NCBI GenBank assembly: GCA_017464765.1
Contig: JAFTYK010000027.1
Span: forward strand, 1 to 48,754
Direction: 5' to 3'
DNA: 48,754 nt
DNA from: Ruminococcus sp.
Lineage (GTDB): Bacteria > Bacillota > Clostridia > Oscillospirales > Acutalibacteraceae
Below the pieces are notes generated by a model that saw only the letters and a program-made list of their open reading frames with translations, ran no database searches and was not told the DNA's origin. Every line of letters begins with the position of its first letter. The stretch's first letter is position 1. This document shows positions 1 to 48,754 of the stretch, piece after piece. Position numbers and translations under genes: made by a program.

Positions 1-726
1 ACAGGTTACGGTATCGTTTGGTACGCTGACGAAATGCTCAAGTACAACGGCGATACACTTGAGGGTAAGAGAGTTGCTATCTCAGGCTTTGGTAACGTTG
101 CTTGGGGTACAGCTAAGAAGCTCACAGACTTAGGCGCTAAGTGTGTTACTATCTCAGGTCCTGACGGTTACATCATCGACGAGGACGGCGTAAACACAGA
201 AGAAAAGTGGCAGTGCATGTTAGACCTCAGAAATTCAGGTAAGAACATCGTTGCTCCATACGCAGAGAGATTCCCTAACGCTAAGTTCGTAGCTGGTAAG
301 AAGCCTTGGGAGTATGCAGACGCTGACCTCTACATTCCATGTGCTACACAGAACGAGATTCACCTCGAAGACGCTAAGGCTATCGTAGCTTCAGGTACAA
401 AGTACGTTTGCGAAGGTTCAAATATGCCTACAACAAACGAAGCTTTAGAGTACCTCATGGATAACGGTGTTATCGTTGGTCCTGCTAAGGCTGCTAACGC
501 AGGTGGCGTTGCTACATCTTGCATCGAGATGGGTCAGAACGCAGGCAAGACTGTATTCTCTTCAGAGCAGGTTCTCGAACAGCTCCACGGTATTATGGTT
601 AACATCCACAAGGCTTGTGCTGATGCTTCAATGAAGTACTACGGCAAGTACGACCTCGTTAAGGGTGCTAACATCGCAGGCTTCGAGAAAGTTGCTGAGG
701 CTATGCTCGCACAGGGCGTTGTTTAA
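1..726 (+). CDS. gdhA: Glutamate dehydrogenase, C-terminal part (5' truncated by window edge)
   Basis: The reading frame is open from base 1 and starts with TGYGIVWYADEM, matching the ATGYG block that opens the nucleotide-binding half of hexameric glutamate dehydrogenases, so the catalytic N-terminal half lies outside the window. The Rossmann dinucleotide motif appears as GFGNVAWGTA, followed by a region with CEGSNMPTT and GPAKAANAGGVATS, both typical of the family. The enzyme interconverts glutamate with 2-oxoglutarate and ammonia in the cytoplasm. The codons are strongly skewed (many GCT, AAG, CTC, GTT), suggesting high expression. An internal ATG at 34 is not the start. A good terminator follows at once, so this is the last gene of its transcript. 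The NADP or NAD preference cannot be told from this part. Confidence 0.95.
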   Translation, partial: TGYGIVWYADEMLKYNGDTLEGKRVAISGFGNVAWGTAKKLTDLGAKCVTISGPDGYIIDEDGVNTEEKWQCMLDLRNSGKNIVAPYAERFPNAKFVAGKKPWEYADADLYIPCATQNEIHLEDAKAIVASGTKYVCEGSNMPTTNEALEYLMDNGVIVGPAKAANAGGVATSCIEMGQNAGKTVFSSEQVLEQLHGIMVNIHKACADASMKYYGKYDLVKGANIAGFEKVAEAMLAQGVV

Positions 727-752
727 TCTCCTAAAACATACATAAATAAACT

Positions 753-784
753 AAGCTCCTACCGTAAAAAGTAGGAGCTTTTTG
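753..784 (+). terminator. Intrinsic terminator after gdhA
   Basis: A perfect 10-bp stem, AAGCTCCTAC pairing with GTAGGAGCTT, closes an eight-base loop and is followed by a T run. It lies 27 bases after the gdhA stop codon. Confidence 0.9.
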
Positions 785-820
785 TTTATAAAAGTGTATA
801 AAATTTAATCTAGTAGAATT

Positions 821-845
821 GTAGGGGCGACCAGTGGTCGTCCGC
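821..845. repeat. Dispersed intergenic repeat, copy 1 (GTAGGGGCGACCA family)
   Basis: The sequence GTAGGGGCGACCAGTGGTCG contains the palindrome CGACCA-G-TGGTCG. The same GTAGGGGCGACCA core returns at 44377 and 48451, and as a diverged inverted pair at 20608-20675. It sits between the convergent gdhA and desulfoferrodoxin genes. Confidence 0.75.
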
Positions 846-863
846 TAAAAAGTTTATGATATT

Positions 864-1247
864 TTATTCAACCTCTGTTTTCCATAAGCCGTGGAGATTA
901 CAGTAAGCATACACTGCAACAGGTTTTTCGTCGGCTAAAGCAAAAGTAACCTTAGGCTCGCTGCCCACTTCAAGGCACTTACGCTGACCGCCTCTATCTG
1001 TCTGGAGATAAACCCAGACGATATGGTGTTCTTCTACCATCGGGTGAGCTACACTTCCGATTTCAACATAAACCTTGTCACCATCAACATTTACAACAGG
1101 AAGATGTTTCTCTTCGCTTGCTTCAACTGTATTTGGAACAAGCTCTACCATTTTCTGACCACAGCACATCATAGGCACACCTGCGTTATGGATAAGACCT
1201 ACGATATTGCCACAATGCTCACATACAAAAAATCTGATTTCACACAT
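864..1247 (-). CDS. dfx: Desulfoferrodoxin (superoxide reductase, two-iron type)
   Basis: This 127-residue cytoplasmic protein reduces superoxide to peroxide without releasing oxygen, which suits an anaerobe. The N-terminal desulforedoxin domain has Cys9, Cys12, Cys28 and Cys29 for the Fe(Cys)4 centre. The C-terminal superoxide reductase domain shows the expected centre II ligands His48, His68, His74, Cys116 and His119, with the Glu-Lys pair just before His48. The length and residue set fit the class I two-centre family. The start has a good upstream site (GGAGG). It is the last gene of a trxA-trxB-dfx run on the minus strand, 34 bases after trxB. Confidence 0.95.
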   Translation of the reverse strand: MCEIRFFVCEHCGNIVGLIHNAGVPMMCCGQKMVELVPNTVEASEEKHLPVVNVDGDKVYVEIGSVAHPMVEEHHIVWVYLQTDRGGQRKCLEVGSEPKVTFALADEKPVAVYAYCNLHGLWKTEVE

Positions 1248-1281
1248 AATAATACCTCCGTGTTTTATATTATTTTATTAC

Positions 1282-2205
1282 TTATCTTGATAAATATTCC
1301 TCGGCATAATGTGCCGCTACAGCACCGTCAGAAACTGCTGTCACTACCTGACGCAACACCTTTGTTCTCACATCGCCCACAGCGAAAACTCCGTCGATAC
1401 TCGTTTTAGTGGATTCGTCAGCTACGATATATCCGCCCTTGTCGAGTTCGAGTTTACCGTCCAGAAACTCAGTAGCAGGTTTTCGTCCGATGCTGATAAA
1501 CACACCATCACACTCGATTTCTCGCTTTTCGCTTGTCTTAGTATCAATCAGCGAAACACCGGATAATTTGCCGTTATCCGTACCAATCTTAGACATTACG
1601 CTGTTGTAACAAAATTCGATATTTTCCGCTTTCATAATCGGGTCGTGATAGATTTTCGTAGCGCGAAGCACATCACGTCTATGAACCAGATAAACCTTTT
1701 TGCAAAGATGAGAAAGGTAAAGCGCATCACTCACTGCGGAGTTTCCGCCGCCAACCACAACAGCTACCTTGTCTTTATAAAACCTGCCGTCACAGTGAGC
1801 GCAGTAATGCACACCTTGTCCTAAAAGCTCTTGTTCATTTTCAAGTCCTAGCTCCCTTGGGTTAGCACCCGTAGCTATAACTACAGTTTTAGCGAAAATC
1901 TTGCCCGAAAACGCTGTTTCAATTTCTTTAACTTCACTTTCTAAATCAACTGACACAACCTCGTCATAAATAGTTTTAGTGCCGAAACGCTCAGCACCCT
2001 GTTGCATATTAGATGATAGCGTAAAGCCGTCAACACCCTCAGGAAATCCGGGATAGTTGTCGATAACATCAGTTAAAGTCATCTGACCACCTACCGCCAT
2101 TTTTTCTAAAACCACGGTGTCAAAGCCTGCACGTGAAGAGTAAAGCGCAGCAGTATATCCCGCAGGGCCACCACCGATTATAACCATATCATAAATATGT
2201 TCCAT
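1282..2205 (-). CDS. trxB: Thioredoxin reductase
   Basis: This 307-residue flavoprotein transfers electrons from NADPH through FAD to thioredoxin. The FAD-binding GGGPAG motif is at residues 11-16, the redox-active CAHC at 135-138, and the NADPH-binding GGGNSA at 152-157. A late FAD-contact motif reads GVFAVGDVR. The length is normal for the low-molecular-weight family. It lies 17 bases after trxA and 34 bases before dfx, so the three are probably one operon supplying reduced thioredoxin and handling superoxide. Ferredoxin-dependent relatives exist, but the intact GGGNSA site favours NADPH. Confidence 0.95.
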   Translation of the reverse strand: MEHIYDMVIIGGGPAGYTAALYSSRAGFDTVVLEKMAVGGQMTLTDVIDNYPGFPEGVDGFTLSSNMQQGAERFGTKTIYDEVVSVDLESEVKEIETAFSGKIFAKTVVIATGANPRELGLENEQELLGQGVHYCAHCDGRFYKDKVAVVVGGGNSAVSDALYLSHLCKKVYLVHRRDVLRATKIYHDPIMKAENIEFCYNSVMSKIGTDNGKLSGVSLIDTKTSEKREIECDGVFISIGRKPATEFLDGKLELDKGGYIVADESTKTSIDGVFAVGDVRTKVLRQVVTAVSDGAVAAHYAEEYLSR

Positions 2206-2222
2206 ATCTTCACCAAAAGTAT

Positions 2223-2531
2223 TTAGCTTTCAAGCATAGCCATAATAGCTGCCTTTGGTTTTGCTCCCATAGATTTATTTACTACTTCGCCGTTTTTGAG
2301 AACAACGAGTGTCGGAATACTCATAACACCGTATGCAGATGCAAGCTCCTGCTCTTCGTCCACGTTAATTTTGCCTACTAAATACTGTGGATTTTCCTCA
2401 GCGATTTCATCAACGATAGGGGAAACCATTCGACAAGGACCACACCAATCAGCATAGAAATCCAGTAAAACTGTTTTATCACTGTTTTTAACTTCATAAT
2501 AATTCTCTTTAGTTACCTTTAATACTGACAT
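2223..2531 (-). CDS. trxA: Thioredoxin
   Basis: This 102-residue thioredoxin fold protein has the active site WCGPC at residues 29-33 and the cis-proline segment SIPTLVV further on. It reduces disulfides in cytoplasmic proteins and is recycled by the adjacent TrxB. A longer reading frame begins at 2573, but the ATG at 2531 is preceded by a strong purine-rich site (GGAAAGGAAG) and gives the family's normal N-terminus, so it was chosen. It is the first gene of the trxA-trxB-dfx unit. Confidence 0.95.
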   Translation of the reverse strand: MSVLKVTKENYYEVKNSDKTVLLDFYADWCGPCRMVSPIVDEIAEENPQYLVGKINVDEEQELASAYGVMSIPTLVVLKNGEVVNKSMGAKPKAAIMAMLES

Positions 2532-2588
2532 ACTTTTACTTCCTTTCCTTTTTATTATGTCATTAAAAGACACTATTATTGTAGTTTC

Positions 2589-2597
2589 AGTATAACA
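2589..2597 (-). promoter_or_regulatory. Probable promoter (extended -10) for trxA-trxB-dfx
   Basis: On the minus strand the sequence reads TGTTATACT, an extended -10 element, about 58 bases upstream of the trxA start. No convincing -35 hexamer was seen. Confidence 0.4.
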
Positions 2598-2653
2598 AAT
2601 AACTTTTTGTTTGTAAATAAAAAACTAACATAGTAGCTTTTCTTTTATTTTTA

Positions 2654-2662
2654 TGGTATACT
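2654..2662 (+). promoter_or_regulatory. Probable promoter (extended -10) for the acetyltransferase gene
   Basis: TGGTATACT matches an extended -10 (TGnTATAAT-like) about 90 bases upstream of the start at 2750. The -35 is weak, so this is tentative. Confidence 0.4.
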
Positions 2663-2749
2663 CTCCTGTAGTATCAGATACATTAAAGCTCAAACTCATT
2701 ATGTATATAATCCGTTTTGAACACTACACCCACATTAGGAGGATTTGGA

Positions 2750-3235
2750 ATGAATAAATTAGAAATCACTTTTCGAAATATTGTACAACGCTATAATCCC
2801 AAGAAATATTGGAAATTACGTCAACGAGTGGTTTGTCAGGGCAAGTATCCCAGAATATTAAAATACATTTACCTTTTCTACATAAAAAGATGTGACGCTT
2901 TCAACAACGCTTCACTTGGTACCCACATTGGATACGGAGCAACCTTTGATGCTCCCCCTAATTTTCCTCACGGACTATATGGCATAATTGTATCCCATAA
3001 TGCACATATAGGGAAAAACGCAACAATCTTTCATCAGGTTACTATAGGTGAAGGTGTTGGAGGCGCGCCTACAATTGGCGACAATTGTTATATTGGTCCG
3101 GGAGCAAAAATCACAGGTAAAATTCATATAGGAAACAATGTAAAAATCGGACCAAACTGCGTTGTATTTGAAGATATTCCTGATAATTCGACTGTTGTAT
3201 TATCAAAGCCACGAATTATTCAGAAAAACAGTTAA
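2750..3235 (+). CDS. Hexapeptide-repeat O-acetyltransferase, serine acetyltransferase-like
   Basis: This 161-residue protein is a left-handed beta-helix acyltransferase. Hexapeptide turns run from about residue 60 to 145 (for example IGKNAT, IGDNCY, IGPGAK, IGNNVK). The segments around His73 (FPHGLYGIIVS) and His95 (IFHQVTIG) resemble the catalytic region of serine acetyltransferases. The long helical N-terminal domain of housekeeping CysE is missing, which points to the short form often found in polysaccharide or cysteine-related loci, so the acceptor is uncertain. The ATG at 2750 was chosen because AGGAGG lies 7 bases upstream; an in-frame start at 2717 has no such site. It is monocistronic, between two divergently or convergently placed units. 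Confidence 0.8.
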   Translation: MNKLEITFRNIVQRYNPKKYWKLRQRVVCQGKYPRILKYIYLFYIKRCDAFNNASLGTHIGYGATFDAPPNFPHGLYGIIVSHNAHIGKNATIFHQVTIGEGVGGAPTIGDNCYIGPGAKITGKIHIGNNVKIGPNCVVFEDIPDNSTVVLSKPRIIQKNS

Positions 3236-3290
3236 TTCATTTATCCCCTTTGATTTCATTTTGCTACTAAACAAATTAACGAATACACAA

Positions 3291-3329
3291 AAAATCCTCC
3301 GTATATTTTCATACGGAGGATGATTTTTT
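3291..3329. terminator. Bidirectional terminator between acetyltransferase gene and argF
   Basis: An 11-bp perfect stem, ATCCTCCGTAT pairing with ATACGGAGGAT, is flanked by A and T runs on both sides. It can end the plus-strand acetyltransferase transcript and the minus-strand arginine operon, whose last stop codon begins at its edge. Confidence 0.9.
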
Positions 3330-4314
3330 ATGCTAGTGTTGCGTAAATAACTGCCTTGATTGTGTGCATACGGTTTTCAGCCTCGTCAAATACGATAGAA
3401 GCATCACTTTCGAACACCTCATCGGTAACTTCCATACAGTCGATACCGAATTTCTTGTTAATCTCTTTACCGATTGTAGTATTCAAGTCATGGAAAGCAG
3501 GTAAGCAGTGCATAAATTTACACTGTTCTCCAGCGTTATCCATAAGAGTTTTATTCACCTGGTAAGGAGAAAGCTCGCTTATACGCTCTTCCCAGACTGA
3601 ATCAGGTTCACCCATGGAAACCCAAACGTCAGTGTAGATAACGTCAGCATTCTTTGTAGCTACCATTGGGTCTTCGATAAACTCAAGTGTAGCACCTGTC
3701 TTTTCAGCAACTGCCATACATTCTTTTACGAGTTCGTCACTTGGGAAATACTTCTTAGGCGCGCAAGCAACAAAGTGCATACCCATTTTCGCACAACCTA
3801 CCATAAGCGAGTTGCCCATATTGTATCTAGCGTCACCCATATAAACGAGTTTTTTACCTTTCAAATCTCCGCAGTGTTCCTTGATTGTTAAAAAGTCGGC
3901 GAGAATCTGAGTCGGGTGGAACTCGTTAGTAAGACCATTGTACACAGGAACATCGCTATATTTCGCTAAATCTTCAACAATTTCCTGACCGAAGCCACGG
4001 TACTCGATAGCATCATACATACGAGAAAGAACTCGTGCTGTATCAGCGATCGACTCTTTCTTTCCTATCTGTGAGCCACTCGGGTCGAGATAGGTCGGGT
4101 GCATACCAAGGTCAGCCGCTGCTACCTCAAACGCACAACGGGTACGAGTTGAAGTCTTTTCAAAAATTAGAGCGATGCTCTTACCCTCGCACATTCTGTG
4201 TGGGATACCTGCCTTTTTCTTAGCTTTAAGCTCGGCTGATAAATCGAGCAGGTAGTTTATTTCTTCAGTTGTAAAATCGAGTAATTTTAAGAAATCTTTA
4301 TTCTTAAGATTCAT
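3328..4314 (-). CDS. argF: Ornithine carbamoyltransferase
   Basis: This 328-residue enzyme joins carbamoyl phosphate and ornithine to give citrulline. The carbamoyl phosphate site STRTR is at residues 55-59, with HPTQ later and the ornithine-side motif HCLPAFHD near residue 270. The anabolic role is indicated by its position as the last gene of the arginine operon, 12 bases after argD. The start has GGAGG just upstream. No carbamoyl phosphate synthase gene is in the window, so that substrate must be made elsewhere. Confidence 0.96.
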
Positions 4315-4326
4315 AATGTCCTCCTA

Positions 4327-5484
4327 TTATTCACACGCAGATTTGATAACTTCCAAAGCTTTTTTAAGCATCTCAAAGTCGATGTTAAGAGCAGGGAGAA
4401 GTCTTAGCTTATCTTTTGCGCTAAGGCAAAGCACACCGTTTTTCATACATTCTTTGATAACGTCGGAAACAGGCTTTTTAGTCTTGATGCCAATCATAAG
4501 ACCCATACCTGATACAGACTCTACACCCTCACATTCTGACAATTCGCTGAAAACATACTCACTCTTAGCCTTAACTTCAGTAAGAAGTTTTTCATCGAGT
4601 CGCTCAAATACAGAAAGTGCGCCTGCACAAGCTACAGGATTTCCGCCGTAGGTTGAACCGTGGTCACCAAAACCTAAGGTGTTCTGAGCTTTCTGACCAA
4701 CTACGCAAGCACCAATAGGAAGTCCTCCGCCCAAGCCTTTTGCAGTAGTGAAAACGTCAGGCTTTATACCGTAATGCATGTAAGCGTAAAGCTCACCTGT
4801 ACGTCCGTTACCCGTCTGCACCTCGTCAACCATAAAGAGGATATCGTTATCTATAGCGTAGCTGTAAATAGCTTTCACAAAGTCAGTGTCAAGTCTAATG
4901 ACACCGCCCTCACCCTGAACACATTCTATCATAATAGCACAGACGTTGTTTTCTTTTGCTACTTTAATCACGCTATCAATGTCATTAGCATCAGCGTGAA
5001 CAAAACCGCTAGGAAGCGGATTAAAAAGCTCGTGATAATGAGCCTGTCCTGTAGCACTAAGAGTAGCTAAGGTTCTTCCGTGGAAACTGTTATTCAAAGT
5101 TAAAATATTATATCTGTCGTATCCCTTATCCTGTGCGTACTTTCGAGCAACTTTTATAGCACATTCGTTGGCTTCAGCACCTGAATTTGAGAAAAACACC
5201 TTACTCATTTCTGTTTTCTCGCAGATAGCTTTAGCGAGCATAGCGCAAGGAGTAGTGTAGTATAAATTCGAAACGTGCTGTAGTGTAGTAAGCTGAGAAG
5301 TTACAGCTTCTATCCACTTTTCGTCAGCTATACCAAACGCTGTAACGCCGATACCTGTAGTTAAATCTATGTACTCTTTACCGTTCTCATCTTTAACAAC
5401 AGAGCCTTTGCCCTCTACTAAATGGAGGTCAAAGCGGTTGTAGGTATTAAGCACATACTGTTTATCAATGCTTTTTACTGTCAT
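4327..5484 (-). CDS. argD: Acetylornithine aminotransferase
   Basis: This 385-residue PLP enzyme of the class III aminotransferases converts N-acetylglutamate semialdehyde to N-acetylornithine. The PLP lysine is Lys249 in TTAKGLGGGLPIG. The phosphate-binding SGAEANE (residues 101-107) and the VDEVQTGNGRTG cofactor segment (219-230) are intact. The start ATG has GAGGAG upstream and lies inside the end of argB (20-base overlap), so translational coupling is likely. Context supports acetylornithine over ornithine or GABA as substrate. Confidence 0.95.
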   Translation of the reverse strand: MTVKSIDKQYVLNTYNRFDLHLVEGKGSVVKDENGKEYIDLTTGIGVTAFGIADEKWIEAVTSQLTTLQHVSNLYYTTPCAMLAKAICEKTEMSKVFFSNSGAEANECAIKVARKYAQDKGYDRYNILTLNNSFHGRTLATLSATGQAHYHELFNPLPSGFVHADANDIDSVIKVAKENNVCAIMIECVQGEGGVIRLDTDFVKAIYSYAIDNDILFMVDEVQTGNGRTGELYAYMHYGIKPDVFTTAKGLGGGLPIGACVVGQKAQNTLGFGDHGSTYGGNPVACAGALSVFERLDEKLLTEVKAKSEYVFSELSECEGVESVSGMGLMIGIKTKKPVSDVIKECMKNGVLCLSAKDKLRLLPALNIDFEMLKKALEVIKSACE

Positions 5485-6352
5485 TTTTATCTCCTCTGAT
5501 CATTGTGCCGGCACCCTCATTCGTGAGAAGCTCCATAAGGATAGAATGTGGAACACGTCCGTCCATAATGACAACGTTCTTAACACCCTTATAGATAGCC
5601 TCGATACAACAGCCGATTTTCGGAATCATCCCGCCTTTGATTGTGCCGTCTTTGTAGAGATTTTGAGCCTGTTCAACGGTAAGACCTGTGATAAGAGTAT
5701 CCGGATCATCCTTATCTCTTAGTACACCCTCGATATCAGTCATCATAATAAGACGCTCAGCACCGAGCGCTCCCGCAATATGAGCAGCAGCGGTGTCACC
5801 GTTGATATTATATGCGTTACCCTCTTTATCGCAACCGATGGTTGAGATAACAGGGATATAATCATTCGAAAGCAAATCTTCAACAGGCTTGATGTTGATG
5901 TTAGTAATCTCACCAACATAGCCGAGTCGCTCGTCTTTCACTTTAGCCTGAATGAGCATGCCGTCCATACCTGAAATACCCATCGCTTTACCGCCTTTGG
6001 CTTCAAGCATATTGACTAAAGTTTTGTTGACTTTGCCTGCAAGTACCATCTGTACGATATCGACAGTTTCTTTATCGGTTACACGCAAGCCGTCAACCCA
6101 TTTAGGCTCTTTGCCGAGTTTTGTCATAATATCGTCAATATCAGGACCGCCACCGTGAACAAGTACGACCTTGATGCCGATAAGCCACAAAAGAACCAAG
6201 TCTTCCATAACCTGCTGTTTGAGTTCATCATCAACCATAGCGTTGCCACCGTATTTTACTACGATAACCTTGCCATTGTAACGCTTGATATATGGAAGAG
6301 CTTCTGTCAGCACCTGCGCTCTCTCCGGATTTGATAAATTAATAGTATGCAT
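5465..6352 (-). CDS. argB: Acetylglutamate kinase
   Basis: This 295-residue amino acid kinase phosphorylates N-acetylglutamate. Lys33 in KYGGNAM and the HGGGP loop (residues 66-70) are the ATP and substrate motifs, and a late GGMIPKI segment carries another phosphate-binding lysine. A longer frame starts at 6379 inside argJ, but the ATG at 6352 follows AGAGGG by five bases and matches the family N-terminus. The 10-base gap to argJ and 20-base overlap with argD show an operon. The N-terminal helix could support hexamer formation and arginine feedback, but this was not tested. Confidence 0.95.
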   Translation of the reverse strand: MHTINLSNPERAQVLTEALPYIKRYNGKVIVVKYGGNAMVDDELKQQVMEDLVLLWLIGIKVVLVHGGGPDIDDIMTKLGKEPKWVDGLRVTDKETVDIVQMVLAGKVNKTLVNMLEAKGGKAMGISGMDGMLIQAKVKDERLGYVGEITNINIKPVEDLLSNDYIPVISTIGCDKEGNAYNINGDTAAAHIAGALGAERLIMMTDIEGVLRDKDDPDTLITGLTVEQAQNLYKDGTIKGGMIPKIGCCIEAIYKGVKNVVIMDGRVPHSILMELLTNEGAGTMIRGDKNDSKKH

Positions 6353-6362
6353 AATATCCCTC

Positions 6363-7577
6363 TTATGTACGGTAATCACCGTTTATCTTAACGTAATCGT
6401 AGGTGAGGTCACAACCCCAAGCCTTACAGCTATATTCTCCGTCACCTAAGGAAACTAAAATCTCAATATCTCTTTCTAGCAGAATCTCTTTAGCTTTTTC
6501 TTCAGAGAATTCTACGCCTGCACCGTCCCTACAAACTAAAATATCGCCTTTTGCGGATTTGAAAGAAACGTCAACCTTCGTAGCATCGACATCTGCTTTA
6601 CTGTAGCCAATAGCACACAGCACTCTTCCCCAGTTAGCGTCAGCACCAAACATAGCAGCTTTAAGCAAACTTGAGCAGATTACACTTTTAGCAACTGTTT
6701 TTGCGGTGTCTAAAGAATTAGCGCCAGTTACACTGCATTCGAGCATTTTTGTAGCACCTTCGCCGTCACCCGCAATCATTCTGCAAAGTGTCATAGTAAC
6801 TGTATTAAGCGCTTTCATAAATGTGTCGAAATCTTCGCCATCAGCATTAATTTCGTTATTTTCTGCCATACCGTTACACATAACGGTAACCATATCGTTT
6901 GTGGAAGTATCACCGTCAACCGAGAGCATATTGAATGTATTGTCAACATCAGTTGAAAGAGCTTTTTGAAGCATTTTCCTGCTGATACAAACGTCACTTG
7001 TGATAAACACAAGCATTGTAGCCATATCAGGGTGAATCATACCAGATCCTTTTGCGATACCGCCAATTCTACAAACTTTACCGCCGATAGTAAACTCAAC
7101 GGCAACTTCCTTTTGTACAGTATCAGTAGTCATAATAGCAGATGCGCTATCAAAAGAACCCTCGTATGATAAAAGTGAAGTAAGCTCATCAATAGAATTT
7201 TCAATCGGAGTGATTGAAAGAGGTTGGCCGATAACACCTGTCGATGCTACAACTACATCGTTTGACTTGATGCCTGTTGCTTTTTCGACTAAGTCACACA
7301 TTTTCTTAGCTATCTCGATACCGTTAGCGTTGCAGGTATTTGCGTTACCTGAGTTGCAGATAACAGCCTGAGCATAACCGTCAGAAATATTTTCTTTAGT
7401 AACAGTGAGCGGAGCGCCTTTCACAAGGTTTCTTGTATACACGGCACAAGTCACCGCTTTTTTATCGCTCACTATAAGAGCTAAGTCCTTTTTAGTCTGG
7501 TTTTTTCTAATACCGCAGTGTACACCACTAGCTTTAAAGCCTTTTGCGGCACACACACCACCTGAAATTATCTTCAT
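6363..7577 (-). CDS. argJ: Glutamate N-acetyltransferase (ornithine acetyltransferase)
   Basis: This 404-residue protein moves the acetyl group from acetylornithine to glutamate, recycling it so that ArgE is not needed; bifunctional forms also use acetyl-CoA. The self-cleavage site is visible in HPDMATMLVF, between Ala186 and the nucleophile Thr187, which would give alpha and beta chains. GDTSTNDM and the NANTCNA segment are family blocks. The start has AAAGGAAAG upstream. It lies between argC (12-base gap) and argB. Whether it is mono- or bifunctional cannot be decided from sequence alone, but no argA or argE is present here. Confidence 0.95.
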   Translation of the reverse strand: MKIISGGVCAAKGFKASGVHCGIRKNQTKKDLALIVSDKKAVTCAVYTRNLVKGAPLTVTKENISDGYAQAVICNSGNANTCNANGIEIAKKMCDLVEKATGIKSNDVVVASTGVIGQPLSITPIENSIDELTSLLSYEGSFDSASAIMTTDTVQKEVAVEFTIGGKVCRIGGIAKGSGMIHPDMATMLVFITSDVCISRKMLQKALSTDVDNTFNMLSVDGDTSTNDMVTVMCNGMAENNEINADGEDFDTFMKALNTVTMTLCRMIAGDGEGATKMLECSVTGANSLDTAKTVAKSVICSSLLKAAMFGADANWGRVLCAIGYSKADVDATKVDVSFKSAKGDILVCRDGAGVEFSEEKAKEILLERDIEILVSLGDGEYSCKAWGCDLTYDYVKINGDYRT

Positions 7578-7589
7578 AAAAACTTTCCT

Positions 7590-8513
7590 TTATATATTTA
7601 ATCCTGTGCATTCATCTGCACCAATGAGTATATTCATATTCTGAATAGCAGAACCTGAAGCGCCCTTTCCTAAGTTGTCAAAACGTGAAACAAGAAGGAT
7701 TCTCTCATCATTTCCGCACACGGTAATCTGCATATCATCTCTTAAGTTATACGCGTTAGCTGACATAAAGCCTGACTCATCAGCGTTTTCATCAAAGTGA
7801 ACGAGCTTTCCGCGATATACAGACTTATACACGTCTTTGATATCGTTAATATTACCGTTTAAATCACTTTTAAAAACAGGAACTGTCACTTGCATGCCTG
7901 CGTAGTAATCAGCAACAACAGGACAAAAAGCAGGAGCGTTCTGAAGATTACAAAGCTTCACCATTTCAGGGATATGCTTGTGAGATTGAGTAAGGCCATA
8001 CATACGAGGTGCATCTAAAAACAAGTCACGAGCATCTTCCTCATACTGCGCTATCATCTGCTTTCCGCCACCTGAATAACCTGTTAAAGAAAAACAACTG
8101 AGGTTAGCATCGGTTTTCAAAAGCCCTGCTTTAGTAAGCGGAGCGACGAGCGCGTTAAATCCGCTTGCGTGACAGCCAGGATTTGCGATTCTTCTTGAGT
8201 TTCTTACAACGTCATAAGAGTCCAGAAGCTCAGGAAAACCATAGGTCCAATTATCGAGGACTCGGTGAGCTGTTGAAGTATCAATAACAGCCGTCGTTTC
8301 GTTTTCGATAAGTGAAACTGCCTCAATTGCAGCCTTATCAGGCAAGCACAAAAAGGCTATGTCGCAATTATTCAAAGCATCTTTTCTTGCATTAATATCT
8401 TTTCTAAATTCCTCGCTTAGTGTAATAAGCTTAATATCTTCGCGGTCTTTCAGTCTGTCGAAAATTCTCAGTCCTGTTGTACCCGCACTACCATCTATAA
8501 AAACTTTAGTCAT
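7590..8513 (-). CDS. argC: N-acetyl-gamma-glutamyl-phosphate reductase, short (type 2) form
   Basis: This 307-residue enzyme reduces N-acetylglutamyl phosphate to the semialdehyde with NADPH. The N-terminal Rossmann motif reads FIDGSAGTTGLRI, and the catalytic cysteine is Cys114 in NPGCHASGF. The length and the short N-terminal nucleotide loop place it in the type 2 ArgC group rather than the ~345-residue type 1 form common in Bacillus. Its start is one base beyond the argH stop codon, so the two are tightly coupled. Confidence 0.93.
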   Translation of the reverse strand: MTKVFIDGSAGTTGLRIFDRLKDREDIKLITLSEEFRKDINARKDALNNCDIAFLCLPDKAAIEAVSLIENETTAVIDTSTAHRVLDNWTYGFPELLDSYDVVRNSRRIANPGCHASGFNALVAPLTKAGLLKTDANLSCFSLTGYSGGGKQMIAQYEEDARDLFLDAPRMYGLTQSHKHIPEMVKLCNLQNAPAFCPVVADYYAGMQVTVPVFKSDLNGNINDIKDVYKSVYRGKLVHFDENADESGFMSANAYNLRDDMQITVCGNDERILLVSRFDNLGKGASGSAIQNMNILIGADECTGLNI

Positions 8514-8514
8514 C

Positions 8515-9885
8515 TTAAATGTTCTCTTTCACAAATTTTAACTGCATTTCTACGGACTCGACCGATGTACCGCCAACGCTTATACGCTTGTTCACACAAG
8601 TTGTAAGGTCGATTTCGTTATATACATCGCTTTCGAAAAGCTCACTATATTCTCTATACTTTTCGAGTGGTAAATCTTCTAAAATAGTTTTATTCTCAAT
8701 GCAGTAAGCAACAAGACTACCTGAAATTTTATACGCGCTTCTGAAAGGCAAACCTTTCTTTACTAAATAGTCGGCTAAATCAGTAGCGTTAATAAAACCC
8801 TCTGAAGCCGCCTTTTTCATATTATCGGCACAAACTGTCATAGTCTCAATCATAGGAGCGAAAACTTTCAGGCACATTTTAACTGTCTCACAGGCATCAA
8901 AAATGCTTTCTTTATCTTCCTGCATATCCTTGTTGTATGCAAGAGGAAGGCCCTTGAGCATAGTGAGTGTAGCCATTAAATCACCGTAAACTCTCGCTGT
9001 TTTTCCCCTGACAAGCTCAGCCATATCAGGATTCTTTTTCTGTGGCATAATTGATGAGCCTGTTGTGTAGCTGTCACTTAGCTGAACGAATTTAAACTCC
9101 CAGCTTGACCACAAGATAAGCTCCTCGGAAAAACGGGAAAGGTGCATCATCAAAATAGCGATAGCAGAAAGAAGTTCAACACAGAAATCTCTGTCGGATA
9201 CTCCATCTAAAGAGTTAAGCACAATCGAATCAAAGCCGAGCTTCTCGGCTTCGAAATATCTATCTGTATCGTATGTGGTGCCTGCTAGTGCGCAACAACC
9301 GATTGGCGAAACGTTCATACGCTTTCTAGCGTCTTTGATTCTATCTAAATCACGAAGGAGCATCATAGCATACGCCATCATGTGGTGTGCGAAAGTAACA
9401 GGCTGAGCGCGCTGAAGATGAGTATAACCAGGCATGATAACACCCTTGTTCTCTTCAGCCTGAGCGCATAACGCTTCGATTAAGTTCTTAGTAAGCATGG
9501 CGATTTCGTCGCACTCATCTCTAAGATACATACGTAAATCGAGCGCTACCTGATCATTACGTGAGCGAGCTGTGTGTAGCTTTTTACCTACATCACCGAC
9601 ACGATTAGTCAAGACCTGCTCAACGAACATGTGGATATCTTCAGCTTCCATATCGATTTCCAAAGCTCCACAGTTTAAATCATCTAAAATCTGACCGAGT
9701 GCTTCAACTAAAATTTCAGCGTCTTCGTTTGAAATAATATTCTGTTTAGAAAGCATCAGAGCGTGTGCTATAGAACCCTTGATGTCTTGCTGATACATTT
9801 TACAGTCGAAACGGATAGAAGAGTTAAAATCGTCAGCGATTTTAGAAGTTTCTCCGCTTGTTCTTCCTGCCCACATTTTAGCCAT
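8515..9885 (-). CDS. argH: Argininosuccinate lyase
   Basis: This 456-residue enzyme of the fumarase/aspartase superfamily splits argininosuccinate into arginine and fumarate. The superfamily signature GSSIMPQKKNPD is at residues 276-287, and TARSRNDQV (106-113) and the catalytic-histidine segment GYTHLQRAQP are intact. The start follows AGAAGG. It heads the argH-argC-argJ-argB-argD-argF unit; a hairpin and a possible promoter separate it from argG upstream. Confidence 0.96.
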   Translation of the reverse strand: MAKMWAGRTSGETSKIADDFNSSIRFDCKMYQQDIKGSIAHALMLSKQNIISNEDAEILVEALGQILDDLNCGALEIDMEAEDIHMFVEQVLTNRVGDVGKKLHTARSRNDQVALDLRMYLRDECDEIAMLTKNLIEALCAQAEENKGVIMPGYTHLQRAQPVTFAHHMMAYAMMLLRDLDRIKDARKRMNVSPIGCCALAGTTYDTDRYFEAEKLGFDSIVLNSLDGVSDRDFCVELLSAIAILMMHLSRFSEELILWSSWEFKFVQLSDSYTTGSSIMPQKKNPDMAELVRGKTARVYGDLMATLTMLKGLPLAYNKDMQEDKESIFDACETVKMCLKVFAPMIETMTVCADNMKKAASEGFINATDLADYLVKKGLPFRSAYKISGSLVAYCIENKTILEDLPLEKYREYSELFESDVYNEIDLTTCVNKRISVGGTSVESVEMQLKFVKENI

Positions 9886-9917
9886 AATAACTACCTTCTT
9901 ACTAAAAAATCATTAAC

Positions 9918-9948
9918 CTAAGTATTTTACTACAAAACTTAGATTATA
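9918..9948 (-). promoter_or_regulatory. Possible argH promoter -10 with inverted repeat at the start site
   Basis: On the minus strand TATAAT (complement of 9943-9948) lies 57 bases upstream of argH. Immediately downstream is an inverted repeat, CTAAGT (9918-9923) and ACTTAG (9937-9942), that would overlap the predicted start of transcription. The -35 is poor, so both promoter and operator are tentative. Confidence 0.4.
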
Positions 9949-9983
9949 TCAACATTTTTCTGTGTTTTTCTATAATATTGAAA

Positions 9984-10011
9984 TGTCCTGCACAGAAAGC
10001 TGTGCAGGACA
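9984..10011 (-). terminator. Strong hairpin after argG (terminator or attenuator)
   Basis: A perfect 12-bp stem, TGTCCTGCACAG pairing with CTGTGCAGGACA around an AAAG loop, begins 13 bases past the argG stop. The tract that follows on the minus strand is only moderately T-rich (ATTTCAATATT), so partial read-through into argH is possible. Confidence 0.65.
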
Positions 10012-10024
10012 GACATTTGATAAA

Positions 10025-11248
10025 TTATTTGCCGTCAACCTGTGCCTGAACCTTGATTGGAAGACCGAAGAGGTTGATGAAGCCTGCTGAGTCAGTCTGG
10101 TCATAGTCAGACTCATCAAATGTAGCAATTTCTTCTGAGTAGAGTGAGTATGGACTCCATACACCTGCGTTGATGATGTTACCCTTGTAGAGCTTGAGTC
10201 TTACTTTACCTGTAACCTTCTCCTGAGTCTTGTCAACGAAAGCTGAAAGTGCCTCTCTTAAAGGTGTGAACCACTGACCATTGTATAAAAGTTCAGCGAA
10301 TGTGATTGAAAGACGCTCTTTCTCGTGCATTGTCATCTTGTCAAGGCAGATACTCTCAAGCACCTTGTGAGCCTTGTAAAGAATTGTACCACCCGGTGTT
10401 TCATATACGCCACGGCACTTCATACCAACCAAACGGTTCTCAACGATGTCGATGATACCGATACCGTTTGCACCACCAAGCTCGTTGAGCTTTAAGATGA
10501 TGTTCTTAGCGCTCATTTTTTCACCGTCGATAGCAACAGGGATACCCTGCTCAAACTCAAGTTCAACGTATGTTGGCTTGTCAGGAGCCTGGAGTGGTGA
10601 TACGCCCATCTCTAAGAATCCTTCTTTTTCGTACTGTGGCTCGTTGCCTGTATCTTCAAGGTCTAAGCCCTCGTGTGATAAATGCCAGAGGTTCTTGTCC
10701 TTTGAATAGTTTGTTTCTCTATTAATTTTAAGCGGAATGTTGTGTGCTTCAGCGTACTCGATTTCCTCTTCACGGGACTTGATATCCCACTCACGCCAAG
10801 GAGCGATGATTGGCATATTAGGAGCAAAGTGCTTGATAGCAAGCTCAAAACGAACCTGATCATTACCCTTACCTGTACAGCCGTGAACGATGGCGTCAGC
10901 ACCCTCTTTTAAAGCGATTTCAACTAAGCCTTTAGCGATACAAGGACGAGCGTGTGATGTACCTAAAAGGTAGTCCTCGTAAACAGCGCCTGCTTTCATT
11001 GTAGGAATGATGAAATCGTCAACGTACTCGTCAGTGTGGTCTAAAATATAGCACTTAGAAGCACCTGTAGCGATAGCCTTCTCCTCTAAGCCCTCAAGCT
11101 CATCAGCCTGACCAACGTTACCTGATACTGCGATAACCTCACAGTTGTTGTAGTTTTCCTTGAGCCATGGAATGATGATAGATGTATCAAGACCGCCTGA
11201 ATAAGCAAGTACAACCTTTTTGATGTTTTCTTTGTTGATTTTCTTCAT
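10025..11248 (-). CDS. argG: Argininosuccinate synthase
   Basis: This 407-residue enzyme condenses citrulline and aspartate with ATP. The ATP pyrophosphatase P-loop is AYSGGLDTS at residues 15-23, and the [13 protein letters not shown] and SYLTTGGK-like blocks of the family are present, though the C-terminal part was not checked residue by residue. A longer frame begins at 11278, but the ATG at 11248 has GGAGG upstream and is the normal N-terminus. Codon use is more biased than in argH-argF, suggesting stronger expression. It has its own consensus promoter and an ARG-box-like site in its leader. Confidence 0.96.
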
Positions 11249-11261
11249 AAAAATCCGCCTC

Positions 11262-11279
11262 CGTGCATAAATATGCAAT
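11262..11279. promoter_or_regulatory. Candidate ARG box (ArgR/AhrC operator) in the argG leader
   Basis: The 18-base site CGTGCATAAATATGCAAT agrees at about 15 of 18 positions with the Bacillus ARG box consensus as I recall it (CATGAATAAAAATKCAAK). It contains the palindrome TGCATA-AA-TATGCA. It lies between the argG start of transcription and its ribosome binding site, where a bound repressor would block expression. No ArgR gene is in the window. Confidence 0.6.
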
Positions 11280-11533
11280 CAATTTATTAAGTATGCATAT
11301 ATTATAGTGAGTTTATGCATAAATGTCAATAGAATTTATCATATTTATTCAAATTATCCTTGTTTTCACAGCTACACACCTTCAATATAGTCATTTTAAC
11401 AAATTTATGCTGCATTTTCTTTCATAATATGCATTTTTTCTGCATAATCCCACCTATCTCCCATATCCAAGTATGCAAAATACACAAGTCTTTTACATCT
11501 TTATAGGTAATATATACACTTGATTTATGCATA
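11264..11533. repeat. Cluster of TATGCATA-type motifs between argG and the hyd operon
   Basis: Full TATGCATA palindromes occur at 11292-11299, 11314-11321 and 11526-11533. TGCATA/TATGCA half or near copies occur at 11264-11277 (pair), 11406-11415, 11428-11434, 11441-11446 and 11472-11477. Three of them lie in or next to the -35/-10 region of the two divergent promoters. This suggests binding sites for one regulator, perhaps ArgR. Confidence 0.6.
11301..11329 (-). promoter_or_regulatory. Consensus sigma-A promoter of argG
   Basis: On the minus strand TTGACA (complement of 11324-11329) is separated by exactly 17 bases from TATAAT (complement of 11301-11306). The spacer contains TATGCATA (11314-11321), and another TATGCATA (11292-11299) follows the -10. 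Confidence 0.85.
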
Positions 11534-11548
11534 GTTTTCATGTATAAT
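11520..11548 (+). promoter_or_regulatory. Sigma-A promoter of the hyd maturation operon
   Basis: TTGATT (11520-11525) is followed after 17 bases by TATAAT (11543-11548). TATGCATA occupies the first eight bases of the spacer. Transcription should begin near 11555, leaving a ~205-base leader before the first gene. Confidence 0.8.
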
Positions 11549-11554
11549 TAGAAT

Positions 11555-11672
11555 ACAGAAAAGTATCTGACACAAAGAGCAATCTGACTGAAAGATACGG
11601 CTATATGCGTTCCTACTGTAAGTAGGTTTACTTTGTTATGCTCGCCGTATCTTTTGATATGGCGTTTTTTAT
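11555..11672 (+). ncRNA. Candidate riboswitch or attenuator leader, first stage, upstream of hyd genes
   Basis: Four segments can pair in mutually exclusive ways: GTATC (11563-11567), GATACGGC (11594-11601), GCCGTATC (11644-11651) and GATATGGC (11656-11663). Pairing of the last two gives a tight terminator stem followed by six Ts (11665-11670). Pairing of the second and third gives an 8-bp closing stem that encloses the hairpin CCTAC (11612-11616)/GTAGG (11622-11626) and would prevent the terminator. Pairing of the first and second would free the terminator again. GAGCA (11577-11581) can also pair with TGCTC (11639-11643) as a pseudoknot. This is the architecture of a transcriptional riboswitch. 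I do not recognise the sequence as a known class. Confidence 0.65.
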
Positions 11673-11690
11673 TGTATTCCCCTCTCAGTT

Positions 11691-11745
11691 GTACACGTGC
11701 GATGGGTAAAGAAAACGCACACACTTTCGATGTGTACGATTTTTT
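11691..11745 (+). promoter_or_regulatory. Second attenuator-like structure just upstream of the TM1266-like gene
   Basis: GTACAC (11691-11696) can pair with GTGTAC (11732-11737), and GTGCG (11697-11701) with CGCAC (11716-11720), forming an extended helix. Alternatively ACACA (11719-11723) pairs with TGTGT (11731-11735). Either helix is followed by six Ts (11740-11745), and the ribosome binding site GGAGG begins four bases later. The element may act on transcription or on translation start. Confidence 0.5.
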
Positions 11746-11759
11746 GTTGGAGGTAAGTT

Positions 11760-12017
11760 ATGAGCAAAAGAGTTGCTGTGATGAGTATCATCGTTGAAAA
11801 CAACGATGCTGTCGAGAAACTGAATTCCGTTTTACATGAGGCTAGCGAATTCATCATCGGAAGAATGGGTATTCCATATCGCGAAAAGGGTGTTTCGGTT
11901 ATCAGCGTTGTAATTGACGCTAAGCAGGATTTCATTTCCGCATTAACAGGTAAGATAGGCAATATTGATGGTGCCACCGTTAAAACTGCCTATTCAAATG
12001 TGCTAAGCGATGAATAA
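11760..12017 (+). CDS. TM1266-family iron-only hydrogenase system putative regulator
   Basis: This 85-residue ACT-like protein opens with KRVAVMSIIVEN and contains the family's HEASEFIIGRMGIPYREKGVSVIS-type core. Small proteins of this family are commonly found next to hydE, hydF and hydG and are thought to regulate hydrogenase or bind a ligand; the exact role is not established. GGAGG lies 6 bases upstream of the ATG. Its last eight bases overlap hydE, so it is translated with the maturases. Confidence 0.85.
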   Translation: MSKRVAVMSIIVENNDAVEKLNSVLHEASEFIIGRMGIPYREKGVSVISVVIDAKQDFISALTGKIGNIDGATVKTAYSNVLSDE

Positions 12018-13062
12018 GTTAATAGATTTAATCGAAAAACTTAATGACACCCATTCGCTTACACTAGACGAATACGAATACCTCATAGATAATCGAAACG
12101 ATGAAGCGACAGAGCTTTTAAAAAATTACGCAACAGAAACTCGCAAGAAGTATTATAAAAACCACGTTTTTGTTCGTGGGCTAATTGAAGTGAGCAATAT
12201 CTGCAAAAACGATTGCTATTACTGTGGTATCAGAAAAAGCAATATTTACTGTGACCGCTACCGCCTTAGTAAAGCTGAGATACTCGGGTGCTGTAAAGAA
12301 GGATACGCTCTAGGCTTTCGCACCTTTGTGCTACAAGGTGGCGAGGACGGTGTGTTTACTGACGAGTGGTTATGCGATTTGATTTCCTCTATCAAGAAAA
12401 ACCACCCCGACTGTGCTGTGACGCTGTCACTCGGTGAACGCTCAAAAGAGAGCTACCAGAAGTTATACGATAGCGGTGCTGACCGTTATCTTCTTAGGCA
12501 CGAAACGGCAGATGAAACACATTACTCAAAGCTTCATCCAAGTAACTTAACACTTGAAAACAGAATCGTGTGTCTTAATAACCTGAAAGAAGTCGGTTTT
12601 CAGGTTGGCTGTGGCTTTATGGTTGGTTCTCCGTACCAGACCACAAGAAACATCGCACAGGATTTGAAATTCATCGAGGATTTTTCTCCAGACATGTGCG
12701 GAGTAGGACCTTTCATTCCTCACAAAGACACTATTTTTAAAGATGAAAAAGCGGGCGATGCTGAACTTTGTTGCTATCTGCTATCCATCATAAGACTTAT
12801 AAAGCCGAACATTCTGCTTCCTGCTACAACAGCCTTAGGAACGGTAGAAAATGACGGACGAGAAAAAGGAATCCTCTCGGGTGCAAACGTTATTATGCCT
12901 AACCTCTCCCCACTTTCTGTCAGAAAAAAATACGCTTTATATGATGGCAAAATCAGCACAGGCGAAGAATCCGCCCAAAGTTTAAATAAACTTAAAAAAT
13001 CAATGAACGCGATAGGATACAAAGTAGTAGAAAATCGCGGTGATATAAATAATAATCTCTAA
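12010..13062 (+). CDS. hydE: [FeFe] hydrogenase H-cluster radical SAM maturase HydE
   Basis: This 350-residue radical SAM enzyme helps build the two-iron part of the H-cluster, acting on the iron synthon made by HydG to provide the dithiomethylamine bridge. The SAM cluster motif is CKNDCYYC, with Cys65, Cys69 and Cys72, close to the N-terminus after a helical lead-in. The later segments LQGGEDG and LRHETAD are typical of HydE. The optional second C-terminal cysteine cluster of some homologues was not seen. It overlaps the upstream regulator by eight bases and is followed by hydG. Confidence 0.95.
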   Translation: MNKLIDLIEKLNDTHSLTLDEYEYLIDNRNDEATELLKNYATETRKKYYKNHVFVRGLIEVSNICKNDCYYCGIRKSNIYCDRYRLSKAEILGCCKEGYALGFRTFVLQGGEDGVFTDEWLCDLISSIKKNHPDCAVTLSLGERSKESYQKLYDSGADRYLLRHETADETHYSKLHPSNLTLENRIVCLNNLKEVGFQVGCGFMVGSPYQTTRNIAQDLKFIEDFSPDMCGVGPFIPHKDTIFKDEKAGDAELCCYLLSIIRLIKPNILLPATTALGTVENDGREKGILSGANVIMPNLSPLSVRKKYALYDGKISTGEESAQSLNKLKKSMNAIGYKVVENRGDINNNL

Positions 13063-13074
13063 GGAGTGACCATA

Positions 13075-14523
13075 ATGGCAATTTACAATCCTAAATCATT
13101 AAAAGCAGAAGAATTCATCAATGATGGTGAAATCTTAGAAACACTGGAATATGCAGAAAAGAACAAAAACAACGTTGAGCTTATCGACCAAATTCTCGAG
13201 AAAGCTCGCCCAAAGAAAACAGCCACAGGTTACACTTGCTCCGGTCTTAACCACAGAGAAGCGTCTGTACTGCTTGCTTGTGATATTCCTGAAAAGATTG
13301 AAGAAATCTACAAAATTGCGGAAGAAATCAAGCTCGCTTTTTACGGCAACCGTATCGTTATTTTTGCTCCGCTTTATCTTTCCAACTACTGTGTTAACGG
13401 CTGTGTGTACTGTCCTTATCACCTTAAAAACAAGCGTATTCCTCGCAAAAAGCTCACACAGGAAGAAGTAAAAGCAGAGGTTATAGCACTTCAGGATATG
13501 GGTCACAAGCGTCTTGCGATTGAATCAGGCGAAGACCCTGTCAACAACCCGATTGAGTACATTTTAGAGTGCATCAAAACTATCTACAGCGTACATCACA
13601 AAAACGGCGACATCAGACGTGTTAACGTAAACATCGCCGCTACTACTGTAGAAAATTACCGCAAACTCAAAGAAGCAGGAATCGGCACATATATTCTCTT
13701 CCAGGAAACATACCACAAGGAAAGCTACTTAAAGCTTCATCCGACAGGCCCTAAGCACGACTACGACTACCACACAGAAGCCATGGACAGAGCGATGCAG
13801 GGCGGTATCGACGACGTAGGTTTAGGCGTTCTTTTCGGTCTTGAGCTTTATAAATACGAGTTTGCAGGACTTATCATGCACGCTGAACACTTAGAGGCTG
13901 TTCACGGTGTTGGTCCTCACACAATTTCAGTTCCTCGTATCAAGAAAGCTGACGACATTGACCCAACCGCTTTTGACAACTCGATTTCTGACGAAATTTT
14001 CGCTAAAATCACAGCTTGTATCCGTCTTGCTGTTCCATACACAGGCATGATTATCTCAACTCGTGAAACTGAAGAAGTTCGTTCAAAGCTACTTCGTCTT
14101 GGTATATCTCAGGTAAGCGGTGGTTCACGTACATCTGTTGGCGGTTACACAGAAGAGATTCGTCCTACAGACACCGAGCAGTTTGACGTTTCAGATCAGC
14201 GTACACTCGACGAGGTTGTAAGATGGCTTATGGAAAACGGTCACATTCCTTCATTCTGTACAGCGTGCTACAGAGAAGGCAGAACAGGTGACCGCTTTAT
14301 GAGTCTGTGCAAGAGCGGACAGATACTAAACTGCTGTCACCCAAATGCTTTGATGACTCTCACAGAATACCTTGAAGACTACGCAAGCGAAGAAACAAAG
14401 AAAGTCGGCTACGATTTAGTAAAGAAAGAATTGCTTAGAATTCCTAAAGACAGAGTAAGAGAAATTGCGCAAGCTAACATAGACGATATTATGAATTCAA
14501 ATCGCAGAGATTTCAGATTCTAA
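13075..14523 (+). CDS. hydG: [FeFe] hydrogenase H-cluster radical SAM maturase HydG (tyrosine lyase)
   Basis: This 482-residue enzyme cleaves tyrosine to CO, cyanide and p-cresol and assembles the Fe(CO)2(CN) unit for the H-cluster. The radical SAM motif is CVNGCVYC with Cys106, Cys110 and Cys113. The C-terminal auxiliary-cluster cysteines are Cys395, Cys398 and Cys412 in CTACYREGRTGDRFMSLC. These C-terminal cysteines separate HydG from the related tyrosine lyase ThiH. A GTG at 13066 is in frame, but the ATG at 13075 has AAGGAG eight bases upstream and was chosen. It lies between hydE and hydF. Confidence 0.96.
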   Translation: MAIYNPKSLKAEEFINDGEILETLEYAEKNKNNVELIDQILEKARPKKTATGYTCSGLNHREASVLLACDIPEKIEEIYKIAEEIKLAFYGNRIVIFAPLYLSNYCVNGCVYCPYHLKNKRIPRKKLTQEEVKAEVIALQDMGHKRLAIESGEDPVNNPIEYILECIKTIYSVHHKNGDIRRVNVNIAATTVENYRKLKEAGIGTYILFQETYHKESYLKLHPTGPKHDYDYHTEAMDRAMQGGIDDVGLGVLFGLELYKYEFAGLIMHAEHLEAVHGVGPHTISVPRIKKADDIDPTAFDNSISDEIFAKITACIRLAVPYTGMIISTRETEEVRSKLLRLGISQVSGGSRTSVGGYTEEIRPTDTEQFDVSDQRTLDEVVRWLMENGHIPSFCTACYREGRTGDRFMSLCKSGQILNCCHPNALMTLTEYLEDYASEETKKVGYDLVKKELLRIPKDRVREIAQANIDDIMNSNRRDFRF

Positions 14524-14541
14524 TTACAAACGGAGGACATT

Positions 14542-15741
14542 ATGAGCCTTAACAATACACCATCGAGCGAGCGACTTCACATCGGCTTTTTCGGGCTAAG
14601 AAACGCAGGTAAATCAAGCGTTGTAAACGCCGTTACTAATCAGGAATTATCCTTAGTTTCCGACGTTTTAGGCACTACCACCGACCCTGTGAAAAAGGCG
14701 ATGGAGCTTCTCCCTTTAGGCCCTGTTGTGATTATTGATACCCCCGGACTTGATGATGAGGGAACTTTGGGCATGATGCGAGTACAAAGAGCAAAGGAAG
14801 TTCTCGCTTACACCGATATAGCTGTTCTCGTTATAGATTCGCAAAAAGAAAAAAGCGAACTCGACAACGAACTAATCGCTACTTTTAAAGAGAGAAAAAT
14901 CCCGTTTATCATAGCGTACAACAAAGCTGACCTAAAAATTGAAAAGCTCGCTCTTTCAAAAAACGAAATCTACGTCAGCGCAAAAACAGGCGAAAATATT
15001 AACAAACTCAAAGAGCTTATCGGAAAGCTCTCAAAAAACGCTAAAGAAAGTAAGCCTATTGTGTCGGATTTAATCGAAGAAAACGACATCGTTGTTCTCG
15101 TTATCCCAATTGACGAATCCGCCCCAAAAGGCAGATTGATTCTTCCACAGCAAATGGTTATGCGAGATATTCTCGACCATCACGCGATGTGTATCTGCAC
15201 ACAGGTAACTGAGCTTAAAGAAACTTTAGCTTCACTATCTAAAAAGCCAAAGCTTGTTATCACTGATTCGCAGGCTTTCGGCGCTGTCGCAAAAATCGTA
15301 CCAGAAGATATTACAATGACATCTTTTTCGATTTTGATGGCTAGATACAAAGGCGATTTAAAAGCACTAATTGAGGGCGCATCGGTACTCTCGAAACTTA
15401 AAGACGGCGACAAAGTACTAATTGCTGAGGGTTGTACTCATCATCGCCAGTGTAACGATATAGGTACCGTAAAAATGCCAAAGTGGATAGAAGATTTTTC
15501 GAAAGTAAAACCGCAGTACACCTTTACTTCAGGTGGAACATTTCCCGAGGATTTATCCGATTTTAAGCTCATCGTTCATTGTGGCGGTTGTATGCTAAAC
15601 GAAAAGGAAATGAAGCGAAGAATGGAAAGCTCAAATGCTCAGTCAGTTCCTATCGTGAACTACGGAGTTGCTATCGCTCACATGCACTCTATCTTAAAAC
15701 GCTCATTAGCGCCATTCCCCGACATTTTAAAACTCCTTTAA
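14542..15741 (+). CDS. hydF: [FeFe] hydrogenase H-cluster maturation GTPase HydF
   Basis: This 399-residue scaffold protein carries the two-iron precursor to apo-hydrogenase. The N-terminal GTPase domain has the P-loop GLRNAGKSS (residues 18-26), DTPGLDDEG in switch II and NKAD for guanine. The C-terminal iron-sulfur domain has CTHH and, about fifty residues later, HCGGC, the CxH...HCxxC set that binds its cluster. CGGAGGA precedes the start. It ends the operon and is followed by a clear terminator. The hydrogenase structural gene hydA is not in the window. Confidence 0.96.
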   Translation: MSLNNTPSSERLHIGFFGLRNAGKSSVVNAVTNQELSLVSDVLGTTTDPVKKAMELLPLGPVVIIDTPGLDDEGTLGMMRVQRAKEVLAYTDIAVLVIDSQKEKSELDNELIATFKERKIPFIIAYNKADLKIEKLALSKNEIYVSAKTGENINKLKELIGKLSKNAKESKPIVSDLIEENDIVVLVIPIDESAPKGRLILPQQMVMRDILDHHAMCICTQVTELKETLASLSKKPKLVITDSQAFGAVAKIVPEDITMTSFSILMARYKGDLKALIEGASVLSKLKDGDKVLIAEGCTHHRQCNDIGTVKMPKWIEDFSKVKPQYTFTSGGTFPEDLSDFKLIVHCGGCMLNEKEMKRRMESSNAQSVPIVNYGVAIAHMHSILKRSLAPFPDILKLL

Positions 15742-15744
15742 GAT

Positions 15745-15782
15745 AAAACGCTCACCCTGATTTCCCAAGGTGAGCGTTTTTA
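15745..15782 (+). terminator. Terminator after hydF
   Basis: AACGCTCACC (15747-15756) pairs perfectly with GGTGAGCGTT (15769-15778), followed by Ts. It could also act on the opposing channel gene, which ends nearby, because an A run lies on the other side. Confidence 0.9.
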
Positions 15783-15790
15783 TTCACTAT

Positions 15791-16219
15791 TCAATTTCTA
15801 ACATTATCGTTAAACTTCTTAACCTGTGTACTGATTTCTTTAAGCTCATCTTTGCTCATCGACTCGAGGTGTTCAAGCCTATCCATAAACGCCGTAAGAG
15901 TCTCCTTACGCTGCAGCTCGGTAATCTCGGTGTAGAAGTTAACTACAACGCCTGTGACAATAGCGATAACGATGGTCGAATACGCGGTAACTAAAACTGA
16001 AATGATTTTCGAAAACATCGTTGTCACAACCACATCGCCAAAGCCCGCGGTTGATATAACTGCATAGCAATACCACAGCGCGTCGCCGTAACGTGTAATA
16101 GACGGATCGAAAATAACTATCAACAACGCAGAAATTAAAACAAACACAAGATACGCAATCAAAATCCTGTTTGTTTTTGTTCTTACCAATATATTACGAA
16201 GAACTCTGAGCCTTTTCAT
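15791..16219 (-). CDS. Two-TM potassium-channel-like protein with TAGFGD filter
   Basis: This 142-residue membrane protein has a first TM segment (about residues 19-37), a pore loop with the selectivity-filter-like TAGFGD (57-62) and a second TM segment (about 68-92). A charged coiled-coil-like tail follows. The plan is that of minimal K+ channels that assemble as tetramers. The canonical filter is TVGYGD; Ala for Val and Phe for Tyr are conservative changes also seen in some channels, so ion selectivity is unproven. No ligand-binding RCK domain is attached. It is transcribed alone, opposite to hydF. Confidence 0.8.
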   Translation of the reverse strand: MKRLRVLRNILVRTKTNRILIAYLVFVLISALLIVIFDPSITRYGDALWYCYAVISTAGFGDVVVTTMFSKIISVLVTAYSTIVIAIVTGVVVNFYTEITELQRKETLTAFMDRLEHLESMSKDELKEISTQVKKFNDNVRN

Positions 16220-16307
16220 AATTTCTGCCCCTTTACTACATCACTAAAACTGTGTTATATTAAGTATATCATAAAGTTTAAAAAAGACAACTTTTAGGGT
16301 GAAGATA

Positions 16308-17678
16308 ATGAAAAAAGATAATAAATTTTTAAGAGAAGCTCCTGTAGGGAAGCTTTTATTCACACTGGCTGTGCCGACAATTATCGCTCAGCTTATCAAT
16401 ATGCTTTACAATATAGTTGACCGAATTTACATAGGACACATGAAAGAAGTAGGCGACTTAGCCTTAACGGGTGTCGGGGTTTGTATGCCCATCATTATGA
16501 TAGTATCGGCATTCGCTGCATTTATAAGTGCAGGAGGTGCGCCAAGAGCATCAATATTTATGGGCAAAGGCGACAACGACTCTGCCGAAAAAACTATGGG
16601 TAGTTGCTTTACGCTTCAAGTTTTAATATCAGTAATTATTACAATAGTGCTGTTGTTTTTTCACCGTCCAATGTTACTGTCATTCGGTGCGAGTGAAAAC
16701 ACTATAAATTACGCGAGCGACTATATGGGAATCTACGCTCTGGGTACAATTTTTGTAGAGCTGACTTTAGGTATGAACGCGTACATAACAGCTCAGGGAT
16801 TTGCAAAACAAGGTATGCTTTCGGTAGTAATCGGAGCTGTATCAAATATCATTCTAGACCCTGTTTTTATATTTGTTTTAGACCTGGGAGTTAAAGGAGC
16901 AGCGATAGCCACTATTATTTCACAGGGCTTTTCATGTTTGTGGGTAGTAGGATTTTTGTGTAGCAAAAGTTCAATACTGCGACTGAAAACAAAGAATCTA
17001 AGAATCAATCTAAAGCTGATTTTACCGTGTTTAGCTTTAGGACTTGCGCCGTTTATTATGCAATCGAGTGAGAGTATAATTTCTGCGTGTTTCAACTCAT
17101 CGCTCTTGCTTTACGGCGGTGATATCGCAGTAGGCGCGATGACGATTCTAACCAGCGTTATGCAGTTTGCGATGATGCCGTTGCAAGGTTTAGCTCAAGG
17201 CTCACAGCCTATAATAAGCTACAACTACGGTGCAAAAATCCCAAGCCGCGTAAAGCGTACATTTAAATTGTTGCTCATTTCAAGTTTAATTTACTCAACG
17301 GTTCTTTGGGCATGCATTATGATATTCCCACGCGCTTTCGCAGGAATCTTCACAGCAGATGCGGCACTTCTTGATTTCACCGAAAATGCTCTGAGAATTT
17401 ACTGTGCGGTGCTTTGTGTATTCGGAATCCAAATCGCATGCCAAATGACTTTTGTATCCTTAGGAAAAGCAAAATCATCTATCATAGTTGCAGTTATGAG
17501 AAAATTCGTCTTACTCATTCCTCTTATCTATATTCTGCCGTCATTTATGAAAGACAAAACAATGGCGGTGTACACTGCAGAGCCGGTAGCTGACGTTTTA
17601 GCTGTTACATTTACAGCTGTTCTGTTCTTCTTTGTGTTTAAAAAAGCGATGAAAGAAATCGAAATTGCAACCAAATAA
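16308..17678 (+). CDS. MATE family multidrug or cation efflux transporter
   Basis: This 456-residue protein has about twelve predicted membrane helices arranged as two related halves. The N-terminal segment PTIIAQLINMLYNIVDRIYIG is characteristic of the NorM/DinF-type MATE family, and the start of the second half contains QSSESIISACFNSSLL. MATE proteins export organic cations or drugs using Na+ or H+ gradients; the substrate cannot be predicted here. A GTG at 16299 is in frame, but the ATG at 16308 with AGGGTGA five bases upstream is preferred. It is a single-gene unit ended by a shared terminator. Confidence 0.9.
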   Translation: MKKDNKFLREAPVGKLLFTLAVPTIIAQLINMLYNIVDRIYIGHMKEVGDLALTGVGVCMPIIMIVSAFAAFISAGGAPRASIFMGKGDNDSAEKTMGSCFTLQVLISVIITIVLLFFHRPMLLSFGASENTINYASDYMGIYALGTIFVELTLGMNAYITAQGFAKQGMLSVVIGAVSNIILDPVFIFVLDLGVKGAAIATIISQGFSCLWVVGFLCSKSSILRLKTKNLRINLKLILPCLALGLAPFIMQSSESIISACFNSSLLLYGGDIAVGAMTILTSVMQFAMMPLQGLAQGSQPIISYNYGAKIPSRVKRTFKLLLISSLIYSTVLWACIMIFPRAFAGIFTADAALLDFTENALRIYCAVLCVFGIQIACQMTFVSLGKAKSSIIVAVMRKFVLLIPLIYILPSFMKDKTMAVYTAEPVADVLAVTFTAVLFFFVFKKAMKEIEIATK

Positions 17679-17683
17679 ACATA

Positions 17684-17716
17684 AAAAAACAGGTGCTGTT
17701 TTCGGCACCTGTTTAT
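17684..17716. terminator. Shared terminator between MATE and Sfp-type genes
   Basis: AAACAGGTGC (17687-17696) and GCACCTGTTT (17705-17714) form a 10-bp perfect stem with A and T runs on either side. It serves the two convergent genes. Confidence 0.9.
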
Positions 17717-18297
17717 TCTTTGTATATGCTGACTACGTAGCCATCTTCTACTATACTGTCAATTTTAGGAGTAAAGCAAAGTCCTGCAGACAATCCTTTA
17801 CCGCTGCATTTAGCATAAGCTTCTTTCTTTGTCCAAAGTTCAAAGAATCGTGTGAGTATTCCTTCATCTTCAGTATATGAAAAATCAGTTTCATCAGGCT
17901 TATGTGAGAAGATATATAGAAACTCTTTTTCATCACAGATTCTTTTTGCTACACGAAGATTAATAGGTCGGATTTTTTCAACATCGATTCCTATCGGCTT
18001 ATCAGAGATAGCACAGACTACTATATCACCGCTGTGGCTTATGCTGAATTCAATATCCAGCTCTTTTGCGTATGGTTTCCCGTTTTCACACTTTGAGAAA
18101 ACTATCGAGCTTTCATCAATCGAGAGGTGTTCGGCAATAACTTTTCTTGAGAGCATCTCTCCCGCTACGGTGCGTTTTTTATCGTTTTCAAAACGAAAGT
18201 TTTCAACTCTTTTTTTCTTATCTTCACTCATCAGCGAGTAATAGTACTCGTAATCTTTTTCGCTAAGATTATTTATATCGTATTTATACCATTTCAT
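17713..18297 (-). CDS. 4'-phosphopantetheinyl transferase, Sfp/Gsp type
   Basis: This 194-residue protein moves phosphopantetheine from CoA to carrier proteins. The magnesium-binding GIDVE (residues 103-107) and WTKKEA (155-160) motifs are intact, and FSISHSGD matches the central block. No NRPS, PKS or acyl carrier gene is nearby, so its likely target is the fatty-acid carrier protein or a remote pathway. The ATG at 18297 is chosen; a TTG at 18309 would add four residues, but neither start is well spaced from the AAGGA site. Confidence 0.88.
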   Translation of the reverse strand: MKWYKYDINNLSEKDYEYYYSLMSEDKKKRVENFRFENDKKRTVAGEMLSRKVIAEHLSIDESSIVFSKCENGKPYAKELDIEFSISHSGDIVVCAISDKPIGIDVEKIRPINLRVAKRICDEKEFLYIFSHKPDETDFSYTEDEGILTRFFELWTKKEAYAKCSGKGLSAGLCFTPKIDSIVEDGYVVSIYKE

Positions 18298-18490
18298 TTT
18301 ATCACGCAAAGGTCCTTTTTAGCTTATTTTTCCACATCAATGATAACACGCTAAACTCAAAAAATCAATTTTACATATTGTAAGTTTGCTAAAAAACGAT
18401 ACTATGAAAACAAAAACCGAATTGTTGAAACATCGGACATTTTATGATATACTATCGTAAATTTTGAAGCATATTCAGGAGATATTAACT

Positions 18491-19714
18491 ATGAATACAG
18501 TAAATACATTAAAAAAGCGTGCGCTCTACCTTATCGTCGGAGTATTCGCTATGCTGTTTTCCGGCGTACTGTACGCGTGGTCTATTCTAAAAATACCGTT
18601 TAAAGAGGTGTACGGCTGGAGTGATTCATCACTCGCACTCAACTTCACACTAACGATGTGCTTTTTCTGTTTAGGTGCTTTTTTCGGAAGTATTATTTCC
18701 AAAAAACTAGGAGTAAAAGTCGCTCTTATCACTTCTGCTGTTTTAGTAGGTGTCGGCTTTTGTGTGACAGGTGTTTTAAACGAAAACTTACTTTATTTGT
18801 TGTATCTTAGCTACGGTGTACTTGCTGCCGGTGGTATCGGTATTTCGTACAATGTTGTTGTATCCACCGTGTGTTCGTGGTTTCCTGACAAAAAGGGGTT
18901 TTGTTCAGGCTGTCTGATGATGGGTTTTGGTATCAGCACGCTACTTTTGGGAAACTTAATCAGTTTGCTTTTTGAAAGTAAAAACTTCGGTTTTGGTAAA
19001 ACATATATCTTGTTAGGCGTAGTTATTGCACTAGTATTGACGGCATCAGCTTTTATACTGAAAACTCCCGAAAAAGGAACAGTTTTCCCTACTCCTAAAG
19101 AGAAAAAAGTTTCTAAGAAAGAGAGTTTTGAAGTACGTGATTACAAGACATCTGAAATGCTTAAGAGTTTTACTTTCTGGAGAGCATTTATTTGTATGGT
19201 GTTCATAACAGCCGTCGGCAACTCTGTTATCAGTTTTGCGCGAGACCTAATGCTCTCTGTCGGAGCAGTCGAAACACTCGCAACCAGTTTGGTAGGAGTC
19301 CTCGCTGTTTGTAACGGACTTGGACGAGTGCTGACAGGCGCTGTGTATGATAGCTTAGGAAGAAAGCTCACGATGATTTCAGCTAATATAATCACAATCA
19401 TCGCTGCAGGTGTGACTCTTGTTGCGGTTATAATCGGCTCACTGCCTGTTTGTATATTAGGGCTTTGCCTGACCGGTATTTCCTACGGTTCGTGTCCAAC
19501 AGTTACCTCTGCTTTCTCTGCATCTTTCTACGGTCAAAAATATTTCGCGATGAACTACAGCGTTCTTAACTTCAATCTGATTTTTGCATCATTCATCGCT
19601 AACTTCTCTAACAGCCTGCTTATCTCAGGCAACTCATTTGTATTACCATTTATAATGTTGCTCTCTTTAGCAGTAGTAGCACTCGGACTAAACTTCTCAA
19701 TCAAAAAGCCATAA
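18491..19714 (+). CDS. MFS transporter, oxalate/formate antiporter (OFA)-like
   Basis: This 407-residue protein has twelve likely membrane helices. The opening LYAWSILKIPFKEVYGWS and the following FTLTMCFFCLGAFFG are typical of the OFA group of major facilitator proteins, and the loop between helices 8 and 9 has GRVLTGAVYDSLGRK. OFA members move oxalate, formate or other monocarboxylates, so an organic acid is the best guess; no decarboxylase gene is nearby. A TTG at 18464 is in frame, but CAGGAGA just upstream of the ATG at 18491 decides the start. Confidence 0.85.
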   Translation: MNTVNTLKKRALYLIVGVFAMLFSGVLYAWSILKIPFKEVYGWSDSSLALNFTLTMCFFCLGAFFGSIISKKLGVKVALITSAVLVGVGFCVTGVLNENLLYLLYLSYGVLAAGGIGISYNVVVSTVCSWFPDKKGFCSGCLMMGFGISTLLLGNLISLLFESKNFGFGKTYILLGVVIALVLTASAFILKTPEKGTVFPTPKEKKVSKKESFEVRDYKTSEMLKSFTFWRAFICMVFITAVGNSVISFARDLMLSVGAVETLATSLVGVLAVCNGLGRVLTGAVYDSLGRKLTMISANIITIIAAGVTLVAVIIGSLPVCILGLCLTGISYGSCPTVTSAFSASFYGQKYFAMNYSVLNFNLIFASFIANFSNSLLISGNSFVLPFIMLLSLAVVALGLNFSIKKP

Positions 19715-19730
19715 TTAAATATAATATAGC

Positions 19731-19761
19731 GAAAGCGAGGTGGAATTCCACCTCGCTTTTG
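19731..19761. terminator. Terminator after the MFS gene, shared with the next minus-strand gene
   Basis: AAAGCGAGGTGG (19732-19743) pairs perfectly with CCACCTCGCTTT (19748-19759) around an AATT loop. It is symmetrical enough to work in both directions. Confidence 0.9.
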
Positions 19762-19763
19762 AC

Positions 19764-20489
19764 TTATAGATTTGCTTTTAAAACCCTTTTATAAAACTTA
19801 TGTGCTTTTACAATAATGATTATATATGCAACTAACAGCGCTATCATAACAAGAGAGCAAAAAGACATTCCGATAATAGCACTAATATTTTCTGACATTG
19901 GATATAGCGGTATTTCTTTTATTACTTTCGAAAAAATCGAAAAGTTCAACCAGTTTAACAACGCTATGATAACCATCATTACAGTAAATGCAGGAATATA
20001 GTATGTATTCCATTCCCTTTTTAGTGTAAGCGGAGAAAATACGATTTGCTCTGTTTTAATCTCTATATCTTCTTGTATCTTTAGTGACGGCGGGGCATAT
20101 TTCTTTGTTGATTTGCTGTATGTTGACTCAACGTAAGTAATGTTGATTATCTTTTCGTCAGGAGAATTAATAGAAAATGATTGTTTGAGTGTAAAAGGCT
20201 CAAAGGAATCATAGCCTTTATCCAAACTAATTCCACCCTCATTATCAACAAAAAACAATATCGGAGAAAAAATCCATTTTACTATATTCATCAACTGTCG
20301 TAAAAACGAGTTGTTCGCTTTAATTTTAAGATATTCTTCTGCATTTATCAGCTCGACATCAACATTTAGAGTATCGCAATCGTCATATTCAATCGTTAAA
20401 TCATCGCAAAAATAGTATTCTTTTTCTTTGGCTGTTATCTTAAGATATTCTGTAAACTCTTTGTTTTCTATATGAAAGTGGGTTCTCAT
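19764..20489 (-). CDS. Hypothetical protein with two C-terminal membrane helices
   Basis: This 241-residue protein is not recognised. The first ~165 residues are soluble, acidic and beta-rich in appearance, with one hydrophobic stretch near 77-88. Two clear membrane helices follow (about 168-190 and 203-228), ending in a short basic tail. No signal peptide or catalytic motif was seen. AGGAG lies eight bases upstream of the ATG at 20489; a GTG at 20498 overlaps that site and was rejected. It is a lone gene, convergent with the MFS transporter and divergent from spoVT. Confidence 0.75.
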   Translation of the reverse strand: MRTHFHIENKEFTEYLKITAKEKEYYFCDDLTIEYDDCDTLNVDVELINAEEYLKIKANNSFLRQLMNIVKWIFSPILFFVDNEGGISLDKGYDSFEPFTLKQSFSINSPDEKIINITYVESTYSKSTKKYAPPSLKIQEDIEIKTEQIVFSPLTLKREWNTYYIPAFTVMMVIIALLNWLNFSIFSKVIKEIPLYPMSENISAIIGMSFCSLVMIALLVAYIIIIVKAHKFYKRVLKANL

Positions 20490-20607
20490 AACCGGCACTC
20501 CTAAAAATTTGTTTGTTTAATTATAACACACCAAGAGAAAAAACGAATGAACAAAGTATAAACATCTTCACTTTACAAATACTAACATCACGATTGAAAT
20601 TCAATTT

Positions 20608-20675
20608 GTAGGGGAGTGCATTGCACGTCCGAAAAACGAGAAAGTAATACGGACGACCAATGGTCGCCCCTACAG
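20608..20675. repeat. Dispersed repeat, inverted pair, copy 2
   Basis: GTAGGGGAGTGCATTGCACG (20608 onward) faces CGACCAATGGTCGCCCCTAC (ending 20672), so the pair forms an inverted repeat whose outer GTAGGGG/CCCCTAC arms match perfectly. Each arm contains a small palindrome (GTGCATTGCAC; CGACCAATGGTCG). The right arm is a reverse-complement copy of the element at 44377. It ends about 48 bases before the spoVT start codon. Confidence 0.8.
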
Positions 20676-20722
20676 GTTTGATATCCACATTATTGTTTTT
20701 TGTAAAAGGAGATTTTGAATAT

Positions 20723-21265
20723 ATGAAAGCAACAGGAATTGTAAGAAGAATTGACGACCTTGGAAGGGTTGTTATCCCAAAGGAAATCAGACGCACCCTT
20801 CGTATTCGCGAGGGCGACCCGTTGGAAATTTACACCGCTACTGATGGTGAGGTTATTTTCAAGAAATACTCGCCTGTCGGGGAGCTAAGCACTTTCGCTT
20901 CACAATACGCTGATGTGCTGAGTAGGATAAGCTCAATGCCGACACTCGTTTGTGACCGTGACCACGTTATCGCGGCTGCAGGAGTTTCAAAGCGAGAGTA
21001 TTTAGAACGCAGAGTGACTTCTATTTTAGAAAACTATATGGAGAATCGTCGCTCTTATACTGCACACGCAAACTCGGTTGATGAAGTTCAGCCTGTCGAG
21101 GGTATGGACCACAGCGCTTCAATCATCTACCCTATCATCGCATCAGGCGATGTGACAGGTGCTGTGGTGATGCTCAAAGGCGACACTATCAAGGTCCCGA
21201 CAGAAACAGAAATCAAGCTCGCTCAATCGGCTGCGGCTTTCCTTGGAAAGCAAATGGAGGAATAA
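20723..21265 (+). CDS. spoVT: Stage V sporulation protein T (AbrB-type regulator with GAF domain)
   Basis: This 180-residue DNA-binding regulator controls forespore genes in spore formers. The N-terminal swapped-hairpin domain MKATGIVRRIDDLGRVVIPK with RRTLRIREGDPLEIY (residues 1-50) is almost the SpoVT/AbrB consensus. The remaining ~120 residues form a GAF-like domain ending in AQSAAAFLGKQME. The start at 20723 has AAAGGAGA upstream; an in-frame extension back to 20660 would translate part of the intergenic repeat and is rejected. It is a single-gene unit. Its presence supports an endospore-forming ancestry. Confidence 0.95.
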   Translation: MKATGIVRRIDDLGRVVIPKEIRRTLRIREGDPLEIYTATDGEVIFKKYSPVGELSTFASQYADVLSRISSMPTLVCDRDHVIAAAGVSKREYLERRVTSILENYMENRRSYTAHANSVDEVQPVEGMDHSASIIYPIIASGDVTGAVVMLKGDTIKVPTETEIKLAQSAAAFLGKQMEE

Positions 21266-21271
21266 ATTCTT

Positions 21272-21310
21272 TTGGTCAGACCCATACTTTAGTGGGTTTG
21301 ACCTTTTCTT
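21272..21310 (+). terminator. Terminator after spoVT
   Basis: GGTCA-g-ACCCA (21274-21284) pairs with TGGGT-t-TGACC (21293-21303), followed by TTTTCTTTTT. Confidence 0.85.
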
Positions 21311-21435
21311 TTTAGAGAGTGAAAAGTAAAACCACGAAAAAGGCTGAAAAACACTATAATTTGGCGTATTTTGGATTGACAATACGATATATGGTGTGAT
21401 AACATTAATCTAACAATGTATAAGGGGAGAACATA

Positions 21436-22716
21436 ATGGCTACTTATCGTCATGCTAAGGGTCCTAGCGTTTTACAAATATTAATCATAGTACTTGTTGT
21501 TGTACTTTCTATTGCTATTTTAGCGGGTGCTGCTTTTGCGGTTTATCACTTCGCTTTTGATAAAGAAGAACCAACTGAACCGATGCGTCCTTCTACAATT
21601 CCTTCTATCGCTACAGTTGACGAAGCTCCAACTGAAGCTCCAACTGAAAATCCTGACATGCAGTACGAGGTTATGGCGAAAGATTATCTGAAATCTATGA
21701 GCGCGGACGAAAAAATATACCAGATGCTTTTGGTAACTCCTGAGTCTTTGACAGGTGTTGACGTTGCTACAATCGCAGGCGATACTACAAAGGCTGCAAT
21801 TGAAAAGTATCCTGTTGGCGGTATCATTTATGATGCACAAAACCTTGAAGATACCAGTCAGACTACTGATCTCATCAAGAACTCGCAGTCTTTTGCAAAA
21901 ACTGCTATGTTCATCGCTGTAGCTGAAGAAGGCGGAGAAAATTCGCCTGTTTCTTCAAAACTTTCTACAACCGCTTTTGAAGATATGTCAACATACTCAG
22001 AAAACGGCGAGCAGAAAGCTTTCGACATCGCAAGCACTATTGCCAAAGATATTGCAAAACTAGGCTTCAACTTAAACCTTGCTCCTGTTTCTAACCTTGA
22101 GGGTGACAACGCTTTCGGTAGCGATGCCGCTACTGTTTCACCGTTTATCGCTCAGGCTGTCAAAGGTTATCAGGAAAACGGCGTTATCTCTGCTCTCAAA
22201 TATTTCCCTGTTGCTAAAGACACCGACAAAGCTGCTTCAGAACTGACAAGTTCTGAGTTCTTGCCGTTTAGCGCAGGTATACAAAACGGCGTTGGCGCAA
22301 TTGTTGTTGGTAACGTCAAGGTTAACCCTATCGACAGCGCAAACCCTGCTTTTATGTCAGAGCGTTTCGTTAGCGAACTTCTCATAAAAGACCTTAAATT
22401 TAACGGCGTCGTTATGACCCAGAGTTTATCTGATGAAACTATCACTTCGAACTACTCAACAGACGAGATTGTTGCAAAAACTATAAACGCAGGCGTTAAC
22501 GTTCTTTTAGCTCCTGAAAATATTGACGAATACTTTGAGAGTATCAAGTCTGCTTTAGCTGATGGCAAAATCACTCAGGAACAGATTGATTCAAGTGTTA
22601 CAAAAATTCTCACACTAAAGTTCAAGTTTGGCATCTTAGGTACAACTGCAACTACAACTCCTAGCGAAAACGCAAGCGAAACCCCGACTGAGGTTTCTAC
22701 ACAAATTGCTCAATAA
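21436..22716 (+). CDS. Membrane-anchored GH3-like (NagZ-like) protein, probably catalytically inactive
   Basis: This 426-residue protein has a short cytoplasmic start, one membrane helix (about residues 13-40) and a Pro/Thr/Glu-rich linker (45-75). A glycoside hydrolase family 3 N-terminal barrel (about 80-395) and a Thr-rich tail follow. Family blocks are visible as VGGIIYDAQN, FIAVAEEGG and LNLAPVSNL. The residues needed for catalysis in NagZ-type enzymes look lost. The KHFPGHGDT loop is KYFPVAKDT (255-263), and the TDAL nucleophile segment is TQSL (328-331), with Gln for the nucleophilic Asp. A binding or structural role at the cell surface is therefore more likely than N-acetylglucosaminidase activity. 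It is followed by its own terminator, then the ABC transporter. Confidence 0.8.
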   Translation: MATYRHAKGPSVLQILIIVLVVVLSIAILAGAAFAVYHFAFDKEEPTEPMRPSTIPSIATVDEAPTEAPTENPDMQYEVMAKDYLKSMSADEKIYQMLLVTPESLTGVDVATIAGDTTKAAIEKYPVGGIIYDAQNLEDTSQTTDLIKNSQSFAKTAMFIAVAEEGGENSPVSSKLSTTAFEDMSTYSENGEQKAFDIASTIAKDIAKLGFNLNLAPVSNLEGDNAFGSDAATVSPFIAQAVKGYQENGVISALKYFPVAKDTDKAASELTSSEFLPFSAGIQNGVGAIVVGNVKVNPIDSANPAFMSERFVSELLIKDLKFNGVVMTQSLSDETITSNYSTDEIVAKTINAGVNVLLAPENIDEYFESIKSALADGKITQEQIDSSVTKILTLKFKFGILGTTATTTPSENASETPTEVSTQIAQ

Positions 22717-22719
22717 TCA

Positions 22720-22756
22720 CAACAAAAAGGCTGAAAATTTCAGCCTTTTTTTGTTG
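22720..22756 (+). terminator. Terminator after the GH3-like gene
   Basis: AAAAAGGCTGAAA pairs with TTTCAGCCTTTTT around a very short loop, followed by a T run. The stem extends further through CAAC/GTTG. Confidence 0.9.
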
Positions 22757-22837
22757 CAATTATTTTCAATTAGTTAATATTTCTACATCATATTGTGATA
22801 CAATATCATAGGAAAATAATAGAAAGAAGGCTTAAGC

Positions 22838-25800
22838 TTGCTTCAGATTAAAAATATATCCAAACACTACACCGTAGGCGGTATAGTTACAAAAGCTCTC
22901 GACGATGTCTCGCTTAATCTCAGGGATAATGAATTTGTTGCAATACTGGGACCTAGTGGTTCAGGTAAAACAACACTCTTAAACATCGTAGGCGGTCTTG
23001 ACCGTTACGACAGCGGTGACCTCATCATAAACGGAATATCAACGAAAAAGTATTCTGACAGAGATTGGGACTCTTACCGCAACCACACAATCGGATTCGT
23101 TTTTCAAAGCTATAATCTGATTCCTCATCAGACTATTCTTTCAAATGTCGAGCTTGCGCTGACCATCTCGGGAATATCGAAAAAGGAACGTAAAAATCGT
23201 GCAAAAGAAGCGCTCTTAAAGGTTGGTCTTGAAAGGCACCTGAACAAAAAGCCTAATCAACTTTCAGGCGGTCAGATGCAACGTGTCGCAATAGCACGTG
23301 CGCTTGTCAATAACCCTGATATCCTGCTTGCTGACGAACCTACAGGTGCGCTTGATTCCGACACATCGGTTCAGGTTATGGAGCTATTAAAAGAAGTAGC
23401 CAAGGACAGACTCGTCGTTATGGTTACTCACAACCCTGAACTTGCAGAAGAGTACGCAACACGTATTGTTCGCGTTAAAGACGGTGTTATTCATGACGAT
23501 TCCAACCCGTTTATTGTTAACGAAAAAGATACAAAAACACCTGAACACAAAAACATGGGCAAAGCCTCAATGTCATTTAAAACCGCTCTTTCGCTGAGTT
23601 TCAATAACCTTCTCACTAAAAAAGCGCGCACACTTTTGACATCTTTCGCAGGCTCAATCGGTATCATAGGAATTGCTCTGATTCTCGCTCTATCGAATGG
23701 CGTCAACCTGTACATCAACAGTCTTGAAGAAGATACCCTCTCCGAATATCCGATACAAATTTCAAAAAGCGAAATGGATATGACGAGTATGATGGCAAAT
23801 AACGCTCAGATTCTCAACACCCAAAAACCGCAGTCAGGAGAAGTCTCAGAGTTCAAATCCCTTAAGTCTTTTCTTGCAAAAACCAACACAAACGACTTAA
23901 AATCGCTCAAAAAGTACATTGAGGAAAACGAAAGCGTCATCAAAAATCACTCAAACGCTGTTGAATATAAGTACAATGTTACTCCTAACATTTTCAGATT
24001 AACTTCAAATAATGATTTTCGTCAGATAAACCCTGACAAAACCCTTTCTTCGGCGTCAGCTTCACTTCCTCAGATGACTGCCATGATGTTATCGATGGGA
24101 TCGTCACACTTCAATGCGATGCCTGAAAAAGAAGACCTCTATATCAATCAGTATGACGTAAAAACGGGTAGGTGGCCTCAAAACTACAACGAATGTGTTG
24201 TGGTGCTTAATCCTGACGGGAGTATCTCCGACCTTACTTTGTATGCTATCGGTTTAAAGGACATAACTGAACTTGATAAGCTTCTTGAGACCTACGCTAA
24301 AGAAGGCTTTGTTGAAATTGAGAAAGAAGCCTCCACCTACAAATATGATGACTTTCTTGAACTTGAATTCAAACTTGTCGACCCGTCAAATTTATATAAG
24401 TATGACAAAGAACACAAAGTTTATGTAAACAAGTCAGACGACAAAGAATTCATGATAGAGCAGATAAAGAATGGTGAAACACTGAAGGTAGTCGGTGTTG
24501 TACAGCCTTCTGAAAATGCAAACGCGGCTATGCTTATGCCGGGAATTGCTTACCCGTCATCGCTTACCTCACATGTTATCGAAGTTGCTCAAAACAGCGA
24601 AATCGTAAAGGCGCAGAAAGAAAACCCTGAAACAAACATATTTACAGGCAAAAAATTCACAGATAAAAACACTTCCCTCAATATGGACTCTCTTTTCAAA
24701 TTCGACAAAAACGCTCTGGATATGACCGCTTTGGCGAATGGTCTTGATATGTCCTCGATGTTAAGTGGTATGGATATGTCATCTATGATGGAAAATCTCG
24801 ATTTATCATCTGCGATGGAAAACATGGATTTATCATCTGTGATGGGTGATATGGATATGTCAGAAGCTTTTGAAAATGTCGATATGTCAGAGCTTTTCTC
24901 AGATGTAGATATGTCCGAACTTTTAGAGGGTGTGGATTTTGAAGAGGCGCTTAGCAGCATAGATATAGCAGGAATCATCGGCAGTATGGATTTCAGCAAC
25001 ATTGAAATTCCTATATCTTCAGAAGATGTAAAGTTACTGTTCGATGAACTGCTCAATAGCTACGTTGAAAGCTTAGGTGCTAATGCTTCACCTACATTCA
25101 ACGGCTTTTATGCTTATGTGCAGAGCGAAGCAGGACAGCAGATTATAAAAGAACGAATCGGCGATATCGCTGATTTAGAAAGCGCTTATAAGCAGATGCA
25201 AGAGCAGATAACTGATGTTGTATACGGCTCGGTGTGTGACGCTTTCGGGGAGGCTATGGCACCTGTTGTTGAGCAAATAAGCGTTAATCTAACCGAAATG
25301 TTAGCTAATAAGCTCTCTCCCGTTTTCTCGCAGATGACCGAACAATTTATCGGCGCTATCGCAAATGGTATAGGCGAACAAATCTCAGTCGCTATACAGC
25401 AGTCAATGGGGTCTATGATGGCTCAGATGGGTTCGCAAATATCAAACGGTTTATCATCACAGATGCAATCATTAATGGGTAGTATCCAAAAGGCGCTTAC
25501 GGATGCTTTTTCAACAAGTATGGACAGCGAAAATCTCGAAGAACTGATGAGTTCAATGATGAACCCTTCAGCAAGCACACTTGAAGAAGCTTTGTCTACA
25601 CTTAACTACGCTGAATTTGATGACCCGTATATGCTCTTAATTTATCCAAAAGACTTTGAGAGCAAAGAAACTATTGTTTTAGCACTCGATGATTATAACT
25701 CCAAAATGGAGAAAAGCGCTCAAAGCGAAAAGGTTATCACTTACACAGATATGGTAGGTACGCTGATGTCATCAGTAACAACCATCATCAATACAGTTTC

Positions 25801-26200
25801 TTATGTGCTGATTGCCTTCGTTGCGGTTTCACTCATCGTCTCTTCAATTATGATAGGAATTATCACATATATCTCCGTACTCGAGAGAACCAAGGAAATC
25901 GGTATACTTCGAGCAGTCGGCGCATCAAAACGAAACATCTCTCAGGTTTTCAACGCTGAGACATTCATTATAGGACTTTGTTCGGGCGTACTCGGAATAG
26001 CGACAACTTTACTGCTTTTGATACCGGGTAATGCGCTCATACACCATCTGATGGACTCAACTGACATTAACGCTGTTTTGCCGATTGACAACGCTTTGTG
26101 GCTAATTGTTTTAAGCGTAATTCTGACGCTCATCGGCGGACTTATCCCATCTAAGAAAGCCGCTAAAAAGGATCCTGTAACAGCACTTCGCTCAGAATAA
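22838..26200 (+). CDS. Fused ABC transporter, ATPase plus FtsX/MacB-like permease with very large extracellular region
   Basis: This 1120-residue protein joins an ABC ATPase (residues 1-230) to a MacB/LolC-type permease. The ATPase has Walker A GPSGSGKTT (38-46), Q-loop Gln90, signature LSGGQ (142-146), Walker B DILLADEPTG (161-170) and the switch His198. A first membrane helix lies near 263-285. About 690 extracellular residues follow, then three helices in the FtsX-like domain (about 985-1110) with ERTKEIGILRAVGASKRNI, a hallmark of the family. The extracellular part holds eleven nine-residue repeats (627-725) and a Met- and Gln-rich helical stretch (about 850-900). The start codon is TTG with GAAGG upstream. 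Such proteins move lipoproteins or peptides, or relay mechanical force; the substrate is unknown. Confidence 0.9.
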   Translation: MLQIKNISKHYTVGGIVTKALDDVSLNLRDNEFVAILGPSGSGKTTLLNIVGGLDRYDSGDLIINGISTKKYSDRDWDSYRNHTIGFVFQSYNLIPHQTILSNVELALTISGISKKERKNRAKEALLKVGLERHLNKKPNQLSGGQMQRVAIARALVNNPDILLADEPTGALDSDTSVQVMELLKEVAKDRLVVMVTHNPELAEEYATRIVRVKDGVIHDDSNPFIVNEKDTKTPEHKNMGKASMSFKTALSLSFNNLLTKKARTLLTSFAGSIGIIGIALILALSNGVNLYINSLEEDTLSEYPIQISKSEMDMTSMMANNAQILNTQKPQSGEVSEFKSLKSFLAKTNTNDLKSLKKYIEENESVIKNHSNAVEYKYNVTPNIFRLTSNNDFRQINPDKTLSSASASLPQMTAMMLSMGSSHFNAMPEKEDLYINQYDVKTGRWPQNYNECVVVLNPDGSISDLTLYAIGLKDITELDKLLETYAKEGFVEIEKEASTYKYDDFLELEFKLVDPSNLYKYDKEHKVYVNKSDDKEFMIEQIKNGETLKVVGVVQPSENANAAMLMPGIAYPSSLTSHVIEVAQNSEIVKAQKENPETNIFTGKKFTDKNTSLNMDSLFKFDKNALDMTALANGLDMSSMLSGMDMSSMMENLDLSSAMENMDLSSVMGDMDMSEAFENVDMSELFSDVDMSELLEGVDFEEALSSIDIAGIIGSMDFSNIEIPISSEDVKLLFDELLNSYVESLGANASPTFNGFYAYVQSEAGQQIIKERIGDIADLESAYKQMQEQITDVVYGSVCDAFGEAMAPVVEQISVNLTEMLANKLSPVFSQMTEQFIGAIANGIGEQISVAIQQSMGSMMAQMGSQISNGLSSQMQSLMGSIQKALTDAFSTSMDSENLEELMSSMMNPSASTLEEALSTLNYAEFDDPYMLLIYPKDFESKETIVLALDDYNSKMEKSAQSEKVITYTDMVGTLMSSVTTIINTVSYVLIAFVAVSLIVSSIMIGIITYISVLERTKEIGILRAVGASKRNISQVFNAETFIIGLCSGVLGIATTLLLLIPGNALIHHLMDSTDINAVLPIDNALWLIVLSVILTLIGGLIPSKKAAKKDPVTALRSE
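24716..25012 (+). repeat. Eleven tandem nonapeptide (27-bp) repeats inside the ABC transporter
   Basis: Residues 627-725 divide without gaps into eleven units of nine residues with the pattern hD-h-S-x-hh-x-x, such as LDMSSMLSG, MDMSSMMEN, VDMSELFSD and VDMSELLEG. Asp at position 2 is kept in all eleven. The first and last units are the most diverged. The DNA is less conserved than the protein, so the repeats look old and selected. Confidence 0.85.
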
Positions 26201-26216
26201 ACCAAAACTCACTATT

Positions 26217-26252
26217 AAAAGGGTGACACCAAACGGTGCCGCCCTTTTTTCT
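26217..26252 (+). terminator. Terminator after the ABC transporter
   Basis: AAAAGGGTGACACC pairs, with two mismatches, to GGTGCCGCCCTTTT around an AAAC loop and is followed by Ts. Confidence 0.85.
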
Positions 26253-26410
26253 TCTTTTTCTATGTTTATTATCACCAAATAACAAGGTGTATTTTCAGCT
26301 ATTAATATAATTGTATTTTAGTAGGATAAACTGTAAAATTAGAGTAAAATTGTTACCTGTTTTTTCATAAATTGTGCAACCAAAACTTAAAGGTGCAGGG
26401 TATTACATAT

Positions 26411-26443
26411 AAAGGAGTTTCTATGAAAGGATTGATTTTATGA
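26411..26443 (+). promoter_or_regulatory. Double ribosome site with a six-codon mini-ORF overlapping the first dockerin gene
   Basis: AAAGGAG (26411-26417) is well placed for an ATG at 26423 that encodes only MKGLIL and stops in TGA at 26441-26443. Its stop overlaps the main start codon (ATG at 26440) as ATGA. The main gene also has its own AAAGGA (26426-26431) inside the mini-ORF. This could couple translation or be coincidental. Confidence 0.35.
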
Positions 26444-28860
26444 AAAAGCTTCTTAGCATTCTACTTTCTGTACTCTTAGTTATAGGTTGTATTTCTGTTA
26501 TACCTTTTTCGGCTGCAACACAGTCATCGCTTAAACAAGCGATAGAAAAATATGAGAACGAAAGCGGCGAAAAGGTAGAAACAAATCGATACTACTTCCT
26601 TATGCCTGATGGTTCAAACGGAACTCTGGGTAAAGACAGCGATTGGTATTTCGAAGGTGAATTTGCTCCATCATGGTACAACGATAATGCTACTACTGCT
26701 GGTATTTACTGGTGGAACACAGGAAAATTCGACCCTGAATATTGGCCCGGATACGAGATAACAAAAGCGGACTCTGACAGTGTTTATTACGCTGATATTC
26801 CTAACTTTGTAGATACAATTATTTTCAATAATTACTTAGACGGTGGAATGGATACTGAAAGCCAAAAGTTTTACGATGCACGCCAGACAGATAACCTCCC
26901 ACTCCATGGATATGAAGTCGGCGATTCTGAGACCTACCCCTACGGTTTGCCCAACTTTGAAGATATGATTTTTGTTATAGATCCTGATATATTCGTCTAT
27001 GGTGATATCAACTCTCAAACTTCAAGAGTATGGGGCGGTGAATGGTACTACTATTACGGTAATGGTTGCTACGGAACAGTAATAAACGGAAATGAAACTG
27101 ACTGTATCCGTGATGACCACGACCACGAAAACCTCTTCATAAACTTCGACCCTTCAAACGCAGATTGGGGAGATTTTGAAAAGCTCTACTGCATAATAAA
27201 ACCGTACGCAGGCTCCGCCTACTATCCTGAAAAGTCCGTCCCTGCGCTTTGCACGGATTATGACTTAGACGGTGTTTACACCTACGATTTAAACAAATCC
27301 AAGATTAACCTTATTAAACACAACATTTACAAGGTTTACTTTGTGACAGATACAGGAAAACGCACCTTTGAGCTGACAATGCAGACCAATAACATAAAAG
27401 ATACGATTTATGCTACGGGCGAAAATCACTCTGAATTCAAACGAGCTTTGATAAAATGGAGACACGAAACCGCGCTTTCTATCCCGTCCTTACAAGAAGC
27501 GGTTAGAAAATACGAAAAAGAGCATAACACAAAGCTTGAGACCTACCGCAACTACTTCTACATTCCTGACGGTAGCCAAAAGTTTGTTGACCAAAACGGC
27601 GAAGTCCTCCCAAACTGGTTCAACGAACATTATTCAAATATTTGTATCTCCTACAACAAGGATATGTGCAGTAATGCTCCATACCCAAATCAATATCCGG
27701 GATTCACTATTGAACAATCCTTTACAAAGAACGTTTATTACGCTGATATTCCAAAAGGTGTCAGCAGCTACTGGATTAACAATGCTGTAGTAAGTAGCGA
27801 GGTTCCTGTGTACAGCAGTTGTATTTCCTTCACCTTAGGTCCTGAATTTAATGAATACTATGGCGAGGGACTTACTGACTGCGATAATATGATTTATGTC
27901 TTCGACGATATGGACAGAGCATCAATGACAACTACGGCGATGTGCAGTGGTAAGTGGTATTACCACTTAGGTGGAACGTGCTACTCTGATAAAATTAACG
28001 GAAAATGCTTAAACAAAGACCACAAACACCAGTCTGTGAAAGAAGCAGTCGAAGAATACGAAGAAAAAACAGGCGAAAAAATAGAAACTAACCGCTACTA
28101 CTTCCTTATGCCAAACGGCAAAAATGGAGAAAAAAGCGACGATTACTCTACTGACGAAAACGGCAACTATACAGGAAATTACGGAAAATATGCCCAGTCG
28201 TGGCACAATGAATACTCAGACGATGTTGCTATCTACTGGTGGGACAATGACACAATCAATCCCGAGTTTTTCCCAGGCTACTTGGTAGAAAAAGGTGACA
28301 GTGACAGCATATTTTATGCCGATGTTCCAAAAAATGTAAGAACAATAATCTGGAGCAACAACATCACCCATTCATCAATCGATGACCCTAAAGCTCTCAA
28401 GATAAAACAAACTATTAACATTCCTAGTGAGTATTACGATGCAGGCGAATCACCAAACTACCCAAGTGGCGTAGAAAGCTTCAACGAAATGATTTTCGTT
28501 GTAGACCCTGATGTAATTTCAATCAATGATTGGTCATTTTATAAAGAATCTCCGTTTTCAGGAGAATGGTATTATTACTATGGTGACGGATGCTATGGTT
28601 TTGTTAAGGGAGGAGACACTAAATACTGTGTCAGAGATGACCATTATGATGACAAAGGAAACCATGTTGAAGACATCTTAGGCGATGTTGACAAAGACGG
28701 CACACTCTCCATTATGGACGCAACCGAAATTCAGATGGTACTCGCACAGCTTAAAGAGTGGGCTTATGAAAAGACTGAAAGTTTGGCTGACTTTGACGAA
28801 GACGGCGAAGTTTCAGTTTTAGATGCTACAGCTATTCAGCTAAGGCTCGCACAGCTATAA
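26440..28860 (+). CDS. Secreted dockerin protein with three ~200-residue repeat modules
   Basis: This 806-residue protein begins with a Sec signal peptide (residues 1-26). Module A (30-227), a starch-binding-like domain (230-340), module B (349-527), module C (531-737) and a type I dockerin (746-806) follow. The modules share YYFLMPNG, YWWD, PGY, YYADIP, IIFNN and GEWYYYYGDGCYG. The PGY...YADIP...IIFNN stretch resembles CBM26-type starch-binding modules. Module B is the most diverged. The dockerin has two calcium repeats, GDVDKDGTLSIMDATEIQ and ADFDEDGEVSVLDATAIQ, which should bind a cohesin on a scaffold. No enzyme domain is recognisable, so adhesion or substrate targeting in an amylosome-like complex is inferred. 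Confidence 0.85.
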   Translation: MKKLLSILLSVLLVIGCISVIPFSAATQSSLKQAIEKYENESGEKVETNRYYFLMPDGSNGTLGKDSDWYFEGEFAPSWYNDNATTAGIYWWNTGKFDPEYWPGYEITKADSDSVYYADIPNFVDTIIFNNYLDGGMDTESQKFYDARQTDNLPLHGYEVGDSETYPYGLPNFEDMIFVIDPDIFVYGDINSQTSRVWGGEWYYYYGNGCYGTVINGNETDCIRDDHDHENLFINFDPSNADWGDFEKLYCIIKPYAGSAYYPEKSVPALCTDYDLDGVYTYDLNKSKINLIKHNIYKVYFVTDTGKRTFELTMQTNNIKDTIYATGENHSEFKRALIKWRHETALSIPSLQEAVRKYEKEHNTKLETYRNYFYIPDGSQKFVDQNGEVLPNWFNEHYSNICISYNKDMCSNAPYPNQYPGFTIEQSFTKNVYYADIPKGVSSYWINNAVVSSEVPVYSSCISFTLGPEFNEYYGEGLTDCDNMIYVFDDMDRASMTTTAMCSGKWYYHLGGTCYSDKINGKCLNKDHKHQSVKEAVEEYEEKTGEKIETNRYYFLMPNGKNGEKSDDYSTDENGNYTGNYGKYAQSWHNEYSDDVAIYWWDNDTINPEFFPGYLVEKGDSDSIFYADVPKNVRTIIWSNNITHSSIDDPKALKIKQTINIPSEYYDAGESPNYPSGVESFNEMIFVVDPDVISINDWSFYKESPFSGEWYYYYGDGCYGFVKGGDTKYCVRDDHYDDKGNHVEDILGDVDKDGTLSIMDATEIQMVLAQLKEWAYEKTESLADFDEDGEVSVLDATAIQLRLAQL

Positions 28861-28901
28861 AAAATATTTTTAGCAACAATTAATTTAATTTGGAGGATAT
28901 T

Positions 28902-30146
28902 ATGAAAAAACTACTGAGCATTTTACTGTGTGTTTTATTACTTCTTTCAAGTATTTCTGTTTTTGTAACTTCTGCCTATAGCGTTGATATGTCAGTGAAA
29001 GAGGCTGTTGAGCAGTATGAAAAAGAAACAGGCGAAAAGGTAGAAACAAAACGCTACTATTTCCTTATGCCAAACGGCAAAAACGGATTTCGTGGAAGCA
29101 AGGATTGGTTTTTTGCAAACGAGTTTCTGCCATCGTGGTACAACGAAAACGCTGACCACGCAGGCGTTTACTGGTGGGACACAGGCACTTCTCTCGACTG
29201 TAACAACTGGCCGGGCTACGCGATGACAGAGAGCGACTCTGACAGCGTTTTTTACGCCGATATTCCCGATTTTGTAGAGTGTGTTGTTTTCAACAACCAT
29301 TTTGACGGCGGTATGGATACTGAAGCTCCACAGTACAATGACGCACATGAGGTTAAACAGACATACCTTTTGGGATATGAGAAAGGCGAGTCCGATTTAT
29401 ATCCTGAAGGTATAGAGAGCTTTGATAATATGATTTTTGTCATTGACCCTGATATTTATCTCTTAGGCGACATAAGTTATATAGGAAAAGCCCTTTGGGG
29501 TGAGTGGTATTACTACTATGGAGATGGTTGCTTTGGCACTGTAAAGGACGGCAATGTGGACGATTGTATCCGTGACGACCACGACCACAGTGGCTATTAC
29601 GAAAAGTTTTTAGAATATATGAAATTATCTAAAGATGACAAGCATATGTACAGCGGACCGCTGTACTCTCACTACGAAGAAAACGAAAGTACCCCAGCGT
29701 GGTCTTTAGTATATGGTAGAAGAGGTAAACCTGTATCAGATTACACAGTGTACGGTGTGTTTGATGACTACATTCTGTACGGTACCGAAAGCTATCCGTC
29801 AGACTTCTCGTATCACGTATATATAGAAAGTGAGCAGAAATTCTACTCTATCGAAGACGCGTGGAAAAAAGACCTCTGCGGTAAAGAGGAAATCTTCACA
29901 AAGCATCTCTTACCTAAACTTGAAGCTAACCTGATTGGCGATGCTTACTTTGACAATGATATAAATATTCTAGATGCAACATGCATCCAGCAAATGGAAG
30001 CCGGTATCAATGTCAATGATGACTTCATTACAGAAACGCACGTTTACGGCGACAAAATAACATGTACAAACGACTTTGACCACGACGGCGTGCGCTCAGT
30101 AATGGACGCTACTGCTATTCAGCAAAAACTTGCAGGACTTAGATAA
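28902..30146 (+). CDS. Secreted dockerin protein with one repeat module and a unique middle domain
   Basis: This 414-residue protein has a signal peptide (1-25) and one repeat module (30-228) very close to module A of the preceding gene. A middle segment (about 230-340) resembles nothing I can name and is rich in Tyr, Ser and acidic residues. A dockerin (345-414) ends the protein. The first calcium loop, GDAYFDNDINILD, has Tyr where the third ligand Asp is expected, while the second, NDFDHDGVRSVMD, looks intact. The ATG at 28902 has GGAGG eight bases upstream. The gap to the preceding gene is 41 bases, so the three dockerin genes are probably cotranscribed. Confidence 0.82.
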   Translation: MKKLLSILLCVLLLLSSISVFVTSAYSVDMSVKEAVEQYEKETGEKVETKRYYFLMPNGKNGFRGSKDWFFANEFLPSWYNENADHAGVYWWDTGTSLDCNNWPGYAMTESDSDSVFYADIPDFVECVVFNNHFDGGMDTEAPQYNDAHEVKQTYLLGYEKGESDLYPEGIESFDNMIFVIDPDIYLLGDISYIGKALWGEWYYYYGDGCFGTVKDGNVDDCIRDDHDHSGYYEKFLEYMKLSKDDKHMYSGPLYSHYEENESTPAWSLVYGRRGKPVSDYTVYGVFDDYILYGTESYPSDFSYHVYIESEQKFYSIEDAWKKDLCGKEEIFTKHLLPKLEANLIGDAYFDNDINILDATCIQQMEAGINVNDDFITETHVYGDKITCTNDFDHDGVRSVMDATAIQQKLAGLR

Positions 30147-30192
30147 ATCTATGTACAACATAACACCATTTTATAATGTAAGAGGTGATATT

Positions 30193-32016
30193 ATGAAAAA
30201 AGTAATCAGTATGATACTGGCTGTGATTATGATTGCATCAGTCTTTTCCATAACCGCTACTGCCACTTCACAGGATACAAGCTTCAACACAGAAGAGTCT
30301 TCTCTCATATACTTCGACGCAAACACAGTGGGCTGGAAAAATTACAAAAAAATCTTCTGCTGCATCAGAAGAACAAACGGACATCTCATTTATCCAGAAC
30401 ACTCCGAAGAGTCGCTGTGTACTGACACTGATGGCGATGGTATATGGTCTTATGATATGTCTGACCTGTTACACTTATTCGACACCTACACCTCGCTTGT
30501 AATCCGCTTTTATACCGAAAACGGGAATTCCACAAGTACTCTCAATATGCAAAAATCCGACATTGGCGACATCGTATTCAGCACCAGTATGCAAACAAGC
30601 GGTACTCCTATCATCAGATGGCTCAAGGACAAGTCTGTAAAAGATGCTGTGAATATGTACGAGTCGAAGTACGATGTAAAGCTTGAAACAAATCGCTACT
30701 ACTTCCTTATGCCAAACGGCGAAAACGGTCAGAAAGGCGACGACCCTCAGTCTACTGCATACGGAAAGTTCGCAGAAAGCTGGTGCAATGAATATTCCGA
30801 AGGACCTGCCGTATTCTGGTGGGACAGCGGAGAATACGACCCTCCTGTTTACCCGGGATATAACTTACAGCACTTATCCGGCGGTGTATACTACGCAGAC
30901 ATTCCTAAAGAAGTAAAGCAGATTATATTTAGCAACGATATTGAGGTTTCTTTCGATGCAGTGTATGACCCGATGGTCAATTTTGTACGAGAAACAATAG
31001 CTATCGATACTGAAAATAAAAACGAAATGATATACATCATTGACCCTGACAAAGTTCAGCTCAATGACATTACTGAAAAGCAAATTTACGACGGCGACTG
31101 GTACCATTACTACGGATACGGTTGCTACGGCACAGAAAAAAACGGCGACTCTTCAGACTGTATCCGTGATGACCACCATCACGGAGAGCCAATCTGTAGC
31201 GACATTTCAGCAAAAGATGCCCTCTCTCAGTACGAATCACAGACAGGCGAAAAAGTATCTACATATAGATACTACTTTATGATGCCAAATGGTGAAAACG
31301 GCGACAGAAGTGATGACCCTTACGGATATTCCAGCGAGTTTGTTCCATCATGGTACAATGAATACACAGACGCCCCTGCTATATACTGGTGGGACACAAA
31401 CCTGTATAACCCCGAAGAATTTCCCGGTTACACTATGGAAAAGGGAGACACTGCTGACGTGTTCTTTGCAGATGTACCTGTGGAAGTCACAACCATTATT
31501 TTCAACAACAACGTTGTGTTCCCTACCTACGATATTATGCTAGGATTGGAATACGACCGCCAGAGCATCAATATCCCGAGCGAATACTACGACCCGGGCG
31601 AGTCGCCTAACTACCCTGAGGGTACTGAATCATTCGATAATATGATTTTCGTTTTAGACCCTGACATAATCTCTATCGGCGAACTAGGACTGAAGCAAAC
31701 GTATGCCGGAGAATGGTATTACTACTACGGTGATAATTGCTACGGTCTAGTGAAAGACGGTGACGAAAGCAACTGCTTACATCCGTCACATTTCGACGAA
31801 GATGGTAACCATATCGACTTTAATATCTTAGGAGATACTGACCGTGACGGAGTTGTTTCTGTAATGGATGCTACTGAAATCCAGATGGTACTCGCGCAAC
31901 TTAAAGCTTGGGCTGACGAAAAAGCTGAAGTCTTAGCTGACTTTGACGATGACAGCGAAGTTTCAGTTCTAGACGCTACAGCTATTCAGCTAAAACTGGC
32001 ACAGCTTTCTTATTAA
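30193..32016 (+). CDS. Secreted dockerin protein with starch-binding-like domain and two repeat modules
   Basis: This 607-residue protein has a signal peptide (1-26). An N-terminal domain (37-135) is related to residues 230-340 of the first dockerin protein (both have FD.N...W...K.hC.I....YP...S...CTD.D.DG). Two repeat modules (148-327 and 338-530) and a dockerin (545-605) follow. The dockerin is nearly identical to that of the first gene, with GDTDRDGVVSVMDATEIQMV and ADFDDDSEVSVLDATAIQ. No catalytic domain is seen. AGAGGTG precedes the ATG at 30193; a longer frame from 30130 overlaps the upstream gene and lacks a signal peptide at its start. It closes the three-gene set and is followed by a strong terminator. 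Confidence 0.85.
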   Translation: MKKVISMILAVIMIASVFSITATATSQDTSFNTEESSLIYFDANTVGWKNYKKIFCCIRRTNGHLIYPEHSEESLCTDTDGDGIWSYDMSDLLHLFDTYTSLVIRFYTENGNSTSTLNMQKSDIGDIVFSTSMQTSGTPIIRWLKDKSVKDAVNMYESKYDVKLETNRYYFLMPNGENGQKGDDPQSTAYGKFAESWCNEYSEGPAVFWWDSGEYDPPVYPGYNLQHLSGGVYYADIPKEVKQIIFSNDIEVSFDAVYDPMVNFVRETIAIDTENKNEMIYIIDPDKVQLNDITEKQIYDGDWYHYYGYGCYGTEKNGDSSDCIRDDHHHGEPICSDISAKDALSQYESQTGEKVSTYRYYFMMPNGENGDRSDDPYGYSSEFVPSWYNEYTDAPAIYWWDTNLYNPEEFPGYTMEKGDTADVFFADVPVEVTTIIFNNNVVFPTYDIMLGLEYDRQSINIPSEYYDPGESPNYPEGTESFDNMIFVLDPDIISIGELGLKQTYAGEWYYYYGDNCYGLVKDGDESNCLHPSHFDEDGNHIDFNILGDTDRDGVVSVMDATEIQMVLAQLKAWADEKAEVLADFDDDSEVSVLDATAIQLKLAQLSY

Positions 32017-32035
32017 AACAAAAAAGCATACAAAA

Positions 32036-32066
32036 AAAGGGCAACCAGAACGGTTGCCCTTAACTT
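32036..32066. terminator. Terminator between the dockerin genes and ftsZ
   Basis: AAGGGCAACC (32037-32046) and GGTTGCCCTT (32052-32061) pair perfectly. A run of As before and T-rich sequence after allow use by both convergent units. Confidence 0.88.
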
Positions 32067-32088
32067 TTGCAATAACTTATTGTTTATC

Positions 32089-33171
32089 TTAGCTGTTGAA
32101 AATAGACATAATATCGTAGAAAGAATCGTCCTCGTCAGAAGAATCAACCTCTACCTTTGGAGCGTCAGCTTTCTCAGGTGTTGAGCTTGGGAAAGCCTTT
32201 GAGTTATCGTTGTTTGAGCCACAGCCTGCAGCGATAACAGTAACGCTGATTTCGTCCTTCATATCCTCGTTGATAACAGCACCCCAGATGATGTTTGCTG
32301 ACTCACTAGCTTTCTGTGAAATCATAGTTGAAGCAGCGTCGATATCCTCGAGTGTGATGTCAGGAGAAGCTGTGATGTTGATGATAACGCTCTCAGCACC
32401 GTCGATAGATGTTTCGAGAAGTGCGCTGGATATAGCCATCTCAGCAGCAACAGCAGCCTTGTCCTTACCTGTAGCCTTACCGATACCCATGTGAGCGTAG
32501 CCTGCGTCTTTCATAACAGCAGTAACGTCAGCGAAGTCAAGGTTAACAAGACCAGGAACAACGATGAGGTCAGAAATACTCTGAACACCCTGTCTAAGCA
32601 CATCGTCAGCGATAGTGAACGCATTCTGGAGTGTGATAGACTGGTCAGAAACGTACTTAAGTCTTTCGTTAGGAACGATAATTAAAGAGTCTACGCAAGC
32701 AGCAAGCTCAGCAATACCCTGCTCAGCCTGAGCCATACGCTTTTTACCCTCGAATGCAAATGGCTTTGTAACAACAGCTACAGTGATGATACCCATATCC
32801 TTAGCGATTTTAGCAACTATTGGAGCAGCACCTGTACCTGTACCACCGCCCATACCGGCAGTAACGAATACCATATCTGTGTCTTTGAGTAAAGCTGCGA
32901 TTTCTTCTCTGTTTTCTTCAGCAGCAGCCTGTCCAACCTCAGGTTTAGAGCCAGCGCCCTTACCACGAGTGGATTTCTCGCCAATCTGAACCTTCTGGTC
33001 AGCCTGTGAGAATCTAAGAACATGCTCGTCTGTGTTAACAGCGATGAACTCAACATTCTTAACGTCCATTTTAATCATACGGTTAACAGCGTTTCCGCCG
33101 CCACCGCCGACACCGATTACCTTAATAACAGGTAAATAATCAATCATTTCCTTCTCTAACTCAAAAGCCAT
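32089..33171 (-). CDS. ftsZ: Cell division protein FtsZ
   Basis: This 360-residue tubulin homologue polymerises with GTP into the division ring. The GTP-binding GGGTGTG is at residues 108-114, the N-terminal [13 protein letters not shown] block at 20-32, and the synergy-loop region with NLDFADV further on. After about residue 315 a short acidic linker leads to the C-terminal peptide [13 protein letters not shown], which differs from the usual DIPAFLR-type tail but is in the right place. It has a GGGAGGA site. No ftsA lies beside it. A 139-base gap with a likely promoter separates it from ftsQ. Confidence 0.97.
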
Positions 33172-33221
33172 ATTAAAATCCTCCCTAAACGGAATTTTTA
33201 CAAAAATAAAACCACATACTT

Positions 33222-33236
33222 AGAGTATTATACTCT
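33222..33236 (-). promoter_or_regulatory. Possible ftsZ promoter embedded in a palindrome
   Basis: AGAGTATTATACTCT is a 15-base palindrome. On the minus strand it contains TATAAT, about 55 bases before the ftsZ start. The -35 is weak (TGTTAA-like at 17 bases). A repressor dimer could bind the palindrome. Confidence 0.4.
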
Positions 33237-33310
33237 ACTACCTTATAACTTAACACAAAACTAAGATAAATTCAATATTTTTTTGAAATATTCGAAAAAT
33301 TTTAACATTA

Positions 33311-34525
33311 TCACAAATACCAGTCGTCTTGTGACAGGGTTTCCTCCTCTGTTGACTCTTCTTCCTGCGTTTCAATAATCTCGCCTGTGATATCATCGTA
33401 GCCGTCGTAATCTTCGTCAACATAGTCACTGCCGTTTATTGCGTCATCTTTATCAATCGGCTGTGTCGGTTCTACCTGAGCGTCAATCAGCGACTGCTCT
33501 CTAAAATACGATTTCTTCGTAGTATTGCAGGTAGACACATCAAGCTCACCTTCGGTTGTATTCGAGCCGTTAAGGTCGAGTTTTTCCGTGATGATAGTCA
33601 TAGCTGTTCTGACTTTATAGCTCAAATCCTCAGGAAGTCCGAGTTTAACTTTGATTCTATCGTCATAAGTAAAACTTAAGTTACCCGAATCGGTAGCATC
33701 AATTTCAGTGATACCCTTGTAGCCGTTATCGACAAAAACAGTAACTATCTCGTTGATAATCTTCAACGTATTTTCATCGGAAAATTCGACATAATCACCC
33801 ACAGTCACAGTGCTTACCTCTGGTCCTAAAAACAGTGGTATATCATAACCGTCAATCGAGTCGGCCTGCTCTAGTATTCTGCCCTTAGACGAAGCGATGA
33901 GATACTGCGAATCGGTAACTCTTACTACATACGCAGGCACCGCCTCGGTTATGTCGATGGTGATTGTATCAGGAATAGAAAAAGACACATCTGCTTCTTC
34001 AATATACGGATATTCTTTTATAAGTCTTTTTGAGGCAGACTTCTTGTTTGCTAAGAAAATATTCTCGCTCTTTGAAATACCGCATGTGGAAATAATCTCT
34101 GATTCGCTGTATCTTGTGTTACCTGTAACCTCGTAGTTTTGGGTCTTAAACAAAACAGTGAGCGACAAAACAACGCAAATTATAAGAACCACTGCAACAA
34201 TCACACAGCCTGTGATAATATTACGGATTCTACGCATAAGCGGGGAAACAGGCTTTCTCGCTTTGGCTTTTCTCGCCTTTTTCTTAGCAGATTTTTCCTG
34301 CTGTTTTACATTTTGTCTTTCCCTTTTTCTCTCGACTCTTTCGTCAACAAAAAAGTCGTCCGAGCCTTTGGAAAACTCATATAAAAGGTCGTCAGCCTTA
34401 TCATTCTTACGGGACCTGCGCGAAAATACCGATGAAAAACTGTCGCCGATTTTATCCATAATATCAGGTTTATCGAAAGAATCGTAACTGTCACGATAAT
34501 CATCACTAAAACCGTTTTTTCTCAC
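33311..34525 (-). CDS. ftsQ: Cell division protein FtsQ/DivIB
   Basis: This 404-residue bitopic membrane protein has a long charged cytoplasmic domain (1-97; Lys/Arg-rich near 65-95), one membrane helix (about 99-128), a POTRA domain opening with YEVTGNTRYSESEI and a beta domain ending near 300. An acidic disordered tail follows. DivIB stabilises the FtsL-FtsI complex at the septum. The start is GTG with AAAGGAGGG upstream. It follows murA by 32 bases. Confidence 0.88.
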   Translation of the reverse strand: MRKNGFSDDYRDSYDSFDKPDIMDKIGDSFSSVFSRRSRKNDKADDLLYEFSKGSDDFFVDERVERKRERQNVKQQEKSAKKKARKAKARKPVSPLMRRIRNIITGCVIVAVVLIICVVLSLTVLFKTQNYEVTGNTRYSESEIISTCGISKSENIFLANKKSASKRLIKEYPYIEEADVSFSIPDTITIDITEAVPAYVVRVTDSQYLIASSKGRILEQADSIDGYDIPLFLGPEVSTVTVGDYVEFSDENTLKIINEIVTVFVDNGYKGITEIDATDSGNLSFTYDDRIKVKLGLPEDLSYKVRTAMTIITEKLDLNGSNTTEGELDVSTCNTTKKSYFREQSLIDAQVEPTQPIDKDDAINGSDYVDEDYDGYDDITGEIIETQEEESTEEETLSQDDWYL

Positions 34526-34557
34526 GCAAATCCCTCCTTTAACTTTCCTTAATTTAA

Positions 34558-35811
34558 CTAAATCTTTTTTATGTCTGCGCCCAAGCTTTGAAGCACAACT
34601 TCAAGCTCGTCATAGCCTCGTTCAAGGAAGTTAACTCCACAAATATGAGTGTTTCCCTGAGCGCACAACGAAGCTACCACCAGCGCTGCAGCACCGCGCA
34701 AATCAAGCGCCCTTACTCTAGCTCCGAAGAGATGTCTCACTCCGTCAACTAAAGCAACTTTGCCCTCTACCTTTATGTTTGCACCAAGACGATTAAGCTC
34801 GTCAACGTGCTTATATCTGCTTTCAAATATGTTCTCAACAAAAACCGTCAGTCCCTGCGCCTTACAGGTCATCGCCATAACAGGCGCTTGAGCATCGGTA
34901 GGAAAACCCGGATACGGCATTGTTCTGACAAGTTTCGGAGAGTAAAGCCTACGCGGTGAATCTATTGTAAGCTTACCGCTTCTGCACGTAATCTCACACC
35001 CTGCCTGTTCAAAAACAGGTATTATTGAAGACAGGTGACTTTGAATCACCGAATCTAATGTTATCTTAGACGATGTACACGCAGCCGCACTCAAAAGCGT
35101 AGCCGCTACAATTCTATCCGGAATTATAGAGTGACTGCAACCATAAAGTTTTTCAACGCCTTCGATAATAATGGTGCTTTCTCCTGCACCCGAAATTCTT
35201 GCTCCGCATTTGTTCAAAAAATCTGCAAGGTCCTCAATTTCAGGTTCTTTAGCCGCGTTGGTTATAATGGTAGTACCCTTCGCTTTAACAGCGGTGAGCA
35301 TAATATTTTCCGTCGCTCCGACACTTGGGAAAGAAAGCGCAATTTTCGAAGCTTTCACCCCATCGTTTGCAACACATTCCAGCTCACCATGTTGTTCAGT
35401 TATTTCAATTCCCATCTGTCTTAAAGCCGACAAATGCAAATCAATTGGGCGAGGTCCGAGTTCACAGCCTCCCGGCAGTGACATTTTAGCTCTGCCACAT
35501 CGTGAAATCAGCACACCCAAAAATATAATGGACGAGCGCATCTCCCTCATCAAATCGTGAGGTATATCAGAGCGCTTCATACTTTGTGTATCAACTATCA
35601 GGGTGCTGTCAGTTCTAGTCGCCTTACACCCTAAATATCGCAAAATTCTTATCGTTGCATCTACGTCTGTGAGCTTCGGACAATTGAACAAAACGCTTTC
35701 GTCCTCGCACAATAATGTAGCCGCTAAAATAGGCAATGTGCTGTTTTTAGCTCCCTGTACTTTAACTTCTCCACAAAGTTTTCTACCACCGGAGATAAGA
35801 AGTTTTGCCAC
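34558..35811 (-). CDS. murA: UDP-N-acetylglucosamine 1-carboxyvinyltransferase
   Basis: This 417-residue enzyme makes the first committed peptidoglycan precursor by adding phosphoenolpyruvate to UDP-GlcNAc. The substrate-binding KNS (Lys22-Asn23) and the catalytic, fosfomycin-reactive Cys116 in LPGGCELGPRP are both intact. The GTG at 35811 gives the usual N-terminus MAKLLISGG and lies 8 bases after AAAGGG. Another GTG three bases upstream, or one at 35820, cannot be excluded. It is embedded in the division cluster between murG and ftsQ. Confidence 0.95.
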   Translation of the reverse strand: MAKLLISGGRKLCGEVKVQGAKNSTLPILAATLLCEDESVLFNCPKLTDVDATIRILRYLGCKATRTDSTLIVDTQSMKRSDIPHDLMREMRSSIIFLGVLISRCGRAKMSLPGGCELGPRPIDLHLSALRQMGIEITEQHGELECVANDGVKASKIALSFPSVGATENIMLTAVKAKGTTIITNAAKEPEIEDLADFLNKCGARISGAGESTIIIEGVEKLYGCSHSIIPDRIVAATLLSAAACTSSKITLDSVIQSHLSSIIPVFEQAGCEITCRSGKLTIDSPRRLYSPKLVRTMPYPGFPTDAQAPVMAMTCKAQGLTVFVENIFESRYKHVDELNRLGANIKVEGKVALVDGVRHLFGARVRALDLRGAAALVVASLCAQGNTHICGVNFLERGYDELEVVLQSLGADIKKI

Positions 35812-35880
35812 CACAAACACCCTTTCACAAATAAGTCTACACGCATATATCCTATGAAAAGAGTGGTTGTACTGTGAATC

Positions 35881-36996
35881 TTAGCCTAGAATTTCTTTCA
35901 CTATATTGTAAATACGCTCGCTACTATCAGTGATAGCCATAGCCAAAGCGTTGTCTGAATACTCTTTTAGTAAAGCTTTATCGCTTACCATATCATCCAA
36001 AGCTTTGATTAGCTTTTCTTCGGTGAGGTCTTTTTCCTCGATTATCGAAGCCGCCTTTTTGTTAACAAGCGCCATAGCGTTGTGGAACTGGTGGTTCTCT
36101 GCAACATAAGGAGACGGAATAAGTACCGCGGGTTTTCCCTTAGCCTGTATTTCAGAAAGAGTAATAGCCCCTGCTCGGGAAACAACAACATCACAAGCCG
36201 CAAGACAGGTAGGCATATTGTCAATATACTGTCTTACATCGAGGTTTTTATAGTCTTCTATATCAATGCCTTTTTCTTTGACTTTTTCAGGGAACCATGT
36301 ACCCTGCTGACCATAAGCGTGGATATGCTGATACTTCTGGTCTTTTGCACTTCTAACTACTAAACCTGCTACAGCTTCGTTGATACATCTAGCCCCTAGT
36401 GAGCCACCGAAAGAAAGCACTACAGGACGTTCATCAAGACCGAGTTCACGCCTTGCTTCTTCTTTATCAACTCTTAGAATCTGCTCTCTTATCGGGTTAC
36501 CTGTAACAACAAAGTCTACATTACTGTCAAGATGTTTTTTAGCGTCTTCAACAGCGAGCATAACTTTTTTTACTTTCTTCGAAAGCATTTTTGTAGTAAC
36601 ACCCGGAAATGCGTTCTGTTCGTGAATGATACAAGGGATACCCATATTAGCGGCAGTTCTGACAACAGGACCGCTAACATATCCGCCTGTACCGATACAT
36701 ATATCAGGATTAAACTGTGCGATAATCTTCTTCGCTTTTGCTGAAGATGTAAACATTCTAGACACAGTCTTAACGTTGTGAACGATAGACTGAGGCTTGA
36801 AATTACGTTTAAATCCGCTGATAACGATTGATTCTATCGAAAAGCCGGCTTTTGGAACTAAAGTCTGCTCCATTCCGTCTTTATTTCCAATGAACAAAAT
36901 CTCAGTATCCGGTTCTTTTTCCTTTATATAAGAAGCGATGGCAAGTGCAGGGTTAATGTGTCCTGCTGTACCGCCGCCCGCAAGTAAAATTCTCAT
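35881..36996 (-). CDS. murG: UDP-GlcNAc:lipid-I GlcNAc transferase MurG
   Basis: This 371-residue GT-B glycosyltransferase converts lipid I to lipid II at the inner membrane face. It has the first G-loop GGGTAGHINPA, a second GTGGYVSGPV loop, and the nucleotide-sugar segment SRAGAITLSEI with AVLIPSPYVAENHQ. The length is standard. AAGGAG precedes the ATG. Its neighbours are ftsW upstream and murA downstream, which is a common Firmicutes order once murC/D are moved away. Confidence 0.96.
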   Translation of the reverse strand: MRILLAGGGTAGHINPALAIASYIKEKEPDTEILFIGNKDGMEQTLVPKAGFSIESIVISGFKRNFKPQSIVHNVKTVSRMFTSSAKAKKIIAQFNPDICIGTGGYVSGPVVRTAANMGIPCIIHEQNAFPGVTTKMLSKKVKKVMLAVEDAKKHLDSNVDFVVTGNPIREQILRVDKEEARRELGLDERPVVLSFGGSLGARCINEAVAGLVVRSAKDQKYQHIHAYGQQGTWFPEKVKEKGIDIEDYKNLDVRQYIDNMPTCLAACDVVVSRAGAITLSEIQAKGKPAVLIPSPYVAENHQFHNAMALVNKKAASIIEEKDLTEEKLIKALDDMVSDKALLKEYSDNALAMAITDSSERIYNIVKEILG

Positions 36997-37082
36997 AAAG
37001 TTCTCCTTAGAGTGAGTAAAATATATCGGTATCTGATGTTGAGGGACTATTTTCGCCCGCTATTTGCTAAAACCTGTGAACA

Positions 37083-38333
37083 CTAAATCTTCTCGATATT
37101 AGCAGAACGAGAAATCGAAAGAACGATTCCCATCTGGAACAAAAGCATCAGAAGTGAACTACCACCATACGAAAAGAACGGCAAACTGATACCTGTGTTT
37201 GGTAGCCAGTCGGTGATAACCAGAATATTCAGTATAACCTGAAGACCAATCTGGGATACAAGACCGATACCCAAAAGTTTTCCGAAACGGTCCTTAGCTC
37301 TCAGAGAAATAACAATTCCACGCCACACAAGAAGTGCGAAAATAAGCAAAATAGCAATCGCACCGATAAGACCTAACTCCTCGCACACGATAGCAAAAAC
37401 GAAGTCGTTCTGTGGCTCAGGAAGGTAGAGATACTTCTGTCGCGACTGACCAAGACCAAGTCCGAACAGTCCGCCCGAACCAATAGCATAAAGTGAATTT
37501 CGAGTCTGCCAGGTCTGTTGCCACTGGTCCTCATCAATATACTCGAGCGCCTTGCCCCAGCCGTCCATTCGGTCCATAGCGTAAGTCAGAAGCCCCGTCG
37601 CCCATAGTAGCAGTATCGCTGCCGCTAAAAGCACAGCAGCTATAGCTATCCACTTAATTCGGATACCCGATACAAAAAGCATAATAACCGTAAGTAAAGC
37701 CACGATTACGATACAGGAATAATGAGGTTCCAAAAGCAAGAGTATAGCGGTCGAAACGAAAACCGCCGCACCAGGAAGTACACCATATTTGAAGGTGTGC
37801 ATTTTGTTGTAATATCGGCTACCCCAATGGGCAAGGAAAAGAATAATCGCAAACTTGCTGATTTCCGATGCCTGAATACCGTAGTCACCGATACCAATCC
37901 ATCGTCTGACTCCCGTTTCAGACGGGATAAGAAGTACAACTATAAGTGCAAAATAAGAAACACCCAAGATAAGCGCGGAAAAACGATGGAAATGGTGATA
38001 GTCGAAATACGATACCGCGAGCATAATTGCAAGACCTACGATAGCAAACAAAAGCTGACGCTTCAGATAGTAGTAGCTGTCGCCGATTTCGTAGAAAGCA
38101 ACAGGATAGCTCGCTGAGAACATCATCGTAATACCAATAGCAAGAAGTAAAACGATGAGCATACAGAAAGGAACGTCCAAGCCCTTGCCGATAGATAAAA
38201 GCGAGAACTGTTTCTTTCTTTTCACCACTCTCTGAGGAGGGTTTTGTGAAGTGTGATTTCTGGAAGACGCACCAGTTGTGCTGTATCTTCTGGTGCTATT
38301 TGTACCGGTTGAATATTGACTCAACTGATTCAT
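37083..38333 (-). CDS. ftsW: FtsW/SpoVE-type lipid II polymerase
   Basis: This 416-residue SEDS glycosyltransferase polymerises lipid II at the septum. A basic, Ser/Thr-rich cytoplasmic lead (1-50) is followed by about ten membrane helices, the extracellular GETGVRRWIGIGDYGIQASEISK-like loop and the late PFFSYGGSSLL family signature. Whether it is vegetative FtsW or sporulation SpoVE cannot be told; the division cluster position suits the former. AAAGGAG abuts the ATG at 38333 with no spacer, so the TTG three codons further in, nine bases from that site, may be the real start. Confidence 0.93.
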   Translation of the reverse strand: MNQLSQYSTGTNSTRRYSTTGASSRNHTSQNPPQRVVKRKKQFSLLSIGKGLDVPFCMLIVLLLAIGITMMFSASYPVAFYEIGDSYYYLKRQLLFAIVGLAIMLAVSYFDYHHFHRFSALILGVSYFALIVVLLIPSETGVRRWIGIGDYGIQASEISKFAIILFLAHWGSRYYNKMHTFKYGVLPGAAVFVSTAILLLLEPHYSCIVIVALLTVIMLFVSGIRIKWIAIAAVLLAAAILLLWATGLLTYAMDRMDGWGKALEYIDEDQWQQTWQTRNSLYAIGSGGLFGLGLGQSRQKYLYLPEPQNDFVFAIVCEELGLIGAIAILLIFALLVWRGIVISLRAKDRFGKLLGIGLVSQIGLQVILNILVITDWLPNTGISLPFFSYGGSSLLMLLFQMGIVLSISRSANIEKI

Positions 38334-38354
38334 CTCCTTTCAAATGTATATCTA

Positions 38355-39356
38355 TCAGCCGAAAATTACGAGTAATAAAGCAATGATACCACAAAGAGCG
38401 GTTATCATAGAGAAAACAACAACGATTTTCATTTCGCTCCAGCCGCCCATCTCAAAGTGATGGTGGATAGGACTCATTCTGAAAATTCGCTTGCCGTGAG
38501 AAATCTTGAAGTAGGACACCTGAAGCATAACAGAGAACATCTCAACAAGGTACATAAGTCCAACCAAAAGCATAATAAGGTGCATATCCATAGCAAATGC
38601 CATCGCACACACGATACCGCCTAAGAAAAGCGAACCTGTGTCACCCATAAAAACTTTCGCAGGGTGGAAATTCCAAACTAAGAAGCCCAAGCATCCGCCT
38701 GCAACTGATGCGCATAAAAGCACGTTTGAATCGAAAAATCCGAGAACATTGGCAATCATCATCATAAACAGTGCCACAAAAAATGTAATCGAGCCGTCCA
38801 AACCGTCGATACCATCTGTGAGGTTAACTGCGTTTGTAATACCTACGATAACAAGCGCCATGATAATGTAGTAGAAAAATCCTAAATCAACCATTCCGAC
38901 AAAAGGAACAGCAATGTCGGTGTTATCACCTAAAAGTCGCATCACAGCCAAATAAAGTGCTACAACAGAGAACTGCATAACAAGTTTCTGGATAGCAGTA
39001 AGACCTAAATTACGCTTTTTCACAACCTTGATATAGTCGTCGATAAAACCGATTCCGCCATAGCAAAGTGCCATACAAAGGCCTGTGATTACAAACTTTT
39101 CGGTAGTGCCGAAGCCTTCGTGTAAAACCGCAAAAAGAATTACTGATACTACGGTAGAAAGAACAATACCTAAAATGAACATCAAACCGCCCATTGTAGG
39201 AGTACCCTGCTTCTTTTTGTGCCAAGATGGGCCGATATCCAAGATTGTCTGGCCGTATTTCAGCTTATGAAGAAACGGTACAAGGTATCTACCCGATACA
39301 GCTGAAATTGCAAATGAAACTATAGCTGTCACAAAAGCCCAGATTCCTATTTCCAT
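38355..39356 (-). CDS. mraY: Phospho-MurNAc-pentapeptide transferase MraY
   Basis: This 333-residue membrane enzyme links UDP-MurNAc-pentapeptide to undecaprenyl phosphate, giving lipid I. Ten membrane helices are expected. Key motifs are GTPTMGG, the aspartate pair in GFIDDYIKV, NLTDGIDGLDGS, and the MGDTGSLFLGG and SPIHHHFE segments. GAGGTG lies five bases before the ATG. It is 33 bases after the penicillin-binding protein gene and 21 bases before ftsW; murD, which often lies between mraY and ftsW, is missing. Confidence 0.97.
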   Translation of the reverse strand: MEIGIWAFVTAIVSFAISAVSGRYLVPFLHKLKYGQTILDIGPSWHKKKQGTPTMGGLMFILGIVLSTVVSVILFAVLHEGFGTTEKFVITGLCMALCYGGIGFIDDYIKVVKKRNLGLTAIQKLVMQFSVVALYLAVMRLLGDNTDIAVPFVGMVDLGFFYYIIMALVIVGITNAVNLTDGIDGLDGSITFFVALFMMMIANVLGFFDSNVLLCASVAGGCLGFLVWNFHPAKVFMGDTGSLFLGGIVCAMAFAMDMHLIMLLVGLMYLVEMFSVMLQVSYFKISHGKRIFRMSPIHHHFEMGGWSEMKIVVVFSMITALCGIIALLLVIFG

Positions 39357-39389
39357 TTTTACACCTCATTTATTTTAGTTAAGTTTAAA

Positions 39390-41684
39390 CTAGTCGTTTA
39401 CGCCACCGGAACTGAACGTTACAGTAACGACAGTACCAGGACTGACTGTAGTACCCTCGGCAATATCCTGAGAAATTGCCACAGCGTCTGCAGAGTTAAC
39501 TGCACCTGTGATACTGATGTTGATACCGTAGTACGATGCGATGTAGTTCACATCACCTACGCTGTAGTCGATGAGATTAGGCACTGTCACCTTTTCTTCG
39601 ACGCTTGTTTCGTCAGTATAAAGTACAACCGTACCGCCCGTTGGTATCTTACTACCTGCGGCAGGTACCTGAGCGACAACGGTAGAACCTTCGCCCTTTA
39701 TAGTAACATCAAAGCCGTCGGAGTTAACACTCTTTGAAGCTTCGGTTACTGAAAGGCCTGTGTATGTGCCTGCTGTTGTATCAATGTTAGCAGCCTCAGC
39801 CTCTGTGTACTGAGCATCAAGCTCAAGGTAAGGAAGAACTTCACCCATAATGCCTGCAAATACAGGAGCCGCAACAGCACTACCGTAGTAGTTGCCTGAA
39901 AGCGGAGTATCAAAGAACACGAGCATCGCAATTTCAGGTTTATTAGCAGGAGCAAAGCCACAGTAGGAAGCGATGTAGTCCTGCACACCGTCGCCGTTTG
40001 AGTCAGAGAGTTTCTCTGATGTACCGGTTTTACCTGCAACTCGGTATCCTGCAACGTAGCCGTTTTTACCTGTTCCGCCGATTGCGTTCTGTTCGAGTAT
40101 GCCACGCATCTCCTCTGCAACCTGATTTGAGATAACCTGACGTTTTGGCTCAGTGCTGATATTTTCAATAACCGCACCTTCAGAATCGAGAATCTGTTTA
40201 ACAACGTGTGGCTGAACGAGTTCGCCGCCGTTAGCAATCGCGCAAGCTGCTGTAATCATTTGGATTGGTGTTATGGAGAAGTTCTGACCGAAAGACGCAA
40301 CCGCCAAGTCAACAGGTCCCATAGTACCGTCTTCAGAGAAGAATATGTCATCGGACTCGCCGGGTAAATCGATTCCGGTTTTCTCGGAAAAACCGAATGC
40401 CTGATAATATTCCCACCATTTTTCTTCGCCTACGGACTGACCAATCTCAATAAACGCAGGGTTGCATGAGTTACACAGCGCCTGAGCGTAAGTCTGTGTT
40501 CCGTGACCGCCTGTGTTATGGCAGTTGATATCTTCTCCGTACAAGTTGAATACACCCATACAGTTAAAGCGGGTATCCTTATTCACTGTTCCTTCCTCAA
40601 GAGCCATTGAGAGAGGTACCATTTTGAAAACCGAACCCGGATAATATGTATCGCTTATCGCTTTGTTTCGCCACATTTTTGAAAGAGCAGCGCTTTCAGC
40701 CTCACTTTTCGCTGTAGCTAAAATCTCGCTCATTTCTTCAGCGGTATAGGTTTCCTCCTCAGTGATGTATCCTTTTTCGAGAAGATAGTCCTTGTCGATT
40801 TCGCTTATCTTTTTCTGTTCTTCTTTGCTGATAGTAAACGGATCATTCAAGTCGTAACCGCCGACTGTCGCCATTCCTAAGATTTCGCCGTTGTTAGGGT
40901 CCATCGCGATGCAGACACCTCGGTTGTAAACCTTGTAGTCCTTAATGGCGTTTCTCATATATTTTTCAATAATACTCTGGATAGTTTCGTCAATTGTAAG
41001 CACCAGAGAATTACCGTCGATAGCGTCGATGTTCTGACTGTAGTCAAACGGCATAATTGTTCCGTTAGCGTTAGTAGCAGTGACGAGTCTGCCCGGTGTT
41101 CCTGTCAGATACTCATCGTATTGATACTCAACACCTGAAAGTCCCTGATCATCAGAACCTGTAAAGCCGATAACCGATGATGCAAGCTCGCTGTACGGAT
41201 AATAACGCTTGTAGTCATCTAAAAGTGCGATAACACTGGAAAGCTTAAACTTATCCTCAACCTCGTTCATAAGCTCTAAAATCTGCTTCTGCTCTTCGCT
41301 TTCGATTTTACGCTTGACGACGGTGTAGTAGCTGTTCTGTTTAGTTTTCTCAAGTACATCTTCAGCCTCAAGTCCTAAAATCTCTGAAAGACGATTGGCA
41401 ACATAGATACGCTGTTCGTCAGTTTTGAAACTCGCAGGAGAAAGAACAACCTGCCAAACAGATGCACTCTGAGCTAAAATCTTGCCGTTTCTGTCGTATA
41501 TAGTACCACGCTTAGCACTTATTGTCGTATCGGAAAGCTGTTGAGAAACAGCCTTTTGCTGGAGATCCTCACCCGCTATGAGCTGCAAATACGCAAGTCG
41601 TGTGATAACTGCGCCAAAGCCCAAAACCAAGATGATAATCAACAGCCATACAGTACGCTGTCTGAGTCTTTGGTTTGCACCCAT
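39390..41684 (-). CDS. Division transpeptidase FtsI/PBP2B or SpoVD-type with PASTA domains
   Basis: This 764-residue class B penicillin-binding protein has one membrane helix (about residues 12-32), a dimerisation and pedestal region, and a transpeptidase domain. Ser351 lies in SVFK, followed by an SCN motif and KTG at 552-554. Two PASTA domains follow at about 635-764. PASTA tails are found in both SpoVD and PBP2x-like proteins, so the gene may serve division, sporulation or both; only one such gene is here. The ATG has GGAGAG seven bases upstream. Confidence 0.92.
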   Translation of the reverse strand: MGANQRLRQRTVWLLIIILVLGFGAVITRLAYLQLIAGEDLQQKAVSQQLSDTTISAKRGTIYDRNGKILAQSASVWQVVLSPASFKTDEQRIYVANRLSEILGLEAEDVLEKTKQNSYYTVVKRKIESEEQKQILELMNEVEDKFKLSSVIALLDDYKRYYPYSELASSVIGFTGSDDQGLSGVEYQYDEYLTGTPGRLVTATNANGTIMPFDYSQNIDAIDGNSLVLTIDETIQSIIEKYMRNAIKDYKVYNRGVCIAMDPNNGEILGMATVGGYDLNDPFTISKEEQKKISEIDKDYLLEKGYITEEETYTAEEMSEILATAKSEAESAALSKMWRNKAISDTYYPGSVFKMVPLSMALEEGTVNKDTRFNCMGVFNLYGEDINCHNTGGHGTQTYAQALCNSCNPAFIEIGQSVGEEKWWEYYQAFGFSEKTGIDLPGESDDIFFSEDGTMGPVDLAVASFGQNFSITPIQMITAACAIANGGELVQPHVVKQILDSEGAVIENISTEPKRQVISNQVAEEMRGILEQNAIGGTGKNGYVAGYRVAGKTGTSEKLSDSNGDGVQDYIASYCGFAPANKPEIAMLVFFDTPLSGNYYGSAVAAPVFAGIMGEVLPYLELDAQYTEAEAANIDTTAGTYTGLSVTEASKSVNSDGFDVTIKGEGSTVVAQVPAAGSKIPTGGTVVLYTDETSVEEKVTVPNLIDYSVGDVNYIASYYGINISITGAVNSADAVAISQDIAEGTTVSPGTVVTVTFSSGGVND

Positions 41685-41810
41685 AAGGTCACTCTCCTTT
41701 CAAAATCAGTAGTAGAATTTTTAGACCAAAGTCTGAAATCTTTATCATTTTCATCACAATTTTTTAAATTTCTGCGAATATCGGGATCAAAAAACAACCC
41801 CATACAATAG

Positions 41811-41845
41811 CAGAAAAAGAGTTAAGACAAAATCTCAACTCTTAT
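41811..41845 (-). terminator. Hairpin terminator between ftsL and the PBP gene
   Basis: On the minus strand AAGAGTT (41843-41837) pairs with AACTCTT (41823-41817), followed by TTTCT. It falls inside the division cluster in a 191-base gap, so ftsL may be partly uncoupled from the PBP gene. Confidence 0.6.
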
Positions 41846-41875
41846 CTTATACATACTATTAACCATTGTGCAAAG

Positions 41876-42421
41876 TTATGCCCACAGCGACGAAATCGCA
41901 TCAGCGATAGCGTCAAACACGGTGTCGTCCTTCTTCTCCGTAAGCTCAACCTTGTCACCTTTAGAAAGGCTGACAAACTCTTTCTGGGAGTTAGACACCT
42001 TGGTCATTCCCAAGGAATTCTCTGCGTACTCTTCAACAACGGCTGTTGATATGCTCGCGTCGACCTTCATCTCAAGCTGGGTGTACAAGCTCTGCTGCTC
42101 TTCCAAATCAGATTTAGCAGCGCTTATCTGCTGATTAAGTTCAGTTAGCTGAACTTGTCCGTGAATGATAAGACCGACTACCACTACAATCGCAACAGCA
42201 AAGACAACCGCAAGTGAAATGTTCAAAAAGTTGTTCTTTCTGCGCTTAATTCGTTTGTGGGTAGTTTTCTCTTCGTTTTTCTGAAGCTCGACATCTGTAT
42301 TCAGTTTTTCTTTTTTCGGCTTCTTCGCTTGCTTTTCTTCAGGGGTTTTTGTGGAAGAGTAGATCTCCTCTTCCTCAAACAAGCGCAAATCATAAGCCAG
42401 ATTACGATCGTAATAAGCCAT
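41876..42421 (-). CDS. ftsL: FtsL/septum-formation-initiator-like protein
   Basis: This 181-residue protein occupies the ftsL position, between rsmH and the division transpeptidase. It has a charged cytoplasmic lead (1-75), one membrane helix (about 79-101) and an extracellular leucine-heptad coiled coil (LTELNQQISAAKSDLEEQQSL) that would pair with DivIC/FtsB and DivIB. The sequence is poorly conserved, as is normal for FtsL, so the call leans on topology and position. The ATG at 42421 follows a G-rich site; an in-frame start at 42442 would add seven residues. Confidence 0.75.
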   Translation of the reverse strand: MAYYDRNLAYDLRLFEEEEIYSSTKTPEEKQAKKPKKEKLNTDVELQKNEEKTTHKRIKRRKNNFLNISLAVVFAVAIVVVVGLIIHGQVQLTELNQQISAAKSDLEEQQSLYTQLEMKVDASISTAVVEEYAENSLGMTKVSNSQKEFVSLSKGDKVELTEKKDDTVFDAIADAISSLWA

Positions 42422-42824
42422 AGATGCCCCCGTTTTCAACATTTTGGTTTCTGTTTTTTGGTTTCTGTTTTTCAGGCGATATGTAAAGTAGGAAAAATCG
42501 ATAAAAAAGTAGCGTTACCAAGGTAAGTTTTGAAAAATTACATATTTGATACAATTAAATTTACGAGCAGAAAATCAAACCCAAAACCCGCTCATAAGAT
42601 ATCCGAGATATCCACAATATATTGTAACGCTTAGTCTAATACCACAAGTTGTAGTATTTTGAAGAAAATTGTAACACTATTTACAATCTTGTTATCATTT
42701 TACCATAGGGTATGTACAAAGTCCATAGTAAATAGATACAAATATAGGGTTTATTTACCCTTTCATATAGAAGTTTTGACTACTGTTATTCTGCATAAGA
42801 ATTAAAGACTGATTTTGTGCAAAA
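42422..42824. other. Long gap inside the division cluster with small repeats, no gene seen
   Basis: Both strands are AT-rich with no credible gene. A direct repeat of TTTGGTTTCTGTTT lies near 42443-42475. GATATC is inverted at about 42598-42613. The inverted repeat AATAC/GTATT with inner ACAA/TTGT spans 42638-42658, and a short AGGGT/ACCCT hairpin lies near 42747-42763, just after rsmH. A promoter for ftsL is likely here, but no good -35/-10 pair was found. Confidence 0.5.
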
Positions 42825-43748
42825 TCACAGCTTTTCGCACACCCTAAGTTTCGCACTTCTTGAGCGTACATTAAGCTCAAGCTCGCTGTCTGTAGCGACG
42901 ATAGGTTTGCGGTTCACAAGCTTAGCTTTCGGCTTGTTTCCACACACGCACACAGGGAAATCCTTCGGGCAGGTGCAACCCACGCACCAGGAAGCCATCT
43001 TCTGCTTTACGATTCTGTCCTCGAGTGAATGGAAAGTAATAACAGCAAGACGACCACCGCTTGCGAGCAGCTCAAAAGCTGAGTCAAGACCACTCTCAAG
43101 CACATCAAGTTCTTTGTTAACAGCAATTCTTAGCGCCTGAAAAGTCTTTCGGGCAGGGTGTGTGTCACGTCTTACCTTTTGTGGCACGCTGTTTTTGATG
43201 ATTTCAGCAAGTTCAAGAGTGGTTTCTATTTTCTTCTCCTGTCTTGCTTTCACTATATTTCTCGCGATTGAAGAAGCAAACTTCTCCTCGCCGTAGTTAT
43301 TGATAATTCTCGCAAGCTCAGCATATTCGAGCGTATTAACTAAATCCGCGGCACTTTCGCCCGACTGGCTCATTCTCATATCTAAAGGCGCGTCCTCGTG
43401 GAAAGAAAAGCCACGCTCTGCGACATCGAGCTGATGGGACGAAACGCCGATATCAAGCATTACGCCATCGACACAGTATATTCCGCGAGCGTTCAAAAGC
43501 TCCTTCATATCAGAAAAGTTACCCTTAACGATAATGGAGTTAGGGTTGTCCTTGAAACGCTCTCTTACGTGTTGTATAGCATCGGGGTCCTGATCAATGG
43601 AAATCAGCTTGCCGTTTTTCAGATGCGACAGAATCTCAGCTGAATGGCCACCGCCACCTGCGGTACCGTCAACGTAGATTCCGTTTTCTTTTATATTCAA
43701 ACCGTCGATGGTTTCATTAAGCAATACAGGAATGTGTGAAAAGCTCAT
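42825..43748 (-). CDS. rsmH: 16S rRNA (cytosine-1402-N4) methyltransferase
   Basis: This 307-residue SAM enzyme (MraW) modifies C1402 near the decoding centre. The N-terminus has HIPVLLNETIDGL, the SAM-binding block is VDGTAGGGGHS, then LDIGVSSHQLD, and HPARKTFQALRIAVNKEL followed by ITFHSLEDRIVK are both typical. The length and motifs are standard. Six bases separate it from mraZ, and GAGGG precedes the ATG, so mraZ-rsmH form an operon. Confidence 0.97.
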   Translation of the reverse strand: MSFSHIPVLLNETIDGLNIKENGIYVDGTAGGGGHSAEILSHLKNGKLISIDQDPDAIQHVRERFKDNPNSIIVKGNFSDMKELLNARGIYCVDGVMLDIGVSSHQLDVAERGFSFHEDAPLDMRMSQSGESAADLVNTLEYAELARIINNYGEEKFASSIARNIVKARQEKKIETTLELAEIIKNSVPQKVRRDTHPARKTFQALRIAVNKELDVLESGLDSAFELLASGGRLAVITFHSLEDRIVKQKMASWCVGCTCPKDFPVCVCGNKPKAKLVNRKPIVATDSELELNVRSRSAKLRVCEKL

Positions 43749-43754
43749 ACGCCC

Positions 43755-44174
43755 TCACAGTCTCAAAAGCTCGAGAGCCTCTTTCACAGACTCACGCTTT
43801 TGCTTCTCAATAAATGCCTCGAAGTTTTCTTTATCCCACACTTCAATTCGGGTATCCATTCCGACTACGACGATATCTTTAGAAAGAGAGGCGTCCTCGC
43901 GCAGTTTCTGGGCAATCATAACTCTGCCCTGAGAAGAAACGCTCACCTCGGTAGCAGGAGAAATCAAGATATACTGAAGAGATAACGCTTTATCAGCAGG
44001 AAGCTCTCTAATCTGCTCTCTGAGTCGGTCAAACTGCTCACCAGACAAAATCTGGACGCAGTTTTCGAATCCCGATGTGACATAAACGGTGTCAGAGAGT
44101 TCTTCTCTGAACTTAGACGGCAGAATCACTCTGCCTTTTTGGTCAATAGTCTGATTAAAAGTACCTGAAAACAT
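43755..44174 (-). CDS. mraZ: Transcriptional regulator MraZ
   Basis: This 139-residue protein has two AbrB-like swapped-hairpin halves (about 5-50 and 80-125), each with the DxxxR-type signature (DQKGRVILPSKFR; SSQGRVMIAQKLR). MraZ binds direct repeats in its own promoter and controls the division cluster. GGGAGGTG precedes the ATG. It heads the cluster, with consensus promoter and repeat operator visible upstream. Confidence 0.97.
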   Translation of the reverse strand: MFSGTFNQTIDQKGRVILPSKFREELSDTVYVTSGFENCVQILSGEQFDRLREQIRELPADKALSLQYILISPATEVSVSSQGRVMIAQKLREDASLSKDIVVVGMDTRIEVWDKENFEAFIEKQKRESVKEALELLRL

Positions 44175-44207
44175 TCTGCCACCTCCCGTAAATTTAGTGC
44201 AACATTA

Positions 44208-44234
44208 TCCACAAAATGACACTTCGTGCCACTT
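44208..44234 (-). promoter_or_regulatory. Predicted MraZ operator: three direct repeats with 10-base period
   Basis: On the minus strand AAGTGGC (44228-44234), AAGTGTC (44218-44224) and TTGTGGA (44208-44214) are spaced exactly ten bases apart. This matches the AAAGTGT/G or TGGG-type boxes bound by the ring-shaped MraZ. They cover the first transcribed bases of mraZ. Confidence 0.7.
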
Positions 44235-44242
44235 ATACAACG

Positions 44243-44271
44243 ATTATATACTATACACAATAGAAAATCAA
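44243..44271 (-). promoter_or_regulatory. Sigma-A promoter of mraZ-rsmH
   Basis: On the minus strand TTGATT (complement of 44266-44271) and TATAAT (complement of 44243-44248) are separated by 17 bases. It lies directly upstream of the MraZ boxes. Confidence 0.85.
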
Positions 44272-44376
44272 GAAAAAAGTTACGATTTATAACAAAAAAT
44301 TTACAATTTGAAATTTTCTGTACGAGAAATTATTGATATTACACAAGAAATAATATCTTCCCACAAACACATTCCC

Positions 44377-44400
44377 GTAGGGGCGACCATTGGTCGCACG
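44377..44400. repeat. Dispersed intergenic repeat, copy 3
   Basis: GTAGGGGCGACCATTGGTCG, with the palindrome CGACCA-T-TGGTCG, is nearly identical to the copy at 48451 and to the right arm of the pair at 20608. It is preceded by CACAAACA, as is the 48451 copy. Confidence 0.75.
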
Positions 44401-44636
44401 AAAAAACAAGCGCAGGTATTATTTCGGACCGCTGCTTAAACAACCCCTCATTTGCGGGGGTCGATGACCGCCTCTACAAATAGGCGAAGGGGTAGCAAAA
44501 AAGTATCCCCCTGTAAAACAGAGGGTATTTCATTTTCGGGTATAACCCTAATACTACTGGCGGCGCACAAGTGCGCTTTTTGTTGGCCTGTCAACCGTGC
44601 GTCCGTTACTGCTACTCATAAAATGAAAGATAATAT
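44401..44636. other. Intergenic stretch rich in short hairpins, no gene seen
   Basis: It includes CCCCTCATTTGCGGGG, ATCCCCCTG with its partner CAGAGGGTAT around 44510-44530, and GCGCAC-AA-GTGCGC followed by five Ts near 44563-44581. An open frame that crosses this region has no ribosome site or protein-like composition. The stretch looks like decayed repeat material. Confidence 0.5.
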
Positions 44637-44773
44637 AAGCCTCCCTTGTGTAAAGGGAGGGGGACCACGATTAGTGGTGGAGAGATTGTTTCACAGGATG
44701 ATTTAATACGAATGTTACGTTAACAACCCCTCAGTCAGCTACGCTGACAGCTCCCCTTGCACAGGGGAGCCTT
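44637..44773. repeat. 137-bp element with long imperfect inverted ends (MITE-like)
   Basis: The left end AAGCCTCCCTTGTGTAAAGG matches the inverse of the right end, AAGGCTCCCCTGTGCAAGGG. The similarity continues for about 50 bases per side to a shared GAGATTGTT/GAGGGGTTGTT block, leaving a ~30-base centre. Each arm also folds on itself. It has no coding capacity. Confidence 0.65.
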
Positions 44774-44850
44774 TCCCTTGTATCATTTGTATTTCTTTTT
44801 ATCGGTTAACCTTTCTGGAACCACGCGACTATCACGTGGTTTTCATTATA

Positions 44851-44882
44851 CAAGAAAAGGCTCCCTTTTCGGGAGCCTTACT
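44851..44882 (-). terminator. Terminator of the uvrC-rsmD-coaD-coiled-coil operon
   Basis: On the minus strand AAGGCTCCC and GGGAGCCTT (44871-44879 and 44857-44865) form a 9-bp stem, followed by TTTTCTT. The stem sequence equals the end of the MITE-like element just upstream, so it may derive from it. Confidence 0.85.
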
Positions 44883-44925
44883 TTCGATGTAAAACGATAT
44901 AAAATCTTAACTAGTTTTTTACTAA

Positions 44926-45381
44926 TTATGATTTCTTTGTGATTCTTAAGTTCTGACGAGTTTTTCTGAGCTCTGTGAGCTGTGCTGTGATAGCATCGTC
45001 AGTCTTCTTCATAATGTTTTCTACGTAGTCGTTAGCAGCCTTACGCATTTCAGCTGACTTGGACTTAACTTCGTTTAGAAGCTCTGTAGCTTCAGCCTTA
45101 GCAGCGCGCATGATCTCAGATTCCTCGATCATAGCCTTCTTGCGCTCTTCAGCAGCACGGATAATGTCCTCAGACTCCTTCTTAGCTTCCGCAATAATCT
45201 GACCTCTGTCAGCAACGATGTTCTTAGCCTGTCTCACTTCAGCAGGCAAAGTGTCCTGGATTTCGTCGAGAATATCATATATCTTCTCAGCGTCAACCAT
45301 AACCTTACCGCCTGTAAGCGGTACAGCCTTAGCGTCAGCTACCAAATCCTGCAACTCGTTGATTAGTTCATCCACTCTCAT
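44926..45381 (-). CDS. Coiled-coil protein of unknown function downstream of coaD
   Basis: This 151-residue protein is almost wholly helical and charged. A short N-terminal region ends in the segment [13 protein letters not shown] (28-41), and a long Ala/Glu/Lys/Arg-rich coiled coil runs from about 50 to 145. It looks like the b-subunit stalk of ATP synthases or DivIVA-like proteins in composition, but has no membrane segment, so such annotations would rest on low-complexity similarity. It overlaps coaD by the ATGA junction and is the last gene of the operon. A structural or cell-shape role is possible but unproven. Confidence 0.8.
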
Positions 45382-45884
45382 TTTAATGTTTCCTTTCTAG
45401 TTCCTGTTTTTAATCTCTCATAAACCTTAGCATGGATACTCTCAGGTACGAAAAAGCTAATATCCCCACCTAAAGACGCAACCTGCTTCACCATACTTGA
45501 GCTAAGATACATATACTGCGAATCAGATGTCAAGAACACAGTATCAAGCTCAGGGTTAAGTTTCTTGTTAGTAAGAGCCATTTGAAATTCGTATTCAAAA
45601 TCCGACATAGCCCTAAGTCCTTTTACAACAGCCTTAGCTCCTCGCTCCTTGGCATAATCAGCCAGAAGTCCCGAAAAACCGACTATCTCGATGTTATCGA
45701 CATCGCCCAAAGCAATTTTCAGAAACTCGATGCGCTCGTCAATGGTAAAGCTCGGGGTTTTACTCATATTGACAAGAACAGCGACGATAACCTTATCGAA
45801 CATTTTCGACGCTCTTTTTATGATATCAACGTGTCCGAGCGTCACCGGGTCAAAACTGCCGGGGCAAATAACGGTGTTATTCAT
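45378..45884 (-). CDS. coaD: Phosphopantetheine adenylyltransferase
   Basis: This 168-residue enzyme adenylates 4'-phosphopantetheine in coenzyme A synthesis. The nucleotidyltransferase motif is [15 protein letters not shown] near the N-terminus, with the TxGH histidine, and [13 protein letters not shown] and [13 protein letters not shown] are the later signature blocks. The length is standard for the bacterial hexamer. It lies 39 bases after rsmD, and its stop overlaps the next gene in ATGA. Confidence 0.97.
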
Positions 45885-45923
45885 ACAAGCCCCCTAAGAA
45901 AATTCACGAACCACTATATATAG

Positions 45924-46469
45924 TTATACATAATCCTCGTGACGATATATGCTTACCTTTATTTTACCATAGGTACGTTCTCTGTCAAGAGTAAATTTGT
46001 AATATTTTTGTAATATTTCATCATTTAATGCACTTTCACAAATAATAACGCCGGTTTTTTTCATTCTTTGTGCAACAAGTGGCATAACTTCTTGTAAAAT
46101 CCCCTTGTTATATGGTGGATCAAGGAAGACGATGTCGTATTCTTCGACGCTGTTTTTGATAAAATTCACCGAGTCAGCGTTGTAAACTCTCGCAAACTGT
46201 TTCAAGTTTGTAACCGATAAATTGCGCTCAATCACCTTAATTGCCGCTTTGCTCTTATCAATAAATGTAGCGGTTGCGCATCCTCGAGAGAGTGCCTCGA
46301 TTCCCATCTGTCCACAGCCCGAAAACAAATCCAGAAAGTGTCTGCCCTCGAGTTCAAACTGCACAGCTGAAAAAATCGCTTCTTTCACTTTATCCGTTGT
46401 AGGGCGGACGTCGTCACCTTTCAAAGTTTCCAAAATCCTGCCCCTTGCTTTTCCTGTAATTACTCTCAT
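45924..46469 (-). CDS. rsmD: 16S rRNA (guanine-966-N2) methyltransferase
   Basis: This 181-residue SAM enzyme methylates G966 of 16S rRNA. The N-terminus MRVITGKARGRILETL with RPTTDKVKEAIF, the SAM site FLDLFSGCGQMGIEALSRG and the catalytic DPPYNKG are all present. Its ATG overlaps the uvrC stop as ATGA, so translation is coupled. The rsmD-coaD pairing is very common in bacteria. Confidence 0.96.
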   Translation of the reverse strand: MRVITGKARGRILETLKGDDVRPTTDKVKEAIFSAVQFELEGRHFLDLFSGCGQMGIEALSRGCATATFIDKSKAAIKVIERNLSVTNLKQFARVYNADSVNFIKNSVEEYDIVFLDPPYNKGILQEVMPLVAQRMKKTGVIICESALNDEILQKYYKFTLDRERTYGKIKVSIYRHEDYV

Positions 46470-48316
46470 ATATTTTCCTCGCTGTTATGAAAATATTTAT
46501 ACACTGATAACGCACTGTCGTGTGTCATTTTCGGAGCATCTTCAAGCTCCTTTAGTGTTGCGTTTTTGATATTCTCGAGTGTTCGAAAATACTTCAGAAG
46601 TGCTTTTGCTCTTGTTTCGCCAATGCCAGAGATACTCTGCAAAGTTGAGCTTTTCATCGACTTTTTCTTTCGCTGGTGGTGGAAACCTATAGCGAATCGA
46701 TGCACCTCGTCCTGAACACCCGTCACAAAGCTGAAAACATTTTTGTCAGGGCGGATAGCAATTTCGCCCGTATCAGACACGATAGCTCGGGTGCGGTGCT
46801 TATCGTCTTTTACCATACCGAAAAGCGGAACATCTATCCCCATGCTTTCAAGTACGGGTTTTACAGCACCCACCTGACCTTTACCGCCATCAAGCAGAAT
46901 AAGGTCGGGGAGTTTAGAAAAGCCTGTATCAGTTTCGCCGTTTTCCTGTGCTTTCTTATACTCAGTAAACCGACGAGTAAGCACTTCAGCCATAGAGCCG
47001 TAGTCGTCCTGTCCCGAGAATGACTTTATCTTAAACTTTTTATACGCTGATTTTTTAGGTTTGCCGTTTTCGAAAACTACCATACCTGCAACATTTTCGT
47101 CACCTGCGGTATTTGATATATCGTAAGATTCGATGTAGTACGGAATACTCTTGAGTCCTAAAAGCTCTTTCAGACTCTCAAGAACTGCGTACTGCTTTCC
47201 GATTATTCCCTCAAGCTGAGCTAGAGACTCAAAAGCGTTTTGCTTGCACATATCGACAAGGTGCTTCTGCTCACCTTTTTGAGGAACTGTAATATAGGCG
47301 CGTTTGCCTCGCTTTTCACTTAGCCACTGCTCGAAAACTTCAGCGTCCTCAATTTCAGAATCAAGAACGATATTTTTAGGCACATCATCTCTTATAGTAT
47401 AGTATCTAAGTAAAAATTCACTGCGCGCACTACTCTCGTCACCGGGGTCATCAACGATGAAATTCTCTCTGTCAAAAAGACGACCGTCAGCAAAACGGAA
47501 CACCTCAAACGAACCCTTTTTTCCGTTAGTAGCAAAGGCGATTACGTCCTGTTCTTCTACTGAAGTGTTAACCACCTTTTGCTTATCACGCATCTTCTTT
47601 ATCGCGTTTATCTGGTCTCTGATTTTAGCGGCGCGCTCAAAGTCGAGATTATCGGACGCCTGCATCATCTTATCTGTCAAAAGCTTTATGGACTTGGTAT
47701 CTCCGCCTTTTAGAAAGCTCAGCGCCTCATCGACAAGCTCGTTATAATCTTTTAATTTCACCTTTCCCGTACACACACCACAGCACTGCTTGATGTGATA
47801 GTTAAGACAAGGTCTGCTTTTTCTTATATCCTGCGGAAATTTGCGGCTACAGGTAGGTAGGCGAAAAATCTTCTGCGCCTGTTCGACGCTGTTTTTTACG
47901 TAAAAACTGCTTTTGTACGGTCCGATGTACGTTGCATCGTCATCGCCCTTTTGCAAGACGTATGAAATGCGTCTGTATTCTTCGTTTGTGACTTTCACAT
48001 AACTGTAGCCTTTGTCGTCTTTTAAGAGAATGTTATATTTCGGAGTGTGCTGTTTTATTAGACTGCACTCAAGTATCAGTGCTTCAAACTCTGAATCGGT
48101 GATAATGTACTCGAAATCATCGACATTCTCGACCATTTTCCTAACCTTTTCCGGGTGGTTATTCTGCGAGCCGAAGTACTGGCTGACACGGTTTTTCAGA
48201 GCTTTAGCTTTTCCGATATATATTATGTCACGATTTTTGTTTTTCATAATATACACGCCCGGAGAAAGTGGCAGAGCCATCGCTTTTTTACGAAGTTCTT
48301 TTAACTTTTCGCTCAC
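46466..48316 (-). CDS. uvrC: Excinuclease ABC subunit C
   Basis: This 616-residue nuclease makes both cuts in nucleotide excision repair. The N-terminal GIY-YIG domain begins with PGVYIMKNKNRDIIYIGKA. A cysteine cluster (CSRKF...CLNYHIKQCCGVC), a UVR motif near 200, the RNase H-like domain with YDISNTAGDENVAGMVVF and LILLDGGKGQ, and a C-terminal helix-hairpin-helix with ISGIGETRAKALL follow. GTG at 48316 is chosen because AAGGGAGGTGA lies four bases upstream; an in-frame GTG at 48340 is upstream of that site. Confidence 0.96.
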   Translation of the reverse strand: MSEKLKELRKKAMALPLSPGVYIMKNKNRDIIYIGKAKALKNRVSQYFGSQNNHPEKVRKMVENVDDFEYIITDSEFEALILECSLIKQHTPKYNILLKDDKGYSYVKVTNEEYRRISYVLQKGDDDATYIGPYKSSFYVKNSVEQAQKIFRLPTCSRKFPQDIRKSRPCLNYHIKQCCGVCTGKVKLKDYNELVDEALSFLKGGDTKSIKLLTDKMMQASDNLDFERAAKIRDQINAIKKMRDKQKVVNTSVEEQDVIAFATNGKKGSFEVFRFADGRLFDRENFIVDDPGDESSARSEFLLRYYTIRDDVPKNIVLDSEIEDAEVFEQWLSEKRGKRAYITVPQKGEQKHLVDMCKQNAFESLAQLEGIIGKQYAVLESLKELLGLKSIPYYIESYDISNTAGDENVAGMVVFENGKPKKSAYKKFKIKSFSGQDDYGSMAEVLTRRFTEYKKAQENGETDTGFSKLPDLILLDGGKGQVGAVKPVLESMGIDVPLFGMVKDDKHRTRAIVSDTGEIAIRPDKNVFSFVTGVQDEVHRFAIGFHHQRKKKSMKSSTLQSISGIGETRAKALLKYFRTLENIKNATLKELEDAPKMTHDSALSVYKYFHNSEENI

Positions 48317-48450
48317 AAAATCACCTCCCTTATGTTTCACAAACTATCTCATTTTAAATATAAAATAAAACTATCGCTTTGTAAAGTGGAATATGTTGTG
48401 GCTGGCAATCCCGTAGGGTACAGCTTCCCTGACGTCGCACAAACATTTTC
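48317..48450. other. uvrC upstream region
   Basis: The sequence is AT-rich near the gene and should hold the uvrC promoter on the minus strand. No clear -35/-10 pair was recognised. Confidence 0.3.
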
Positions 48451-48754
48451 GTAGGGGCGACCATTGGTTCAGCGCACAAAATATCACGCCTCGTTGTGCT
48501 GCGCTGTTCCTCGAATAACTCCTACTCGCTCAACCACCCTGCAGACACTTTGTGTCTTACGGGCAGTCTCGGCTCGTCCGTCGTTATTTCGAGGGCTGTG
48601 CACCTCAGCGCACAGTCAGAACCTCCGGCTAAGCCGGAGGCTTGAGTAAGCCCTATAAGGGCATTTTACAAGCATATCCCCTCAAGGGGTACTGAATAGT
48701 TTGCCGACCGCATTACTATCTCAGGCTACCCCTTAAGGGGTTTCTTTTTGCCTA
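48451..48754. repeat. Composite of hairpin-rich intergenic repeats
   Basis: It opens with GTAGGGGCGACCATTGG (copy 4). A ~103-base imperfect cruciform follows, with outer arms TGCGCTGTTCCTCGAATAAC (48500-48519) and GTTATTTCGAGGGCTGTGCA (48583-48602) and an inner hairpin GACAC-TTT-GTGTC. Next come CCTCCGGCT-A-AGCCGGAGG (48622-48640), GCCCTATAAGGGC (48650-48662), CCCC-TCAA-GGGG (48678-48689) and ACCCCTTAAGGGGT (48728-48741). No gene is credible; an open frame across it lacks a start signal. The element may continue past the window. Confidence 0.7.

What the first reader, a model, noticed from the sequence alone, without database searches (positions are those of the whole stretch)
11555..11745. 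Two-stage riboswitch- or attenuator-like leader upstream of the [FeFe]-hydrogenase maturation operon
The ~205-base leader contains two terminator-like hairpins, each with competing pairings. In the first, GATACGGC/GCCGTATC (8 bp, enclosing a CCTAC/GTAGG hairpin) excludes the terminator GCCGTATC/GATATGGC plus T6. An upstream GTATC can in turn capture GATAC, and GAGCA/TGCTC allows a pseudoknot. The second ends in T6 just before the ribosome site. Such exact switching segments are hard to get by chance. I know of no described RNA class controlling hydE/G/F, but my recall is not a database search.
Basis: partly seen in the sequence, partly recalled or inferred. Interest (0 to 1): 0.82.

Follow-up and report, generated by a model that had tools for sequence, protein, structure and literature searches.

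The report
Leader RNA switch for hydrogenase assembly genes
The stretch before these hydrogenase-assembly genes encodes a conserved folded RNA, apparently undescribed, that can switch transcription off early and recurs before the same genes in many anaerobic bacteria, usually together with one small protein that may be its partner.

Summary
Window 11563-11670 holds a compact RNA, CUGA-P2-AAAG-P3-loop-P3'-CUGA-P2'-AAAG, whose closing helix P1 competes with an antiterminator that competes with a terminator. It recurs in nine congeners and across the order, mostly just before TM1266 (98 of 125 sense-strand hits). Helices covary. Terminators follow 81 of 85 order-wide leaders, against 17.6% of shuffles, and the P1 strand is complementary to its own terminator. 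No Rfam family matches; I found no description in the papers I could search. The second hairpin (about 11675-11748) is an inserted dispersed repeat. The RNA also precedes hydG or hydE alone, and TM1266 with ABC-transporter genes. Near hyd genes it was found in 78 of 110 hydG+TM1266+ and 0 of 7 hydG+TM1266- genomes (not corrected for phylogeny). Best reading: an OFF-type attenuator whose formed core causes termination, or blocks ribosome access at hydG. The effector is unknown; the TM1266 protein is my leading candidate (about 0.45), then a small metabolite or metal (about 0.4).

The parts
11520..11548 (+). Promoter, TTGATT-17-TATAAT; start of the transcript near 11555 is inferred
   Evidence: 10 of 12 matches; similar TATAAT stretches upstream of the core in the congeners' leaders (read)
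11563..11568 (+). P1 5' strand GUAUCU (anti-antiterminator)
   Evidence: covariation
11569..11592 (+). Conserved core: GA - P2 CAC (11571-11573) - AA - P3 AGA (11576-11578) - loop GCAA - P3' UCU (11583-11585) - GA - P2' CUG (11588-11590) - AA
11593..11601 (+). P1 3' strand AGAUAC plus GGC; the same stretch is the 5' strand of the antiterminator
11612..11626 (+). Intervening hairpin CCUAC/GUAGG between the antiterminator strands; a hairpin of variable sequence can be read here in several congeners
11643..11670 (+). Intrinsic terminator with U6; its 5' strand (11643-11651) is the antiterminator partner
   Evidence: relatives' terminators
11675..11748 (+). Boundaries approximate
11749..11753 (+). 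Ribosome-binding site GGAGG of the TM1266 gene
11760..12017 (+). TM1266 family protein (TIGR03959/PF21699), candidate effector
12010..13062 (+). hydE
13066..14523 (+). hydG
14542..15741 (+). hydF

Best explanation
It is a cis-acting OFF attenuator. Shown by sequence comparison: P1, the antiterminator (AGAUACGGC with GCCGUAUCU) and the terminator (GCCGUAUC with GAUAUGGC plus U6) share strands and exclude each other, and this arrangement is conserved. Inferred: without effector, the antiterminator displaces P1 as it is transcribed and RNA polymerase reads into TM1266-hydEGF. With effector bound to the P2/P3 core, P1 is locked, the antiterminator cannot form and transcription ends. Where the element abuts the hydG start codon, the P1 3' strand lies at the ribosome-binding site, so the same lock should block translation. 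The effector is most likely the TM1266 protein, possibly with a bound metal or cofactor, giving feedback control of H-cluster maturation genes. My probabilities: conserved switching RNA 0.95; core formed = OFF 0.8; TM1266 as effector 0.45. The confidence below is for the whole chain.
For: Family: R1 in 43 of 398 family genomes; of the 30 hits fetched (of 48 listed; window included) 28 lie within about 210 nt before TM1266-hydE. R2 in 24 of 295 order genomes; 20 of the 25 hits, all fetched, precede TM1266 or hydE. Covariation; a test with candidates chosen by sequence alone gives P2 pairing 0.716 against 0.519 +- 0.025 (maximum of 2000 shuffles 0.602). Terminators: 81 of 85 against 17.6%. P1 3' strand with own terminator 5' strand: mean -9.9 kcal/mol, against -4.9 shuffled and -7.05 swapped between leaders. 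Stepwise folding of the window leader goes from P1 to antiterminator to terminator. TM1266 link: RNA in 78 of 110 hydG+TM1266+ and 0 of 7 hydG+TM1266- genomes; 11 named genomes with hydE and no TM1266 showed no hit beside hyd genes, while the 4 genomes of that set with TM1266 elsewhere all had one. The RNA stays with hydE in G785, G822, G823, G592 where TM1266 is elsewhere, and stands before TM1266 with ABC-transporter genes. The element is pseudo-twofold symmetric, and the T. maritima TM1266 crystal (2NZC) forms a tetramer (PMC12626770, passages). R4, N22, H26, G34, R35, G37, P39, G64, K65 are among the invariant residues of 20 aligned TM1266 proteins.
Against: No binding or termination experiment exists. 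32 of 110 hydG+TM1266+ genomes and 15 of 26 TM1266 genomes without a tabulated hydG gave no hit at E 0.1. TM1266 and the RNA are usually in one operon, so co-occurrence is partly linkage; the test is not corrected for phylogeny, 3 of the 7 negatives have a distant HydG (under 622 bits), and one negative locus (L278) is cut short by its contig end. Two genomes without TM1266, G667 and G702, had R2 hits (E 0.005 and 0.096); I judged them chance because one is a short hairpin away from hyd genes and the other lies inside a coding sequence. P1's three outer pairs fail in 13, 13 and 17 of 38 sequences. The direction (bound = OFF) is inferred. In at least 6 of the 30 phylum loci TM1266 seems to follow directly on a coding stretch with no such leader (my reading).
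Confidence: 0.5

Rival explanations
1. A metabolite- or ion-binding riboswitch: the symmetric core binds a small ligand directly (an iron species, a maturation intermediate, or another compound common to hydrogenase assembly and the associated importers), with the same P1/antiterminator/terminator logic. TM1266 would then be just another gene of the regulon.
For: Compact conserved core with terminators and a probable translational platform. It precedes biosynthetic genes and importers, including a FecCD-type permease (PF01032) whose best NCBIfam matches, all below cut-off, are B12, F420-0 and iron-chelate permeases, as known riboswitch regulons do.
Against: 13 invariant bases in A3, few for an aptamer. 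Not found beside hydG in any of the 7 TM1266-lacking hydG loci nor beside the hyd genes of the 11 named genomes without TM1266.
Confidence: 0.38
2. Another trans-acting protein or small RNA, not TM1266, is the effector.
For: The pseudo-twofold symmetric, purine-rich internal loops resemble protein sites in general (the likeness is my judgement).
Against: None specific: only TM1266 and HydG were scanned across the order, so other co-occurring genes were not looked for.
Confidence: 0.1
3. Ribosome-mediated attenuation by a leader peptide (an ATG-initiated Met-Arg-Ser-Tyr-Cys-Lys frame lies within the leader).
For: The short open frame exists in the window.
Against: An ATG-started short frame at that place can be read in only 2 of the 10 congeneric leaders (window and L005), with different residues, and the window's has no clear ribosome site (read by eye).
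Confidence: 0.01
4. Ordinary constitutive terminator and chance complementarity.
For: Terminators between genes are common.
Against: Conserved core, covariation and own-partner complementarity; 125 of 127 model hits on the gene strand.
Confidence: 0.01

Closest known systems
Transcription-terminating OFF riboswitches (general type; from general knowledge)
   Same: Closing helix P1 shares a strand with an antiterminator, which shares a strand with an intrinsic terminator
   Different: The core matches no Rfam family and the effector is unknown
Protein-responsive attenuators such as PyrR leaders and LicT/BglG RAT sites (recalled)
   Same: A short hairpin with conserved internal loops overlapping a terminator switch; regulator gene commonly in the regulated operon
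   Different: Recalled RAT binding favours read-through, whereas here the formed core favours termination; no Rfam family matched and TM1266 matches only its own family
TM1266 family putative hydrogenase-system regulator (TIGR03959/PF21699; PDB 2NZC)
   Same: The gene directly downstream of the RNA in this window; annotated only as a putative regulator
   Different: No RNA partner was described in the family records or the passages I saw nor in the search listings
T-box leaders
   Same: Clostridial leaders with antiterminator/terminator choice (general knowledge)
   Different: No T-box match at Rfam's gathering score in the window or in the lax scan of the leader

Membership tests
Riboswitch (small-molecule aptamer plus expression platform) | Conserved structured core with covariation | tested here: met
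Riboswitch (small-molecule aptamer plus expression platform) | Mutually exclusive expression platform | tested here: met
Riboswitch (small-molecule aptamer plus expression platform) | Direct ligand binding without protein | not testable with these tools
   needs probing or binding experiments
Any Rfam 15 family | Match at the gathering score | tested here: not met
   0 matches in the window and in 20 diverse relatives' loci; the lax scan of the leader gave 4 matches, all far below their gathering scores
T-box leader | Match to a T-box covariance model (that Rfam holds one is recalled) | tested here: not met
Leader-peptide attenuator | Conserved short reading frame with regulatory codons | tested here: not met
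   frame at that place in 2 of 10 congeneric leaders, read by eye
Protein-dependent attenuator with TM1266 as binder | RNA present only with the protein | tested here: inconclusive
   0 of 7 TM1266-lacking against 78 of 110 TM1266-bearing hydG genomes and no hit beside hyd genes in 11 named genomes; two R2 hits in TM1266-lacking genomes G667 and G702 judged chance; linkage and phylogeny not removed
Protein-dependent attenuator with TM1266 as binder | Protein binds the RNA | not testable with these tools
   needs a binding assay

The most novel reading that the evidence does not exclude
TM1266-family proteins are a new kind of RNA-binding regulator. Each acts on a pseudo-twofold symmetric leader RNA, together forming a portable module that reads an H-cluster- or iron-related signal and shuts off [FeFe]-hydrogenase maturation genes (by termination at the operon front, by translation at hydG) and, in other genomes, certain ABC importers.
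Probability: 0.4. Interest if true: 0.88.

Novelty: new variant of a known kind. Interest (0 to 1): 0.8.

Why it matters
[FeFe] hydrogenases are major sources of hydrogen in anaerobic gut and rumen communities (general knowledge), and I found no description of how cells set the supply of their three maturases. This gives a specific, widespread RNA with a predicted mechanism, a predicted partner for an annotated but uncharacterised protein family, and a regulon that also points at two importer types of unknown substrate. It makes the question of what the H-cluster assembly line senses directly testable with short RNAs and one 85-residue protein.

Tried and rejected
Rejected: GAGCA/TGCTC pseudoknot (GAGCA in 1 of 10 congeneric leaders); leader peptide; second hairpin as a second switch (dispersed repeat: 6 other copies in 3 congeneric genomes, empty site in G026); T-box or other Rfam class. 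Hits set aside as chance: L090, L189, L192, L195, L196 and the R2 hits in the 11 genomes without TM1266. L076 and L194 are unexplained (RNA-like, but the next assigned gene is 1.2 kb away or off the contig). 18 of the 48 family hits were not fetched as loci; one of these, in G468, was seen inside L067.

Led nowhere: the first MAFFT alignment of leaders mixed strands and was replaced. A first P2 pairing test cut the strands one base wrong and gave no signal (0.321 against 0.296 +- 0.027); I corrected the offset to the alignment convention and repeated it; both are reported. R2 was built with P1 and P3 only; P2 was recognised afterwards on the divergent set A5, whose members I picked by eye from TM1266 leaders by their CUGA/GAAAG motifs, so one search is the less biased test of P2. 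Papers: the searches listed no description (listings and abstract starts seen); of the main texts of PMC8632094, PMC11109978, PMC2864571 and PMC8040213 I saw only term searches. Supplements were not available. The 2017 collection of 224 candidate RNAs (recalled) was not held under the id I tried, so it remains unchecked. A structure prediction of TM1266 was not run.

Full report
WHAT WAS CHECKED. The window genome (G000, 1.5 Mb in 48 contigs, 67% complete) gave one copy of the element. The leader lies between a promoter at 11520-11548 and TM1266 at 11760; TM1266-hydE-hydG-hydF are confirmed by NCBIfam. The fold of 11555-11672 is more stable than 199 of 200 shuffles, but single-sequence folding would not settle the matter: 11555-11650 alone is ordinary (77 of 200 shuffles fold as well).

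CONSERVATION IN THE GENUS. A DNA search of 161 genomes of the genus (own included) found the leader or its core in nine other species. The ten share GUAUC/GUGUC-UGACAYAA-AGA-loop-UCU-GASUGAAA-GAUAC/GAUGC-GGC. The switch strands tend to change together: of the four leaders with GATGCGGC in the P1 strand, three (L006, L008, L009) carry GCCGTGTC in the terminator; L005 keeps GCCGTATC, and L003 has GATACGGC with GCCGTGTC, pairs that G-U wobbles still allow. L054, in another genus, has GGTGCGGT with ACTGCACC.

A FAMILY ACROSS THE ORDER. Covariance model R1 (11 sequences) hit 43 of 398 genomes of the family at E 0.1, 48 matches. Of 30 fetched, 28 (window included) lie within about 210 nt before TM1266-hydE; the exceptions are L076 and L090. 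R2 (38 sequences) hit 24 of 295 genomes of the order at E 0.1. Of its 25 matches, all fetched, 20 precede TM1266 or hydE (in L190 hydE starts 394 nt downstream); the other five are two other intergenic matches (L189, L192), two inside coding sequence (L195, L196) and one at a contig end (L194). Reading TM1266 leaders that R1 and R2 missed suggested a broader group, from which A5 (32 sequences, chosen by eye) and model R3 were made. With R2 or R3 at E up to 1, 56 of 80 named hydE loci carry a sense-strand hit; 16 of these loci were in R3's training set and some others are species already used for R1 or R2. Outside the order, R3 hit 8 of 30 TM1266 loci of the phylum at E 0.15 or better (two more matches at E 0.5-0.6). 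Two coriobacterial loci, L133 and L170, look by eye like members with the ribosome site in the P1 3' strand, but neither model hit them, so I do not count them.

STRUCTURE. The element is 5' CUGA-P2-AAAG-P3-loop-P3'-CUGA-P2'-AAAG 3', closed by P1: two copies of CUGA...AAAG facing each other, so nearly twofold symmetric. On A3 (38 sequences), P1 and P3 show 34 double-sided change cells against 9.1 in shuffles; the three inner P1 pairs hold in at least 37 of 38, the three outer ones fail in 13, 13 and 17. Adding P2 gives 85.1% paired; P2 there is almost invariant and its third pair is often a mismatch (17 of 38), including the C-C of the window. On A5 all seven P2/P3 pairs show double-sided changes; whole structure 66 cells against 21.3, score 0.545 against 0.208, slid controls at most 0.205. 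Because A5 was picked by eye, I repeated the test with candidates chosen by sequence only: 64 of 140 TM1266 upstream regions gave a candidate, against 1 of 140 reversed and 0 of 140 reverse-complemented. P2 pairing among 62 distinct cores was 0.716 (23 fully paired) against 0.519 +- 0.025, with none of 2000 shuffles reaching it. An earlier version of this test, cut one base wrong, gave no signal.

SWITCH. A terminator hairpin of at most -8 kcal/mol with a U tract follows 81 of 85 order-wide leaders (hits at E 0.1 within 200 nt of TM1266 or hydE), against 17.6% of dinucleotide shuffles of the same stretches. Over 120 leaders (those 85 plus 35 from the genus and family sets; G226 and G284 enter twice and G576 has two hits) a looser detector finds one in 118. 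The P1 3' strand pairs with its own terminator 5' strand at -9.9 kcal/mol on average, against -4.9 for shuffled strands and -7.05 for strands swapped between leaders; own is better than the swapped mean in 100 of 118, and reaches -7 in 85 of 118 against 45% of swapped pairs. For the window leader the detector chose the inserted second hairpin, so its row in that table is not the relevant one; for the true partners the duplexes are -15.0 (antiterminator), -14.5 (terminator) and -4.5 kcal/mol (P1), and the forced P1 and antiterminator states differ by 2.2 kcal/mol. Folding growing transcripts gives P1 at 11602, antiterminator at 11651-11660, terminator plus P1 at 11672. That sequence is what a kinetic switch needs: locking P1 early gives termination, leaving it free gives read-through. 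The direction is inferred, not shown.

GENES CONTROLLED. HydG was found in 119 and TM1266 in 136 of 295 order genomes. I fetched 160 loci around them. R2 and R3 gave 127 distinct hits at E up to 1; 125 are on the gene strand. The next gene is TM1266 for 98, hydE for 5 and hydG for 13 (11 of them ending within 8 bases of the start codon), and 9 have no assigned gene, of which 8 lie by their coordinates at the same place just before hydG. Nine genomes have hits at E 0.1 assigned to two genes. Some surveyed genomes (for example G210, G286, G592) also supplied training sequences. In Catonella morbi (E 0.019) and in G832 and G837 the element stands before hydG, behind hydE or TM1266, and G468 has a second copy between hydE and hydG. 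In L122 and L204 the P1 3' strand runs into the hydG ribosome site, which suggests translational control; L206 instead has a terminator before hydG. In genomes without a detected hydG, the RNA plus TM1266 stand before FecCD-type permease and ATPase genes (L341, L344, L355, L359, L360) or before a substrate-binding protein and, where read, a permease (L350, L353, L361, L365, L366, L369, L371). Representatives match PF01032 (FecCD) and PF09084 (NMT1) above cut-off; the SsuA match TIGR01728 is below its cut-off. Hits in L350, L366 and L369 are weak (E 0.43-0.95).

TM1266 LINK. Among order genomes with hydG, RNA hits at E 0.1 occur in 78 of 110 with TM1266 and 0 of 7 without (Fisher p 3e-4). Two genomes whose hydG starts at a contig edge are not in that comparison: G740 was not fetched and G772 was counted only through its TM1266 locus. 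One of the 7 loci (L278) is short. The test ignores phylogeny. In a second set, of 15 named hydE loci lacking an adjacent TM1266, 11 genomes have no TM1266 at all; their hydE loci have no sense-strand hit and their genome-wide R2 hits are not near hyd genes as far as read (R3 was not run genome-wide). The other 4 have TM1266 elsewhere and all 4 have the RNA (G828 before hydE, G832 and G837 before hydG, G833 before TM1266). Against this, R2 hits occur in two TM1266-lacking genomes, G667 (E 0.005) and G702 (E 0.096); one is a short hairpin away from hyd genes and the other inside a coding sequence, and I treat both as chance. In G785, G822, G823 and G592 the RNA stays before hydE while TM1266 is elsewhere; in G592 a second element (a training sequence of R3) precedes TM1266 and an importer gene. 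So the RNA is not simply a TM1266 autoregulatory site, but it appears with the protein. TM1266 matches only PF21699 and TIGR03959 above cut-off; its only strong solved relative by sequence is 2NZC, described as a tetramer in PMC12626770 (passages seen). PMC9679718 calls a homologue a transcription factor by similarity (passage seen). Conserved R4, R35, K65 and K75 with N22 and H26 would suit a nucleic-acid or anion site; that is inference.

SECOND HAIRPIN. Window 11690-11759 matches six other copies in three congeneric genomes (G026, G124 four times, G061), 79-82% identical; five show no reading frame of 60 codons over them, the G061 copy overlaps one. The leader of G026, 87% identical up to the terminator, passes directly from the U tract to the ribosome site.

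NOVELTY. No Rfam match in the window or in 20 diverse loci. The literature searches listed in Tried and rejected found no description, but one large collection was not held and supplements could not be read. I therefore call it apparently undescribed.

Noticed in passing
window 11675-11748: A dispersed repeat (about 75-100 nt, hairpin with a GCGATGG.TRAAGAAAACGCAC-like core) inserted in this leader; six other copies seen in three congeneric genomes. Possibly a small mobile or structured-RNA element.
   Followed up: partly
window 11280-11540: Many TATGCATA/TGCATA palindromes between the divergent argG promoter and the hyd promoter, one inside the hyd promoter spacer and visible in the congeners' leaders; recalled ARG boxes look similar, so an arginine repressor might also touch the hyd promoter.
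   Followed up: no
L341, L344, L355, L359, L360: TM1266 plus a FecCD permease and ATPase, preceded by the same RNA, in genomes without detected hydG: an importer of unknown substrate.
   Followed up: partly
L350, L353, L361, L365, L366, L367, L369, L371: TM1266 followed by an NMT1-like substrate-binding protein (families scanned for L365 and L366 only), with the RNA in front, weakly in L350, L366 and L369: substrate unknown.
   Followed up: partly
L122 5035-5081; L204 1444-1492: A copy of the element directly before hydG, with the P1 3' strand at the ribosome-binding site.
   Followed up: partly
L133 3681-3733, L170 138-186: Coriobacterial TM1266 leaders that look like the element with the ribosome site in P1, although neither model hits them.
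   Followed up: no
L076 1501-1552: A convincing core followed by a hairpin carrying a possible ribosome site, 1.2 kb before TM1266, with another reading frame between.
   Followed up: no
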